Below are positions 1 through 64,000 of a stretch of 64,000 nucleotides of DNA, in pieces. Position numbers and translations under genes: made by a program. The DNA is from Hyphomicrobiales bacterium. Lineage in GTDB: Bacteria; Pseudomonadota; Alphaproteobacteria; Rhizobiales; Xanthobacteraceae. The DNA is taken from positions 1 to 64,000 of the forward strand of contig JAFKKM010000020.1 of NCBI GenBank assembly GCA_017305555.1, given 5' to 3'. Each line of letters opens with the position of its first letter. Positions within the stretch are counted from its first letter, which is position 1. The notes under the pieces are model-generated. The model did no database searches, was not told where the DNA came from, and saw nothing but the letters and a program-made list of their open reading frames with translations.

Positions 1-285
1 ACCGTAAGCGGCACGCGCCGGGATTACGCGGGGGCCTGACGTTGCGTCGCGCGGGTAGGCGGTGGAAGCGAAGCTGTTGCGCACCGCCGCGATGGCGCCG
101 CCGGAGGAAGCCGTGCCCGGGTGCGCCGCATAAGCGGGCGGCGGCGTTGTGGGCGTCCCGCCGTAAGCCAGCCGGTCGAGACCACCTGCCGGGTGTCCGG
201 TCGCCACCGGCCCCGGCCGATGCATACAGCCCGACAGCGCAACCGCGCTGAATAGGCAAAGGGCGATGGCGCGAAAGCCGGACAT
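1..285 (-). CDS. Putative lipoprotein, 3' end beyond window
   Basis: Reading leftwards from an ATG at 285, the frame stays open for 95 codons to the window edge, so the C-terminal part is missing. The first 20 residues form a lipoprotein signal peptide: a short start, the hydrophobic stretch AIALCLFSAVA and the lipobox LSGC, with Cys20 as the residue to be lipidated. The visible mature part is rich in Gly, Pro, Ala and Thr and contains no domain I recognise. The gene is divergent from the polysaccharide co-polymerase gene at 456, across a 170 bp region with two palindromes. A role in the envelope or in polysaccharide export is possible but rests on position only. Confidence 0.6.
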   Translation of the reverse strand, partial: MSGFRAIALCLFSAVALSGCMHRPGPVATGHPAGGLDRLAYGGTPTTPPPAYAAHPGTASSGGAIAAVRNSFASTAYPRDATSGPRVIPARAAYG

Positions 286-342
286 GACGCGATCCTATTG
301 GAGAGTGACGCGATTAAGTCCCCTTATGGTTAAAAAAACATG

Positions 343-354
343 ACCTCGCGAGGT
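343..354. promoter_or_regulatory. 12 bp perfect palindrome in divergent promoter region
   Basis: ACCTCGCGAGGT is self-complementary over all 12 bases and lies midway between the divergent lipoprotein (285) and co-polymerase (456) genes. It has the form of a dimeric repressor or activator site. The binding protein is unknown. Confidence 0.35.
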
Positions 355-391
355 GGCAATACCAAGCGTCCACGAGCGGGATTAACCGCGC

Positions 392-410
392 AGAAACCAT
401 AATGGTTTCT
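392..410. promoter_or_regulatory. 19 bp palindrome, candidate operator
   Basis: AGAAACCATAATGGTTTCT has 9 bp arms that match perfectly around one central base. It ends 45 bp before the co-polymerase start codon, a normal place for an operator. It is AT-rich in a GC-rich genome and has no T-run, so a terminator is unlikely. Confidence 0.45.
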
Positions 411-455
411 ACTCGCGGGCGGCGTGAGAGTTGCGGACGCCGGTAGGAGCATTCC

Positions 456-2675
456 ATGCGGTTTGATCTTTGGAGCAAAATCAAGGGCAGATTGCCGGCC
501 CGGCAGCCGCGCGTTGCCACCGTGGTCGCACCGAAGCCGAAAGCCAAGGCCGAGCCCGCGTTCACGCCGTCGCCGCAGCCCGCTCTTCCGCTTCAAGCCG
601 CTGAGTATGGCGATCTCGACATGCGCGTGATCTGGCGCGCCATCGTCGCGAAAAAGAACTTCATCATCATGCCGACGTTGCTGGCGGCCGTGGTGTCGCT
701 CGCCGTCGTCAACATGATGACACCGTTATACAAATCCGAGGCGCGCGTGCTGGTGGATGGACGAGAGAACGTCTTCCTGCGTCCCAATGGCGAACGCCCC
801 GAGGAACGCAACGCGCTCGATCCCGAAGCCGTCACCAGCCAGGTGCAACTGCTCCTGTCGCGCGACCTGGCGCGTATGGTGATCAAGCAGAATAAGCTCT
901 CCGAACGTCCCGAGTTCGATCCGGTGTTGAGCGGAATCTCGCCGGTGAAAATGGTGCTAGGCCTGTTCGGTATCGGTCGCGATCCGTTCCGGATGACGCC
1001 GGAAGAGCGCGTGCTCGATGCCTATTATGATCGGCTGACGGCCTTCGCCGTCGACAAGTCGCGCGTCATGGTGGTCGAATTCCAGTCGCGCGATCCGGAA
1101 TTGGCCGCGCGGGTCGCCAACTCCATCGTCGACAATTATCTTATCTTGCAGCAGAACGCGCGGCAGCAGCAGGCCAAGGCAGCGAGCCAATGGCTTTCGG
1201 GAGAGATCGATAGCCTGCGCAAGAAGGTTGCTGACGCTGAGCAGCGGGCCGAAGCCTTTCGCTCCAAATCCAGCCTGTTCGTCGGCACCAACAACACCAC
1301 GCTGTCCAACCAGCAACTCGGCGAGTTCAACACGCAGTTGAACAACGCGCGGGCGCTGAAGTCCGATGCCACCTCCAAGGCGAACATGATCCGCGATATG
1401 CTGAAATCCGGCAAGCCGATCGAAGCGTCGGAAGTGCTCAATTCCGAACTGATCCGCCGCCTGTCGGAACAGCGGGTGACGCTGCGGGCTCAACTTGCCG
1501 AGCAGTCATCGACCTTGCTCGGCGGTCATCCGCGCATCAAGGAACTGAAGGCGCAGATCGCCGATCTCGACAAGCAGATCCGCGAGGAGGCTGGCAAGCT
1601 GTCGCGCTCGCTCGAAAACGATGCCCGCATTGCCGAAGCGCGAGTTGAAAGCCTGAGCGCCAACCTCGATCAACTCAAGCGTCAGGCCACCTCGACCAAC
1701 GGTCAGGACGTCCAGCTTCGAGCGCTCGACCGCGAGGCCAAGGCCGAACGCGATTTGCTGGAATCCTATCTTGCCAAGTATCGTGAGGCGACTGCGCGCG
1801 AAAGCATCGACGCTGCGCCGGCCGATGGTCGCATCATTTCCCGCGGCATCGTCTCCAATACGCCGAACTATCCGAAAAAGTTGCCGATCGTGTTGATCGC
1901 CACGCTGGCGACGCTGATGCTGACGACGGGGTATGTGGCCAGCAGAGAGTTGCTGCGCATGACATCGCCGCGAGTGTCGATGGTTGTCGCTCCTGTGGTC
2001 GCGCCATCGATGACGGCAGCCATGCAGGACGTCGCCGTGCCGCAACCTGTATTCCATCAACCAAGCGGGCTAGGTGTGAGTGAACTCGAGCAGCTTGCGC
2101 TCGACTTGCAAAAGCCTGGTGTCGCCGCCCGCAAGCTAACGGTTCTCGGGAGCGGTTCGACCGAAAAGACCAGCCGCACCGCGCTCGCGCTGGCGCGGTT
2201 GTTAGCGCGGCGCGCCAAAGTCGTGCTGGTCGATCTGTCCGCTTCCTCGCAGGTCGCGAGGGCGGCGTCGGTTGATGGTGCCGCACCCGGCCTAACGGAT
2301 CTGATGCTGGGCGAAGCCTCGTTCGGTCAGGTCATCAGCAAGGATCGCACCTCATCGCTGCATCTGGTGACGGCGGGGCGTGCCAGCGCCGACCGCGCGT
2401 TGTTGCAGTCGCCACGCCTGACGTTGGCGCTCGATGCGCTGTTGCAAGCCTATGACCATGTCGTGTTGGACGCCGGTGCTGCCGACGACCTGCCGGCAGC
2501 GCTGTTGACGGCTGGCGCGCGTGCCGTCGTGGTCCCCGACGGCACGATGGGCATCGATGCGCGTCAATCGATGTCCGATCAGTTGCGGGCGGTGGGTTTC
2601 GGCGACGTCACCATGCTGAGCCAAGCGGCCCCGGTGAACCCCGACGAGCGCGGACCGCGCTTCGTAGCGGCGTGA
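456..2675 (+). CDS. Polysaccharide co-polymerase / BY-kinase-like chain-length determinant (GumC/ExoP family)
   Basis: A 739-residue inner-membrane protein of the Wzz/Wzc/ExoP type, which sets the chain length and helps export of an exopolysaccharide. A basic, Pro-rich cytoplasmic N-terminus is followed by TM1 (about 69-88), a Wzz domain, a long periplasmic coiled coil (about 230-450), TM2 (about 475-495) and a cytoplasmic ATPase-like domain (about 540-720). The kinase domain is degenerate. The P-loop reads GSGSTEKTS, with no Lys at the expected place. Walker A' reads VVLVDLSAS and lacks the second Asp. The C-terminus has no tyrosine cluster. It may therefore be a structural co-polymerase without autokinase activity. 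TAGGAG lies upstream of the ATG. No polymerase or glycosyltransferase genes follow on this strand. Confidence 0.85.
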   Translation: MRFDLWSKIKGRLPARQPRVATVVAPKPKAKAEPAFTPSPQPALPLQAAEYGDLDMRVIWRAIVAKKNFIIMPTLLAAVVSLAVVNMMTPLYKSEARVLVDGRENVFLRPNGERPEERNALDPEAVTSQVQLLLSRDLARMVIKQNKLSERPEFDPVLSGISPVKMVLGLFGIGRDPFRMTPEERVLDAYYDRLTAFAVDKSRVMVVEFQSRDPELAARVANSIVDNYLILQQNARQQQAKAASQWLSGEIDSLRKKVADAEQRAEAFRSKSSLFVGTNNTTLSNQQLGEFNTQLNNARALKSDATSKANMIRDMLKSGKPIEASEVLNSELIRRLSEQRVTLRAQLAEQSSTLLGGHPRIKELKAQIADLDKQIREEAGKLSRSLENDARIAEARVESLSANLDQLKRQATSTNGQDVQLRALDREAKAERDLLESYLAKYREATARESIDAAPADGRIISRGIVSNTPNYPKKLPIVLIATLATLMLTTGYVASRELLRMTSPRVSMVVAPVVAPSMTAAMQDVAVPQPVFHQPSGLGVSELEQLALDLQKPGVAARKLTVLGSGSTEKTSRTALALARLLARRAKVVLVDLSASSQVARAASVDGAAPGLTDLMLGEASFGQVISKDRTSSLHLVTAGRASADRALLQSPRLTLALDALLQAYDHVVLDAGAADDLPAALLTAGARAVVVPDGTMGIDARQSMSDQLRAVGFGDVTMLSQAAPVNPDERGPRFVAA

Positions 2676-2680
2676 AGTTG

Positions 2681-3877
2681 CTAGCGGTTCAATGAACCGC
2701 GGATGGTCTGCGCTGCCTTCATCAGCGCAGGCGTTTGTTTCACCAGACGCTTGAGGTGAGCCATCGCTGAGAGACCGCTTGCTGCCATCTTGCCGCGTGC
2801 GTTGAGGCCGATGAAGCTGTCGAAGATCGGCTCGTCGTTCTTGCAGAACAGGCGCTTGTACTCATCCGAGCCGATACCGAGATCGATCGCGCTATAGTTC
2901 AGCGCGGCATAGTGATCGACGATGTAGCGCATCAAGATAAGGCCCGGACTGAAGTGGGCGATGGCGGACAGCGTATAGGTGTTGAACATCATCGAAAAGC
3001 GGTCGCCGTCGGCGACGCCTGCGTAGATCGCGATCATCTCTTCGTCGCACGTCAGCGCGTGAATCTCGATCGCACGGCCGCCATCTGGAAGCTCGGTGTG
3101 GCAGGCGCGACGGATGAATTCCTCCACGCCCGGATCGGCGAAGACGTTGGGAAGTTTCTGCAATGCCATCCGTTGTGGTTTGACGGCGAAGAACGCATCC
3201 AGCAGCCGGGCGATATCCGTATCGGTTTCCGCCTTGAGGTAGCGATAGCCGGGGAGCGCCTGGAGTTTCTTCTCTTTGCTTTTCAGTCGGCGGCGGAACG
3301 AATTGCTGATGAGCGTGGTCGGGGCCGCGTTGACCTCGATCGACATCAGGGGACAGCCGTTGACCGCAGTTTGTGTGGGCAGCAACGCCATCGGGTTGGC
3401 GAGGTGCTGCCAGTGCCGCGGTTGCCGGGCCAGCGCGAGGGCATCGATGGTGAGGGCAGGCGCGCGTAGCGCGTCCAGTACGGCATCGATGTCGCCGCGG
3501 GTGGCGGTCGCGAGAAAGTCGCGGCGACAAATCGGCATGTTGAATGTGATGTGCTTGTCGCCGAGAAAGCTTGCGACTCTGACGCCATGATCGCGCTGAA
3601 TGCCGAATGGCAGCAGCATCAGCGGCTGGCGGCGCGCGTCGCGCGCCACGGCGATCAACGGTTCGACGCCGGTTTGAACGCCGATGTGATTTTGCCAGGC
3701 GGCGAGCAGGTCGAAGCGCTGATAGGGTGTCAGTACAGAACCGGGGCCTTCGAGGGCGCGCCAAGCCGGTTCGGCAGCGGCCATGTCGCGGAAAATCTCG
3801 ACGTCGGCCACCCGCGTGGCTTCGGCCTGCGCTCGGGTTTCAGTCACCCGGCTCTCGATGGCTGCCGCCATGGTCAT
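2681..3877 (-). CDS. GNAT-fold acetyltransferase, CelD/BcsL-like (Acetyltransf_6)
   Basis: A 398-residue soluble protein of the BioF2-like/CelD family, found near exopolysaccharide and cellulose loci. The N-terminal half has a typical entry (AAEPAWRAL, then TPYQRFDLLAAWQNHIG). The C-terminal half carries the GNAT domain, with ALNYSAIDLGIGSDEYKRLF near the end, a signature region of this family. I chose the ATG at 3877 (MTMAAAIES), which has AGGGTG just upstream; an in-frame start at 3949 would add 24 residues of unlikely composition. The gene converges on the co-polymerase gene, with the two stop codons 5 bp apart, which fits a polysaccharide-modification role. The substrate is unknown. Confidence 0.75.
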   Translation of the reverse strand: MTMAAAIESRVTETRAQAEATRVADVEIFRDMAAAEPAWRALEGPGSVLTPYQRFDLLAAWQNHIGVQTGVEPLIAVARDARRQPLMLLPFGIQRDHGVRVASFLGDKHITFNMPICRRDFLATATRGDIDAVLDALRAPALTIDALALARQPRHWQHLANPMALLPTQTAVNGCPLMSIEVNAAPTTLISNSFRRRLKSKEKKLQALPGYRYLKAETDTDIARLLDAFFAVKPQRMALQKLPNVFADPGVEEFIRRACHTELPDGGRAIEIHALTCDEEMIAIYAGVADGDRFSMMFNTYTLSAIAHFSPGLILMRYIVDHYAALNYSAIDLGIGSDEYKRLFCKNDEPIFDSFIGLNARGKMAASGLSAMAHLKRLVKQTPALMKAAQTIRGSLNR

Positions 3878-4000
3878 ACGCGCACCCTGTTCGTTAAGAC
3901 ATTTTTTATGTCTGTTGTTGCCGGAACCTTGGCAAACAAACGTCAACAAAGCGTAAGGGTGATCGTGGAGTCGTTGCCAGGCGGCGGACGGGAAGACCGC

Positions 4001-4213
4001 TTAGACCTCGGGGTCTGGTCGCGACATCCAGCTTATGATCGGCATTGCTGGCAGCACCCAGCCGATGCCGGCCACGACGTAGAAAATCGCCTGATACCAT
4101 CCGGAGGCGGCGAGCCAAGGCGTCTGCGCCACCGTCATGCCAAGCAGCGACCACACGACGACGAGGATGAGCAGGGCGATCGTGCCGAAGAATTTCCGGG
4201 TGCGGATGGTCAT
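4001..4213 (-). CDS. DUF2842 small membrane protein
   Basis: A 70-residue protein with two predicted membrane helices (about 9-29 and 39-60), separated by a short loop (TPWLAASGWYQ), and the ending SRPDPEV. Size, helix spacing and the WVLPAMPIISWM segment match the DUF2842 family of alphaproteobacteria, which has no known function. It is divergent from ctaA with 104 bp between start codons. That arrangement suggests membrane or respiratory biogenesis, but this is inference. Confidence 0.8.
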   Translation of the reverse strand: MTIRTRKFFGTIALLILVVVWSLLGMTVAQTPWLAASGWYQAIFYVVAGIGWVLPAMPIISWMSRPDPEV

Positions 4214-4317
4214 GACGCGAACGTGTAGAGATTGCCTGCCGGGAGATCAAGCACGGCTTGCGCCGTTCCGCCGCGCGGCTATAACGGCCATGAAATTCCT
4301 CTGAAATTACGGCTGAA

Positions 4318-5430
4318 ATGACCGAAATCCTGACTTCGGCGGAACCCGGCGCCAGCGCCGCGCCCGCCCGCATTCGCGCGGTGCGCTGGTGGCTCGTGAT
4401 CGTGGCTGCCCTGATCGCGCTGATGGTGCTGGTCGGCGGGGCGACGCGCCTCACCGAATCCGGCCTCTCCATCGTCGAATGGAAGCCGGTGACCGGAACG
4501 CTGCCGCCGCTCAGTGCGCAGCAATGGAATGAGGCGTTCGAGGGTTACAAGGCCATTCCGCAGTATCGCGAAATGAACGCCGGCATGACGCTGCACGAGT
4601 TCAAGACCATCTTCTGGTGGGAATGGAGCCACCGCCTGCTCGGACGGGTGATCGGGCTTGTCTATCTGCTGCCGTTCCTGTGGTTCATGTGGCGCGGCTT
4701 CCTGCCGGGCGATCTGAAACGTCGGCTGTGGGGCATCTTCGCGCTCGGTGCATTGCAGGGCGCGGTGGGTTGGTGGATGGTCGCGTCCGGCCTGACCAAG
4801 CGCGTCGAAGTCTCGCAATATCGGCTGGCGACGCACCTGTTGCTGGCGCTGCTGATCTTCGCGGCAATTGTCTGGACGCTGCGGCGGCTCTCGGAGCACG
4901 CGCGGGTTTCAAGCGCCGTGCGGCTCAAGGTGACGAGCGCGGTGCTGCTCGGGCTGGTGTTCCTGCAACTCTATCTTGGCGCACTGGTGGCAGGCCTGCG
5001 CGCCGGGAAGGTGTTCAATACCTGGCCGCTGATCGATGGTGGCTTTATTCCGAGCACAGCGCGGTTGTTCTTCGAGCAGCCATGGTGGCGCAATCTGTTC
5101 GACAATACGCTGACGGTGCAATTCAATCACCGCATGGTGGCCTACACGCTGTGGGTGCTGGCGATCCTGCATCTGGTCGATGCCGTCCGTGCGCGTGCCG
5201 ACAAGGCCGTGGTCAACGGTGCATTGTGGCTTGCCGCAGCGATGACCGTGCAGGCGACGCTCGGCATTCTCACGCTGCTGCATCAGGTGCCGATTTCGCT
5301 CGGGCTGGCGCATCAGGGCGTCGCCATCGTGGTGTTGACGCTGGCGATCGCTCAGGTCGAGCGGCTGAGTGTGCCCTTGTCGATGCGTGAGGCGAAAATA
5401 TCGCCGCTCACCGCCGACGCGGCGCGCTGA
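4318..5430 (+). CDS. ctaA: Haem A synthase (COX15/CtaA)
   Basis: A 370-residue multi-pass membrane protein that oxidises the C8 methyl group of haem O to make haem A for aa3-type cytochrome c oxidases. Eight membrane segments are apparent. The four conserved histidine regions are present: [33 protein letters not shown] and LAHQGVAI. The N-terminal [12 protein letters not shown] and [11 protein letters not shown] motifs are typical of the type-2 (proteobacterial/mitochondrial) form. The length is normal. The gene stands alone; the oxidase genes are not in this window. Confidence 0.96.
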
Positions 5431-5598
5431 GTGGAGCTATTCTAATCTTCGGATCGTGCAAAAACCTGCTGTTTGCAGGGGTTATTTGCATTTTTCCGGT
5501 GATGACGATGTCGTGTGCTGGCGGTTTGCTTCCGCGCAACACATTCGCGGGTTAGAACGAGCATCGTTTTATCGATCCGTCTATCCGAGAGCTAAGTT

Positions 5599-6411
5599 AT
5601 GTCCAGCGCCTTCATTCAGTCCACCGTCATCCTGCTTCGCGAGGGGCTGGAAGCGATGCTGGTGATCGCGGCACTCGCGGCCTATCTGACCAAGGCGGGC
5701 GGCGGCCATCGCGTGAAGTCGCTCTATGCCGGCGCGCTTGCGGCGACCGGCGTCAGCATCGTCGCGGCATGGCTGTTTGCGATGCTCAATTCGGGTCAGC
5801 ACAGCGATCTGATGGAAGGCGTCATCATTCTCTTTGCCGTCGCGCTGATGCTTTACGTCTCTGGCTGGCTGATGGTGAAGCAGGATCCGCAAGGCTGGAA
5901 AGAGTATCTCGCCGCCAAGGCCGACAATGCATTGGCGCAGGACACCGCGTGGGCGGTCGGCGCGCTGGCGTTTCTGGCGGTGTTTCGCGAGGGTGCGGAG
6001 ACCGTGCTGTTCATCAACGCGCTCGCGACCACTGAGGGTGGTTGGAGCGTCGGTCTGTTCGGCGGCCTTGCCGCGGCCACGCTCGGGCTCGCGGTGCTGT
6101 TCTACTTCATCAATCTGATCGCGCAGAAAATCCCGTTGCGACCGCTGTTTATCATCACCTCGGCGTTCCTGTTCGCGATGGCGATCAAATTCATTGGCGA
6201 GGCGGTGCAGGAATTCCAGGAGCAGTCGATCCTGCCGTTCACCCAGGTCACGGGGGCGGATTGGCTCTCCGCGATCGGTCTTAATCCGACGGTGGAAGCC
6301 CTGTCGCTGCAACTGCTGGTGATTTTTTTCGCGCTCGCGACCTATTCGCTGGTGGTGCGCAACAATCGCCTGACGCGGACGGACAAAGCCGCGCGGGAAG
6401 GGAAGGCGTAG
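5599..6411 (+). CDS. FTR1-family iron permease (EfeU-like)
   Basis: A 270-residue inner-membrane protein with about seven helices. The two REGxE iron-binding motifs that define the FTR1/EfeU family are present: LLREGLEAML near residue 14 and FREGAETVLF near residue 135. It is expected to import ferric iron after oxidation of Fe2+. EfeO and EfeB are not adjacent, so the oxidase partner is elsewhere or absent. The start at 5599 places REGLE at its usual position. The 168 bp upstream region contains isolated TTCTAA and TTAGAA hexamers about 106 bp apart, too far apart to call an Irr box. Confidence 0.9.
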   Translation: MSSAFIQSTVILLREGLEAMLVIAALAAYLTKAGGGHRVKSLYAGALAATGVSIVAAWLFAMLNSGQHSDLMEGVIILFAVALMLYVSGWLMVKQDPQGWKEYLAAKADNALAQDTAWAVGALAFLAVFREGAETVLFINALATTEGGWSVGLFGGLAAATLGLAVLFYFINLIAQKIPLRPLFIITSAFLFAMAIKFIGEAVQEFQEQSILPFTQVTGADWLSAIGLNPTVEALSLQLLVIFFALATYSLVVRNNRLTRTDKAAREGKA

Positions 6412-6431
6412 AAAGCTCCAGCCCTGAACGG

Positions 6432-6506
6432 CGTCATGCGCGGACTTGATCCGCGCGTCCATCATTTTCAGAAAGATGGATGGCCGGGCCAAGCCCGGCC
6501 ATGACG
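6432..6506. repeat. Palindromic intergenic repeat, family A copy 1
   Basis: The element begins CGTCATG and ends CATGACG. Its internal arms (GATCCGCGCGTCCATC and GGATGGCCGGGCCAAGCC) resemble the copies at 22739 and 60475. It fills the gap between the convergent FTR1 and metY genes and may form a bidirectional hairpin. Confidence 0.75.
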
Positions 6507-6530
6507 TTCGATACGATAAGTCGCGAGGCC

Positions 6531-7811
6531 CTACGCCTGCAGTGCCTGATCGAGGTCGGCGATGAGGTCTTCCTTGTCCTCAAGACCGATGGAGAGGCGC
6601 ACCAGATCCGGACCGGCGCCGGCCTGGATCTTCTGCTCGTCGGTGAGTTGGCTGTGCGTAGTCGAAGCAGGGTGAATCACCAGCGACCGCGTATCGCCGA
6701 TATTGGCGAGGTGCGAGAACAGCTTGAGGTTCGAGACGAGGCTGACGCCGGCGTCATAGCCGCCCTTAAGCGTGAAGGTGAACAGCGCACCCGCGCCCTT
6801 CGGCGAATATTTGCGGGCGAGGTTGTTGTAACGGTTGCCGGTGAGGCCGGCATAGTTCACCTCGTTGACGGCGGGATGCGCTGATAGCCATTCGGCGACG
6901 GCCTTGGCGTTGTCGCAATGCCTTTGCATCCGCAGCGGCAGCGTTTCGATGCCGGTGAGGAACAGGAAGGCGTTGAACGGCGACAGCGCCGCGCCGAGAT
7001 CGCGCAGGCCGAGCACGCGGCAAGCGATGGCGAAGGCGAAGTTGCCGAAGGTTTCCTGCAACTTGATGCCGTGATATTCCGGGCGCGGCTCGCTCAGGAT
7101 CGGATACTTGTTGTCGCGCGACCAGTCGAAGGTGCCCGCGTCAACAATAATGCCGCCGATCGAATTGCCGTGGCCGCCGAGAAACTTCGTCAGCGAATGA
7201 AGCACGATATCGGCGCCGTGATCGATCGGGCGGATGAGGTAGGGGCTCGCCAGTGTGTTATCGACGATCAGCGGCACGCCGGCCTTGCGCGCGACGGCCG
7301 AGATCGCCTCGATGTCGGTGACCGAGCCGCTGGGATTGGCGAGCGACTCGATGAAGATTGCCCTGGTGCGCGGCGTCACCGCGCGTTCAAACGTCGAAAT
7401 ATCATCCGGATCGGCCCACACCACGTTCCAGCCGAAGCTCTTGAACGCGTGCGAGAACTGATTGATCGAACCGCCATAGAGCTTGCGCGCGGCGATGAAC
7501 TCATCGCCGGGACGTAGCAACTGTTGCAGCGCCGTGACCTGCGCGGCGTGGCCGGACGCCGTTGCTACTGCCGCCGTTCCGCCTTCGAGCGCTGCGACAC
7601 GTTCTTCCAGCACCGCGGTGGTCGGGTTGCCGAGCCGCGTATAGATGTTGCCGAACGATTGCAGGCCGAACAGCGAGGCCGCGTGGTCGGCATCGTTGAA
7701 GACGAATGACGTGGTCTGATAGATCGGCGTATTGCGCGCGCCGGTGGTCGGGTCCGGCTGCGCGCCGGCATGGATCGCGAGCGTGGCAAATCCGGGAAGG
7801 CGGTCGGTCAT
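6531..7811 (-). CDS. metY: O-acetylhomoserine sulfhydrylase
   Basis: A 426-residue PLP enzyme of the Cys/Met metabolism family that makes homocysteine from O-acetylhomoserine and sulfide. It starts MTDRLPGFATLAIHAGAQPD, carries the family entry NTPIYQTTSFVF and has the PLP lysine in SLTKFLGGHGNSIGG. The C-terminal part (TRSLVIHPASTTHSQL) is also typical. The ATG at 7811 fits the usual family N-terminus; an in-frame ATG at 7880 adds 23 residues of no family resemblance. The gene is last in a leftward group with a CoA-binding protein and an enoyl-CoA hydratase. I did not find a SAM-II riboswitch in the 144 bp leader. Confidence 0.93.
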   Translation of the reverse strand: MTDRLPGFATLAIHAGAQPDPTTGARNTPIYQTTSFVFNDADHAASLFGLQSFGNIYTRLGNPTTAVLEERVAALEGGTAAVATASGHAAQVTALQQLLRPGDEFIAARKLYGGSINQFSHAFKSFGWNVVWADPDDISTFERAVTPRTRAIFIESLANPSGSVTDIEAISAVARKAGVPLIVDNTLASPYLIRPIDHGADIVLHSLTKFLGGHGNSIGGIIVDAGTFDWSRDNKYPILSEPRPEYHGIKLQETFGNFAFAIACRVLGLRDLGAALSPFNAFLFLTGIETLPLRMQRHCDNAKAVAEWLSAHPAVNEVNYAGLTGNRYNNLARKYSPKGAGALFTFTLKGGYDAGVSLVSNLKLFSHLANIGDTRSLVIHPASTTHSQLTDEQKIQAGAGPDLVRLSIGLEDKEDLIADLDQALQA

Positions 7812-7955
7812 TCTCAGGTCCTGTCTGCTTGAAAGGGCTTCAGCGGCCGGTATGCTGCTGATCCGGCTTCGCGGCGTCAAGTCGGGCGATGAAGGCTGCG
7901 CGGTTATGCTACGCGGTCCTGTTCGAAGGGAACAGAATGGCAGCGCCTTACGGCT

Positions 7956-8549
7956 TTAGGCATTATTGTTCTTGTCGTCCTTGATTTGCGCCGCGCGGTC
8001 CGCGGCGTTGGTGCCGCCGCCGCTGACACTCACCCGATTGAGCGACAGCCGCATACCCTGTGTCGGGACCGGTGCGCGCTTCGAACTCAGCGTGCGCGAG
8101 TTGACGCCCATCCAGGAAATCTCCGACGACAGCCGGCCGTATTCGATTTTCGGGCAGCGGTTCATCACCACTTGCAGCCCGGCGGCTTCCGCGAGCGCAC
8201 AGGCTTCATCGTTGCGAACGCCAAGCTGCATCCAGATCACTTTCGGCAGAGGGTTGAGCGTCAGCGCATCCTTGACCAGCGGCAGCGCCGCGTTCGAGTT
8301 GCGGAAAATGTCGACCATGTCGATGGGGCGGTCGATATCGGCGAGCGAGGCGACGAACGGTTTGCCCATCAGATTTTTGCCGACCTGTCCGGGATTGACC
8401 GGGATCATGTCGTAGCCGCGCTGCGCCAGATATTTGAAGGCGAAGTAACTCGGCCGCACGTTGACAGGCGATGCGCCGACCATCGCGATGGTCTTCACGT
8501 TGTTGAGGATGCTGCGGATGTAATTGTCGTCGTAGGTGTCGTGATTCAT
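7956..8549 (-). CDS. CoA-binding domain protein (YccU-like)
   Basis: A 197-residue protein with an N-terminal Rossmann CoA-binding domain (TIAMVGASPVNVRPSYFAFK, then GYDMIPVNP), as in YccU and in the first domain of acetyl-CoA ligases. The core domain ends near residue 140 (NRCPKIEYGRL). It is followed by a low-complexity, Gly- and Asn-rich tail ending KNNNA. No catalytic role is established for the family. It lies between enoyl-CoA hydratase (50 bp upstream) and metY on the same strand, suggesting co-transcription. Confidence 0.88.
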   Translation of the reverse strand: MNHDTYDDNYIRSILNNVKTIAMVGASPVNVRPSYFAFKYLAQRGYDMIPVNPGQVGKNLMGKPFVASLADIDRPIDMVDIFRNSNAALPLVKDALTLNPLPKVIWMQLGVRNDEACALAEAAGLQVVMNRCPKIEYGRLSSEISWMGVNSRTLSSKRAPVPTQGMRLSLNRVSVSGGGTNAADRAAQIKDDKNNNA

Positions 8550-8599
8550 TGCAACGCGATCATTTCATAAGACGCCGGCGCGGATTGTGATGCGGCCGA

Positions 8600-9424
8600 T
8601 CAGCGATCCTGCCAGGTCGGTACGCGCTTTTCGACGAAGGCGCAAATGCCTTCCTCGGCGTCGCGCGCCATCATGTTTTCAGTCATCACTTCCGACGCGA
8701 AGCGATAGGCGTCGGCGAGGTTCATCTCGACCTGACGATAGAACGCTTCCTTGCCGATCTTGATGGTGTGAGCCGATTTGCGGGCAACCTGTTGAGCAAG
8801 TGCAATCGCGGCATCGCGCTCGGTGCCGTGAGCGACCACGCGATTAACGAGACCGATCTCGCGCGCGCGGGCCGCCTTCACCGGCTCGCCGGTCAAAAGC
8901 ATTTCCATCGCCTGCTTGCGCGGGACGTTGCGCGATAGCGCCACCATCGGGGTCGAGCAGAACAGCCCGATGTCGACGCCCGGCGTGGCGAACGTCGCCT
9001 GTTCGGAGGCGATAGCCAGATCGCAACTCGCTACCAGTTGGCAGCCGGCGGCGGTGGCGACGCCTTGCACGGCGGCGACGACAGGCTTCGGCAGGGTGAC
9101 GATGCTTTGCATCATCGCACTACACGCGGTCATCATTCGCGCGAAGAATGCGCGGCCGCCGTCGGCATCGGCGCGGCGCGCCGTCAGCTCCTTGAGATCG
9201 TGGCCGGAGGAGAACGCCGGGCCCGCGGCGGCGATCACCACGGCGCGCACGGCTTTATCGTTGCGGACGGCATCGATTGCGGCGTGAAGATCGGCGATCA
9301 GCGCTTCCGACAGGCAATTGCGGGCTCCGGGCCGGTTCAGGGTCAGCACCGCGACGTCGCCGATCTGCTCACGGAGCAGAATCGGAGGGGAGGGTATCGG
9401 CGCGCGAACAGGTTGGGCAGTCAT
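8600..9424 (-). CDS. Enoyl-CoA hydratase/isomerase family protein
   Basis: A 274-residue crotonase-fold protein. The oxyanion-hole segments are visible: AAGPAFSSGHDLKEL near the middle of the N-terminal half and AAVQGVATAAGCQLVASCDL after it. The second catalytic Glu of true hydratases appears to be replaced in FATPGVDIGLFCST, so the reaction could be hydration, isomerisation or another crotonase chemistry. The start at 9424 (MTAQPV) was chosen with GGA upstream; ATGs at 9436 and 9439 are also in frame. It is divergent from a thioesterase gene, with 73 bp between the starts. Confidence 0.85.
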   Translation of the reverse strand: MTAQPVRAPIPSPPILLREQIGDVAVLTLNRPGARNCLSEALIADLHAAIDAVRNDKAVRAVVIAAAGPAFSSGHDLKELTARRADADGGRAFFARMMTACSAMMQSIVTLPKPVVAAVQGVATAAGCQLVASCDLAIASEQATFATPGVDIGLFCSTPMVALSRNVPRKQAMEMLLTGEPVKAARAREIGLVNRVVAHGTERDAAIALAQQVARKSAHTIKIGKEAFYRQVEMNLADAYRFASEVMTENMMARDAEEGICAFVEKRVPTWQDR

Positions 9425-9497
9425 TGTCGTATCCATCATCTGGCGAGATGCGTCATCGTACTGTAACAGAGGGCGGCAAGCGAGAGTGAGGGCAAGC

Positions 9498-9929
9498 ATG
9501 GCCGTTGCGAAAATGAGCGTCGCCGAACTGGAGACGTTTCTTCATACCGAATTTCCTCAGGCGTTCAGTGGCGGAGACATCGCGATTGAAAGCGCCGATG
9601 GCGCCACTTGCCTGCTGCGCCAGCAGTATAGCGAGCGCATGTTGCGCCCCGGCGGCACCGTGTCCGGCCCGACGCTGATGGCGTTGGCGGATTTCGCCAT
9701 GTATGTGGTGCTGCTGTCCGCCATCGGGCCGATCGGGCTCGCGGTGACCACCAATCTCAACATTAATTTCCTGCGCAAGGGCCAGCCCAACCAGGATGTG
9801 CTGGCGGCGGCGCGGCTGCTCAAGCTCGGCAAGCGGCTTGCAGTGGGCGAGGTGACGCTGCTGTCGGGCACATCGCCCGATCCGATTGCGCACGTCACAG
9901 CGACGTATTCCATTCCAAATGCAGGCTGA
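9498..9929 (+). CDS. PaaI-family hot-dog thioesterase
   Basis: A 143-residue single hot-dog-domain protein. The core RPGGTVSGPTLMALADFAMY is the long helix region of PaaI-type acyl-CoA thioesterases, followed by LAVTTNLNINFLRKG and LKLGKRLAVGEVTL. The substrate is unknown. The start is the ATG at 9498 (MAVAKMSVAELE), with GAGGGC upstream; the frame is open further upstream but runs over the divergent hydratase start. An alternative start is 9513. Confidence 0.88.
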   Translation: MAVAKMSVAELETFLHTEFPQAFSGGDIAIESADGATCLLRQQYSERMLRPGGTVSGPTLMALADFAMYVVLLSAIGPIGLAVTTNLNINFLRKGQPNQDVLAAARLLKLGKRLAVGEVTLLSGTSPDPIAHVTATYSIPNAG

Positions 9930-10081
9930 ATTTCGGGGTATCTAAATACCGTATTTATAAGCCATTGAAATCATGACAAAATACGATGTGCACGGGCATT
10001 GACGTGGCGACGCGCGGCCTCTAAAAGCTCGGCCTGTCCGCTGCAATCGGCGCGGGCCCAATCCCTTTCAGGAATGTTCAC

Positions 10082-10546
10082 ATGAAGACGTTTTCGGCTA
10101 AGCCCGCCGAAGTCACCAAGAAGTGGGTGGTGATCGACGCCAGTGGTCTGGTCGTCGGCCGCCTCGCGACATTGGTGGCGATGCGGTTGCGCGGCAAGCA
10201 CCTCCCGACCTATACGCCTCACGTCGATTGCGGCGACCATGTCATCGTCATCAACGCCGCCAAGGTGGTGTTGACCGGCCGCAAGCGCGACCAGAAGGTT
10301 TACTACAACCACACCGGTTTCATCGGCGGCATCAAGGAACGCAGCGCGAAGTCGATCCTCGAAGGTCGTTTCCCCGAGCGCGTGCTGGAAAAGGCTGTCG
10401 AGCGCATGATCCCGCGCGGCCCGCTCGGCCGTGTTCAGATGGGTAATCTCCGGGTTTATGCCGGCGCCGAGCATCCGCATGAAGCGCAGCAGCCGGAAGC
10501 CGTCGATATCGGCGCGATGAATCGCAAGAACAAGAGGGCCGCATAA
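10082..10546 (+). CDS. rplM: 50S ribosomal protein L13
   Basis: A 154-residue large-subunit protein that binds 23S rRNA early in assembly. It begins [15 protein letters not shown], has the conserved [14 protein letters not shown] and [17 protein letters not shown], and the family signature region around [14 protein letters not shown] precedes the ATG. It is followed directly by rpsI (1 bp gap), the classical L13-S9 operon. The 150 bp leader contains a small palindrome (GGTATCTAAATACC, 9939-9952) that may end the upstream thioesterase transcript. Confidence 0.98.
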
Positions 10547-10547
10547 G

Positions 10548-11024
10548 ATGTCCGATACCATGCAGTCTCTCGATCAATTGGCGGCGCTGAAGACGGCGGC
10601 TCCCGACGCGCCGAAGCACGTCAAGAAGGTCGACAAGCAAGGCCGCGCCTATGCCACCGGCAAGCGCAAGGACGCGGTGGCCCGCGTCTGGATCAAGCCG
10701 GGCGCCGGCAAGATCATCGTCAACACCCGCGAGGTCGAAGTCTATTTCGCCCGCCCGGTGCTGCGGATGCTGATTCAGCAGCCGTTGGTCGCGGCGGCGC
10801 GGGCAGGGCAGTACGACGTGGTCTGCACCGTCACCGGCGGTGGCCTATCGGGTCAGGCCGGCGCGGTGCGCCATGGCCTGTCCAAGGCACTGACGCACTT
10901 CGAGCCGGATCTGCGCGGCGTCCTCAAGAAGGGCGGCTTCCTGACCCGCGACTCGCGCGTCGTCGAGCGCAAGAAGTACGGCAAGGCCAAGGCTCGTCGT
11001 TCGTTCCAGTTCTCGAAGCGCTGA
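10548..11024 (+). CDS. rpsI: 30S ribosomal protein S9
   Basis: A 158-residue small-subunit protein whose C-terminal tail reaches the P-site tRNA. The core [17 protein letters not shown] and the ending [17 protein letters not shown], with the terminal KR that contacts tRNA, are typical. A 30-residue N-terminal extension ([20 protein letters not shown]) precedes the core, as in other alphaproteobacteria. It is co-transcribed with rplM and followed by a strong terminator. Confidence 0.98.
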
Positions 11025-11068
11025 TCGCGTTCAGTCTTTATTTCCGCAATTGCGGATACCATTCTGTC

Positions 11069-11094
11069 AAAGGGCGCCTTCGGGCGCCCTTTTT
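11069..11094 (+). terminator. Rho-independent terminator after rpsI
   Basis: AAAGGGCGCC and GGGCGCCCTT form a GC-rich stem around TTC, followed by TTTT. It lies 45 bp after the rpsI stop codon. Confidence 0.9.
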
Positions 11095-11253
11095 CGTGAC
11101 CGGTGCTATGATACTTTTCATTTGAAATGATTTTCGTCGAAAACTTGCATGTGCATACAAACGGATTGCAAATTCGTGCTGGCTAGAGTGCACGACGGCT
11201 GAGGACTTAGCTTCCCGACACAACCCTGCCCGCCGAATTGCCGGTACGCCACG

Positions 11254-12501
11254 ATGTCACTCGACACCTCAACGCTTTATCTCGTGGCAACGCTGGTCGC
11301 CGCGCTCCTGGGAGCTATGCTGCTGTTCTTCGGACGGCAGGAGAACATTCCCGCGCTGCGATGGTGGGGCGCAGCCTATGTGCTCGGCGCCGGCGCAATC
11401 GCTGCCTCGACGCTGACGAATTCGTTCCTCTCTCATCAACTGTCGCTCTCATTGAACGCCATCGGATTCGTGGCGTGCGGCATGGTGTGGGGTGCCGCGC
11501 GGGTATTTCACGGCCGTTCGCCGCATTGGCCGGGCATCTTGCTGGGCGCGATTGTCTGGCTGGTTGCCATCAGTTTTCTCACTCCGATCGCCCCGGCAGT
11601 GCGGATGACGATCGGGGCGGCGATTGTCGCCGTCTACGCCGCTTTGACCGCAAGCGAACTCATGACCGAGCGGCGCAAGGCGATGAAGCGGCGCTGGCCG
11701 TCCTTCATCGTGCCGGTGCTGCACGGGTTCGTCTTGATGCTGCCGATCCTGCTCGGCGATTACTTTCGTGGTGATGACGAGGGGTTCGCGGATAGCGTCT
11801 GGGCCACCGTTTTCGCAATGGAATTGGTGCTCTATGCAGTCGGCACCGTGTTCGTGATTTTCATGCTGGTGTCGGAGCGAACCGTGCGAGCGCACAAGGC
11901 CGCGGCATCGCTCGATCCGTTGACCGGCATCTTCAATCGCCGCGGCTTCGCCGAGGCGACCGCGCGTATGATCGAGCGCGAGGCCGATGCCGGGCGGCCG
12001 GTCACAGTGATGATCTTCGATATCGATCATTTCAAATCGATCAATGACCGGTTCGGTCATCCGGCGGGCGACGATGTCCTCTGCCGTTTTGCTGGCGTGA
12101 TCACTAACTCGTTGCGTATCACCGATCTCTGCGGCCGGATCGGCGGCGAAGAGTTCGCAGCGTTGCTGCCGTGCGCGATGGAAGAGGCGCTGCTCGCCGC
12201 CGAGCGTGTGCGTGAGGCGTTCGCCACGAGTGGAATCGTGATTGCGGAAACGCCGGTCGATACCACAGTAAGCATCGGCGTTGCGGGCGGGCCGGTCGGC
12301 ACCGAACTCGATGTGCTACTGGCTGCCGCCGATACCGCGCTCTATCAAGCCAAGCGTGGCGGCCGCAATCGGGTGCAGTCGGCATCGGAAGAGCCTGTGT
12401 CGTTGGAGCAGGGGCGGCTCGTGACCGCAGGTCATCCCGCGCACGCGGCGCGACCGGAGGTCGTACTGAGCGCCGCCACCATGAGCCATGCCAGCGCCTG
12501 A
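11254..12501 (+). CDS. Membrane diguanylate cyclase (GGDEF)
   Basis: A 415-residue protein. The N-terminal 200 residues form about six membrane helices, an MHYT/MASE-like sensor that I cannot assign to a family. The C-terminal GGDEF domain begins at ASLDPLTGIFNRRGF and has the active-site signature RIGGEEF, an intact GGEEF catalytic motif. An RxxD inhibitory site is not obvious. It should make cyclic di-GMP at the membrane. A perfect palindrome, TCATTTGAAATGA (11118-11130), lies in the upstream region and could be an operator. The last 45 residues are a non-conserved tail. Confidence 0.92.
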   Translation: MSLDTSTLYLVATLVAALLGAMLLFFGRQENIPALRWWGAAYVLGAGAIAASTLTNSFLSHQLSLSLNAIGFVACGMVWGAARVFHGRSPHWPGILLGAIVWLVAISFLTPIAPAVRMTIGAAIVAVYAALTASELMTERRKAMKRRWPSFIVPVLHGFVLMLPILLGDYFRGDDEGFADSVWATVFAMELVLYAVGTVFVIFMLVSERTVRAHKAAASLDPLTGIFNRRGFAEATARMIEREADAGRPVTVMIFDIDHFKSINDRFGHPAGDDVLCRFAGVITNSLRITDLCGRIGGEEFAALLPCAMEEALLAAERVREAFATSGIVIAETPVDTTVSIGVAGGPVGTELDVLLAAADTALYQAKRGGRNRVQSASEEPVSLEQGRLVTAGHPAHAARPEVVLSAATMSHASA

Positions 12502-12539
12502 GCGGGATGCGCTAACCCGCCGTTTACCATTCCGACACT

Positions 12540-12788
12540 ATGATTCCCGGTATGAACCCGGCACATCACGAAACACCGAATGCAGCCCTGATGTCGCTCG
12601 AAGCCGCGGCAGCGTCCGCACGGGGTGGCTTCGCCTGCATGTTCTCGACGTCGGACGAATATGAGTCCGCGCTGATTACCGAGCGCCGTGCGCAGGGACG
12701 TTATGCCCAGCCGCGCCGAAATTGGCCGGTCGCGGCATTCGTCGGCGTGACGCTGATGGTCGCCGGTAGCGCGATCTGGCTGTTCTGA
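12540..12788 (+). CDS. Small membrane protein, unknown function
   Basis: An 82-residue protein, 38 bp after the GGDEF gene and probably on the same transcript. It has a polar N-terminal part, the segment TSDEYESALITERRAQGRY, and one C-terminal membrane helix (PVAAFVGVTLMVAGSAIWLF). No family is recognised. Codon use matches its neighbours. The start may be 12540 or the ATG at 12552. Confidence 0.6.
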   Translation: MIPGMNPAHHETPNAALMSLEAAAASARGGFACMFSTSDEYESALITERRAQGRYAQPRRNWPVAAFVGVTLMVAGSAIWLF

Positions 12789-12855
12789 GCCGATCCGGCT
12801 TCAACACGCAGCGATATTGCGATAAATCGTTGGCCTCAACAAAAAGGCCATCATC

Positions 12856-13158
12856 ATGATCACTGAAATCGCCCAGATCGAAATCAAGCCCGGCTCGGAA
12901 GCGGACTTCGAAGCCGCCGTCGGCAAGGCCCGCGCGGAGTTCGGCAAGTCGAAAGGCTTCCACGGTTTCGAGCTGCATCGTTCGATTGAGAAGCCGCAGC
13001 GCTATCGGCTGATGGTGAAGTGGGCGACGCTGGAAAATCACACCGTGGATTTCCGCGGCTCTGAACAGTTCGCTGCCTGGCGCGCGCTGGTCGGGCCGTA
13101 TTTCGCTTCGCCTCCCGAGGTCGAACACACCGAAACGGTGGTGACCGCGAACGGTTGA
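12856..13158 (+). CDS. ABM-domain protein (antibiotic biosynthesis monooxygenase family)
   Basis: A 100-residue dimeric ferredoxin-like alpha-beta-barrel protein. MITEIAQIEIKPGSEADFE, the central HGFELHRSIEKPQRYRLMVKW and WATLENHTVDFRGSEQFAAW are characteristic of the ABM/YgiN family. Members include quinol monooxygenases and haem-degrading enzymes, but the sequence alone does not give the substrate. AAAAGG lies upstream of the ATG. Confidence 0.88.
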   Translation: MITEIAQIEIKPGSEADFEAAVGKARAEFGKSKGFHGFELHRSIEKPQRYRLMVKWATLENHTVDFRGSEQFAAWRALVGPYFASPPEVEHTETVVTANG

Positions 13159-13178
13159 GAGCTATCGGCGGAACGAAG

Positions 13179-13274
13179 CGTCATCCTGAGGTGCGAGCGA
13201 AGTGAGCCTCGAAGGATGGATGGATCGGGGCCGTCGCCCTTCGAGGGCCGCTTCGCGGCCACCTCAGGGTGACG
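13179..13274. repeat. Palindromic intergenic repeat, family B
   Basis: The element starts CGTCATCCTGAGG and ends CCTCAGGGTGACG. It contains inner arms GCCTCGAAGGATGGATG and CCTTCGAGGGCCGCTTCG. It sits between two convergent genes (ABM and AI-2E). Its architecture is that of the short palindromic repeats common in Bradyrhizobium relatives. I see only one copy in this window. Confidence 0.75.
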
Positions 13275-13300
13275 GCTCTCATCAGTTCAATCCTGATGGA

Positions 13301-14449
13301 TCAGGCGGTTGCCGTTTGATCCGGCCAGACGTGATTCAGTACCACCTTGATGACTGCGATCAACGGCAACGCCAGCGCCAGGCCCCATAGTCCGAACAGC
13401 ACGCCGAGAAATATCTGCGCCGCGAACAAGGTCGCGGGCGGAATGCTGATGGCGTGACGCTGGATCAGCGGCGTCAGCACGTTGCCTTCGAGAAACTGCA
13501 CCGCGAGATAGAGCCCGAACGCGCTGATGATCGCGGTCCAGCCGGAACCGAGGCTCGCCAGCACGATCAGACAGCCGGCAAGAATGGCGCCGACGTTCGG
13601 AATGAACGTCAGCAGTCCGGTCAGGAAGCCCAGCACCAGCGCGCCCGGAATCCCGATCAAGGTCAGCCCGATCCAGGTCAGCAGGAACAGCGTGGTCATG
13701 GTGGCCATCTGGCCGAGCAGCCAGCGCCGCAGCGTTTCGCTGATGTCGTCGATAAGGCGCGTCGCTTCAGGCAAGCGTTGTCGCGGTACGAAGCGCAGGA
13801 TGCCGTCGCGATAGAGCTTGGGCTGTGCCGCCAGCAACAGTCCGAGGAAGATCACCACGAAGAAATTGCCGACGCCCTCGAACACCCCGGCGAGGATTTT
13901 GATGGTCTGGCTGACGATCGCGCCGGTCCCCGATGCGATGGCGCTGGCATCGGGGAGCTTCGGGCCGCGCGAAGGGGAGGCCGGTGTCTCCTTTGGTGCG
14001 GTGGCGTCCGTCGCCGCTGCCTTGGTGGTCCCCAGATTGAGGAAGCTGGTGTCGACGCCTTGCTTCTCCAGAAAATCCTTGGCGTTGCCGAGCTGTGCGC
14101 GGATCGTCGAACTCAGCGCGGTCACCTGCTGGGCGATGGTTGCGCCGCCGAGGACGGCAACGCCGGACAACAGCCCGGTGAACAGGATGCAGACGATCAC
14201 TAGCCGCAGCGTCTGGCTGCCGCCGAACACACGGCGCAACAGATCGGCCATGGCGGTGAGAAATACGCCGAACAGGATTCCGGCGAACAGCATGAACAGC
14301 GTCGCGGCGGAATACCACGCCAGCGCCAAAGTTGCGGCGAAGGCCACGATGCCGATGCCGCCGACGGCGATGGAGCGGGCAAGCGAGGTGCGCGCCGGAC
14401 TTCGATCTTCAAGCGAACTGCCCACGTCTTTGCCCCTCGATTCCATCAA
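13301..14449 (-). CDS. AI-2E family transporter (PerM/UPF0118)
   Basis: A 382-residue membrane protein with about eight helices and a hydrophilic insert (about 145-175, rich in Ala, Thr and Pro). LTWIGLTLIGIPGALVLGFL followed by LTFIPNVGAILAG, and the ending LWGLALALPLIAVIKVVL, are family hallmarks. Members export AI-2 or act as Na+/H+ antiporters; the substrate here is undetermined. Two consecutive ATG codons at 14449 and 14446 are possible starts. Confidence 0.92.
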   Translation of the reverse strand: MMESRGKDVGSSLEDRSPARTSLARSIAVGGIGIVAFAATLALAWYSAATLFMLFAGILFGVFLTAMADLLRRVFGGSQTLRLVIVCILFTGLLSGVAVLGGATIAQQVTALSSTIRAQLGNAKDFLEKQGVDTSFLNLGTTKAAATDATAPKETPASPSRGPKLPDASAIASGTGAIVSQTIKILAGVFEGVGNFFVVIFLGLLLAAQPKLYRDGILRFVPRQRLPEATRLIDDISETLRRWLLGQMATMTTLFLLTWIGLTLIGIPGALVLGFLTGLLTFIPNVGAILAGCLIVLASLGSGWTAIISAFGLYLAVQFLEGNVLTPLIQRHAISIPPATLFAAQIFLGVLFGLWGLALALPLIAVIKVVLNHVWPDQTATA

Positions 14450-14601
14450 TTATCAGTCTTTCCATAATTCACGGGCGGATCAAGACGTCGGGATTTTGGG
14501 AGGTGTCCGTGTCAGCCGGGATCGGGGCGCCCCAGGCACGTTTACCCTATATGCAATTGGAACTTGTAATGTCTTGTTCGGGCGCGGAGGAGTGGTATCG
14601 A

Positions 14602-14617
14602 TTAAGAATTAATTAAC
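14602..14617 (+). promoter_or_regulatory. CtrA-type box
   Basis: The sequence TTAA, seven bases, then TTAAC matches the alphaproteobacterial CtrA consensus (TTAA-N7-TTAAC) exactly. It ends 18 bp before the start codon of the PilZ gene. Binding so close to the start could repress, or the true transcription start could lie further upstream. Confidence 0.55.
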
Positions 14618-14634
14618 CAAGCGAGTTTGAGCCG

Positions 14635-14988
14635 ATGTTGGAACGGCGAACGGAAATGCGCGCACGCATGTTCCTGGGTGGCGTCATCGCCTTTGATCGA
14701 CGCTATTCGACAGTGGCTTGTCGGGTGAGGAATCTCACGCAGGCAGGCGCTTACATTAACATCGTATCGACTGCGATGATTCCGGCTGAGTTTGATTTTT
14801 CAATCCCAGATCGCGGTCAATCGTTTCGTGCGCAATTGGTCTGGCGCAGCGAGAAAGCAGCGGGCTTGCGCTTCACCCGCCCCGCCGAATCCAGTGTGAT
14901 TCCGCTGGACTACGCCATCAAACTGAGGGCTTGCGAGCGGGAAAACGTCGATCTCAAGCGACGCATCGCCGATCTCAGCGCCGGCTGA
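14635..14988 (+). CDS. PilZ-domain protein (c-di-GMP receptor candidate)
   Basis: A 117-residue protein that is essentially one PilZ domain. ERRTEMR resembles the RxxxR c-di-GMP motif, and NLTQAGAYI corresponds to the [D/N]xSxxG motif with Thr for Ser. LVWRSEKAAGLRF closes the barrel. A short helical tail follows (CERENVDLKRRIADL). It has a CtrA-type box just upstream, and a GGDEF gene is 2 kb away. It may link cell-cycle control to motility or envelope behaviour. Confidence 0.85.
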   Translation: MLERRTEMRARMFLGGVIAFDRRYSTVACRVRNLTQAGAYINIVSTAMIPAEFDFSIPDRGQSFRAQLVWRSEKAAGLRFTRPAESSVIPLDYAIKLRACERENVDLKRRIADLSAG

Positions 14989-14995
14989 CAGTGTC

Positions 14996-15175
14996 ATGGC
15001 AAAGCCGACGATTCGAAAGACGGTGTCAGGCGTTCTTCTCGTCGCGGCCATTAACTATGTGATGGTCGTGATCGTATCGGCGACCGCAGCGGCTATTGTC
15101 GCGCAGACCGCCGGCGCGATTATCTCCGCGAAATTTCTCGCCATCGCGACGGCTCTGAAAAGAGCCTCCTTCTGA
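14996..15175 (+). CDS. Possible 59-residue membrane peptide
   Basis: An ATG 7 bp after the PilZ stop codon opens a 59-codon frame with a basic start (MAKPTIRKT), then a long apolar segment (VLLVAAINYVMVVIVSA, AAAIVAQTAGAII) and a basic end (LKRASF). The composition is that of a small membrane protein. No clear Shine-Dalgarno sequence is visible, so translation would depend on coupling to the PilZ gene. No family is recognised. Confidence 0.35.
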   Translation: MAKPTIRKTVSGVLLVAAINYVMVVIVSATAAAIVAQTAGAIISAKFLAIATALKRASF

Positions 15176-15288
15176 CGTATTCGCGGGCGATGCTGAGCGA
15201 TCAACCGCGGCACAGCAAAAAGGTACCCTGTGAGGGGGGGCCTTTGATGTCTGTCGTTGGTCTCGCCGCCGGATAAGCCCGGCTGCGA

Positions 15289-15624
15289 TTACAGTGAATA
15301 GTGGCGTCTGCCACTTGTTTTTGGAGCGGGAGAGGCATGCTGCCAGGCTTCATGGATCAAGTCGCGCAGCTCCGCGAGCGGAATGCGTTCGATCTGCGCG
15401 ATGAGATTGGCGGTCTTGCCCCACATGAAGGTGACGAATACGTCAGGGGCGGCTGCGAACAGGAAGTCCTTCCGCTCATCGGGAAGATGCAGGAAGAGAC
15501 CGTCAGCCCGCATCACAGCGAAAATGCGTTTGCGGGTGCGATAAGCGGGACGGCCCAAATGATCGATCTCGCTGACGCCGTCGAGCGTGAGCGCGATCCG
15601 GCGCACGTCGGCTGGCGTAGACAT
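15289..15624 (-). CDS. MmcQ/YjbR family protein
   Basis: A 111-residue protein with the start VRRIALTLDGVSEIDHLGRP, the middle FLHLPDERKDFLFAAAPDVF and the end LAELRDLIHEAWQHASP, all typical of the YjbR/MmcQ fold (DUF419). The fold resembles the CyaY frataxin-like shape, and DNA binding has been proposed for the family, but no activity is established. It is a single gene upstream of the glnA terminator and reads on the same strand as glnA. Confidence 0.88.
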   Translation of the reverse strand: MSTPADVRRIALTLDGVSEIDHLGRPAYRTRKRIFAVMRADGLFLHLPDERKDFLFAAAPDVFVTFMWGKTANLIAQIERIPLAELRDLIHEAWQHASPAPKTSGRRHYSL

Positions 15625-15696
15625 CTTCCGTGCTCCGTAACTCTTCGAGCGAGACTACGGTTGCCCGGCTGCGATGTCGAGAATGCCCTCATGCGA

Positions 15697-15730
15697 CAAA
15701 AAAGGGGCGCCCGGCGGGGCGCCCCTTTTC
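15697..15730 (-). terminator. Terminator of glnBA unit
   Basis: A near-perfect GC-rich stem (GGGGCGCCC with GGGCGCCCC-type arms) is flanked by an A-run on its left, which reads as a T-run on the minus strand. It lies about 40 bp after the glnA stop codon. Confidence 0.85.
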
Positions 15731-15771
15731 GATGTGAAATGCGCGACCGGATGATCCCGGCCGATCGCTGA

Positions 15772-17181
15772 TTACAGCGAATAGTACATGTCGAATTCGA
15801 CCGGGTGCGGCGTCATTTCGAAGCGCATCACGTCTTCCATCTTCAGTTCGATGAAGCTGTCGATGAAGTCGTCGTCGAACACGCCGCCGGCCTTCAGGAA
15901 GGCGCGGTCCTTGTCGAGGCTTTCCAGCGCCTCGCGGAGCGAACCGCACACCGTCGGGATCTGCTTCAACTCCTCGCGCGGCAGATCGTAGAGGTCCTTG
16001 TCCATCGCCGGGCCCGGATCGATCTTGTTCTTGATGCCGTCGAGGCCGGCCATCAGCATCGCGGCGAAGGCGAGATACGGATTGGCCATCGGATCGGGGA
16101 AGCGAACCTCCACCCGCTTCGCCTTCGGCGAAGTGGTGTAGGGGATGCGGCAGGAGGCGGAGCGGTTGCGCGCCGAATAGGCCAGTAGCACCGGCGCTTC
16201 ATAACCCGGCACCAGACGCTTGTAGGAGTTGGTGGACGGGTTGGTGAAGGCGTTGATCGCCTTGGCGTGCTTGATGATGCCGCCGATGTAGTGCAGGCAG
16301 TTTTCCGACAGGTCGGCGTACTTGTTGCCGGCGAAGGTCGGCTTGCCGTCCTTCCAGATCGACTGGTGGACGTGCATTCCCGAGCCGTTGTCGCCGAAGA
16401 TCGGCTTCGGCATGAAGGTCGCGGTCTTGCCGTAGATGTGCGCGACCTGATGGATGCAGTACTTATAGACCTGCATCTGATCGGCCATGTAGGTCAGCGT
16501 GTCGAACTTCATGCCGAGTTCGTGCTGAGCCGACGCGACCTCGTGGTGATGTTTCTCGACCTTGACGCCCATGCGCGCCATGGCGCCGAGCATCTCCGAG
16601 CGCATGTCCTGCAGCGAGTCCTGCGGCGGCACCGGGAAGTAACCGCCCTTGGTGCGGATGCGGTGGCCGAGGTTGCCGCCTTCGTACTCGGTGTCCGAGT
16701 TGGTCGGCAGTTCGGCGGCGTCGAGGCGGAAGCCCGTGTTGTAGGGGCTGGAGCTGTAGCGCACGTCGTCGAAGATGAAGAACTCTGCTTCGGGGCCGAC
16801 ATAGACGGTGTCGCCAACGCCCATCGACTTCACCATCGCCTCAGCCTTCTTGGCGATGCCGCGCGGGTCGCGGTTGTAGGGCTCGCCGGTGGTCGGCTCC
16901 AGCACGTCGCAGGTGATGACCATGGTGGTCTCGGCGAAGAACGGATCGATCGTCGCAGTCGCCGGATCTGGCATCAACGTCATGTCGGATTCGTTGATCG
17001 CCTTCCAGCCGGCGATCGACGAGCCGTCGAACATGGTGCCTTCGGCGAAGATCTCTTCGTCGATCATCGAGACGTCGAAAGTGACGTGCTGCCACTTGCC
17101 GCGCGGATCGGTGAAACGCAGATCGACATACTTGACGTCATTGTCCTTGATCGACTTCAGGACTTCCTGGGCGGTGGTCAT
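15772..17181 (-). CDS. glnA: Glutamine synthetase, type I
   Basis: A 469-residue cytosolic enzyme that makes glutamine from glutamate, ammonia and ATP; it assembles as a dodecamer. The order of motifs is normal: [18 protein letters not shown], the PEAEFFIFD metal site, [11 protein letters not shown]-like (here [15 protein letters not shown]), [10 protein letters not shown], and [10 protein letters not shown], which contains the adenylylation tyrosine of the GSI-beta class. Activity is therefore expected to be controlled by GlnE and PII. glnB lies 69 bp upstream on the same strand. The length is standard. Confidence 0.98.
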
Positions 17182-17250
17182 GGATTCCTCTTATGTATGT
17201 TCAACAAATCGGTGGGAGCTGCTGTGCGCAGCCGATAGGCGGGACGAAAA

Positions 17251-17971
<721 letters not shown>

Positions 17972-19471
17972 ATGGAAGTTCTGACCACGTCGGAAATGGG
18001 CAAGGCCGATCAACTGGCCATCGCGGGCGGCACCAGCGGTTTCGCCCTGATGCTCAGCGCCGGACGCGCGGTTGCCGAGGCTGCGGCCGATCTGGTCGAG
18101 GAGGGGCCGATCGTGGTCGTTGCCGGCGGCGGCAACAACGGCGGCGATGGCTTTGTCGCGGCGGCCGAACTGGTGGCGCGTGGCCGCTCGGTGACGGTGC
18201 TGCTGCTCGGTGCCCGCGAGGCGTTGACCGGCGATGCGGCGCTCGCGGTGCGGCACTGGGGCGGCCCGGTGCTGCCGGGCGATGCCGCGTCTCTCGGCCA
18301 TCCGGCCTTGATCGTCGACGCGCTGTTCGGTGCAGGGCTGAACCGGATCGTCAAGGATGGCGCGCGCGAGTTGATCGAGGCCATCAATGCCTCCGGTGCG
18401 CCGGTCCTCAGCGTCGATCTGCCGAGCGGCATCAACGGCAACACAGGCGCGGTGATGGGGACAGCGGTTCACGCCACCGAGACCGTGACGTTCTTCCGAC
18501 GCAAGCCCGGTCACCTGCTGATGCCGGGCCGTTCCTATTGTGGGCGGGTGCGGGTGGTAGACATCGGGATCGATCCGTCCGTCCTGCACGACATCGCACC
18601 CACGACCTTCGAGAACGTGCCCGATCTTTGGGCGCATGTCTTTCCGGTGCCGCGTGCAGACGGGCACAAGTACGCCCGCGGCCACGCGGTCGTGGTGTCG
18701 GGCGGCATTGCCGCGACCGGTGCGGCGCGGCTGGCCGCGCGAGGGGCGCTGCGGGGCGGCGCGGGGTTGGTGACGCTGCTGTCGCCGAGCGAGGCGCTCG
18801 CGGTCAATGCGGCGCATTTGACGGCGATCATGCTTCGCCCGATCGATAACGCCGCCGAATTTGCCGAGGTGCTGAAGGATCGCCGCCTCAACGCTTGCGT
18901 GATTGGGCCGGGCGCCGGCGTCGGGCTGCGGACCCGCGCGTTGGTGCTGGCCGCGCTTGCCGCAGGGCGTCGAACGGTGCTTGACGCCGATGCCTTGACC
19001 AGTTTTGCCGACCGGCCGGGCGATCTGTTCGACAGCATCAAGGCGGCGACCGGGGCGGAGGCTATCCTGACACCGCATCAAGGTGAGTTTTCACGTTTAT
19101 TCAGTGAGATGGACAACAAACATCCATCTAAATCGAAACTGGAGCGGGTCCGCGCAGCGGCGATTCGCAGCGGTGCGGTGGTGCTGCTCAAGGGACCCGA
19201 TACCGTGGTCGCGGCGCCCGATGGCCGCGCAGCGATTGCCGCCAACGCGCCGCCCTGGCTGGCGACGGCGGGCTCCGGCGATGTGCTATCCGGCCTGATC
19301 GTCGCGATGCTGGCGCAGGATGTGCCGGCGTTCGAGGCCGCCTGTATAGGGGTCTGGATGCACGGCGAGGCCGGGCGCGAAGCCGGACCGGGGCTGATCG
19401 CGGAAGATCTGCCGGAGGTGCTGCCGGCGGTGTTCCGGCGCCTCTACGATACTTTCGAGATCGACTACTGA
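17972..19471 (+). CDS. nnr: Bifunctional NAD(P)H-hydrate epimerase / ADP-dependent dehydratase
   Basis: A 499-residue fusion protein that repairs hydrated NADH and NADPH. The N-terminal YjeF_N epimerase domain (about 1-215) has VVVAGGGNNGGDGFVAA and the catalytic region SVDLPSGINGNTG. The C-terminal carbohydrate-kinase-like domain (about 230-490) has HKYARGHAVVVSGG, ILTPHQGEFSRLF and the ADP/substrate motif ATAGSGDVLSGLI. Both domains look intact. The ATG at 17972 starts MEVLTTSEMGKADQLAI, the usual entry. Confidence 0.95.
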   Translation: MEVLTTSEMGKADQLAIAGGTSGFALMLSAGRAVAEAAADLVEEGPIVVVAGGGNNGGDGFVAAAELVARGRSVTVLLLGAREALTGDAALAVRHWGGPVLPGDAASLGHPALIVDALFGAGLNRIVKDGARELIEAINASGAPVLSVDLPSGINGNTGAVMGTAVHATETVTFFRRKPGHLLMPGRSYCGRVRVVDIGIDPSVLHDIAPTTFENVPDLWAHVFPVPRADGHKYARGHAVVVSGGIAATGAARLAARGALRGGAGLVTLLSPSEALAVNAAHLTAIMLRPIDNAAEFAEVLKDRRLNACVIGPGAGVGLRTRALVLAALAAGRRTVLDADALTSFADRPGDLFDSIKAATGAEAILTPHQGEFSRLFSEMDNKHPSKSKLERVRAAAIRSGAVVLLKGPDTVVAAPDGRAAIAANAPPWLATAGSGDVLSGLIVAMLAQDVPAFEAACIGVWMHGEAGREAGPGLIAEDLPEVLPAVFRRLYDTFEIDY

Positions 19472-19481
19472 GGCTGGCGGC

Positions 19482-20819
19482 TCACTCCACCACGTAATGG
19501 CGGACCAGTCGCGGCGCATTCCAGTCGGCGGCCATGGATTCCATCAGCCATCGTCCCGCGGTCTCAGCCTTGAAGGCGATGCGCTGGGTCTGTCCCGGGC
19601 CGACCACCAGCGTGTCAAGCCAGAATGGCTTCCAGCCGTCGTCGAGCCGGTCGAGCAGGCGGAAGTGATGTCCGTGAAGATGGAATGTCACCGGGATCGT
19701 CGCGCGATTGGTCAGAGCGAGGACGACGGCGCGGTTGCGCTTCACCCGGAACGCGGGGGCGGTGGCCGGGCTGAATTGCGCGGCCGCGATCCAGTTCGCC
19801 TCGGCGGCGCGATCGATAGCAAGATCGACGCGGAGCGCGTTCCTGAGATCGATCTGGTCAGGCAGGCCGTTCGACGGGAGCGCCGAAGGTGTCGGGAGCG
19901 GAGCGGCGCGAACCGGTTCGCCAGAGGTAACAAGCCGCGCGATCGGAAGCGTGTTGCTGCCATCGTGCAAAAGGATTTGCGCGGATGATCCGGGTGCCAC
20001 GGTGGCATCGATGATCGCATCAATCCGGGTTCCGGGGGCGAGCATCAATTGCCCGTCGCGCGCCAGAAACGGTTCGGCCGGTCGGCCATCAATGGTCATG
20101 ACACGCACATCGTGAGTTTCAATTTTCAGCGCAATGACATTGCGTTGACAGCCATTGATGAAGCGGAATCTCATGCGCTGGTTGGGGCGTAATGGGATGT
20201 CCCGGAGCGACTGAGCGTTGATCGTATAGATCGGAGCGGCTGCTTCCGATGCGGCTCCGGGGGCGACCGCGCCGCCGTCGGCGCGCAGTCGCCAGTCCTC
20301 GATCAGCAACACTTCGTCGCGGTCGGCCGACAGGCCATCCTCGCCGACAATCAAGGCTAGTGCGCCTGTGGCCCGCGCCTGGCCGTCGCCCAGCAATCGG
20401 GCGTCGCACAGCAGCGTTCCGGCGTGGGTTAGCCGAAGCGTGATCGTCTCGTGGCCTCCCGGGGCCACCGGCCCGCGCGTCAGCAGCGGCTCGGCGTCGG
20501 GTGCCCCGTCCAGTCCATACCAGTTCAGCACCGCCGGAACCGGAAGCTCGTTCTGGAAGGTCACAGCAACCGTATCGCCCCGGCGGAAGGCCGGTTGTCC
20601 GGCAGTACCGACCCGCTCGAGCATCCACAGCTCGGAGTCCGGTCCGTCCGCCCGCAGTGCCCGCCGCACGGGGCCGGCGCGCAGCGCCAGCGGGATTGTC
20701 GGGCGTGTCGCGCCGGCCGGCTGGGCCCGGCCTTGCGCGGTAACGAGAACGGTTCCTGCAAGCCCGGCGAGCACTGAGCGTCGGTGAAGTGGAACAGTGA
20801 AAGAGCGGCGCGTTATCAT
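19482..20819 (-). CDS. Cupredoxin-domain protein, degenerate multicopper oxidase (SufI/FtsP-like), Tat-exported
   Basis: A 445-residue protein of three cupredoxin domains. The N-terminus has twin arginines (LHRRSVLAGLAG) and an Ala-rich cleavage region (VTAQGRAQ), i.e. a Tat signal. The family outline is clear, but the copper ligands are mostly lost. The HWHG motif is NWYG (99-102). The HSH motif is DAR (139-141). The HCHxxxH region, including the type-1 Cys, is replaced around 425-433 (LMESMAADW). Only HLHGHH (380-385) survives. It probably cannot act as a laccase-type oxidase. A structural role like that of FtsP (SufI) is possible. It converges on nnr. Confidence 0.8.
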   Translation of the reverse strand: MITRRSFTVPLHRRSVLAGLAGTVLVTAQGRAQPAGATRPTIPLALRAGPVRRALRADGPDSELWMLERVGTAGQPAFRRGDTVAVTFQNELPVPAVLNWYGLDGAPDAEPLLTRGPVAPGGHETITLRLTHAGTLLCDARLLGDGQARATGALALIVGEDGLSADRDEVLLIEDWRLRADGGAVAPGAASEAAAPIYTINAQSLRDIPLRPNQRMRFRFINGCQRNVIALKIETHDVRVMTIDGRPAEPFLARDGQLMLAPGTRIDAIIDATVAPGSSAQILLHDGSNTLPIARLVTSGEPVRAAPLPTPSALPSNGLPDQIDLRNALRVDLAIDRAAEANWIAAAQFSPATAPAFRVKRNRAVVLALTNRATIPVTFHLHGHHFRLLDRLDDGWKPFWLDTLVVGPGQTQRIAFKAETAGRWLMESMAADWNAPRLVRHYVVE

Positions 20820-21083
20820 GGCACATGCGGACCATTTTCACTGGCGGAAGTCCAGCCGTCCGGAGACAACGCCGAGGCGTCAGAAAAGCGCATCCGGACC
20901 ATTTTTTTGCTGCGCACGGGCGTTCACATGTTATAAGCCCGCCGCAACGATCAGGATGGTTTTGCCGGCCTCGGCGGGACCGTCGCGATCGATTTCGGTT
21001 TGTCGAAGCATGACGGACGGCGAAGCCGCGAGGCGGCGGCCGGCATCATGCGGCGACATCGGGGCCTGATTGGACCTTCAAGC

Positions 21084-21168
<85 letters not shown>

Positions 21169-21326
21169 GGCATGATCCCAAGCGGGCCGCGTGAACGATT
21201 TTCCGGAGGACGTGTTTCCGTAAGGAGTTAAGTCCGCCGAACCACCGACGCGAGGCGTTCCGCCATGCGTCGCCAGATTGACAACGACCGGCCGTCGGCC
21301 GGCCAAGCGGGAAGAAGATTGACGCC

Positions 21327-22688
21327 ATGCAGGTGAACGAAACCGTCGCTGACGGATTGAAGCGCGAGTTCCAGGTCAGCATCCCGGCCGCCGATATCGG
21401 CGCCAAGGCCGATGCGCAGCTTGCCGATCTCAAGGGCAAGGTCCGTCTCAACGGCTTCCGTCCGGGCAAGGTGCCGACCGCTCACCTGAAGAAGCTCTAT
21501 GGCCGCTCGGTGATGGCCGAGACCGTCGAGAAGACCATTCAGGAAACCAACAGCCAGATCTTCACCGAGCGCGGCTTCAAGCTCGCCACGGAGCCGAAGG
21601 TGACTCTGCCGACCGAGGAGAAGGCGGTCGAGGAAATCCTCAGCGGCAATGCCGACCTGACCTACACCGTCGCGATCGAAGTGGTGCCGGCGATCGAACT
21701 GGCCGACTTCAAGTCCTTCACCGTCGAGAAGCCGGTGGCCGAGGTCAGCGACGCCGACGTTGACGAGGCCATCAAGCGCATCGCCGAGCAGAATCGCGAC
21801 TACGCCGAGAAGGGTGAGGGCGCCAAGGCCGAAACCGGCGACCGCGTCACCATCTCGTTCAAGGGTACCATTGGCGGCACGCCGTTCGAAGGCGGCACCG
21901 GCGAGGGCATCCAAGTTGGGATCGGCTCGAACACCTTCATTCCGGGCTTTGAGGATCAGCTGATCGGCATTGCCAAGGACGAGACCCGCACGCTCAAGGT
22001 GCCGTTCCCGAAGAACTACGCGAATGCCGAGCTGGCCGGTAAGGACGCCGAGTTCGAAACCACCGCGACCCTGATCGAAGCGCCCAAGGACAAGGCAATC
22101 GACGACGAGTTCGCCAAGTCGCTGGGGCTGGAATCGCTCGACAAGCTCAAGGAAGCCGCGCGCGAGCGTCTGACCGCTGAGTATGGCGCGGCGTCGCGCC
22201 AGAAGGTGAAGCGGACGTTGCTCGACCGCCTCGACGAAGCCCACAAGTTCGAGGCACCGCCGTCGTTGGTTGATGAAGAATTCAACCTGATGTGGAACTC
22301 GATCAAGGCCGAGATGGAGTCCGCCGGCAAGACCTTCGCCGACGAGGACACCACCGAAGAGGCGGCCAACGCCGAGTATCGCAAGATTGCTGATCGCCGG
22401 GTCCGCCTCGGCCTCGTGCTCTCGGAGATCGGCGAGAAGAACAAGATCTCCGTCACCGACGACGAAGTCAGCCGCGCCGTGATCGAGCGGGCACGCCAGA
22501 TGCCGGGCCGCGAGAAGGAGGTTTGGGATTATTATCGCAGCAATCCCAGCGCTTTGGCCCAGCTTCGTGCTCCAATCTATGAAGATAAGGTGGTTGACTT
22601 CCTGCTGGAACTCGCGAACGTCACCGAGAAGAAGGTGTCTCGCGAGGACCTCTACAAGGACGACGACGCCGACAAGACGGCGGCCTGA
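21327..22688 (+). CDS. tig: Trigger factor chaperone
   Basis: A 453-residue ribosome-associated chaperone and prolyl isomerase that meets nascent chains at the exit tunnel. The N-terminal ribosome-binding domain contains the signature [14 protein letters not shown]. The FKBP-type domain follows ([20 protein letters not shown], then [11 protein letters not shown]). The C-terminal helical arms continue to an acidic end ([11 protein letters not shown]). It heads the conserved tig-clpP-clpX-lon region on one strand, with an oppositely oriented MaoC gene in between. Confidence 0.98.
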
Positions 22689-22738
22689 TCGAAGGTCTTC
22701 TTCGGGGCGGTCCCGACGTCTGACAAGTCAACAAACAT

Positions 22739-22834
22739 CGTCATGCCCGGGCTTGTCCCGGGCATCCACGTTTTTTGAGGCAGGCGGCAGGAAGCAGAAA
22801 GACGTGGATGGCCGGAACAAATCCAGCCATGACG
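22739..22834. repeat. Palindromic intergenic repeat, family A copy 2
   Basis: It starts CGTCATGCCCGGGCTTGTCC and ends CCAGCCATGACG, with arms CATCCACGT and ACGTGGATG around a variable loop. It lies between the convergent tig and MaoC genes. The same design occurs at 6432 and 60475. Confidence 0.85.
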
Positions 22835-22881
22835 GAAATCGGGCGTTTTGCCCCGGCGTTGCGAGCCTGCCGCCCGCGAAA

Positions 22882-23316
22882 TCACGCCGGCCGCGCGTGA
22901 ATCAGCGACTCGAGTCGTAGCGACAGCATCGGCTTGGTGCCGTCGGTGACGACGGCGCGAATTGTCATGATCGCGTCGTTCCGCTCCGGGCGGATGACGA
23001 TCTCTTCGATTTCAGCATGTCCCGTCAGAACCATGCCGGGGCGCACCGGCCGTTGCAGGTCGATCTCGAACCGCTTGCCGGCGATTCCGGCGACCCTCCA
23101 CCACATCGCCTCCGCGATCAGCCGCTGATAAACCGCCATGGTGTGCAGTCCGCTAGCGATAATGCCGCCGAAGGGGCCTTTGGCCGCCGCTTCCGGGTCG
23201 ATGTGGATGTAGAGCGGATCAAAACGTGTTGCGAATTCGATGATTTCGGCTTCCTCCATCCGGTAGGTTCCGAACGGGAAGCGCTGGCCGACGGTGAGGT
23301 CCTGGGCGTAGAGCAT
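22882..23316 (-). CDS. MaoC-family dehydratase (hot-dog fold)
   Basis: A 144-residue protein with an R-hydratase-like fold. It begins MLYAQDLTVGQRFPFG. The catalytic loop is FATRFDPLYIHIDPEAAAKG, carrying the Asp-x4-His arrangement of MaoC hydratases, followed by FGGIIASGLHTMA. It probably hydrates or dehydrates an enoyl- or hydroxyacyl-CoA. It is a single gene pointing against tig and clpP. Confidence 0.9.
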   Translation of the reverse strand: MLYAQDLTVGQRFPFGTYRMEEAEIIEFATRFDPLYIHIDPEAAAKGPFGGIIASGLHTMAVYQRLIAEAMWWRVAGIAGKRFEIDLQRPVRPGMVLTGHAEIEEIVIRPERNDAIMTIRAVVTDGTKPMLSLRLESLIHARPA

Positions 23317-23634
23317 GGTGGTCGTTCCTCTTGAGACCTGCCCATGCTCGCAGCTTCCGGTACGCTAAGCCATGACCTGCGGGGTAAAGGCCACGAGTTC
23401 ACGCTGGATATCGGCACAGTCGGCCGACGTGGTAAGCCGTTAAGGTTGCCGGATGAAACACCGGCGAGGGGACGTTGCGCCGCTATGCCGTGCTCTCCGA
23501 ATCGGCTTGAACTAGGCGGCCGATTCCCGGTGGAGGCAGGTCTTGTCCCGACGGGATCGGGGTATATCTGTACGCCGCTTAATCTATCTTGCCTTTCGGG
23601 GCTGTCACGCTCCGCTAAAACCCTCAGGTGATAA
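23317..23634. other. 318 bp divergent region MaoC/clpP
   Basis: It holds the promoters of the MaoC gene and clpP. GAATCGGC (23499-23506) and GCCGATTC (23519-23526) form a perfect 8 bp inverted repeat with a 12-base loop. No T-run follows, so an operator or leader hairpin is more likely than a terminator. AGGTGA lies just before the clpP ATG. I found no heat-shock promoter I could trust. Confidence 0.45.
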
Positions 23635-24270
23635 ATGCGCGATCCGGTCGAAACCTACATGAACCTCGTCCCGATGGTGGTCGAACAGACCAACCGCGGC
23701 GAACGGGCTTACGACATTTTCTCGCGCCTCCTGAAAGAGCGCATCATCTTCGTGACCGGCCCGGTCGAGGATGGCATGTCGACGCTGGTTGTCGCCCAGC
23801 TTCTGTTCCTCGAAGCTGAGAATCCGAAGAAGGAAATCTCGATGTACATCAACTCGCCGGGCGGGGTGGTGACCTCGGGGCTGGCGATTTACGACACCAT
23901 GCAGTTCATCCGCCCGCCCGTGCATACGCTCTGCACCGGTCAGGCTGCGTCGATGGGTTCGCTGCTGCTGGCAGCCGGCGAGAAGGACAACCGCTTCTCG
24001 CTGCCGAATTCGCGCATCATGGTCCATCAGCCGTCCGGCGGATTCCAGGGGCAGGCCACCGACATCATGCTGCACGCTCAGGAAATCCTCAACCTGAAGA
24101 AGCGCTTGAACGAAATCTACGTCAGGCACACCGGGCAGACCTACAAGGCGATCGAGGATGCGCTGGAGCGCGACAAGTTCCTCACCGCCGACATGGCCAA
24201 GGAGTTCGGCCTGATCGACAAGGTGATCGACAAGCGGGTGGACGAGCCGGCTCCGGCAAAACCGGCCTGA
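23635..24270 (+). CDS. clpP: ATP-dependent Clp protease, proteolytic subunit
   Basis: A 211-residue serine protease that forms the tetradecameric barrel used by ClpX and ClpA. The active sites are clear: Ser in [14 protein letters not shown] and His in [15 protein letters not shown], with the Asp region further on (the segment [16 protein letters not shown]). The short N-terminal propeptide is normal. The TGA-ATG-like spacing (AGGTGATAAATG) gives a good ribosome site. clpX follows 360 bp downstream on the same strand. Confidence 0.98.
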
Positions 24271-24630
24271 ACCCCATCGCGGTTCCATTCTACTCAACGG
24301 CGGACGTGGCCATCGGGCCACGTCATACTGAATTGCTGCGGCAGGGGTCGCGCCAAGGCCGCAAATCACGCTATTGTCACGGCACCAGACCAATGGCCGA
24401 TTAGCGAATTCTTGATAGTCGGCTGTCAGCATGGTTGGCTGACATTGGTTACTGACGGATTGAACTGGCCGCGATTCGTCGCGGCTCATGAAGTGAGAAA
24501 GGGGTCTTCCACGCAGGGTCTTTTTGGTACGGATATTGCTCCTATCTTAAGTTTCAGGCGGATGTGCCGGATTGGAGCGATCTCTATCGAAAAGATCGTG
24601 CGATGAGATCGAAGGCAGACGGAGACAGGA
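24271..24630. other. 360 bp region between clpP and clpX
   Basis: GACGTGGC and GCCACGTC (24303-24324) form a hairpin after clpP, without a T-run. GCCGCGATTCGTCGCGGC (about 24468-24485) is a second hairpin. clpX probably has its own promoter here. GGAGACAGG precedes its ATG. I see no real coding frame. Confidence 0.45.
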
Positions 24631-25905
24631 ATGAGCAAGGTCGGCACCGGCGACTCGAAGAACACTCTCTATTGCTCGTTCTGCGGCAAGAGCCAGCATG
24701 AAGTCCGCAAACTGATCGCAGGTCCCACGGTTTTCATCTGCGACGAATGCGTTGAATTGTGCATGGACATCATCCGCGAGGAGAACAAGTCCTCGTTGGT
24801 GAAGTCGCGCGACGGGATTCCGACGCCGAAGGAAATCTGCAAGGTGCTGGACGATTACGTGATCGGCCAGGGTCATGCCAAGAAGGTGCTGTCGGTCGCC
24901 GTCCACAATCACTACAAGCGGCTCAATCACCAGACCAAGCACAACGACGTCGAACTGGCGAAGTCCAACATCCTGCTGATCGGCCCGACCGGCTCCGGCA
25001 AGACGTTGCTGGCGCAGACGCTGGCGCGCATCCTTGACGTGCCGTTCACGATGGCGGACGCGACGACGCTCACTGAGGCCGGTTACGTCGGCGAGGATGT
25101 CGAGAACATCATCCTGAAGCTGTTGCAGGCGGCCGACTACAACGTCGAGCGGGCGCAGCGCGGCATCGTCTACATCGACGAAATCGACAAGATTTCGCGT
25201 AAGTCCGACAACCCCTCGATCACCCGCGATGTTTCGGGCGAGGGCGTGCAGCAGGCGTTGCTGAAGATCATGGAAGGCACGGTGGCCAGCGTTCCGCCGC
25301 AGGGTGGCCGCAAGCATCCGCAGCAGGAATTCCTGCAAGTGGATACCACCAACATCTTGTTCATCTGCGGCGGCGCGTTCGCGGGACTGGAGAAGATCAT
25401 CTCGGCGCGCGGCCGCACCACCTCGATCGGCTTCGCCGCGCAGGTGCTCGCGCCGGAAGATCGCCGCACCGGTGAAATCTTCCGCCACGTCGAGCCGGAG
25501 GACCTCTTGAAGTACGGCCTCATTCCGGAGTTCGTCGGCCGCCTGCCGGTGGTCGCGACCTTGGAAGACCTCGACGAGGCCTCGCTGAAGAAGATCCTCA
25601 CCGACCCGAAGAACGCGCTGGTCAAGCAGTATCAGCGGCTGTTCGAGATGGAGAACATCGAGCTGACCTTCGCCGACGAGGCGCTGGGCGCGGTGGCCCG
25701 CAAGGCCATCGAGCGCAAGACCGGTGCGCGCGGGCTGCGGTCGATCCTCGAGAGCATTTTGCTCGAGACCATGTTCGATCTGCCCGGCCTTGAAGGCGTC
25801 GAGGAAGTGGTGATCTCGCGCGAAGTGGTGGAGGGGACCGCGAGGCCGCTCTACATCTACGCCGATCGCTCCGACCGGGCGAACGAGACCCGCGCCAGCG
25901 CCTGA
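24631..25905 (+). CDS. clpX: ATP-dependent Clp protease ATPase subunit
   Basis: A 424-residue AAA+ unfoldase that delivers substrates to ClpP; in alphaproteobacteria it also drives cell-cycle proteolysis, including that of CtrA. The N-terminal zinc domain has CSFCGKSQ and CDECVELC. Walker A is [12 protein letters not shown], the pore loop is in [10 protein letters not shown], Walker B is [10 protein letters not shown], and the ClpP-contact and RKH regions follow. The length and ending (RANETRASA) are normal. Confidence 0.98.
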
Positions 25906-26207
25906 GTCGAGGACGCCGATACGCCGGCTGACAACTTGAGAAAAGCGGCCGCCGAGCAATCGGCGGCCGCTTTTGCATCAGAGGGTTGCAGCCAATAAGT
26001 GCTGTGCGCAGAACCTTTTGGCCGACTTGACACCATGCCGGCCCATAGCCACCTAATGCTATCGGCGAAGCCAATCTCGCTGGATTCGCCATCGTTCGTT
26101 TTCGACAAAAAGCGGTTGTCGCTGATCGTCGGGAACATCTCGGCACCTTGTGGCGGTTGCGCGTGTTGCGGACTGCGTGCAAGGGGGCACAACAAAGGGA
26201 ATAGGCC
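25906..26207. other. 302 bp region between clpX and lon
   Basis: The first part holds the clpX terminator. Downstream, TTGACA at 26027-26032 is a good -35 hexamer, but I cannot fix a matching -10 element. AAAGGGAATAGGCC precedes the lon ATG. No coding frame looks real. Confidence 0.4.
25941..25974 (+). terminator. Terminator after clpX
   Basis: AAAAGCGGCCGCCGA and TCGGCGGCCGCTTTT form a perfect long stem around a short loop, ending in TTTT. The A-run on the left makes it symmetrical, but no gene reads into it from the right. Confidence 0.9.
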
Positions 26208-28634
26208 ATGTCGACCTCAAAGCCTCGGCCAACTATCGTTCACGGCGAAAGCCATCTTTATCCTGTGCTGCCGCTGCGGGACATCGTCGTCTTCCCGCAC
26301 ATGATCGTGCCGCTGTTCGTCGGCCGCGAGAAATCGATCAAGGCGCTCGAACAGGTCATGAAGAATGACGGGCTGATCATGCTCGCGACGCAGAAGAATG
26401 CGTCGGACGATGATCCGACCCCGGACTCGATCTACGAAATCGGAACGCTCGCCAGCGTCCTGCAATTGCTCAAGCTGCCCGACGGCACCGTGAAGGTGTT
26501 GGTCGAGGGGCTGACGCGTGCGCGCGTCGAGCAGTATTCGGATCGCGCCGATTACTACGAAGCGACCGCGGTCGCGCTTGCCGACACCGACGCTGTCAGC
26601 GTCGAGGCGGAAGCACTGTCGCGTTCGGTGGTGTCCGATTTCGAGAGCTATGTGAAGCTCAACAAGAAGATCTCCGCCGAAGTCGTCGCGGTGGTGCAGT
26701 CGAAGACCGACTTCGCCGAACTGTCCGACACCGTCGCCTCGCATCTCGCGGTGAAGATCGCGGATCGCCAGACGCTGCTGGAAACACTGTCGGTCACCGC
26801 GCGCCTTGAGAAGGTGCTCGGGCTGATGGAAAGCGAAATCTCGGTCTTGCAGGTCGAGAAGCGTATCCGCTCGCGCGTCAAGCGCCAGATGGAGAAGACG
26901 CAGCGCGAGTACTATCTCAACGAGCAGATGAAGGCGATCCAGAAGGAGCTCGGCGACGATGAAGGTCGCGACGAGTTGGCCGATCTGGAAGAACGCATCG
27001 CCAAGACCAAGCTGTCGAAGGACGCGCGGGAGAAGGCGCAGCACGAGCTGAAGAAGCTGCGTCAGATGTCGCCGATGTCGGCGGAAGCCACCGTCGTGCG
27101 CAACTATCTCGACTGGCTGTTGTCGATTCCGTGGAACAAGAAGTCGAAGGTCAAGAAGGACCTCGGTGCCGCGCAGGCGACGCTCGACGACGATCACTAC
27201 GGACTCGAGAAGGTCAAGGACCGTATCGTCGAGTATCTCGCGGTGCAGTCTCGCGCCAACAAGCTGACCGGTCCGATCCTGTGCCTTGTCGGCCCTCCGG
27301 GCGTCGGCAAGACCTCGCTCGGCAAGTCGATCGCGAAGGCGACCGGACGCGAGTTCGTGCGCGTGTCGCTCGGCGGCGTGCGTGACGAAGCGGAGATCCG
27401 CGGACATCGCCGGACCTATATCGGTTCGATGCCCGGCAAGATCATCCAGTCGATGCGCAAGGCGAAGACCTCGAACCCGCTGTTCCTGCTCGACGAGATC
27501 GACAAGATGGGCGCCGATTTCCGCGGCGATCCGTCGTCGGCCTTGCTCGAGGTGCTCGACCCCGAGCAGAATGGCACGTTCAACGATCACTACCTCGAGG
27601 TCGATTACGATCTCTCCAACGTGATGTTCATCACGACCGCGAATACGCTGAATATTCCCGGGCCGTTGATGGACCGCATGGAGCTGATCCGGATCGCCGG
27701 CTACACCGAGAACGAGAAGGTTGAGATTGCCCGCAAGCATCTCATCCCCAACGCGCTCAGCAAGCATGGCCTCGACTCCAAGGAATGGTCGATCGACGAC
27801 GACGCGCTGTTGCTGTTGATCCGTCGCTACACCCGCGAGGCGGGCGTGCGTAACCTCGAGCGCGAGATTTCGACACTGGCCCGCAAGGCGGTGAAGGAAT
27901 TGATGCTCTCGAAGAAGAAGTCGGTGAAGGTCACTGAGAAGTCGCTGGAAGACTTCCTCGGCGTGCCGAAGTTCCGCTACGGCGAGATCGAGAGCGACGA
28001 TCAGGTCGGTGTTGTCACTGGCCTCGCGTGGACCGACGTGGGCGGCGAGTTGCTGACCATCGAGAGCGTCATGATGCCCGGCAAGGGCCGCATGACGGTC
28101 ACCGGCAACCTGCGCGATGTGATGAAAGAATCGATCTCGGCGGCGGCGTCTTACGTCCGCTCGCGGGCGATTACTTACGGCATCGAGCCGCCGTTGTTCG
28201 AGCGTCGTGACATCCACGTCCACGTGCCGGAAGGCGCAACGCCGAAGGATGGCCCGTCCGCAGGCGTTGCGATGGCCACCACCATCGTCTCGGTGCTGAC
28301 CGGCATTCCGATCCGGCACGATGTCGCCATGACCGGCGAGATCACGCTGCGGGGCAGGGTGTTGCCGATCGGCGGCTTGAAGGAGAAGCTGTTGGCTGCT
28401 GCTCGCGGCGGCATCAAGACGGTGCTGATCCCTGAGGACAACGCCAAGGATCTCACCGAGATCTCCGATGCCATCAAGGGCGGGCTGGAAATCATTCCGG
28501 TCTCGCGGATGGACGAGGTGATCGCGCGGGCCCTGGTGCGGCCGCCTCAGCCCATCGAGTGGGAAGAGGACACCAAGGTCCCGGCCAAGACCGACGCCGG
28601 CGACGAAGCCTCCGGTGGCCTGACCGCGCACTAA
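26208..28634 (+). CDS. lon: ATP-dependent protease La
   Basis: An 808-residue hexameric AAA+ protease for misfolded and regulatory proteins. The N-terminal substrate domain begins [16 protein letters not shown]. The ATPase domain has Walker [14 protein letters not shown] and Walker [11 protein letters not shown]. The protease domain has the catalytic Ser in [14 protein letters not shown] and the Lys in [14 protein letters not shown]. It is of normal LonA length. It completes the tig-clpP-clpX-lon block and is followed by its own terminator. Confidence 0.98.
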
Positions 28635-28661
28635 AGCGCGCTCAGCACCGCACCAACAATC

Positions 28662-28690
28662 GAACGGCGCCCTTCGGGCGCCGTTTTGTT
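28662..28690 (+). terminator. Terminator after lon
   Basis: AACGGCGCCC and GGGCGCCGTT form a stem around TTC, followed by TTGTTTT. It lies 28 bp after the lon stop codon. Confidence 0.88.
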
Positions 28691-28749
28691 TTGGACGTCG
28701 CCAGCTTCGAGCGCATGATGCGATACATCGCGTGGTGTTGGAGGATGTG

Positions 28750-29151
28750 ATGGAAGTCAACGGACAATGTCACTGCGGACAGATTTCATTCGCGGCAATG
28801 GTCGATCCGTCCCGGGTGTCGATCTGTCATTGCAGTGATTGCCAGGCGCTCACCGGATCGCCATTCCGCGTCACAGTGTTGACCGCGCGTGACAACATTC
28901 GGCTCAGCAGCGCGGCGCTGAAGATGTATGTCAAGGTCGGCGACAGCGGCGGCAAGCGTCGCCAGTATTTCTGCCCCGAATGCGGAACGCCGATGTTCAC
29001 CAGCGGCGACGACGAGACGAGCGAGTGGGGTATTCGCTGGGGATGCATCCGCCAGCGTGCTGACCTCAAGCCGATGCGTCAGATCTGGCGACGCTCCGCA
29101 GTGTCGTGGCTGGGCGAGGTGGACCAGCTTCCGAGCCGCGCCACGGACTAA
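28750..29151 (+). CDS. GFA-family zinc protein
   Basis: A 133-residue protein of the GFA/CENP-V fold. It has the zinc-binding pattern GQCHCG, then CHCSDCQ, then FCPECGTPMF. The family includes the glutathione-dependent formaldehyde-activating protein, but most members have no proven activity. I place the start at 28750 (MEVNGQCHCG) because GGAGG lies 6 bp before it; an upstream in-frame GTG at 28732 would overlap that ribosome site. Confidence 0.9.
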   Translation: MEVNGQCHCGQISFAAMVDPSRVSICHCSDCQALTGSPFRVTVLTARDNIRLSSAALKMYVKVGDSGGKRRQYFCPECGTPMFTSGDDETSEWGIRWGCIRQRADLKPMRQIWRRSAVSWLGEVDQLPSRATD

Positions 29152-29201
29152 GCCGCCCGGCGCTTGCGTCGACAGCAGCCGAAAGGCTAAAGAGGGGCGG
29201 C

Positions 29202-29278
29202 GGGCGGCTAGCTCAGCTGGTTAGAGCATCTCGTTTACACCGAGAGGGTCTGCGGTTCGAATCCGTAGCCGCCCACCA
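29202..29278 (+). tRNA. tRNA-Val (anticodon UAC)
   Basis: A complete 77 nt tRNA with encoded CCA. Acceptor arms are GGGCGGC and GCCGCCC. The anticodon stem TCTCG/CGAGA encloses loop TTTACAC, giving anticodon UAC, which reads GUA and other GUN codons. The T-loop GGTTCGAATCC and D-arm GCTCAGCTGGTTAGAGC are standard. Confidence 0.97.
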
Positions 29279-29317
29279 CTTTCATCCCATCGCCGCAGAT
29301 ATTCGACGCCCTTCGCG

Positions 29318-29782
29318 CTACAGCATCGCGAAGGCGCTGGAGACCATTGCCACCGGCTTGCCGTCGCTCGCCGCGCTCAGCGTGACGCGGCCAAAGCTCA
29401 TGGTGCGGCCGAGCCGCACCACGCGCGCGTCCGCCACCACATCCGACGAACTCACCGCCTTGAGGAAGTGCGTGGTTTGATCCACCGTCGTCATCGGACG
29501 GAAGCCGCCCGCCGCTGTCAGGATCGCCATCACCATCGAGGTGTCCGCCAGCGCCATCAAGGCCTGGCCGCAGACGATGCCGCCCTGGCGGCACAGACGA
29601 TCCGAGAACGGCATCCGCAGGACCGCGCCCGGCTGCCAGTCGGCAGCCGCGCCGGGCGGCGGTGCAGTGTCGATACGCTCGAGCGTCAGCTTGAGGTCCT
29701 GTACCCATGGCGCAAAGACGTCGCCCAGCACCCGCCTTGCGGCATCGAGATCGAAATCGGCGGTCGTCGGTTCGGCGGTCAT
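29318..29782 (-). CDS. PaaI-family hot-dog thioesterase
   Basis: A 154-residue protein with the hot-dog core QGGIVCGQALMALADTSMVM, then TTVDQTTHFLKAVSSSDVVA and VRLGRTMSFGRVTL. It probably hydrolyses an acyl-CoA, with unknown specificity. I use the ATG at 29782 (MTAEPTTADFDLD); the frame is open to 29902, but that part overlaps the region before the small lipoprotein and has no family resemblance. The gene converges on tRNA-Val. Confidence 0.87.
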   Translation of the reverse strand: MTAEPTTADFDLDAARRVLGDVFAPWVQDLKLTLERIDTAPPPGAAADWQPGAVLRMPFSDRLCRQGGIVCGQALMALADTSMVMAILTAAGGFRPMTTVDQTTHFLKAVSSSDVVADARVVRLGRTMSFGRVTLSAASDGKPVAMVSSAFAML

Positions 29783-29943
29783 CGGTGCGTCATCTCCCGG
29801 TTTCTCTGGTCGATCGAGTGTAGGGGAGTTCCATCGGCTTTGGCAGCGGCTTCCGCGGGCCCGGTCCGATTGCCGCACGGCTTGAACGCAAAGTGGGTTC
29901 ACCGGTACAATTGCTGGCGGGATGTGTATTGCGTGAGGGTGGC

Positions 29944-30063
29944 ATGGTCGGGCGGATCACCGTGGTTATTGGTCTGATTGTCCTCGGTCTGGTGTTGAGC
30001 GGCTGCACCAAATGCGGTCCGATCTGGGATGATTGGCAGGCGCCGAAATCGTGCCGATCCTGA
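29944..30063 (+). CDS. Small Cys-rich lipoprotein, 39 residues
   Basis: A tiny gene with a strong ribosome site (GAGGGTGG) before the ATG. The signal segment VVIGLIVLGLVLSGC ends in a lipobox, with Cys21 as the lipid site. The mature peptide has only 19 residues: CTKCGPIWDDWQAPKSCRS, with three cysteines in all and a Trp-rich middle. It is followed within 46 bp by a secreted protein gene on the same strand. I believe short lipoproteins of this pattern recur in Bradyrhizobium relatives, but I cannot name a function. Confidence 0.6.
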   Translation: MVGRITVVIGLIVLGLVLSGCTKCGPIWDDWQAPKSCRS

Positions 30064-30108
30064 ATGCGGGCGTTGCAAGCGGGCTGTGAGCCAATGGGAG
30101 TGTTCGGT

Positions 30109-30387
30109 ATGAAGATTTTACGTGCGGCGGTGATATTCGCGCTGTTCGCGACCCCCGCATTGGCTCAGACGCCGAACGTCAACCTGATCCCCGAGCTTCC
30201 GTCCAAGACGCCGGAGCAGATCGAGCAGGACAAGCAACTGCAGAGAGAGTACCGCAACTCGCTGCGCAAGATTCCTGATGCCAAGGCGTCTAACGATCCG
30301 TGGGGCTCGGTGCGCAGCACCGATGCGCCAGCGGCCCCGCGTGCCAAGCCGAAATCCAAGCCCCGCAGCGCCAGCCACCAGCAATAG
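30109..30387 (+). CDS. Secreted or periplasmic protein, unknown function
   Basis: A 92-residue protein. The start at 30109 (MKILRAAVIFALFATPALAQ) has GGAGTG upstream and gives a classical Sec signal peptide with an ALA-Q cleavage site. The mature part is polar, with a helical middle (LPSKTPEQIEQDKQLQREYR) and a basic, Pro- and Lys-rich tail (PRAKPKSKPRSASHQQ) that could bind nucleic acid or the cell surface. No family is recognised. It probably shares a transcript with the small lipoprotein. Confidence 0.65.
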   Translation: MKILRAAVIFALFATPALAQTPNVNLIPELPSKTPEQIEQDKQLQREYRNSLRKIPDAKASNDPWGSVRSTDAPAAPRAKPKSKPRSASHQQ

Positions 30388-30452
30388 CATTTGCCTGCTT
30401 CCGCCGTAGGCTCGCCGGTGCCTTTGACTGTCCGTTGGGTTCGGCCTGAGGT

Positions 30453-30500
30453 TTGGCGCGTTTCTTCAAGTGAACCGGTTTCCAGTTCGCTCGAAAACGC
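30453..30500 (+). repeat. Repeat family C, copy 1
   Basis: The stretch GCGCGTTTCTTCAAGTGAAC followed by CGGTTTCCAGTTCGCTCG and AAAACGC matches copies at 38895 (reversed) and 50073. It lies just upstream of the fluoride riboswitch. Confidence 0.7.
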
Positions 30501-30519
30501 GGTAAGTTGGCGTTCAAGT

Positions 30520-30572
30520 TGATGGGGATGGGGTTCCCCCGATAACCGCCGCAAGGCTGATGACTCCTACCG
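30520..30572 (+). ncRNA. Fluoride riboswitch (crcB motif)
   Basis: The aptamer consensus is present: GGGGATGGGGTTCCCC, then GATAACCGCC, then GGCTGATGACTCCTACC. The GATGG/TTCCCCC pairing, the AACCGCC pseudoknot strand and the highly conserved GCTGATGACTCCTAC end are in the right order. It sits 61 bp before the crcB start codon, so fluoride should switch on crcB. Downstream, GGGCGCG (30572-30578) can pair with CGCGCCC (30611-30617). The latter can also form a hairpin with the crcB Shine-Dalgarno region. Confidence 0.93.
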
Positions 30573-30632
30573 GGCGCGTTGGTGCCGGGAGGAGGCTGTC
30601 TTCACCCGAGCGCGCCCATGATGGGAGCGCAT

Positions 30633-31037
30633 ATGATCGGGACGAGCATTTTCATGAATCTGCAATTGATCGCGGCCGTGGCTCTGGGAGGCGCGATCGG
30701 TTCGGTCGGGCGTTATCTCGCCGGCATCGGCGCGGGCAAGCTGTTCGGCATCGGCTTTCCCTGGGGCACGCTGGTCATCAACATCGCCGGGTCGTTCCTG
30801 ATCGGCGTATTCGTCGAATGCTTCGCGCTGCGTTGGGATTTGCCGCAGGCGGCGCGGGTATTCCTCACCGTCGGCATCTGCGGCGGCTTCACTACGTTTT
30901 CGACCTTCTCGCTGGAATCCTTTCTGATGATCGAACGTGGCGAGTTAGGGTCGGCGGCCGCCTATATCGCAGGCTCGGTAGTGGTATCGATCCTGGCGCT
31001 GTTTGCCGGCCTGCACCTGATCCGCACGGTCAGCTAG
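30633..31037 (+). CDS. crcB: Fluoride exporter CrcB (Fluc)
   Basis: A 134-residue, four-helix inner-membrane protein that forms a dual-topology dimeric fluoride channel. GGAIGSVGRYLAG, the pore segment WGTLVINIAGSFLIG with the conserved Asn, and GICGGFTTFSTFSLE with the phenylalanine-box region are intact. I chose the ATG at 30633, with GGGAG 7 bp before it; a later ATG at 30654 also lies before the first helix. It is controlled by the upstream fluoride riboswitch. Its 3' end overlaps the next, convergent gene by 8 bp. Confidence 0.96.
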   Translation: MIGTSIFMNLQLIAAVALGGAIGSVGRYLAGIGAGKLFGIGFPWGTLVINIAGSFLIGVFVECFALRWDLPQAARVFLTVGICGGFTTFSTFSLESFLMIERGELGSAAAYIAGSVVVSILALFAGLHLIRTVS

Positions 31038-31308
31038 AGCGGGGCTCATCGTCCGGCTCGCGCGGTGTGTGCTCGTCGCTGTCGTCGCGCGTCGGCATGT
31101 CGTCGTAGCCGTGGCGGCTGCTGTAGAACACCAGCGCCATCAGTCCGACGCCGACGATCAAGGACACCGTGACGCCCGCGAGCAGCGCGATGACGCCTGC
31201 GGCCGGCATCGGCTCCGAGCCGGTGGTGAGGCCGCTATAGGCGTACCAGCCGACGCCGGCCAGCAATGCCAGCAGTGCGGCAACGAGAATCCAGGCTCCG
31301 ATGCGCAT
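31030..31308 (-). CDS. Small two-helix membrane protein, unknown function
   Basis: A 92-residue protein starting MRIGAWILVAALLALLAGVGWYA, with a second helix (VIALLAGVTVSLIVGVGLMALVF) and a strongly acidic and basic cytoplasmic tail (DDMPTRDDSDEHTPREPDDE). The start at 31308 removes a polar extension possible from 31371. No family is recognised. Its stop codon lies inside the crcB coding sequence of the other strand. Confidence 0.65.
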   Translation of the reverse strand: MRIGAWILVAALLALLAGVGWYAYSGLTTGSEPMPAAGVIALLAGVTVSLIVGVGLMALVFYSSRHGYDDMPTRDDSDEHTPREPDDEPRSS

Positions 31309-31432
31309 GGTGATCGTCCAGACATGTTCGGCGCAGGGGGAGCGTCGGTCTTTTGTGTCCTGAACCTCCAAGGCGGCTTTGGCAACCGCTGCTTTGGCTC
31401 AAGGAGAACTGGTCTCTAGCCGGACATAACAA

Positions 31433-31465
31433 CGCCGTCGGACGGAGTATGTTCGTCCGACGGCG
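31433..31465. other. Strong 12 bp inverted repeat
   Basis: CGCCGTCGGACG and CGTCCGACGGCG are perfect complements separated by 9 bases. The hairpin lies between the divergent start of the small membrane protein (31308) and the 3' end of the NTF2-like gene (31553). No T-run follows on either strand. On the minus strand it may end the NTF2-like transcript, or it may bind a regulator. Confidence 0.5.
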
Positions 31466-31552
31466 GTGCCGAGGCCCGAGCCCTGAAATTTCCCGGTGAC
31501 CTTGGGTTCACCCGGTTGGAAAAAAGGTTCAACGGCGTTTGCATTATTTCGA

Positions 31553-31993
31553 TTACGGCACCGCGACTGTGACCGTTTCCTCCATGATCCGAGTCCGGTC
31601 GCCATCGCGAACGACGGTCGCGGTGTAATAGCCGTGGAACGGCTTGTCCCCGAGCTTGGCCTGCCACTCGCCGGTATTGAAGATGAAGTTGCCTTCGGAA
31701 CGCGAGATGATTCGCTTCACCGTGTAGTCGTGCAGTCCAAGAGCGAGCGCGGCCTGGAAGCTGCCGCGAATCGCGGCGCGGCCCTGGAAGATGCCACTGG
31801 GCGTGACCCGGATAGCGTTCTCCGTGAAGGCATCGGCCATCGCCTCGAGGTCACCGCGATTGTAAGCCTCGGCGAAATGTCGCTGCATTTCGGCGGAGGG
31901 GTCGTCACCGGGGGATTGCTGAGCCGGTGCCTGCTGCGGCGCGCCTGCAAGCACAAGCGCCGCGAGTATCGCACAAATTGCTTGTGGCCTCAT
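31553..31993 (-). CDS. Secreted NTF2-like (SnoaL/DUF4440) protein
   Basis: A 146-residue exported protein. A Sec signal peptide (MRPQAICAILAALVLAGAPQ, cleavage after APA) is followed by one cone-shaped NTF2-like domain: AEAYNRGDLEAMADAFTENA, GIFQGRAAIRGSFQAAL and FHGYYTATVVRDGDRTRI. Members of this group are small-molecule isomerases, hydrolases or binding proteins of mostly unknown function. It is a single gene. Confidence 0.8.
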   Translation of the reverse strand: MRPQAICAILAALVLAGAPQQAPAQQSPGDDPSAEMQRHFAEAYNRGDLEAMADAFTENAIRVTPSGIFQGRAAIRGSFQAALALGLHDYTVKRIISRSEGNFIFNTGEWQAKLGDKPFHGYYTATVVRDGDRTRIMEETVTVAVP

Positions 31994-32061
31994 CTGGGTT
32001 CTCCGCCGCCAAGGTTATTGCGGAAGCCGCACCGAAAGCAGTCGAGCCGAGAGAATTGCTT

Positions 32062-32238
32062 TCATTTTTCGACGCGCCAGCTTCCCAAGAGGAAAACTTT
32101 ACGTGGTCTCCGACGGGGTTCGGCCTGGTCGTGAACATCGTTGAGATCGACGGCATGACGTCGCAATAGAAGCTTTGCCAGTGCGCCAACGACCAGAAAC
32201 GGCGTCACATAAATCGCGAATACCTCAAGCGCTTTCAT
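32062..32238 (-). CDS. Small membrane protein, 58 residues
   Basis: The frame starts MKALEVFAIYVTPFLVVGAL with an excellent ribosome site (GGAGGGA, 6 bases before the ATG). It has one membrane helix (residues 5-24) and a basic and acidic tail (LLLRRHAVDLNDVHDQAEPR). The ribosome site, the signal-anchor pattern and the absence of a better frame support a real gene. It lies upstream of the NTF2-like gene on the same strand, with 68 bp between. The function is unknown. Confidence 0.6.
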   Translation of the reverse strand: MKALEVFAIYVTPFLVVGALAKLLLRRHAVDLNDVHDQAEPRRRPRKVFLLGSWRVEK

Positions 32239-32294
32239 CGCCGCTCCCTCCGCGATAGGGCTTGAGACATTACCATAGGCGGATCGGACGGGGC

Positions 32295-32302
32295 GGGATT
32301 TT
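32295..32302. repeat. Target-site duplication, left (GGGATTTT)
   Basis: Eight bases immediately outside the left terminal repeat, repeated exactly at 34392-34399 outside the right end. Eight bases is the duplication length known for the IS1595 family. Confidence 0.9.
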
Positions 32303-32327
32303 CAGATTTATCCCTTGACGACAAGTA
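32303..32327 (+). repeat. Left terminal inverted repeat
   Basis: It begins CAGATTTATCCCTTGACG and continues ACAAGTA. It matches the complement of the right end at 24 of 25 positions; the single difference is A against C at position 19. Confidence 0.92.
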
Positions 32328-32385
32328 ACAATATCCGTATTCTATCCCTCAATCGCAGGTAGAAAGCCGCGAAAGGGATAGGGCG

Positions 32386-33261
32386 ATGGCGAAATACACG
32401 TTCAAACAGTTCCAAGAAGAGTATCCGAACGACGCTGCCTGTCTCGCCAAACTGATGGAAATCAACTTCGGCGGGACGGAGATCGTTTGTCCCGGTTGCA
32501 AACAGCGGGCAACGTTCCACCCCATGAGCAAGCGCCGCGCCTATGCCTGTCAGGCGTGTGGTCATCACGTTTATCCGGCCGCTGGCACGATCTTTCATAA
32601 GTCGCGGACCAATCTGACAAAGTGGTTCTTTGCCATGTACCTGATGACCAGCACGCGCCACGGCGTTGCCGCTAAGGAGGTGCAGCGGCAGTTGGGTGTC
32701 ACCTACAAGTGCGCATGGCGCATGTGCCACGAACTCCGCAAGCTGATGGCGTCGGCTGACGACAAATGGGGCGGCCCGATGGATGGCCATGTTGAAATTG
32801 ACGAGACCTTCGTCGGCGGCAGACGCAAGCACGGCGAGCCCGACAACAAGACGGTCATGTTTGGAATGCTTCAGCGCGATGGCCGCTTATTGGCCGCGCC
32901 GATCCCGGATGTGACGACCTACACCGTTGAAGGCATCATCAACGAAAACATTCCGGTCGGGACCGTCATCAGCACCGATGAAAGCTGGGTCTATCATGGC
33001 CTCAAACACGTTTACGAGCACGGCACAGTGAACCATTCGGCGAAGGAATATGTTCGCGGCGTCCATCATGTGAACGGGCTGGAAAGCCATTGGTCGCTGT
33101 TTAAGCGCGCCATCAAGGGCACGCACGTTCACATTTCGGCCAAGCACTCTTGGAAGTATGTCAGTGAATTCAGCTACCGCCGCAACATGCGTAAATCGCA
33201 CTGGGCGATGTTTAATCTTCTTGTGGAGGCTTTCGCGCTGCCGCGCCTACAAGACGCATGA
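32386..33261 (+). CDS. IS1595-family transposase (zinc ribbon plus ISXO2-like domain)
   Basis: A 291-residue transposase. The N-terminal zinc ribbon has CPGC (residues 35-38) and CQAC (55-58). A helical linker follows (YLMTSTRHGVAAKEVQRQLG). The catalytic domain has the first acidic residue in HVEIDETFVGG, the second in VISTDESWVYHG, and the third region in HHVNGLESHWSLFKRAIKGT, in agreement with the DDE-type centre of this family. It appears intact. TTGACG inside the left end may be part of its promoter. Its last 50 bp overlap the convergent protease gene. Confidence 0.95.
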   Translation: MAKYTFKQFQEEYPNDAACLAKLMEINFGGTEIVCPGCKQRATFHPMSKRRAYACQACGHHVYPAAGTIFHKSRTNLTKWFFAMYLMTSTRHGVAAKEVQRQLGVTYKCAWRMCHELRKLMASADDKWGGPMDGHVEIDETFVGGRRKHGEPDNKTVMFGMLQRDGRLLAAPIPDVTTYTVEGIINENIPVGTVISTDESWVYHGLKHVYEHGTVNHSAKEYVRGVHHVNGLESHWSLFKRAIKGTHVHISAKHSWKYVSEFSYRRNMRKSHWAMFNLLVEAFALPRLQDA

Positions 33262-34354
33262 AATCCTCTCTGTGAGTGGGGTTTGCGTCGCTGGCGAGAG
33301 GGGAAGACTCTGCGACGGGAGGCACCGTCCCCTCAGATTTCAATCTCTCCAGCAACAAAGCATTAGTATCGTCGCGATCTTTCTTTAATTTTGGCAAATT
33401 CATAACTTCCCAAATTGTCCAAGCAGGTAGTAGGCATGTCATCCCGCTTAGGCCCTTTATATATTTGCCATGCTGAATGAGAGGAACGTCGCCCGTAGAT
33501 TCACCCTTTTGCTTTTTGAGATTTCCTTCTGCTATTTCCCATTGTTCTGGGAATTGAGCGAAGTGCACCCCGAGCAGACTTAGAAGGTTCGTGCCTGACA
33601 GTAAAATTTCTTGTGTATCAGGTGTATCTCCAAGCCTCTCTTCTAAGTCGTATCCTGGGGTTCTATAGATGAAAACGGGAGAACCTGAATAGCCACTACG
33701 GGAATGCAGATCGACGCAATAGCAATCAGCCATAAAACCATTCGGTTGCTGAATTGGAGCTGGCATCACACTAATATTGCCAAATCTCACAGCGGGTCTG
33801 TTGATCGGACCGCCGTCATGGTCGATGAACCTACCAACCATAAAAACATCTTCCCCCGGACCTAGTTTCTCTCTTTCAATGATTTCTTTAGTCACGAATG
33901 TATTTGGGGCTTTAATCATCGAAAAGAGGTGAGATTGGTTTAGGTTCAGCCTTATTACAGCGATGTCAAATCTAGGGTCGAACTCCCAATCCTCCGGACC
34001 GAAATCAAAAATATCCGTCCCACCGTCCTTTTTGTTGACACGCAATACAGATGCCCCATCGCGCACCGCGACGTGCCAATTCGTGACTGCGTAGACGAAA
34101 GCCCGGTCACCATGATCGGCCGGAACCGCGACGAAAAATGCGGTCCCACCGAAATCTCTGCCTGCCTCTGCATCGGCGACATTATGATAGAGATAGGCGA
34201 CACAATTCAGCGTCTTTGACGGTATGCGTGGCACGCCGATTGACTCCATTCTTGAGAACCGTGTCCCGCCCGTAGACACATGGCTTATTTGCCGTTTCTC
34301 AAAATCTAAGCCCGACAAGAAGTCCAGAAAATTATTGGTTGATGAAGCGAACAT
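33212..34354 (-). CDS. Trypsin-like serine protease, transposon passenger
   Basis: A 380-residue protein with a chymotrypsin/HtrA-type peptidase fold. The triad can be placed at His94 (VTNWHVA), Asp130 (RFDIAVIRL) and Ser223 (SGYSGSPVF). There is no signal peptide, PDZ domain or membrane helix, so it should act in the cytoplasm. The ending GAAARKPPQED is polar. The likely start is the ATG at 34354, only 12 bp from the right terminal repeat; an internal ATG at 34249 (MESIGVPRIP) would still keep the triad. It is AT-richer than its neighbours, a sign of transfer. It is not needed for transposition in known family members, so I treat it as a passenger. Confidence 0.85.
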   Translation of the reverse strand: MFASSTNNFLDFLSGLDFEKRQISHVSTGGTRFSRMESIGVPRIPSKTLNCVAYLYHNVADAEAGRDFGGTAFFVAVPADHGDRAFVYAVTNWHVAVRDGASVLRVNKKDGGTDIFDFGPEDWEFDPRFDIAVIRLNLNQSHLFSMIKAPNTFVTKEIIEREKLGPGEDVFMVGRFIDHDGGPINRPAVRFGNISVMPAPIQQPNGFMADCYCVDLHSRSGYSGSPVFIYRTPGYDLEERLGDTPDTQEILLSGTNLLSLLGVHFAQFPEQWEIAEGNLKKQKGESTGDVPLIQHGKYIKGLSGMTCLLPAWTIWEVMNLPKLKKDRDDTNALLLERLKSEGTVPPVAESSPLASDANPTHREDFMRLVGAAARKPPQED

Positions 34355-34366
34355 GTTCTCTACTCA

Positions 34367-34391
34367 TACTTGGCGTCAAGGGATAAATCTG
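34367..34391 (-). repeat. Right terminal inverted repeat
   Basis: On the minus strand it reads CAGATTTATCCCTTGACG and then CCAAGTA, matching the left end with one mismatch. Confidence 0.92.
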
Positions 34392-34399
34392 GGGATTTT
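34392..34399. repeat. Target-site duplication, right (GGGATTTT)
   Basis: An exact copy of 32295-32302, directly outside the right terminal repeat. Confidence 0.9.
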
Positions 34400-34405
34400 C
34401 AAAAA

Positions 34406-34420
34406 GAACATATTGCGAAC
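34406..34420 (+). promoter_or_regulatory. LexA (SOS) box of recA
   Basis: GAAC, seven bases (ATATTGC), GAAC: the direct-repeat LexA site of alphaproteobacteria. It overlaps a candidate -35 (TTGCGA, 34413-34418), with TACATT at 34436-34441 as the -10, spacing 17. It lies 113 bp before the recA start and 6 bp from the target duplication of the insertion element. Confidence 0.88.
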
Positions 34421-34532
34421 AAGGAACAAATAGGGTACATTCTCGGCCATCCGAATTGACGACCCAAGTTTCTGTTCAGCCTCGTCCGCCTTCGTTGTCC
34501 CCCTGGCGAATCCCGTTCATAAGGAGCACCAC

Positions 34533-35621
34533 ATGTCTGCTACTGCCCTGCGTATCGTCGAAGGATCCTCCATGGACAAGACTAAAGCGCTGTCCGCCGC
34601 GCTGTCCCAAATTGAGCGTCAGTTCGGCAAGGGCTCGGTGATGAAACTGGGCAAGAACGACCGCTCGATGGACATCGAGACGATTTCGTCGGGGTCGCTC
34701 GGGCTGGACATCGCGCTCGGCGTCGGTGGGTTGCCGAAGGGACGCATCGTCGAGATTTACGGGCCGGAATCTTCGGGTAAGACCACGCTGGCGCTGCATT
34801 GCGTGGCGGAGGCACAGAAGAAGGGCGGCATCTGCGCCTTCATCGACGCCGAGCACGCGCTCGACCCGGTCTATGCCCGCAAGCTCGGCGTCAATGTCGA
34901 CGAGCTTCTGATTTCGCAGCCCGACCATGGCGAGCAGGCGCTAGAGATCGCCGACACGCTGGTGCGCTCCGGCGCGGTGGACGTCTTGATCATCGATTCG
35001 GTGGCCGCGCTGGTGCCGCGCGCCGAACTCGAGGGCGAGATGGGCGATGCGCTGCCGGGCTTGCAGGCGCGGTTGATGAGTCAGGCGCTGCGCAAGCTGA
35101 CCGCCTCGATCAACAAGTCCAACACCATGGTGATTTTCATCAACCAGATCCGCATGAAGATCGGGGTGATGTACGGCTCGCCGGAAACCACCACCGGCGG
35201 CAACGCACTGAAGTTCTACGCTTCGGTGCGGCTCGATATCCGCCGCATCGGCGCCATCAAGGAGCGTGACGAGGTGATCGGTAACTCCACCCGCGTCAAG
35301 GTGGTGAAGAACAAGCTGGCGCCGCCGTTCAAGCAGGTCGAATTCGACATCATGTACGGCGAGGGCGTGTCGAAGATGGGCGAAATCCTCGATCTCGGCG
35401 TCAAGGCCGGGATCGTCGAGAAGTCGGGCGCCTGGTTCTCCTACGACAGCCAGCGGCTCGGGCAGGGTCGCGAGAACGCCAAGGCCTTCCTGCGCGCTAA
35501 TCCGGACATGACGGCCAAGATCGAGGTCGCGATCCGGCAGAATTCCGGGCTGATCGCCGAGCAGATTTTGGCTGGCACGCCGGAGCGCGATGCGGACGGC
35601 GAAGAGCCTGCGGAAGATTGA
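34533..35621 (+). CDS. recA: Recombinase A
   Basis: A 362-residue DNA strand-exchange ATPase and SOS co-protease. The Walker A motif is [12 protein letters not shown], Walker B is [12 protein letters not shown], and the L2 loop region contains the conserved [20 protein letters not shown]. The ATG at 34533 has AAGGAG upstream and adds 13 residues ([13 protein letters not shown]) before the usual MDKTKAL start at 34572. An intact SOS box lies upstream despite the neighbouring insertion. The acidic tail ([12 protein letters not shown]) is normal. Confidence 0.98.
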
Positions 35622-35667
35622 GCTTCCGGGACTTGAGTTCGTCGTAACTTGAGTTGCGGCGTGACCC

Positions 35668-35692
35668 CAAAGCCTCGGGAATCGGCTTTGGA
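35668..35692. terminator. Hairpin after recA
   Basis: CCAAAGCC and GGCTTTGG pair around a 9-base loop, 47 bp after the recA stop codon. No T-run follows immediately, so it could be a weak or Rho-assisted terminator. Confidence 0.45.
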
Positions 35693-35810
35693 TCCGGTCA
35701 TGCCTTCGGAAGCGAACGGGCGCTGTGGACGTTGAGTTGCCGACGTCCCCAGTGCCCGTTTGATTTTTGACAGGGTTCTGTCTTCAGATTTTTTTACAGC
35801 GGCGTGGCTT

Positions 35811-35878
35811 CGTCATTGCGAGGAGCGTAGCGACGAAACAATCCGGATTCTCGAAATAAGACTGGATTGCTTCGCGGG
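35811..35878. repeat. Partial palindromic repeat, family D
   Basis: CGTCATTGCGAGGAGCGTAG, then CGACGAAACAATCC, and later CTGGATTGCTTCG. This is the left arm and part of the right arm of the CGTCATTGCGAG-type element common in this family; the closing CGCAATGACG arm is missing. Confidence 0.6.
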
Positions 35879-35994
35879 GCCTGTACTCGGACAGCGCAGA
35901 GCGCAGATCGAGTACCACAATGACGATCAACCGCAGTTCGTCTGCGACAAGCCCTCAATCGCGCCTGCCGCATTTCCGATTTAACGATGAGGTG

Positions 35995-38877
35995 CTACTC
36001 CGCGGCCTGCGCGTAGTCCTCGATCGGCGGGCACGAGCACACCAGGTTGCGGTCGCCATAGACATTGTCGACGCGGCCGACCGGCGACCAGTATTTGTCG
36101 GTGCGCGAGATGCCGGCCGGGAAGCAGCCGTCGGCGCGCGAATAGGGCCGGTCCCAGTTGTCGTCGGCGATGTCATGCACGGTGTGCGGCGCGTGGCGCA
36201 GCGGCGAGGCCTCGATTGTCCAGCGCCCGGCTTCAACTTCGGCGATCTCGTGCCGGATCGCGATCATCGCCTCGACGAAGCGATCAATCTCGGCCTTGGA
36301 TTCGGACTCGGTCGGCTCGATCATCAGCGTTCCCGCCACCGGGAAGCTCATAGTCGGGGCATGGAAGCCGTAATCGATCAGCCGCTTGGCGATGTCGTCG
36401 ACGGTGACGCCGCAACTGGTCTTCAGCGCACGCGGGTCGATGATGCATTCATGCGCGACCCGGCCGCTGACACTGCGATAGAGCACCGGGAAGTGCGGCT
36501 CCAGCCGGTCAGCGATGTAATTGGCGTTGAGGATCGCGACTTCGGTCGCCCGCGTCAGCCCTTCGCCGCCCATCATCAGGATGTAGAGATACGAGATGGT
36601 GAGGATCGACGCTGAGCCGAACGGCGCCGCTGCCACCGGACCGACTGGCGCGGTGCCGCCGTCGAGCGCCGGATGGCCGGGCAGGAACGGCTTCAGATGT
36701 GCCTTGACGCCGATAGGGCCCATGCCGGGGCCGCCACCGCCATGTGGAATGCAGAAGGTCTTGTGCAGGTTGAGGTGGCTGACGTCGGCGCCGTATTCGC
36801 CGGGGCGGGAGAGGCCGACCTGGGCGTTGAGGTTGGCGCCGTCGAGATAAACCTGCCCGCCGTGGCTGTGGACGATGTCGCAGATCTCGCGGATCTTCTT
36901 CTCGAACACGCCGTGGGTGGACGGATAGGTGATCATCACCGCGGCGAGGCGGTCGGCATGCTGCTCGGCTTTCGCGCGTAGGTCGTCGACCGAGACGTTG
37001 CCGTGCTTGTCGCAGGCCACCACCACGACTTCCATGCCGACCATCGCGGCGGAGGCGGGGTTGGTGCCGTGCGCCGACGACGGGATCAGGCAGACTTTGC
37101 GGTGGCTCTCGCCGCGCGCGGCGTGATAGCCGCGGATCGCCAGCAACCCTGCATATTCGCCCTGTGCGCCGGAGTTCGGCTGCAACGACACCGCGTCGTA
37201 GCCGGTGATGTCCACCAGCCACTTCTCGAGTTGTGCGAACAGTTGATGATAGCCCGCCGCTTGCTCTCGCGGTGCGAACGGATGCAGCGCGCCGAAGGCC
37301 GGCCAGGTGAGCGGCATCATTTCGGTGGTGGCGTTGAGTTTCATGGTGCAGGAGCCGAGCGGAATCATCGCGCGGTCGAGCGCGAGGTCGCGGTCGGCGA
37401 GCTTGCGCATGTAGCGCAGCAGTTCGGTTTCCGAGCGATGCGCGTGAAACACCGGATGGGTCAGATAGGCGCTGGTGCGCAGCAGGCCCTGCGGCAGCGC
37501 CGCGTCCGCGTGCGCATCGAGATCGGCATAAGCGAGATCGCCGCCGAACGCCTGCCACACCGCTTCGACGATGGCGGGTGTGGTGGTCTCGTCCAGCGCG
37601 ATGCCGATCTTACTGCCGTCGCGGCGCAGGTTGATGCGTGCGGCCAACGCGCGAGCGACGATGGCGTCGGCCTTCGTGCCGGCATCGATGGCGATGGTGT
37701 CGAAGAAATTTTCGCTCAGCGGCGCGAAGCCAAGCTTGCGCAAGCCTGCTGCCAGCACGGCAGCACGGCGATGCACGGTGCGCGCAATTTGCGCCAGTCC
37801 TTCGGGACCGTGATAGGTCGCGTACATCGCGGCGATCACCGCCAGCAGCACCTGCGCGGTGCAGATGTTGGAGGTGGCTTTCTCGCGGCGGATATGCTGT
37901 TCGCGCGTCTGCAAGGCGAGGCGATAGGCGGGCGCGCCGCGCGCATCGACCGAGAGGCCGACGAGGCGGCCGGGAATGGCGCGCTTCAGGCCGTCACGCA
38001 CCGCCATGTAGGCAGCGTGCGGGCCGCCATAGCCCATCGGCACGCCGAAGCGTTGCGCCGAACCGATGGCGATGTCGGCGCCGAGATCGCCGGGCGAGGC
38101 CAGCAGCGTCAGCGCCAGCAGATCGGCGGCGACGATGGCGAGGCCGCCTTGCGCGTGCACGGCCTCGATGGCGGGGCGCAGATCACGCACCGTGCCGGAC
38201 GTGCCGGGATATTGCAGCAGCGCGCCGACCACCGATTTGTGTTCGAGGTCGCGTAGCGGATCGCCGACCACGATGGTCCAGCCGAGCGGTTCGGCGCGGG
38301 TGCGCAGCACTGCGAGCGTCTGCGGATGCACCTCATGATCGACGAAAAACGCAGCAACCTCGTTCTTGTTGTTGCCGTGCGCGGCGCGCTCGGCAATCGC
38401 CATCGCTTCGGCGGCGGCGGTGCCTTCATCGAGTAATGAGGCGTTGGCGACGTCGAGCCCGGTCAGGTCGCAGATCATGGTCTGGAAGTTGAACAGCGCT
38501 TCCAGCCGGCCCTGGCTGATCTCCGGCTGATACGGGGTGTAGGCCGTGTACCACGCGGGGTTTTCGAGGATGTTGCGCTGGATCACCGCCGGCAGGACGG
38601 TGCCGCTGTAGCCTTGCCCGATCAGCGAGGTGAACACCTGGTTCTTCGCGGCGATCTCGCCGATATGCGCGAGCGCCTCGGTCTCGCTCAACGCGCGGCC
38701 GAGATCGAGCGGCGCGCGCTGACGGATATCCGCTGGCAGCGTTTCGTCCATCAGCGCCGTCAGGCTGGCTGCGCCGACAGTCGAGAGCATCGCGTCGATG
38801 TCGCGCGGCGAGGGGCCGATGTGGCGGCGGACGAATGTGGTGGCCGGCTCAGTGGCGATCGCGGTGGGCTTGGTCAT
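35995..38877 (-). CDS. gcvP: Glycine dehydrogenase (decarboxylating), P protein
   Basis: A 960-residue PLP enzyme that decarboxylates glycine and passes the aminomethyl group to GcvH. It is the fused, long form with both homologous halves. It starts [19 protein letters not shown]. The PLP lysine lies in [18 protein letters not shown]. The C-terminal part ([19 protein letters not shown]) is typical. It is the last gene of gcvT-gcvH-gcvP, and a family C repeat separates it from gcvH. Confidence 0.98.
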
Positions 38878-38894
38878 CGCATCATCATCCTCAT

Positions 38895-38953
38895 GGCGTT
38901 TTCGAGCGAAGTGGAAGCCGGTTCGCGTGAAGAAAACGCGTCAAAACAAAGCG
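38895..38953 (-). repeat. Repeat family C, copy 2
   Basis: On the plus strand it reads GCGTTTTCGAGCGAAGTGGA, then AGCCGGTTCGCGTGAAGAAA and ACGCGTCAAAACAAA. It occupies almost the whole 78 bp gap between gcvH and gcvP. It is the reverse-oriented partner of the copies at 30453 and 50073. Confidence 0.8.
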
Positions 38954-38955
38954 TG

Positions 38956-39327
38956 TTACGCGGTGTGCTTCTCGTAGGCGTCCGCATCCATCAGGCCGTC
39001 GAGTTCGCTCTTGTCGGCGATCTTGACCTTGAACAGCCACGCCTTGTCGGCGGCGTCGGAATTCACCAGCGTCGGATCGCCGGTTACCGCGTCGTTGACC
39101 TCGACAACTTCGCCGGTAATCGGCGCATAGACGTCGGACGCCGCCTTGACGGATTCGACGACGGCGGCGGCCTCGGCTTTCTTCAACTGGCGACCGAGTT
39201 TCGGCAGTTCGACGAACACCACGTCGCCGAGCTGCGACTGTGCGTAGTCGGTGATACCGACGGTAGCGACGTCGCCGTCGATGCGGAGCCATTCATGGTC
39301 GGCGGTGTAGAGAGTAGGCATGGTCAA
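38956..39327 (-). CDS. gcvH: Glycine cleavage system H protein
   Basis: A 123-residue lipoyl carrier that moves the aminomethyl intermediate between GcvP, GcvT and the lipoamide dehydrogenase. It begins [19 protein letters not shown]. The lipoyl lysine is in [19 protein letters not shown], the family signature. It starts 3 bp after the gcvT stop codon, so translation is probably coupled. Confidence 0.97.
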
Positions 39328-39330
39328 TCC

Positions 39331-40482
39331 TCAACGCTGATAGCTGTGGGGGACGAAGGGTAAGGTGGTGACAGTCAGGGGCAGGCGCTGGCCGCGGACT
39401 TCCGCGAACACGCGCGTGCCGGCCGCGCCATGTGAGATCGGCAGATATCCCATCGCGATCGGGCCGTTCAGGCTCGGCCCGAAGCCGCCGGAGGTCACGC
39501 TGCCGATCGCCTCGCGGGCTTCGGCGTCGACGTAGAGCGCCGCACCGTCGCGCACCGGGGCGCGGCCCTCGGGCTTGAGGCCGACTCGCTTGCGCGCCAC
39601 GCCGTTGTCGATCTGAGCCAGAATGGCGGTCGCACCGGGAAAGCCGCCCGCGCGCGCGCCGCCGTTGCGGCGGCTCTTCTGGATCGACCACACCAGATCG
39701 CCCTCGACCGGTGTGGTCGTGGTGTCGATGTCGTGGCCATAGAGGCAGAGCCCAGCCTCGAGCCGCAGGCTGTCGCGGGCCCCGAGGCCGATCGGCGCCA
39801 CTGCGGCATCCGCGAGCAGCGCGTTAGCAAATGCCTCGGCGTCGGCCGTCGGCACCGAAATCTCAAAACCGTCCTCGCCGGTGTAGCCCGAGCGCGAGAC
39901 GAAGCAGTCGAGCCCCATCACCTTGCGCGGTCCCGCATCCATGAAGCGCATCTGCGCGACGTCGGCCCCGAGCCGGGTCAACACCTCGGCGGCCTTCGGC
40001 CCCTGCAAGGCAAGCAGGGCGCGATCCGCCAGGACCTCGATGACGCAGTCGCCGGATAACTCCTTGCGCAGCAGCGCCTCGTCCTCGGTCTTGCAGGCGG
40101 CGTTGACCACCAGGAACAGGTGATCGCCGAAATTCGCTACCATCAGGTCGTCGAGGATGCCGCCGGCGGCATTGGTGAACTGGGCATAGCGCTGGCGGCC
40201 CTGCGGAACCGCGACGATGTCCTGCGGCACCAGTCGTTCGAGGGCAATGGCAGCGTCTTCCACCTTCCCGGACTTCGGCCGCAGGGCGATCTGGCCCATG
40301 TGGGAGACGTCGAATAGCCCGGCGCTGGCGCGGGTGTGCAGGTGTTCCTTGAGCACGCCCATGGGGTATTGTACCGGCATGTCGTAGCCGGCGAAGGGCA
40401 CCATCTTGCCGCCGCGCGCCAGATGCAGCGCGTGCAGCGGAGTTCGGCTCAAGGGGGGAGACGCGGTGTCGTGTGCATCCAT
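39331..40482 (-). CDS. gcvT: Aminomethyltransferase, T protein
   Basis: A 383-residue tetrahydrofolate-dependent enzyme that releases ammonia and makes 5,10-methylene-THF. It has HALHLARGGKMVPFAGYDMP, FDVSHMGQI with its conserved DVSHMGQ motif, and SRSGYTGEDGFEIS. The ATG at 40482 (MDAHDTASPP) has GGAG upstream. The frame is open to 40860, but that stretch is the glycine riboswitch and is not translated. It is the first gene of the operon. Confidence 0.97.
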   Translation of the reverse strand: MDAHDTASPPLSRTPLHALHLARGGKMVPFAGYDMPVQYPMGVLKEHLHTRASAGLFDVSHMGQIALRPKSGKVEDAAIALERLVPQDIVAVPQGRQRYAQFTNAAGGILDDLMVANFGDHLFLVVNAACKTEDEALLRKELSGDCVIEVLADRALLALQGPKAAEVLTRLGADVAQMRFMDAGPRKVMGLDCFVSRSGYTGEDGFEISVPTADAEAFANALLADAAVAPIGLGARDSLRLEAGLCLYGHDIDTTTTPVEGDLVWSIQKSRRNGGARAGGFPGATAILAQIDNGVARKRVGLKPEGRAPVRDGAALYVDAEAREAIGSVTSGGFGPSLNGPIAMGYLPISHGAAGTRVFAEVRGQRLPLTVTTLPFVPHSYQR

Positions 40483-40936
40483 CGCGATAAGGCTCCTCTG
40501 GTTCCGGGAGTTCCCGGAAGCGCTGTCGAAGCCCCATCTGTCGCTGTGCCTGAGAGTATTATCCCGTCGGCGGACGCTCCCGGCGCAACGGCCGTCACGT
40601 CTCTTTCCAGATGCAGTCCAGATCACACGGTCCTTTTGCCTGAGAGTTTCCTGGGGCGGTTGCTCCTTCGGCGCCGGCAGCCTTTGATTAAAAGCTGCCA
40701 GTCTCTCCCGACGTGATCGGTCGTCGTCAGGGGAACACCCAAAACACGGCTTCCCTAAGGCTGTCAACTCGGCCGGATGCGCTATCAACGGGGTTATCGC
40801 CGGGCTTGATGGCGGGGCTGCAACCCTCTGATCGGGAGCCCATTTTCTGGACAGCGCCAATCCCTCCGTCTAAAAGCGGGGCGCTGGTTAAAGCCGGCGG
40901 GCAGCATCCGGAAAGCGAAAGCGCGATAGGTCCAAG
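40483..40936. other. 454 bp divergent region gcvT/alaS
   Basis: The gcvT side is filled by the tandem glycine riboswitch. The rest must carry both promoters. GGGGCGCTGG near 40880 and CCAGCGCC are not arranged as a clear hairpin. I see no T-box-like leader before alaS. Confidence 0.5.
40532..40715 (-). ncRNA. Tandem glycine riboswitch
   Basis: On the minus strand, two glycine aptamers follow each other. The first runs from GGGAGAGACTGGCAGC through CGCCGAAGGAGCAACC to AAACTCTCAGGCAAAAGGAC. The second runs from GGAAAGAGACGTGACGGCC through GCGCCGGGAGCG to ATACTCTCAGGCACAGCGAC. The repeated ACTCTCAGGCA element is diagnostic. It ends about 50 bp before the gcvT start and should turn on gcvTHP when glycine is abundant. 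Confidence 0.95.
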
Positions 40937-43618
<2,682 letters not shown>

Positions 43619-43629
43619 TCCAAGATCGA

Positions 43630-43658
43630 AAGCGTCCCGGGTGTATGCCGGGACGCTT
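43630..43658. terminator. Bidirectional terminator alaS / universal stress protein
   Basis: AAGCGTCCCGG and CCGGGACGCTT form a perfect 11 bp stem around a 7-base loop. It lies 11 bp after the alaS stop codon and 8 bp from the stop codon of the opposing gene. T-runs are short on both sides (TTGATTGTT). Confidence 0.75.
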
Positions 43659-43666
43659 GATTGTTA

Positions 43667-44497
43667 TCACCGCGACAGGAACGCCGGCACCGTCATCGAT
43701 CGCAGGATGTTGCGCGTGACGCCGCCGAGGACGAATTCGCGCAAGCGCGAGTGGCCGTAGCCACCCATCACGATCAGATCCGCCGATCTGTCGGCGGCGT
43801 GCGACAGGATCACGTCGGCGATGCTGCGATCCGGCACCGATACGGTTTCGATTTCGATTTGAACGTCGTGCCGCGCCAGATGATTGGCGATCTCCATGCC
43901 GCGGATTTCGCGATGGGAGGTCTCGTCCTTGCCGCTTGTGACATTGAGGATTTCGACGGTACCTGCGCGTTTAAGGAACGGCAGAGCATCATTCACCGCC
44001 CGCGCGGCGGGCGCGCCGCCGTCCCAGCAGCACAACACCCGATCCAGCTTGAGACCTTCGGTCTGAATGTAGGGCACCACGATCGCCGGCCGTCCGGTGT
44101 TGAATAGCGCGGCCTCGATGATCAGGCTGTTGTCGGGCCCTTCATCGTCGGTCTGGCGCAGGATGCTGAGATCGTAATGCCGCGCAAACGACGCGAAGGT
44201 GTCCGCCGCGCCGAAGCCGGTGTCGAGTACCAGATGATCCGAGATGGAAATTCCGCTGCGCCCGGCGACGGCGTGGAAACGCGTCAGCGCGGTGCGCGCC
44301 GCCTGTTCGCTTTGAGCGAGGATGTCGGCGACCACGCTGCCGGGGACGCCGGCCATGCCGTAATCGGGCAAGCCGGCAAGATTGCCATAGGCCACGCCAG
44401 CGAGATGAGCATTGAAGGTCTCGGCGACGGAGACGGCGAAGCCGAGTGCTTGGTCGTGCGCCTTATCATGCTCCAGTTTGACGATTAGGTCTTTCAT
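43667..44497 (-). CDS. Universal stress protein, tandem-domain
   Basis: A 276-residue cytoplasmic protein with two Usp folds. The N-terminal one is divergent (MKDLIVKLEHDKAHDQALGF). The C-terminal one keeps the ATP-binding motif GGYGHSRLREFVLGGVTRNI (the G-x2-G-x9-G type). Such proteins appear under starvation, respiratory or oxidative stress. The ATG at 44497 gives the expected start; an upstream frame to 44566 adds unrelated residues. Confidence 0.9.
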   Translation of the reverse strand: MKDLIVKLEHDKAHDQALGFAVSVAETFNAHLAGVAYGNLAGLPDYGMAGVPGSVVADILAQSEQAARTALTRFHAVAGRSGISISDHLVLDTGFGAADTFASFARHYDLSILRQTDDEGPDNSLIIEAALFNTGRPAIVVPYIQTEGLKLDRVLCCWDGGAPAARAVNDALPFLKRAGTVEILNVTSGKDETSHREIRGMEIANHLARHDVQIEIETVSVPDRSIADVILSHAADRSADLIVMGGYGHSRLREFVLGGVTRNILRSMTVPAFLSR

Positions 44498-44751
44498 GGC
44501 TGACACTCCTCGATGACGATGGCACAACTTAATGTGGCGTCGCGAACGGAATTTGCGACTCCGCAATCGACGGCGGGATTTCCGGAGCGTGCGACATCAG
44601 CGCGCATCCGCACGAACGGAGATATCTGGCCTGCATCGGCTTCACGATTCCGTGCGTGTGTAACGATCTCATGACGTCGTGGTGCCGCGGTGCGGCGATG
44701 GGTAGCCAAATGCCCGCTGGTATCTCGCTCGCGTCCGCAGCAAAATGCCCC

Positions 44752-46497
44752 GTGCATCATAATACCCCATTGATTTCCACGGTCGTGGTCGGCCTCGTGC
44801 TGGCGTTTGTTCTTGGCGCGCTGGTCCAGCGCGTGCGGGTCTCGCCGTTGGTGGGTTATCTGCTTGCCGGCGTGGTGATGGGCCCGTTCACGCCGGGCTT
44901 CGTCGCCGATCAGAACATTGCCAACGAACTCGCCGAAATCGGCATCATTCTGCTGATGTTCGGCGTCGGCCTGCATTTCTCGCTGAAGGACCTGTGGTCG
45001 GTGCGAGCCATCGCGGTGCCGGGCGCTGTCGTGCAGATATCCGCCGCCACTGTGATGGGCTGGGCATTGGGCTGGGCGCTGGGCTGGAGCACCGGCAAGG
45101 GCATCATGTTCGGCCTCGCGCTCTCGACCGCGTCCACCGTGGTGCTGCTGCGCGCCATGCAGGAGCGGCGGCTGATCGACACCGAGCGTGGCCGCATCGC
45201 TGTCGGCTGGCTGATCGTCGAGGACGTCGCCATGGTGCTGACGCTGGTGCTGCTGCCGGCGCTGGCAGGCTTGATGAACGACGATGCGGCAAGCAACTTC
45301 GATTTCTCGGCGCTGGCTTGGCCGATCGCGATGACGCTCGGCAAGGTCGCGGCCTTCGTGGTGTTCATGCTGGTGGTGGGGCGGCGGGTGATCCCGTGGA
45401 TCCTGCATTATGTCGCGCACACCGGTTCGCGCGAATTGTTTCGGCTGGCGGTATTCGCGATTTCACTCGGCGTCGCCTTCGGCGCGGCGATCCTGTTTGA
45501 TGTGTCGTTCGCGCTCGGCGCCTTCTTCGCCGGCATGATCCTGAGCGAATCCGAACTGAGCCAGCGCGCCGCCAACGAGACGCTGCCGCTGCGCGACGCA
45601 TTCGCGGTGCTGTTCTTCGTCTCGGTCGGGATGTTGTTCGATCCCGCCATTATCGTGAAGGAGCCGCTGCCGCTGCTGGCGACGCTGTTCATTATCCTGT
45701 TCGGCAAATCGCTGGCAGCGTTCGCCATCGTGCGGCTGTTCGGGCATCCGATCTCGACGGCGCTGACGATTTCCGCGAGCCTGGCGCAGATCGGCGAATT
45801 CTCCTTCATCCTCGTGACGCTCGGTGTCAGCCTATCGCTGATGACCGATCGCGGGCGCGATCTGGTATTGGCCGGTGCCATCATCTCGATCATGCTCAAC
45901 CCGCTGTGGTTCGCGCTGCTGGATCGCTTCCTGGCGAAGCGGGAAGCGGCCAAGTCGACGGCGGAGACGATCGGCGCGGAACCCGCGGTCGCCGATGAAG
46001 GCACCGCCACGCGCGAACCGCTGCCGGTGTCGCCGTTGACCGGTCATGTGGTGCTGGTCGGGCATGGCCGAGTCGGCAGCGTGGTCAGCGCGGCGCTGCG
46101 GCAGGCCGGCACGCCGGTGCTGGTGATCGAAGATAATCCCGGCATCATCGAGCGGTTGCGGGAGCAGGGGATCGAGATCATCAGCGGCAATGCTGCCGCA
46201 CCCGACATGCTGCAAGCCGCCAATGTTGGCGCCGCGCGCGGTCTGCTGGTGGCAATCCCGGATGCGTTTGAGGGCGGCCAGATCGTCGCCAAGGCGCGCG
46301 GCATCAGCGCGACTTTGCCGATCATCGCGCGCGCCCATTCCGAGGAGGAGATCGCGCACCTCAAGCATCACGGCGCGACGTCGGTGATCATGGGTGAGCA
46401 GGAAATCGCCAAGGCGATGTTGGCGCAGATCGCAGGCAGCGTCGCGGCTGCGCTTCAGCCCAAACCGACGGAAGGCAGCCAACCGTCGGCGGCGTGA
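44752..46497 (+). CDS. ybaL: CPA2-family cation:proton antiporter with TrkA-N domain (YbaL-like)
   Basis: About 581 residues: a Na/H-exchanger-type membrane domain of 12-13 helices (about 1-390) and a C-terminal RCK/TrkA-N nucleotide-binding domain (GHVVLVGHGRVGSVVSAALR). The segment SPLVGYLLAGVVMGPFTPGF with GIILLMFGVGLHFSLKDL is characteristic of YbaL/KefB. The start is uncertain. A GTG at 44752 gives the family-typical VHHNTPLISTVVVGLVLAF; ATGs at 44698 and 44710 and a start at 44656 are in frame. The role is probably K+ or Na+ export coupled to proton entry. Confidence 0.9.
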   Translation: MHHNTPLISTVVVGLVLAFVLGALVQRVRVSPLVGYLLAGVVMGPFTPGFVADQNIANELAEIGIILLMFGVGLHFSLKDLWSVRAIAVPGAVVQISAATVMGWALGWALGWSTGKGIMFGLALSTASTVVLLRAMQERRLIDTERGRIAVGWLIVEDVAMVLTLVLLPALAGLMNDDAASNFDFSALAWPIAMTLGKVAAFVVFMLVVGRRVIPWILHYVAHTGSRELFRLAVFAISLGVAFGAAILFDVSFALGAFFAGMILSESELSQRAANETLPLRDAFAVLFFVSVGMLFDPAIIVKEPLPLLATLFIILFGKSLAAFAIVRLFGHPISTALTISASLAQIGEFSFILVTLGVSLSLMTDRGRDLVLAGAIISIMLNPLWFALLDRFLAKREAAKSTAETIGAEPAVADEGTATREPLPVSPLTGHVVLVGHGRVGSVVSAALRQAGTPVLVIEDNPGIIERLREQGIEIISGNAAAPDMLQAANVGAARGLLVAIPDAFEGGQIVAKARGISATLPIIARAHSEEEIAHLKHHGATSVIMGEQEIAKAMLAQIAGSVAAALQPKPTEGSQPSAA

Positions 46498-46500
46498 GCG

Positions 46501-46938
46501 TCAGGCGGTTCGCGGGATATCGCTACCGAGCAACTCCCGCGTCGCCGTTGAAATCGGCACCGGGCGGTGCGTGGTCTGATCGGTATTGACCCAGACGATT
46601 TCGCCAGTCGCCAACAGGTCGCTTTCGTCCTTGCGGAAGATCGCGAGTTCGAACGTCATGCTCGAGTTGCCGATCTTAGCGACGCGCGCCCCGACGTCGA
46701 GGTCCCAATCGAAGCGGATGGGCGCCTTGTATTCGACCACCGCCTTCACGACGTGAAAATCGACGCCGGACTTCTGCGCGTCGGCGTATTGGTCGTAGCC
46801 CAACGCACGGAAGAATTCCGTGATGGCGGTGTCGTAATAGGTGAGGTAGTGCGCGTTGAACAGCACGCCCTGGCCGTCGATCTCGGAATAGCGCACCCGG
46901 AACGGATGGAAGAAACGAAACTGGTCGCGTGTCGTCAT
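46501..46938 (-). CDS. YbgC-type acyl-CoA thioesterase
   Basis: A 145-residue hot-dog protein of the 4-hydroxybenzoyl-CoA thioesterase/YbgC class. The motif RVRYSEIDGQGVLFNAHYLTY keeps the catalytic Asp/Glu region and the conserved Asn-x-His-Tyr. Substrates of the class are short-chain or aromatic acyl-CoAs. It lies downstream of icd on the same strand, with the icd terminator in between, so it may have its own promoter. Confidence 0.9.
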   Translation of the reverse strand: MTTRDQFRFFHPFRVRYSEIDGQGVLFNAHYLTYYDTAITEFFRALGYDQYADAQKSGVDFHVVKAVVEYKAPIRFDWDLDVGARVAKIGNSSMTFELAIFRKDESDLLATGEIVWVNTDQTTHRPVPISTATRELLGSDIPRTA

Positions 46939-46978
46939 GGCCGTGCCATCTCTTTCTTTGGTTCGGACCGCTCATGCA

Positions 46979-47010
46979 AAAGGGTGGCACGGATTTCCGC
47001 GCCACCCTTT
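46979..47010 (-). terminator. Terminator after icd
   Basis: AAAGGGTGGC and GCCACCCTTT pair around a 12-base loop. On the minus strand the stem is followed by TTTGC. It lies 21 bp after the icd stop codon. Confidence 0.82.
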
Positions 47011-47030
47011 GTCGTGAAGGACTGCTGCCG

Positions 47031-48248
47031 TTATGCCGGGGTCATCGCGGCGGTAAGGTTCGCCGCAACCTTGTCGAGGAAGCCGGTGGTGGACAGCCAG
47101 CGCTGGTCGGCGCCGACGAGAAGCGCGAGGTCCTTGGTCATGAAGCCGGACTCGACGGTCTCGACGCAGACCCGCTCCAGAGTCTTGGCGAACCTCGCCA
47201 GTTCCTCGTTGTTGTCGAGCTTGGCGCGATGCGAGAGGCCCTGCGTCCACGCGAAGATCGACGCGATGGAGTTGGTGGAGGTTTCCTTGCCCTTCTGGTG
47301 CTCGCGATAGTGGCGGGTGACGGTGCCGTGGGCGGCTTCGGCTTCCACCGTCTTGCCGTCCGGCGTCAGCAGCACCGAGGTCATCAGGCCGAGCGAGCCG
47401 TAGCCCTGCGCCACGGTGTCGGACTGCACGTCGCCGTCGTAGTTCTTGCAGGCCCAGACGTAACCGCCGGACCACTTCAGCGCCGAGGCCACCATGTCGT
47501 CAATCAGACGATGTTCGTAGGTCAGGCCCTTGGCCTCGAAGTCCTTCTTGAACTCGGCCTCGTAGAGTTCCTGGAAGATATCCTTGAAGCGGCCGTCATA
47601 GACCTTGAGGATGGTGTTCTTGGTCGAGAGATAAACCGGATAGCCGCGCGACAGGCCGTAGTTGAACGAAGCGCGGGCGAAGTCGCGGATGGAATCTTCG
47701 AGATTGTACATGCCCATGGCGACACCGGCGCCCGGGGATTGGAAGACTTCGCGCTCGATCACGGTGCCGTCCTCGCCGACGAACTTCATCGTCAGCGTGC
47801 CCTTGCCGGGAAATTTGAAATCGGTGGCGCGGTACTGATCGCCGAAGGCGTGGCGGCCGATGATGATCGGCTTCGACCAGCCCGGCACAAGGCGCGGCAC
47901 GTTCTTGCAGATGATCGGCTCGCGGAAGATCACGCCGCCGAGGATGTTGCGGATGGTGCCGTTCGGCGACTTCCACATCTGCTTGAGGTTGAATTCCTTC
48001 ACCCGCGCTTCGTCCGGGGTGATGGTGGCGCATTTGACGCCGACGCCGTGCTTCTTGATGGCGTTGGCGGCGTCGACGGTGACCTGATCGTTGGTCTTGT
48101 CGCGGTACTCGATGCCGAGGTCGTAATAGTCAAGGTTCACATCGAGGAAGGGATGGATGAGCTTGTCCTTAATGTATTGCCAGATGATCCGGGTCATCTC
48201 GTCGCCGTCGAGTTCGACGACGGGGTTGGTCACCTTGATTTTCGCCAT
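47031..48248 (-). CDS. icd: NADP-dependent isocitrate dehydrogenase
   Basis: A 405-residue homodimeric enzyme of the eukaryote-like subfamily, which oxidises isocitrate to 2-oxoglutarate and makes [25 protein letters not shown], the substrate region [15 protein letters not shown] and the metal site around [19 protein letters not shown] are typical. [20 protein letters not shown] is the cofactor region of NADP forms. The protein is of normal length. It is preceded by a 236 bp region without recognised features. Confidence 0.97.
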
Positions 48249-48484
48249 GGGGAATAGGGCCTTACATTAGAAACGGGATCGGACGGAAGAACCGCGGCGA
48301 GCGGTTCGCAACCGTGGCTATAGCACCCGCTTTCGCAGGCTGGAAGGCGAGGCCGTTTGCGGCTTTGCAGCATATTCGCCGCACGTTTGTGCGCCCGGCG
48401 CGTTTGGCACAGCGGTCTCGCGAGCATGATGCGAGAGGAATTTAGAATAATCGCATAACGCGTTGTTTTGTCGTTGTTTTATTT

Positions 48485-50176
48485 CTATCCACCGCTTGCC
48501 GGCGGGGTGAACGGTCCCGGAGGCGGGCGCGTGATCAGGGCGGTGATCAGAAGCCCTGCGACGGCGGCAACGAAGGTCAGCCAAAACGCATCGATATAAG
48601 CGAGCACGTTCGATTCGCGTTGGACGATGCCGGACAGAGTGCCAAGGCTGCGCGGCAGCGCGGCGCCGAGTCCGAAGCTCGAGAAATGCGCCGAGAGTTT
48701 CGCGAGCAGGTGCGTCACCTGAGCGCTGGCGTCGGTGACGTGCTGGCCGAGCAGATTGGAATGCATCTGCTCGCGCACCCGCAGCCACGTCCCCATCAGC
48801 GCGATGCCGATTTCGGCGCCGCCCAGTCGCATGATCTGGATATAAGCCGCGAAGGCCGTCGCCCGCGTGGGATCGGAGTTGGCGAGGGCGATCAGGATGA
48901 TCGGCATCAGCGAGAAGGTCTGCCCGACCGATTGCAGCAGCACCATCGGCACGAAATCGGCCGGCCGCCAGTCGTGGGTGATCTGCGTTCCCAGCAATGC
49001 GGCGGCGGCGAACGCCATCAGACCGATCGTCAGCACGATCCTGGGATCGAGCCGGCGCAGCAGCCACAGCGATAGCGGAAACAACAGCACCATCGGCAGC
49101 ACGCAATACATCAGCAGGAGACGGCCGGTCTGTTCGGGTCGAAGCTGCGCCACTGACGACAGAAAATTCGGCACCAGCGACGAGTTGGAGAGACTGGTCA
49201 GCGTATAGAGCAGGATCACCACCAGCGCGAAGCCGATGTTGCGCGACAGCAGTACATTGGCGTGTGCCCACGGATCGCGCACCACCGCCTCGTTGATGAA
49301 GAACGCCACCAGCAGCAGGGCGCCGCTCGCGAGCAGGGCCACGATGGTCCCGGATCCGAGCCAGTCGAGCCGATTGCCCTGATCGAGGCCGGCATAGACC
49401 ATCGCAATGCCGCTACCGAGCAGCAGCATCCCGCCCCAGTCGGCGGTTTCCAGGAGTTTGCGGTTGAGCGGCTCCCACGGTGCGCCGATATAGACTAGGC
49501 CCGCCATCAGCACGGCGACGATGGCGTCCTGCCAGTACAGCCATTCCCAACCGATGCGGTCGACATAGAAGCCGACCAGCGCCGGGCCGAAGTTGAGCGA
49601 AAATCCGACCCGCAGCGCATAGATCCCGATCGCCACCAACCACCATTTCATCGGCAGGTTGCGGAAGATGATCATCAGCGTCGCCGGCACGAAGGTGCCG
49701 AGCAGCAGGCCATGGATCACGGTCAGCGTGAGTAGCGCCGGGTAATCGCGGACGAACGGAATGGCCAGCGAAATGATCGCGAAGACGAGGCTCGGCAGAC
49801 CGAGGATGCGGCGCAGTCCGAACACCGTCGCAAGCCATGCGACCGCGGGCGCGATGAATATCTGCGATCCGGTCGCGGCGGTGCTCAACCACGCGCCTTC
49901 GTCGAAGCTTAACGAAAACGCACCCCGGAGATCGGCCAGGCCGATCGAGAACATGCGGCTGTCGATGTTCGCCATCGATGCGCCGAGCAGCACCGCGATC
50001 ACCGCGAGGATCGGATAATGGACGGCGGTGCCGACCGAAACCGGCCCGGCGGCGATAACCCTGGCGCCATTTCCGTTCCGATGGAATCGGAACGGGGCTC
50101 CAGATTTTTGTTTTGACGCGTTTTCTTGACGCGAACCGGTATCCACTTCGCTCGAAAACGCTTTAGTTTCCGCCAC
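48485..50176 (-). CDS. DHA2-type MFS efflux transporter (EmrB-like) with repeat-encoded N-terminus
   Basis: A 563-residue protein with 14 predicted helices of the drug:H+ antiporter-2 family. The first helix is HYPILAVIAVLLGASMANID. It pairs with the membrane-fusion protein gene immediately upstream; the GTG start at 50176 overlaps that gene by 14 bp. The first 35 residues (AFSSEVDTGSRQENASKQ and following) are encoded by a family C palindromic repeat. No ATG, GTG or TTG lies between the repeat and helix 1, so translation must begin inside or before the repeat. The motif SFDEGAWLSTAATGSQ after helix 1 is usual in this group. Confidence 0.85.
   Translation of the reverse strand: MAETKAFSSEVDTGSRQENASKQKSGAPFRFHRNGNGARVIAAGPVSVGTAVHYPILAVIAVLLGASMANIDSRMFSIGLADLRGAFSLSFDEGAWLSTAATGSQIFIAPAVAWLATVFGLRRILGLPSLVFAIISLAIPFVRDYPALLTLTVIHGLLLGTFVPATLMIIFRNLPMKWWLVAIGIYALRVGFSLNFGPALVGFYVDRIGWEWLYWQDAIVAVLMAGLVYIGAPWEPLNRKLLETADWGGMLLLGSGIAMVYAGLDQGNRLDWLGSGTIVALLASGALLLVAFFINEAVVRDPWAHANVLLSRNIGFALVVILLYTLTSLSNSSLVPNFLSSVAQLRPEQTGRLLLMYCVLPMVLLFPLSLWLLRRLDPRIVLTIGLMAFAAAALLGTQITHDWRPADFVPMVLLQSVGQTFSLMPIILIALANSDPTRATAFAAYIQIMRLGGAEIGIALMGTWLRVREQMHSNLLGQHVTDASAQVTHLLAKLSAHFSSFGLGAALPRSLGTLSGIVQRESNVLAYIDAFWLTFVAAVAGLLITALITRPPPGPFTPPASGG
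50073..50163. repeat. Repeat family C, copy 3 (inside coding sequence)
   Basis: It includes the hairpin CCGTTCCG/CGGAACGG (50073-50095), then TTTTTGTTTTGACGCG, TTTTCTTGACGCGAACCGGT, ATCCACTTCGCTCG and AAAACGC. It begins exactly after the stop codon of the upstream gene and extends into the transporter reading frame. Confidence 0.82.
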
Positions 50177-51341
50177 CGGCTTTGGTCCCGTCTTTTGCCC
50201 CGCTGCCGGACGGCGCGACCGCGCCTTCGGTATCGATCCGCGTCACCGCCGACATGCCGGGCAGCAGGCTGTCGATCAACGGCTGCCCCTTGTCGAATTC
50301 GATCCGCAGCGGAATGCGCTGCACCACCTTGGTGAAGTTGCCGGTGGCGTTGTCGGGCGGCAGCAAAGCGAATTGCGAGCCGCTGGCGGGGGAGATGCGG
50401 GCGACGTGGCCATGCAGCATCTGGCGCGGGAAACTGTCGATCGTGATGCTGACCGGCTGCCCGGCCTTCACATGCGTCAGTTGCGTCTCCTTGTAGTTGG
50501 CGATGACGTAGACGTTCGGCAGCGGCACGACGTTGAACAGGTTGCTGCCGATATTCACGTAATCGCCGGGCTGAACCTGTCGTGCTCCGACGATGCCGTC
50601 GAAGGGCGCTTTGATGCGGGTGTAGCCGAGTTTCAGCTTGGCCGCCTTGAGCGCGGCTTCGGCCGCGAGAACATCGGCGGCGCGCTGCTTCTTCGTGCCG
50701 GCGAGCACTTCCATCTGATGCTTTTGCGCGGCGATCACCGCGCGGCTGGCGCGGACATCCGCTTGCGCCTTGGCGAGCGCGGCGTTCGCCTGTTCCAGCC
50801 GTTGACGCGTTCCGGCCTCGGTCTGGATCAGGGATTGCTGGCGATCGTGCTCCTGCTGCGCCTGAAGCTGAACGGCTTCGGCGGATGCGCGCTGCGCTTC
50901 GGATTGCGCGATGGTCGCGTATTGCAACTCGACCTGATTGGCGAGGTTGTCGAGCGCGGCCTGCGCGCCCGCGACGGCGGCCTCTGCCTGCGCGACTTGT
51001 GCCTCGTAATCCGACGGATCGATTTCAACCAGTACGTCTCCCGCCTTGACGCGCTGATAGTCGCTCACGGTCACGGCCTTCACCTCGCCGGCGACGCGGC
51101 TGCTCAACTGCGAGACGTCGGCGCGCACGTACGCGTCGTTCGTGGTCTGGGTTCTGGCGCTGCCAACCCACAGATCCCAGCGGGTGGTGGCGAGAGCAAT
51201 GAAAACGAAGGCGGCAAGCACGCACACGAGCGGAATCGCCAGCCGCCGCCATGCCGCGACCGCCGTCGGCTTGTCCGGAGCAGAGGCGGGCTCCGGTGGT
51301 GGAGGGCTGGCGGCGGGAGGATGATTGTCCGGTTCGGCCAA
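50163..51341 (-). CDS. HlyD-family membrane fusion protein (EmrA-like)
   Basis: A 392-residue periplasmic adaptor anchored by one N-terminal helix (LAIPLVCVLAAFVFIALATT). A Pro-rich cytoplasmic leader precedes it. The lipoyl half-motifs surround a long coiled-coil hairpin (VKAGDVLVEIDPSDYEAQ, then about 100 residues rich in Ala, Gln and Glu), followed by the beta-barrel domain (GIVGARQVQPGDYVNIG). It starts with TTG at 51341, with AAGGTG upstream. It forms an efflux pair with the overlapping MFS gene; an outer-membrane channel gene is not in the window. Confidence 0.9.
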   Translation of the reverse strand: MAEPDNHPPAASPPPPEPASAPDKPTAVAAWRRLAIPLVCVLAAFVFIALATTRWDLWVGSARTQTTNDAYVRADVSQLSSRVAGEVKAVTVSDYQRVKAGDVLVEIDPSDYEAQVAQAEAAVAGAQAALDNLANQVELQYATIAQSEAQRASAEAVQLQAQQEHDRQQSLIQTEAGTRQRLEQANAALAKAQADVRASRAVIAAQKHQMEVLAGTKKQRAADVLAAEAALKAAKLKLGYTRIKAPFDGIVGARQVQPGDYVNIGSNLFNVVPLPNVYVIANYKETQLTHVKAGQPVSITIDSFPRQMLHGHVARISPASGSQFALLPPDNATGNFTKVVQRIPLRIEFDKGQPLIDSLLPGMSAVTRIDTEGAVAPSGSGAKDGTKAGGGN

Positions 51342-51530
51342 GGATCACCTTCTCGGTCAAGCTGTGCAGACGGTCTGAAAAACTCGAAAATGGGGGATCG
51401 TATCTAGCATATAGCCGGCGTGCCCGGCACTGCGCCGGTCAAATTTCCCCTCCGCCTAGAAATGCCTTGACGCGCGCCGCGCCACCTGCGTTACGGCAGG
51501 CGTATCGAACGGACCAATGCTTTAGGGATC

Positions 51531-52739
51531 ATGACAGGTTCAGGAACGGACAAGAGCAAGGCGCGGATGGACGTGGCCGGGCCGGTGGTGGTGCTGGTCG
51601 AGCCGCAGCTCGGCGAGAACATCGGCATGTGCGCGCGCGCCATGGGCAATTTCGGGCTGACCCGGCTGCGGCTGGTGAAGCCGCGCGACGGCTGGCCGAA
51701 CGTCGCCGCGCAGCGCTCAGCCGCCGGTGCCGATCACATCCTCGACAAGGTGGAACTGTTCGACACGGTGGAAGCGGCCATCGCCGACGTGTCGCTGCTG
51801 TTCGCGACCACCGCGCGCGCTCACGATCAGGCCAAGCCGGTGGTGGGGCCGGAGGCGGCGGCGCGGGAGATGTCGTCCCATATCGCGCAAGGGGCCACCG
51901 CTGCGATCCTGTTCGGCCGCGAGCGTTATGGCCTCGAAAACGACGAGGTGGCGCTGGCTGATCGTATCATTACCTATCCGGTCAATCCCGGCTTCGCCTC
52001 GCTGAACCTGGCGCAGGCGGTGCTGCTGATGGGCTACGAGTGGTTCAAGCTGGCCACCAGCAACGCGCTGCCGTTCGCGATGCCGGAACGTTCCGAGCGC
52101 GCCTCGCAGCACCAGATGCAGGCGTTCTTCGACAATCTGGTGAGCGAACTCGACCGGGTCGAATTCCTGCGCCCGGCGGAAAAGCGCGACACCATGCTGG
52201 TGAACCTGCGCAACATTTTTACCCGCATGGAGCCGACCAAGCAGGACATGCATACGCTGCACGGTGTGGTGATGGCGATCGCGGAAGGCCGCAAGGGCCC
52301 GGCCAAGGGCGGCGTGCTCGATGCCAGTCAGGGCAAGCGGCTGCGGGAGCTATTGGCCGAGCAGGGCTCGGGTGGCAGCGACGGCGGCAGCATTCGCGGG
52401 CTGGCGCGGCTGCTGCGCCGCAATCCGAGCGACGCCGAGCGCGTCCTGTGGAAGGCGCTGACCACCGACCGCCGTTTCGCCGGCCAATTCCGGCGCCAGA
52501 CGCCGGTGGGCCGGCACATCCCGGACTTCGTCTCCTTCGTCCACCGCATCGCCATCGAGATCATCAACCCCAACGAACCCCCCACCATCCCCACCGACCG
52601 CGCCGCACGGCGGGAGTGGCTGGAGGCAAGGGACTATCGGGTGGTTGAGATTGAGGCGGCGGCGGTGGAGAGTGATCTGGCGCCGGTGATGGATGGGTTG
52701 GCGGGAAAGATGGCTGTGAGTGAGGGGCGGCAATCATAG
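51531..52739 (+). CDS. trmJ: TrmJ-type tRNA methyltransferase fused to a DUF559 domain
   Basis: A 402-residue fusion. Residues 17-265 are a SPOUT methyltransferase of the TrmJ type, which 2'-O-methylates position 32 of tRNAs. EPQLGENIGMCARAMGNFGL, ILFGRERYGLEND and GFASLNLAQAV are the three family motifs. Residues 287-390 match DUF559, a restriction-endonuclease-like fold related to Vsr: LLRRNPSDAERVLWKAL, FRRQTPVGRHIPDFVSF. Asp332 and Glu343 of the nuclease core remain, but the usual DGGQH after Glu is INPNEPP, so nuclease activity is doubtful. The 20-residue linker is Gly- and Ser-rich. Confidence 0.88.
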   Translation: MTGSGTDKSKARMDVAGPVVVLVEPQLGENIGMCARAMGNFGLTRLRLVKPRDGWPNVAAQRSAAGADHILDKVELFDTVEAAIADVSLLFATTARAHDQAKPVVGPEAAAREMSSHIAQGATAAILFGRERYGLENDEVALADRIITYPVNPGFASLNLAQAVLLMGYEWFKLATSNALPFAMPERSERASQHQMQAFFDNLVSELDRVEFLRPAEKRDTMLVNLRNIFTRMEPTKQDMHTLHGVVMAIAEGRKGPAKGGVLDASQGKRLRELLAEQGSGGSDGGSIRGLARLLRRNPSDAERVLWKALTTDRRFAGQFRRQTPVGRHIPDFVSFVHRIAIEIINPNEPPTIPTDRAARREWLEARDYRVVEIEAAAVESDLAPVMDGLAGKMAVSEGRQS

Positions 52740-52746
52740 TGCGAGG

Positions 52747-53412
52747 TTATCTTTGCCTCGCTCCTCTCGGCCTCAGCGCCGGATGGTCCTCCTCCACCAG
52801 CAGGTTGGCGTCGATCACGAGGTCGAGCGCCTCCTGCGGGGCGCGGTCGATGTCGACGCCGCCGTGATTCATCTCTTTCAACGCGCCGCGGATGGCTTCT
52901 TCGCGCGAGGCCCATTCGAATCCGGTCATCCCGCGCCCCGGCGATCGGAATCTGCCGCGCCGTCCCATCGCTTCGAGCCGCGCCATCTTCAGCACCTGAA
53001 GCGCCTGCATCAGCTTGTCGAGATCGACGCCCGGCGTTTCTTCCAGTTCGTGGATCATGCGCTCGGCGAGCGCCCGCAGCCGCTCCGCCAGCTTGCGCAG
53101 TTTCTGGCGCCGTCCATGGCGGGCGGTCGGGATCATGTCCCAGGGGCGCGGCGCATTAAGCGGCCGCTGCCAGCCAAAGTCGCGCTTCCAGCCAGTGATG
53201 TTGCTGTGGGGGATGCCGACCTTCAAACCGATCTCGCGATAGCTCAGCCCGGTGGTCTCCACGAGGTGGCGTACTCTCGCGACCGTCAGATCGGTGTGGA
53301 TGCGCCGCTGGACCGGCGGCCGGGGACCGGCGATCGCGGGCGGCCCCTCCGTGGGTTCGTCGGGTTGGACGCGGAGCCGGGTGAGGACGGGTGAGATGTG
53401 TGGCAGGACCAT
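52747..53412 (-). CDS. HTH-containing protein, unknown function
   Basis: A 221-residue protein. After a Pro-rich start, residues about 40-80 form a helix-turn-helix (VRHLVETTGLSYREIGLKVG, then IPHSNITGWKRDFGW) like those in phage terminase small subunits and some transposases. The rest is highly basic and helical (GRRQKLRKLAERLRALAERM, MQALQVLKMARLEAM) with an acidic end. It may bind DNA. Codon use is host-like and the gene ends 7 bp from trmJ, so it is not obviously a recent arrival. No partner genes of a phage are nearby. Confidence 0.65.
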   Translation of the reverse strand: MVLPHISPVLTRLRVQPDEPTEGPPAIAGPRPPVQRRIHTDLTVARVRHLVETTGLSYREIGLKVGIPHSNITGWKRDFGWQRPLNAPRPWDMIPTARHGRRQKLRKLAERLRALAERMIHELEETPGVDLDKLMQALQVLKMARLEAMGRRGRFRSPGRGMTGFEWASREEAIRGALKEMNHGGVDIDRAPQEALDLVIDANLLVEEDHPALRPRGARQR

Positions 53413-53480
53413 ATTTCGGAATATAATCCTATATTCGTCTCAAGGCAAGCTGGATCGATGATTAAAGGGGCGCTATCCCG

Positions 53481-53599
53481 GTCGTCCCCGCGCAGGCGGG
53501 GACCCATAACCCCTGGCATTGGTGATCATAAAATACCCCACCCAAGGTGATTGAGCCGAACCGCTGCGGCGTATGGGTCCCCGCCTGCGCGGGGACGAC
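53481..53599. repeat. Long inverted repeat, family E
   Basis: The arms at 53481-53508 and 53572-53599 are perfect complements of 28 bp. Each begins or ends with GTCGTCCCCGCGCAGGCGGG or its complement, and each contains its own small palindrome. A 63-base loop separates them. This is a typical compound palindromic intergenic element. Confidence 0.88.
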
Positions 53600-53717
53600 G
53601 ATCTTCGTGTTGAACGTCGGCGCACAACACGAATTTTCGCTTTGAAACCAAGGATGACCGTTGAGGCGAAACGGCCTCAATGGCATCGGAACGCTATTCA
53701 ACCGGCCAAAACAATTC

Positions 53718-53740
53718 GGGCGCCGCAGTGAGCGGCGCCC
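53718..53740 (-). terminator. Terminator after DUF1476 gene
   Basis: GGGCGCCGC and GCGGCGCCC pair perfectly around AGTGA. On the minus strand GAATTGTTTTGG follows. It lies 43 bp beyond the stop codon. Confidence 0.65.
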
Positions 53741-53782
53741 GGATCGATTCTTCTCAGGGGGTGAGGGCTCAGATGCCGGCCG

Positions 53783-54100
53783 TCAGATGCCCGCCTTCAC
53801 CTGGGCGATGGCTTCGGCCATCAGCTGGTCCATCTTGGCGCGGACCTGCTGTTCGGTGACGTCCTTGCCGGCGAGGTCGGTCGAGACCTTGCGCAGCACG
53901 TCCTTGTCACCGGCTTCCTCGAAGTCCGCAGCGACAACGTCCTTGGCGTAGGCGGCGGCCTCGTCGCCGTTTTTGCCGAGCTGTTCCGCGGCCCACAGGC
54001 CGAGCAGCTTGTTGCGACGGGCTTCGGCCTTGAACTTCTGCTCCTCGTCGAGGGCAAACTTCTTTTCGAAACCTTCCTGGCGCTTGTCGAAGGTCGTCAT
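53783..54100 (-). CDS. DUF1476 protein, F1Fo-ATPase inhibitor zeta family
   Basis: A 105-residue, mostly helical protein. MTTFDKRQEGFEKKFALDEE is the conserved N-terminal region, which in Paracoccus inhibits the F1-ATPase by entering the catalytic interface. ARRNKLLGLWAAEQLG and the C-terminal four-helix part follow. The start at 54100 is supported by family resemblance; an upstream frame to 54181 is not. It is divergent from purC. Confidence 0.93.
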   Translation of the reverse strand: MTTFDKRQEGFEKKFALDEEQKFKAEARRNKLLGLWAAEQLGKNGDEAAAYAKDVVAADFEEAGDKDVLRKVSTDLAGKDVTEQQVRAKMDQLMAEAIAQVKAGI

Positions 54101-54413
54101 GATTCGGGTTCCGATCCTGTTTCGGGCCGTTGTGGCCGCATTGCGGGGAGTGGTCCGCGAGCATAGATAATTGGCGAACAAGGCCGAAACAACGGCACCC
54201 GAAGTCGCAGGCTCCGATGGATGGGTCAGGTATAACTGGCCGGCGAACGAGGGGATCGATTGTACTCAGGCGACCGATCAGGTAGGTTCGGCCCTAGGTC
54301 CGGTTCTTGTTCTGTTTCGCATTTCCGGTCTTCACGGCAGCTCCGTCGTGGATCGCCTCTTTCATACGGAGCACACCCCTCCCATGGATTTCAACAACAC
54401 ACGGTACATCCCC
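54101..54413. other. 313 bp divergent region DUF1476/purC
   Basis: The purC reading frame is open through most of it (from 54171), but the sequence has no family resemblance and is taken as leader. GGAG at 54368 lies before an in-frame ATG at 54384. I found no PurR-like palindrome or PRPP/purine riboswitch. Confidence 0.4.
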
Positions 54414-55181
54414 ATGAGCCGTCGGCGTCGCATTTATGAAGGCAAGGCCAAGGTCCTGTACGAAGGCCCCGAGCCGGGAACCCTGATCCAGCACTTCAAG
54501 GATGACGCCACCGCGTTCAATGCCAAGAAACACCAGGTGATCGAGGGCAAGGGCGTCCTCAACAACCGGATTTCGGAATACATCTTCCAGCATCTGAACG
54601 ACATCGGCGTGCCGACCCATTTCATCCGCCGGCTCAACATGCGCGAGCAGTTGATCCGCGAGGTCGAGATCGTGCCGCTCGAGGTGGTGGTGCGCAATGT
54701 CGCCGCTGGTTCGCTATCGCAGCGGCTCGGGATCGAGGAGGGCACGCAGCTGCCGCGCTCGATCATCGAGTTCTATTACAAGAACGATCAGCTCAACGAT
54801 CCGATGGTGTCCGAAGAACACATCACCGCGTTCGGCTGGGCGACGCCGCAGGAGATCGACGACATCATGGCGCTGGCGATCCGCGTCAATGATTTCCTCT
54901 CCGGGCTGTTCCTCGGCATCGGCATCCGCCTCGTCGACTTCAAGATGGAGTGCGGCCGGCTGTTCGAGAACGACATGATGCGGATCATCGTCGCCGATGA
55001 AATTTCCCCCGACTCATGCCGGTTGTGGGATGTGAAGTCGAACGAGAAGCTCGACAAGGACCGCTTCCGCCGCGATCTCGGCGGGCTGATCGAAGCCTAT
55101 ACCGACGTCGCCAAGCGGCTCGGCATTCTGGCGGAAAACGAACGGCCGGTGGGTGCCGGCCCGGTATTGGTGAAAGGGTGA
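54414..55181 (+). CDS. purC: SAICAR synthetase
   Basis: A 255-residue enzyme of purine synthesis that joins CAIR to aspartate. [20 protein letters not shown] opens the ATP site, and IEVVVRN-type region [20 protein letters not shown] and [15 protein letters not shown] hold the substrate residues. The start at 54414 gives the usual family length; an ATG at 54384 would add ten residues ([10 protein letters not shown]), also plausible. purS follows after 7 bp. Confidence 0.97.
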
Positions 55182-55188
55182 GGCTGCC

Positions 55189-55431
55189 GTGAAAGCGCGT
55201 GTGACGGTGACACTGAAGAACGGCATTCTCGACCCGCAGGGCAAGGCGATCGAAGGCGCGCTGAAATCGCTCGGCGTCGATGGCATCGCCAGCGTGCGGC
55301 AGGGCAAGGTGTTCGACATCGAACTCGCCGGCGCCGACAAGGCCAAGGCCGAAGCGGCGTTGAAGGACGCCGCCGACAAGCTGCTCGCGAATACCGTCAT
55401 CGAGAACTATCGGGTCGAAGTGCTGAGCTAG
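55189..55431 (+). CDS. purS: FGAM synthetase, PurS subunit
   Basis: An 80-residue small subunit that bridges PurL and PurQ in the three-part enzyme. [20 protein letters not shown] and [20 protein letters not shown] are diagnostic. It starts with GTG at 55189. It lies between purC and purQ with gaps of 7 and 10 bp, so the three genes are one transcript. Confidence 0.97.
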
Positions 55432-55441
55432 GTTGCTGCTG

Positions 55442-56143
55442 ATGAAATCCGCCGTTCTCGTCTTCCCCGGCATCAATCGCGAACGCGATATGGCGCGCAC
55501 GCTTAAGCTGGTGTCGGGCCATGAGCCCGCGATGGTGTGGCACGCCGAAACTTCACTGCCCAAGGGCACCGATCTGGTGGTGCTGCCCGGCGGCTTCTCT
55601 TACGGCGATTACTTGCGTTGCGGCGCCATCGCCGCGCGCTCGCCGGTGATGGACGCGGTGCGCAAGTTCGCGGCCGACGGCGGCCTTGTGCTCGGCGTCT
55701 GCAACGGCTTCCAGATCCTGTGTGAGACCGGGCTGTTGCCGGGCATCCTGATGCGCAACGCACGGCTCAAGTTCATCTGTCACGACGTGCATCTGCGCGT
55801 CGAGCGCTCCGATACGCCGTTCACGCGCGGCTACAATGCCGGGCAGGTGATCCGGGTGCCGGTGGCGCACGGCGAGGGCAACTACGCGGCCGACGCGGAG
55901 ACGATCAAGCGGCTCGAAGGCGATGGCCGCGTGCTCTATCGCTACTGCTCGGCGAGCGGTGAAGTTGGCGACACCCACAACATCAACGGCGCGGCGCAGT
56001 CGATTGCCGGCATCGTCAACGAGCGTGGCAACGTGCTCGGCATGATGCCGCATCCGGAAAACCACGTCGAAGACATCATGGGCTGCACCGACGGCCGCGG
56101 CCTGTTCGCCGGCCTCGCGGCGCATCTGGAGCGGGCGGCCTGA
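55442..56143 (+). CDS. purQ: FGAM synthetase, glutamine amidotransferase subunit
   Basis: A 233-residue class-I glutaminase that feeds ammonia to PurL. It begins [20 protein letters not shown]. The oxyanion and nucleophile region is [20 protein letters not shown], with the catalytic Cys in GVCNGFQ. The His-x-Glu pair lies in [14 protein letters not shown]. The ATG at 55442 is preferred over a TTG three codons earlier. Confidence 0.97.
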
Positions 56144-56356
56144 CGCCGCCGAGGATGTTGTCGACACACAGGCATCCTCATGTCTCTCCTGAATGACCGG
56201 TGGTGATTGTGGCGCCATGGCTGTGGCGTCATGGGCCGGGCACATTCAGCGTGAAGTATAGAGGGGACTGGAACTGATCCGCACGCTCCGGTGGCTGTGT
56301 ACTCGACGGGTGTTTCGCTGACCGAGCGGCGTCGGCCCAGGGGAGATCGTGAAACC

Positions 56357-57577
56357 ATGGTCGAGGTGCGCGATTTCGATATTCTTACGCCTGGATTTCA
56401 CGCGAATCCTTTTCCCACGCTCGACCGAATGCGAGCCGAGGGTCCGATCGTTCGTATGAAGCTGCCCATCATTGGGCGCACATACCTTGCCGTCACACAT
56501 GACACTTGCGCTGCCTTGTTGAAGGATCATGAGAACTTCGCGCGCGACCCCGCCAACGCGGGGAGCAGAACACAAGCGCGGATACTAAGGGTCTTGCCAA
56601 GGACGATCGGCCTGCTTGCGCTCAACATGCTTGGCCACGACGATCCTGAACACCGCCGCCTGCGCGGTCTCGTCGATCAGGCGTTCATGCGCCGCACGAT
56701 CGAGGCGATGAGGCCGATGATTTCCGACATCGCCGACCGGCTTCTCGACAGATTGAAGGGAAGAACAGAAGTCGATCTCATGGCCGAATTCTGCCGGGAT
56801 CTGCCGCTTTCGGTCATCTGCGCAATGCTCGGCCTGCCGGATCAAGACCATGATCGGTTCAAGAATTGGCTGGGCCGGCTGACCGATACCGCCAACATGG
56901 GTGCGGTCATCCGCGCCATGCCCGGTGTGATCAGCGTGGTCCGCTACCTGCGCCGTGTTTCGAGACCGGCAGGCGGCGCGCTGCCTGGCGGACTGATTGC
57001 CGAGCTTCGCGATGCGGAACGCGATGGCCAGTCGCTCAGTGAGGACGAACTGGTCTCGATGATTTTTCTATTGTTCGGTGCGGGCCAGGAAACCACGACC
57101 CATTTGATTTCGGGTGGCCTCTTTGCCCTGTTGTCGCATGAGGATCAACTCAGTCAGATTCACCGTGATCCGGGATTGATACCGACCTGTGTGGAGGAAT
57201 GTCTGCGCTACGTGTCGCCGGTCCAGATGACGAAGCCACGCTTCGTGACTCGCGATCTGGTCTGGCAGGGCCGGCAATTTCGTCGCGGCGAGATGTTTGC
57301 CGGATTCCTCGCAGCCGCAAACTGTGATCCTGCCCGGTTTGAGCATCCTCATGATTTCGACATCACGCGACACCCCAACCCGCATCTTTCCTTTGGAACA
57401 GGGGTGCATTTCTGCCTTGGTTTCCAACTTGCTCGCGCGGAGGCGGCCATTGCGTTCGAACGCATCCTGGCGCGTTATCCGAATATGCGGCTCGTCGGGC
57501 AGGAGCGGAAGATCGAGTGGCGGAAGCGCCTCGGGATACGCGCGCTGGCACGGCTGCCGGTACGACTTGTGGCTTAA
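56357..57577 (+). CDS. Cytochrome P450
   Basis: A 406-residue soluble P450. The I-helix motif is FGAGQETTTH, the ExxR motif lies in ECLRYVSP, and the haem loop is LSFGTGVHFCLGFQLARAE with the axial Cys. All are intact, so it should be an active monooxygenase; the substrate is unknown. The start at 56357 (MVEVRDFDIL) follows GGGGAG; a GTG at 56291 is in frame. No ferredoxin or reductase gene is adjacent. It stands between purQ and purL with no evident link to purine synthesis. Confidence 0.93.
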   Translation: MVEVRDFDILTPGFHANPFPTLDRMRAEGPIVRMKLPIIGRTYLAVTHDTCAALLKDHENFARDPANAGSRTQARILRVLPRTIGLLALNMLGHDDPEHRRLRGLVDQAFMRRTIEAMRPMISDIADRLLDRLKGRTEVDLMAEFCRDLPLSVICAMLGLPDQDHDRFKNWLGRLTDTANMGAVIRAMPGVISVVRYLRRVSRPAGGALPGGLIAELRDAERDGQSLSEDELVSMIFLLFGAGQETTTHLISGGLFALLSHEDQLSQIHRDPGLIPTCVEECLRYVSPVQMTKPRFVTRDLVWQGRQFRRGEMFAGFLAAANCDPARFEHPHDFDITRHPNPHLSFGTGVHFCLGFQLARAEAAIAFERILARYPNMRLVGQERKIEWRKRLGIRALARLPVRLVA

Positions 57578-57608
57578 CGCGGTGCCGGCACCGCGTTTGG
57601 GTCGCCGG

Positions 57609-58070
57609 TTATGCAGGCTTCCGCTTCACCTTTTTGATAGTGGCGGAGAAGGTGAACAGCATCCGCTCGCCACACCGCAGCGTGCCGCGCAGGAAGATCA
57701 GCGAGCCGCCTGCGCGGGTCACTTCGCCGTCGCAATCGATGCGGTCGCCTTCGCGGGCGGCGTCGAGGAAATCGCAGGCGAAGGAGATGGTGACGCCGGG
57801 GCCCTCGAGATGCTCGCGGGCGAGCGCGAACAGGCAATAGTCGGCGAAGGTCATGTAGCAGCCGCCGTGAACGTTGCGCATCCCGTTGAGGTGCTTGGCC
57901 TCGACCCGAAAAGCGCAGCGGACGGTGCCGTCATCCTCGATCTTGTGCCAGAACGGGCCGTTGTTGGATTCGAAGGAATCCCGCTTCCAGGTCCGCCAAC
58001 CGGCGAATTCGCCCTCGGTCTCGATATGGACGGCCCGTTTCAGCGGGGTGGAGATGGCGATATTGTCCAC
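57609..58070 (-). CDS. PaaI-family hot-dog thioesterase
   Basis: A 153-residue protein. The catalytic and dimer region RNVHGGCYMTFADYCLFALA is typical of PaaI-type enzymes, with VTISFACDFLDAAREGDRID and GEVTRAGGSLIFLRGTL after it. An acyl-CoA ester is the likely substrate. It converges on the P450 gene (31 bp between stops) and is divergent from purL. Confidence 0.9.
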   Translation of the reverse strand: MDNIAISTPLKRAVHIETEGEFAGWRTWKRDSFESNNGPFWHKIEDDGTVRCAFRVEAKHLNGMRNVHGGCYMTFADYCLFALAREHLEGPGVTISFACDFLDAAREGDRIDCDGEVTRAGGSLIFLRGTLRCGERMLFTFSATIKKVKRKPA

Positions 58071-58231
58071 GGATCGAAAGCTCCCAGCAAAGTGCGTCGC
58101 GGAGGGTTAAATCCGATCCTTGGCGATTGTGCAAACCCCGCCGCGCCATGGGCAGAGCGGGAAAAGCTGCATAGGGGCTTTTTTCCCCGGCACGATCTCC
58201 TTAATAAGGGGCACCTGCCATAAAGACGTGC

Positions 58232-60442
<2,211 letters not shown>

Positions 60443-60474
60443 CGGTTTTCGTCGGTTGTCATTGACCTCTCAAT

Positions 60475-60564
60475 TGTCATGGCCGGGCTCGTCCCGGCCA
60501 TCCACGTCTTCCTTGTTACGATGCAGTCAAGACGTGGGTGGCCGGAATAAATCCGGCCATGACG
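60475..60564. repeat. Palindromic intergenic repeat, family A copy 3
   Basis: It begins GTCATGGCCGGGCTCGTCCC and ends ATCCGGCCATGACG, with arms CATCCACGTCTT and AAGACGTGGGTGG. It lies between the convergent purL and MHS transporter genes, the same kind of site as copies 1 and 2. Confidence 0.85.
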
Positions 60565-60576
60565 GAAGTTCGTCTC

Positions 60577-61914
60577 TCAGGATGACGTCGCCGGATATTC
60601 GTTGCTGATATCCTTGCCGGTGTAGTCGATCATCGTCGCGGTGGCGATCAGGCTGACCACCGCGCAAGCGGCGATATAGATCGCAATCGCATAAGATGAT
60701 TTGTAGGCGCCGAACAGCCAGGTCGCGATCAGCGGCGCAGGGCCGCCCGCGATGACCGACGCGAGCTGATAGCCGAGCGATGCGCCGCTGTAGCGCAGCC
60801 GTCCCGTGAAGCTCTCGGCGATCAGGGCGGCCTGCGGTCCGTACATCATGTCATGCGGGATCAGCGACAGCACGATGGCAAGGAAGATGATCCACGCCAC
60901 GCCGGTGTTCACCATGCCGAAGTAGATGAAGCCGAACGCGCCGGTTACCGCCGCGCCGATCATATACATCGCCTTGCGACCGATCTTGTCGGAGAGGTGG
61001 CCGAAGATCGGAATCGAGAAGAACGACACCACCGATGCCGCCAGCACCGCCATTAGCAGGAAGTCACGCGAGACATGCAGCGTTCCGACGCCATAGGCGA
61101 AGATGAAGGCGGTGAAGATGTAGAACGGCGCTTGCTCGGCCATGCGCGCGAAAGCGCACTGGATGATTTCCAGCGGCTGCCGCCGGATCACCTCGAGGAT
61201 CGGCGTGCGCTCGATTCGGCGTTCGGCAAGCAGCCGACTGAACACCGGTGTTTCCAGAATCCCGAGGCGGATATAGAGGCCGATTGCTACCAGTATCAGG
61301 CTGAGGATGAACGGCACCCGCCAGCCCCAGGCGAGGAATTGCGCGCCGGACATCTGGCTGACAGCGAGGACCGCGAGATTGGCGAGAAACAATCCGCACG
61401 GCACGCCGAATTGCGGCCACGATGCAACGAACCCGCGCGAGCCATTGGTGCGGGCCCATTCCATCGATAGCAGCACCGAGCCACCCCATTCGCCGCCGAC
61501 GCCGACGCCCTGAATGAAGCGCAGCACCGTGAGCAGCACCGCACCCCAGATGCCGATGGTGGCGTAGGTCGGGACCAGCGCGACCGCGAAGGTGGCTAGT
61601 CCCATCAGCAGCAGCGTCGCGATCAAGGTGGACTTGCGGCCGATCCGATCGCCGTAATGTCCGAAGATCGCCGCGCCGATCGGGCGGGCGATAAAGCCGA
61701 CCGCGTAGATCGCGAAAGCTTCCAGCGTGCCGACCCAGGGATCGGAATGCGGAAAGAACAGCTTCGCGAAGACCAGTCCGGTGACTGTGCTGTAGAGGAA
61801 GAAATCGTACCACTCGATCGCCGTGCCGACCGTAGAGGCGATGACAGCCCGACGCAACTGGATACGATGTTCGGAAGCGGAAAGGAGCGCCGAGGCGCTG
61901 TCTGTGGAGGTCAT
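60577..61914 (-). CDS. MFS transporter, metabolite:H+ symporter (MHS) type
   Basis: A 445-residue, 12-helix inner-membrane transporter. STVGTAIEWYDFFLYSTVTG, the loop motif FGHYGDRIGRKSTL and GVGGEWGGSVLLSMEW are those of the MHS family (ShiA, ProP, KgtP and relatives). It probably imports an organic acid or compatible solute with protons. No catabolic genes adjoin it, so the substrate is unknown. Confidence 0.92.
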   Translation of the reverse strand: MTSTDSASALLSASEHRIQLRRAVIASTVGTAIEWYDFFLYSTVTGLVFAKLFFPHSDPWVGTLEAFAIYAVGFIARPIGAAIFGHYGDRIGRKSTLIATLLLMGLATFAVALVPTYATIGIWGAVLLTVLRFIQGVGVGGEWGGSVLLSMEWARTNGSRGFVASWPQFGVPCGLFLANLAVLAVSQMSGAQFLAWGWRVPFILSLILVAIGLYIRLGILETPVFSRLLAERRIERTPILEVIRRQPLEIIQCAFARMAEQAPFYIFTAFIFAYGVGTLHVSRDFLLMAVLAASVVSFFSIPIFGHLSDKIGRKAMYMIGAAVTGAFGFIYFGMVNTGVAWIIFLAIVLSLIPHDMMYGPQAALIAESFTGRLRYSGASLGYQLASVIAGGPAPLIATWLFGAYKSSYAIAIYIAACAVVSLIATATMIDYTGKDISNEYPATSS

Positions 61915-62080
61915 AGCGTTTCTCCGGATGAGCAGCGGCGTGGGAGCCGATCACCGTTCACTCTGGGAAACGCCGCGACATAATTTTTGATGGAACACGG
62001 TTGCCGCGATCCCGTTCCATCCCGATTTCGTTTGTCCGATCACATCTTTGTAAGTGAAACGTCTTACAATTCGTGGCGCC

Positions 62081-63268
62081 CTACAGCACACGCTGCGATC
62101 CTGGAATCATCCGCAGCAATCGCGTTGCGATCCAGCTTGTCGCCATCGTCACCACAAAGGCGATCAGCGCCTTGACGATCGCGGGCCAGCCGAAATCGAA
62201 CAGCCAATACTGAATCCACAACACGAACGCGTAATGCACCAGGAAGATGCCATAGGCGTCGTTCTGCATCGGATCGAGAATGCTCCAGCCCTCGCGTTTG
62301 AGGCGCATGAAGAAGGCGAGGATGGTGAACATCATTCCCGCGCTGAAGATCACGAACAGGACGCTGTAGCTGGCCTCGTACCACATCGGCAGCGTGTCGG
62401 GATTGTCGAGGATTCCGCGCTTGATGTAGATCAGGCCCCATAACCCTGCGTAGGGGATCAGGGTGACGATGCCCCAGCCCACCCAACTCGAATTGGCGAG
62501 ACGTCCTTCGGCGGCGAGCACGCCTTCGCTGAAACGGCCGGCGCCGATGCCGGCACCGATAAAGAAATACAGTGCGTAGAGCAGGACGCGGCTCGCCTGC
62601 ACCGAGAACGGGCCCCACTCGAACCAGTAACTCGGACCGAAGATCAGCCGCATCGGCACGTAGGCGATGCCCGTCACGAGGACAAGGACGAGGAAGAAGA
62701 TCGCAGGGTGCTTGAAGCCGCGCACCGAGAGGCGGTTGATCCAGAACAGCGAGTTCGAGCTGATACGAAACAGCGCGCCGGCGGCGAGATCGAACAGCAA
62801 CAGCACCCAGACGAACCACACCGGGCCGCTCGGCCATGGCCCGTCGGTGACCATGTTCCACCAGAAGGCGCTGAAGCGTAGGTCCGGATGCTCGCGCAAT
62901 GCCAGTGCGTAGTAGGCAATCGGGATCACCGTGAGCGCGGCGATGACGAACGGCAGTCCAAGCCGCAGCAGCCGGTCGAATGCGAAGACGCCGGGCACGC
63001 GGCGGGCGAGGCTCGGCCACACGAACAGGCCCGACAGAAAGAAGAACATCGCCATGAAGAAACTGTCGGTGGCGAGCACGACCATGTCGAAGCCGATCCA
63101 CGACTTGGGATCGGTGTGTCCGAAATAGGTATACGGAATCACGGCGTGGTGGATGACGACCACCACGGTGAGGAATGTCCGCGCGCGATCGAGCGCCAGG
63201 TTGCGGCCGTGCGCCTTGGGTGCGATCTCGGAGGCGACTTCAGGCGCCGGATGGGCAATCGATTTCAT
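62081..63268 (-). CDS. Acyltransferase 3 family membrane protein
   Basis: A 395-residue protein with about ten helices. The conserved early motif [18 protein letters not shown] contains the Arg and His pair of this family. Further typical parts are [20 protein letters not shown] and [20 protein letters not shown]. Members O-acylate sugars, peptidoglycan, lipids or osmoregulated glucans. It is a single gene; the substrate cannot be given. Confidence 0.88.
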
Positions 63269-63375
63269 GCGGCCTCTTGCGCAGCGCGGCGGGGTGTTTC
63301 GCGACCGCCCCTGACAGCCACGGGAACCATGTTTCAGGGCGGGTGTTATCGCATGAGAATCCTGGAGAGCAACAG

Positions 63376-63549
63376 ATGAGTATTCTCAAGTGGGCCCTGA
63401 TCTTTCTCGTGGTCTCGATCGTTGCCGGATTGCTGGGTTTCACCGGCGTCTCCGCGGCATCCGCCGATATCGCGCGCGTGCTGTTCTACATCTTCGTTGT
63501 GATCTTCCTGGTGCTGCTGATTCTGGGATTGACGATCTTTCGCGCATAG
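63376..63549 (+). CDS. DUF1328 small membrane protein
   Basis: A 57-residue protein with two helices: [20 protein letters not shown] and [20 protein letters not shown]. The sequence [20 protein letters not shown] is the DUF1328 (YtjA-like) pattern. The function is unknown; such proteins are often stress-induced. The ATG at 63376 follows GGAGAGCAAC. A terminator hairpin follows. Confidence 0.9.
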
Positions 63550-63598
63550 CCGGCGGTCCCTTCGTGGGATCGCCCCGGCCAGAATGTTCGATGTCATC

Positions 63599-63633
63599 CG
63601 GCCCCGGGGAGAGCATCTCCGGGGCCGTTCTTT
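63599..63633 (+). terminator. Terminator after DUF1328 gene
   Basis: CGGCCCCGGGGA and TCCCCGGGGCCG-type arms form a strong stem around a short loop (GAGCATC), followed by TTCTTT. Confidence 0.85.
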
Positions 63634-63671
63634 GGTGAAGGGAAATGCTGTGCCGGCGTCGGTCGAGGCGA

Positions 63672-64000
63672 TCAGGCCGCCGGCAGTTCCTCGATGGTGA
63701 CCTTGTCGGGATAGAACGCCAGATGGCCGGCGATCTCGGCCATCGCGGGGTAGGGCGTCTCGTAGCTCCAGATGGCGTTGTCGAGGATCGTCGCATCGGT
63801 CCGGATGCTGAAGTAGCTGGCGTCGCCCTTGTAGGGGCAATGCGTCACCCGGTCGGTCCGCACCAGCCGCGCGGCGTCGGCATCGGCGCGCGGGATATAA
63901 TAGACCGCCGGATAGGTCGCCTCCCGCAACGTCAGCGCGCGGGCGGTATCGGCGATCACCACGCCGCCGGCCGAGACGCGGATGCGCTTGGCGGCGGGCT
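63672..64000 (-). CDS. DUF427 protein, 5' end beyond window
   Basis: The reading frame is open from the window edge to the stop at 63672. The visible 108 codons read KRIRVSAGGVVIADTARALT, then YPAVYYIPRADAD and HCPYKGDASYFSI, the core of DUF427, a small beta-tent fold found in plants, fungi and bacteria without known function. The N-terminal part is missing. A GTG at 63962 lies inside the domain and is not the true start. Confidence 0.9.
   Translation of the reverse strand, partial: PAAKRIRVSAGGVVIADTARALTLREATYPAVYYIPRADADAARLVRTDRVTHCPYKGDASYFSIRTDATILDNAIWSYETPYPAMAEIAGHLAFYPDKVTIEELPAA

Follow-up and report, generated by a model that had tools for sequence, protein, structure and literature searches.

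A protease-carrying IS1595-family transposon beside recA and the spacing of its lineage from LexA boxes

Insertion sequences of the IS1595 family usually generate an 8-bp target duplication (PMC8101967), and members of the family that carry passenger genes, the 'transporter IS', were described by Siguier, Gagnevin and Chandler (2009, as cited in PMC3129680 and PMC8101967). The transposon lineage analysed here resembles them in its transposase domains, 8-bp duplications, inverted ends and one or more passenger genes. It differs in the choice of LexA boxes, in the exchange of cassettes behind a constant tail and in a protease cargo, features that are not described in the open-access portion of these sources. 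Transposons of the Tn7 type also exploit a host site that is conserved and adjoins an essential or conserved gene, which is left unbroken; the Tn7 site lies downstream of glmS. The present lineage, in contrast, has a single-protein IS1595 transposase, is found upstream of SOS promoters, and no separate target-selector gene was identified in it. We know of few simple insertion sequences that choose a host regulatory site.

The protease also has described counterparts. With the HtrA/DegS-type proteases it shares the predicted fold (DegS, MamO, Deg8) and the His-Asp-Ser triad, but it has neither a signal peptide nor a membrane anchor and the sequence identity is about 15%. As Pfam gave no match to a PDZ domain, the combination of PDZ domain and extracytoplasmic location by which HtrA proteins are recognised is not found. 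PDC-S45 is a phage defence candidate that occurs also in Sinorhizobium prophages (PMC12429752). The PADLOC profile of this candidate family matches the protease domain, but here the protein stands alone inside a transposon and has a transposon-specific C-terminal tail. LypA and LypC are trypsin-like peptidases of the CARD-NLR systems of Caulobacter (PMC13236601), in which a cytoplasmic trypsin-like peptidase serves as an immune effector in a host that is likewise an alphaproteobacterium. Unlike these systems, the element holds a transposase and a protease only, with no CARD, ATPase or NLR partner gene.

Architecture of the element and of its lineage

The window is the whole stretch of 64,000 nucleotides that was analysed, from contig JAFKKM010000020.1 of a Hyphomicrobiales bacterium (GCA_017305555.1). 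The initial annotation had placed a complete IS1595-family element at 32295-34399, and the inverted ends, the GGGATTTT duplication and the intact transposase on which that assignment was based are all present. The element itself is 2,089 bp long (32303-34391) and is bordered by the two copies of the 8-bp duplication GGGATTTT, the left at 32295-32302 and the right at 34392-34399. Its inverted ends of 25 nt, the left one CAGATTTATCCCTTGACGACAAGTA (32303-32327, forward strand) and the right one on the passenger side (34367-34391, reverse strand), are complementary at 24 positions (96%). The transposase (32386-33261, forward strand, 291 aa) consists of a Zn-ribbon and a DDE domain (Pfam Zn_ribbon_IS1595, PF12760, 1.3e-8; DDE_Tnp_IS1595, 9.6e-35), matches NCBIfam NF033547 at 4.2e-52, and has its residues D139, D198 and E233 invariant in the alignment. 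The DDE domain, the N-terminal Zn-ribbon, the 8-bp duplication and the inverted ends place the element in the IS1595 family, and the protease, a gene unrelated to transposition that lies inside the inverted ends (32303-34391), makes it a transporter IS. A chance origin of this architecture is excluded because dozens of genomes contain the same arrangement together with perfect 8-bp duplications. The element is thus a passenger transposon of the IS1595 family that is present as a single copy in its genome; the three other IS1595-type transposases of the host are just 28-36% identical to its transposase.

The protease alone, used as a query against genome contigs, found no relatives because its core diverges too fast. 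Relatives were gathered by a family-wide genome search with the protease, followed by transposase searches and retrieval of the contexts. Protease homologues are found in 12 of the 392 genomes of the family, and several of them adjoin close transposases. The lineage assembled in this way comprises 57 distinct elements whose ends could be recognised; 53 of them are flanked by perfect 8-bp duplications, and four (L055, L061, L062, L066) have inverted ends only. Their length ranges from 1.2 to 4.6 kb, and almost every one has one or more passengers, the 1,195-bp element L146 being the closest to a bare insertion sequence. A search for relatives outside the Alphaproteobacteria, where LexA boxes differ, gave none among 214 genomes. 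The protease is the standing cargo of the whole branch to which the window element belongs: all 13 members with a readable cargo gene carry it (the window element, L022, L023, L024, L028, L034/L030, L069, L070, L073, L075, L076, L126 and L127, L034/L030 being one element split over two contigs). In the sister branches other, unrelated genes are the passengers; most encode small membrane proteins of no known family.

The protease gene (33212-34354, reverse strand, 380 aa) converges on the transposase gene, and the 3' ends of the two overlap tail to tail by 50 nt (33212-33261). The C-terminal tail of the protease, residues 356-380 (33215-33289, reverse strand; DANPTHREDFMRLVGAAARKPPQED), extends over the transposase 3' end. 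Every element-borne protease of the branch terminates in DANPxHREDFxxLLxxAARK, and the solo homologues do not have this tail. A convergent open reading frame covers the transposase 3' end in 45 of the 57 elements. In the sister branches it is a separate small frame, similar in position and partly similar in sequence to the protease tail, which might be a fused form of this small frame.

When the window element is compared to its sister element L028, the two are 86% identical over positions 1-1000, which contain the left end, the transposase and the tail (32303-33302), and are then unrelated until the terminal 24 bp. At the protein level the identity is 94% for the transposase and 92% for the tail, but 26% for the protease core. 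The core identity is about 32% in all pairs, irrespective of how similar the transposases are. A break after about 920-990 bp is seen also in the pairs L061/L062, L064/L066, L199/L063, L199/L200, L201/L202 and L054/L203, the partners of which carry different passengers. The transposon therefore has a constant half and an exchangeable cassette, which in the window element consists of the protease core and its 5' region (33303-34367) and has no nucleotide similarity to L028. As judged from these alignments, the protease core is a replaceable cassette behind the constant half. The exchangeable core with its constant tail, the branch-wide protease cargo and the fixed distance to the recA LexA box described below go beyond the initial annotation.

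A probable transposase promoter, read from the sequence, is situated at 32315-32343 (forward strand), with a -35 hexamer TTGACG within the inverted end and a -10 hexamer TATTCT 17 nt away; most relatives have a -35/-10 pair in the same position with the same spacing. In most of the 57 elements the left end contains a TTGAC -35-like hexamer that is followed, nearly always after 17 nt, by a -10-like hexamer, and the pair is likely to be a built-in transposase promoter. A passenger promoter that would start from the right inverted end was rejected as a general rule, since the right ends, unlike the left ones, have no consistent -10.

Two cargo arrangements differ from those above. In L023 a second passenger (2666-3676) of 336 aa, which contains a metallopeptidase-like HELSH motif and may have a membrane segment, lies between the transposase and the protease. 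The sister element L128 (2034-5582, reverse strand), which is inserted in the loop of the palindrome CTTGCCCAACAAATTTATTTTTTGTTGGGCAAG, carries a 787-aa protein of the restriction-modification type (PADLOC matches MTase_I, 1.7e-32, and type IIG, 2.3e-31).

The protease

A trypsin-like passenger with the triad His94-Asp130-Ser223 and no signal peptide had been proposed in the initial annotation, and both properties are borne out. The Trypsin_2 match has a score of 27.1 bits, slightly under the Pfam cut-off of 27.6, and H94, D130 and S223 are invariant across 13 divergent homologues and again across 11 element-borne proteases. No hydrophobic N-terminal segment or signal peptide is found by Kyte-Doolittle analysis of the first 75 residues, where the maximum mean over 15 residues is 0.57; a signal peptide is present in the solo homologues L029 and L032. 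A search by sequence returned no solved structure. The AlphaFold model (mean pLDDT 73.9, pTM 0.70) was matched by Foldseek to DegS, MamO and Deg8 with a TM-score, normalised by target, of up to 0.74. The comparison with HtrA and with phage-defence proteases, which had been suggested earlier, has thus given a DegS/MamO-like predicted fold and a match to the PADLOC candidate defence model PDC-S45 (PDLC05022; 2.7e-10, profile positions 33-237 of 293). The latter match recurs in all 11 element-borne proteases scanned, that of L023 being weak.

No homologue of the protease was found in named phages, and plasmids contain only two distant solo homologues. One of them, on an Agrobacterium plasmid (L021:4989-7139), is beside a gene for a TIR-domain protein; the other, on an Acetobacter plasmid (L020:1-5511), is beside helicase, methyltransferase and nuclease genes of the restriction type. 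The surroundings of both are defence-like. Tailed proteases adjoining an IS1595 transposase were also seen on two viral or proviral contigs of IMG/VR (L167 and L169).

LexA boxes at a fixed distance from the element end

The right end of the window element faces recA (34533-35621, forward strand). The LexA/SOS box of this gene, GAACATATTGCGAAC (34406-34420, forward strand), is the sole LexA box in the window, is an exact match, and has its first base 15 bp outside the element. It fits the Caulobacter consensus GTTCN7GTTC, which is the reading of the opposite strand (PMC9578287). The box is 113 bp upstream of the start codon of recA and 52 bp from that of the protease. A candidate recA core promoter read by eye, TTGCGA-17-TACATT (34413-34441, forward strand), overlaps the box and is undamaged by the insertion. 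A consensus promoter scan gave nothing at its threshold in the recA region and no promoter for the protease near the LexA box.

In each of the other seven genomes of the genus the recA box is present and no element lies at this offset; the G094 match runs across the joined junction, from which the element is absent. The two genes together at this locus in relatives devoid of the inverted ends or of the duplication, which according to the initial annotation would speak against a transposon, were not encountered; the genus relatives have the recA site and no element. In L063, of the same genus, an element (3982-5777) is separated by about 2.8 kb from the recA box downstream of it at 8536, and the right flank of this element contains an apparently inverted recA-upstream sequence, as if a rearrangement had followed the insertion.

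The flanks of the lineage were scanned to 200 bp for GAACN7GAAC with at most one mismatch, the offset being the start of the box outside the element end. In 30 of the 57 elements a box begins 15-17 bp outside one end. Exact boxes are found at right offsets 15, 16 and 17 in 7, 14 and 1 elements, respectively (22 of 57), and in one element at left offset 16; there are no exact right-side boxes at any other offset up to 200. The host genome contains 150 GAACN7GAAC patterns in 5.17 Mb, from which chance alone would give about 0.005 exact hits in 57 elements, and the background of one-mismatch boxes is 0.11 per offset. A test set of eight further complete elements, retrieved after the idea had been formed, contained six box-positive ones. 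Whichever way the element is oriented, the box reads GAAC outward in every case. The positives share little beyond the LexA half-sites, the 7-nt spacer varying freely. As the other 27 elements, including the five protease carriers L073, L075, L076, L126 and L127, have no box at that offset, target selection is not absolute or is lineage-specific.

Neighbouring genes of box-positive elements were identified as follows, the five test-set elements with the recA-type box being outside this list. The window element, L028, L055, L061, L062, L064-L066, L147, L152, L163 and L164 are beside recA, as is L134 by its left end. L053 has lexA at its left end. A gene for a DnaE-type polymerase (DnaE/PHP) follows L022, L068 and L160, behind a short open reading frame, a UvrD-type helicase gene adjoins L070 and, by the left end, L157, and a ribonucleotide reductase gene adjoins L153. 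L069 of Mesorhizobium also adjoins recA, where a degenerate box with two mismatches is at offset 16 from the left end. On the transposase tree the box-positive elements cluster, their state requiring 8 changes vs 19 with shuffled labels. Many of the positive cases are recA insertions in a single family, and not all of them are independent. A single, vertically inherited recA insertion was rejected as the full explanation: the duplications are not the same in different genomes, the elements carry unrelated cargos, and insertions at this offset are found at other genes too.

Target choice and the role of the cargo

Taken together, the analysis makes it quite probable that the element is a passenger transposon, built of a constant half and an exchangeable cassette, from a lineage that selects SOS operators as target sites and carries what may be an SOS-influenced effector. 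As the comparison shows, the lineage inserts just upstream of SOS genes, with 6-8 bp between the 8-bp duplication and the box GAACN7GAAC. The face of the box on which it lands does not vary, and in most cases it is the passenger end that is turned to the box. The transposition complex would recognise the LexA-box region, either as LexA bound to DNA or as the DNA itself. Such a conserved landing site would leave the SOS promoter intact and place the passenger beside the LexA operator, and the cargo is then likely to be influenced by the SOS response through this adjoining operator; SOS control of the protease is plausible. Less firmly, the protease might be an intracellular effector that responds to stress or to phages, to the advantage of the host or of the element.

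That an ordinary IS1595 insertion reached this position by accident, and that its cargo gene is a neutral hitchhiker, is scarcely credible: passenger-carrying members have been known since 2009 (Siguier et al., as cited in PMC3129680), but the triad is invariant among proteases that are about 32% identical, the open reading frame is kept in all carriers, and the offset statistics exclude an accident for the lineage. Random insertion, with survival only upstream of SOS promoters where the cargo is harmless and expressed on demand, would account for the spared promoter and for the identified neighbours of the box-positive elements, which are all SOS-type genes. It would, however, permit a range of distances, whereas only 15-17 is seen, with nothing at 12-14 or 18-20 on the right side, and the offset is common to unrelated cargos and to different transposase branches; such survivorship is quite improbable. 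The fixed offset, the polarity, the several SOS genes, the different transposase branches and the different cargos argue that the transposition machinery chooses its target. There is nearly an even chance that it does so by the DNA sequence alone, the transposase reading GAACN7GAAC or flexible AT-rich surroundings with the LexA protein uninvolved. This would fit the fixed spacing and the polarity in both element orientations, and the box-less sister branches have no common substitute, as if their DNA-recognition part differed, but the 7-nt spacer is free to vary and, half-sites apart, the positives have little in common. Guidance by LexA is possible, if somewhat doubtful: the complex would dock on LexA-bound operators and install interchangeable effector cassettes as SOS-inducible genes near recA, lexA, dnaE, uvrD and other SOS genes.

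For the protease, the intracellular, stress- or phage-responsive effector role is tentatively favoured because of the PDC-S45 match, the plasmid solo homologues near TIR and restriction-type genes, and the CARD-NLR precedent; defence may be its function. Of the initial interpretation, the element and its cytoplasmic protease passenger stand, and the toxin, defence-effector or anti-regulator roles are still suggestions, to which PDC-S45 lends some support. The main alternative is a regulatory role in transposition or on LexA, in which the protease would serve the element: trimming of the transposase, of the tail partner or of LexA would regulate transposition or the SOS response. The stable protease-transposase linkage in the branch, the constant tail overlapping the transposase gene, the placement at LexA boxes and the presence of lexA itself next to L053 are consistent with this. 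Yet there are sister elements that share the target and have tail-like small frames but carry unrelated proteins, mostly membrane proteins, and solo homologues occur with no transposase at all, which makes service to the element unlikely.

A search of the open-access literature returned nothing relevant on insertion sequences that choose LexA/SOS boxes or on IS1595 together with LexA, and as far as that literature goes the landing rule, a fixed distance from LexA sites, is apparently undescribed. Landing at LexA operators with interchangeable, operator-facing cargo connects transposition with the SOS response and with effector-gene capture in a way that can be tested, and predicts that unknown effector genes should be looked for beside SOS boxes in alphaproteobacteria. 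LexA guidance, if true, would be a mobile route by which the DNA-damage alarm of the host acquires new functions that respond to stress or to phages. Targeting of a common operator by a single protein may also be of interest for the study and design of site-directed transposons.

Some of the insertion sites have further features. The L053 element beside lexA (1549-4981) has extra right-end-like copies at 1549 and 2341 and a duplication-like ATCYTAAT, which suggests that insertion at this site was nested or occurred more than once. In the right flanks of L022, L023, L068 and L160, a conserved open reading frame of about 30 codons (e.g. MFRALMEEAAALTSLALFIGMVVIWAQV) follows the LexA box and precedes the dnaE-type gene.
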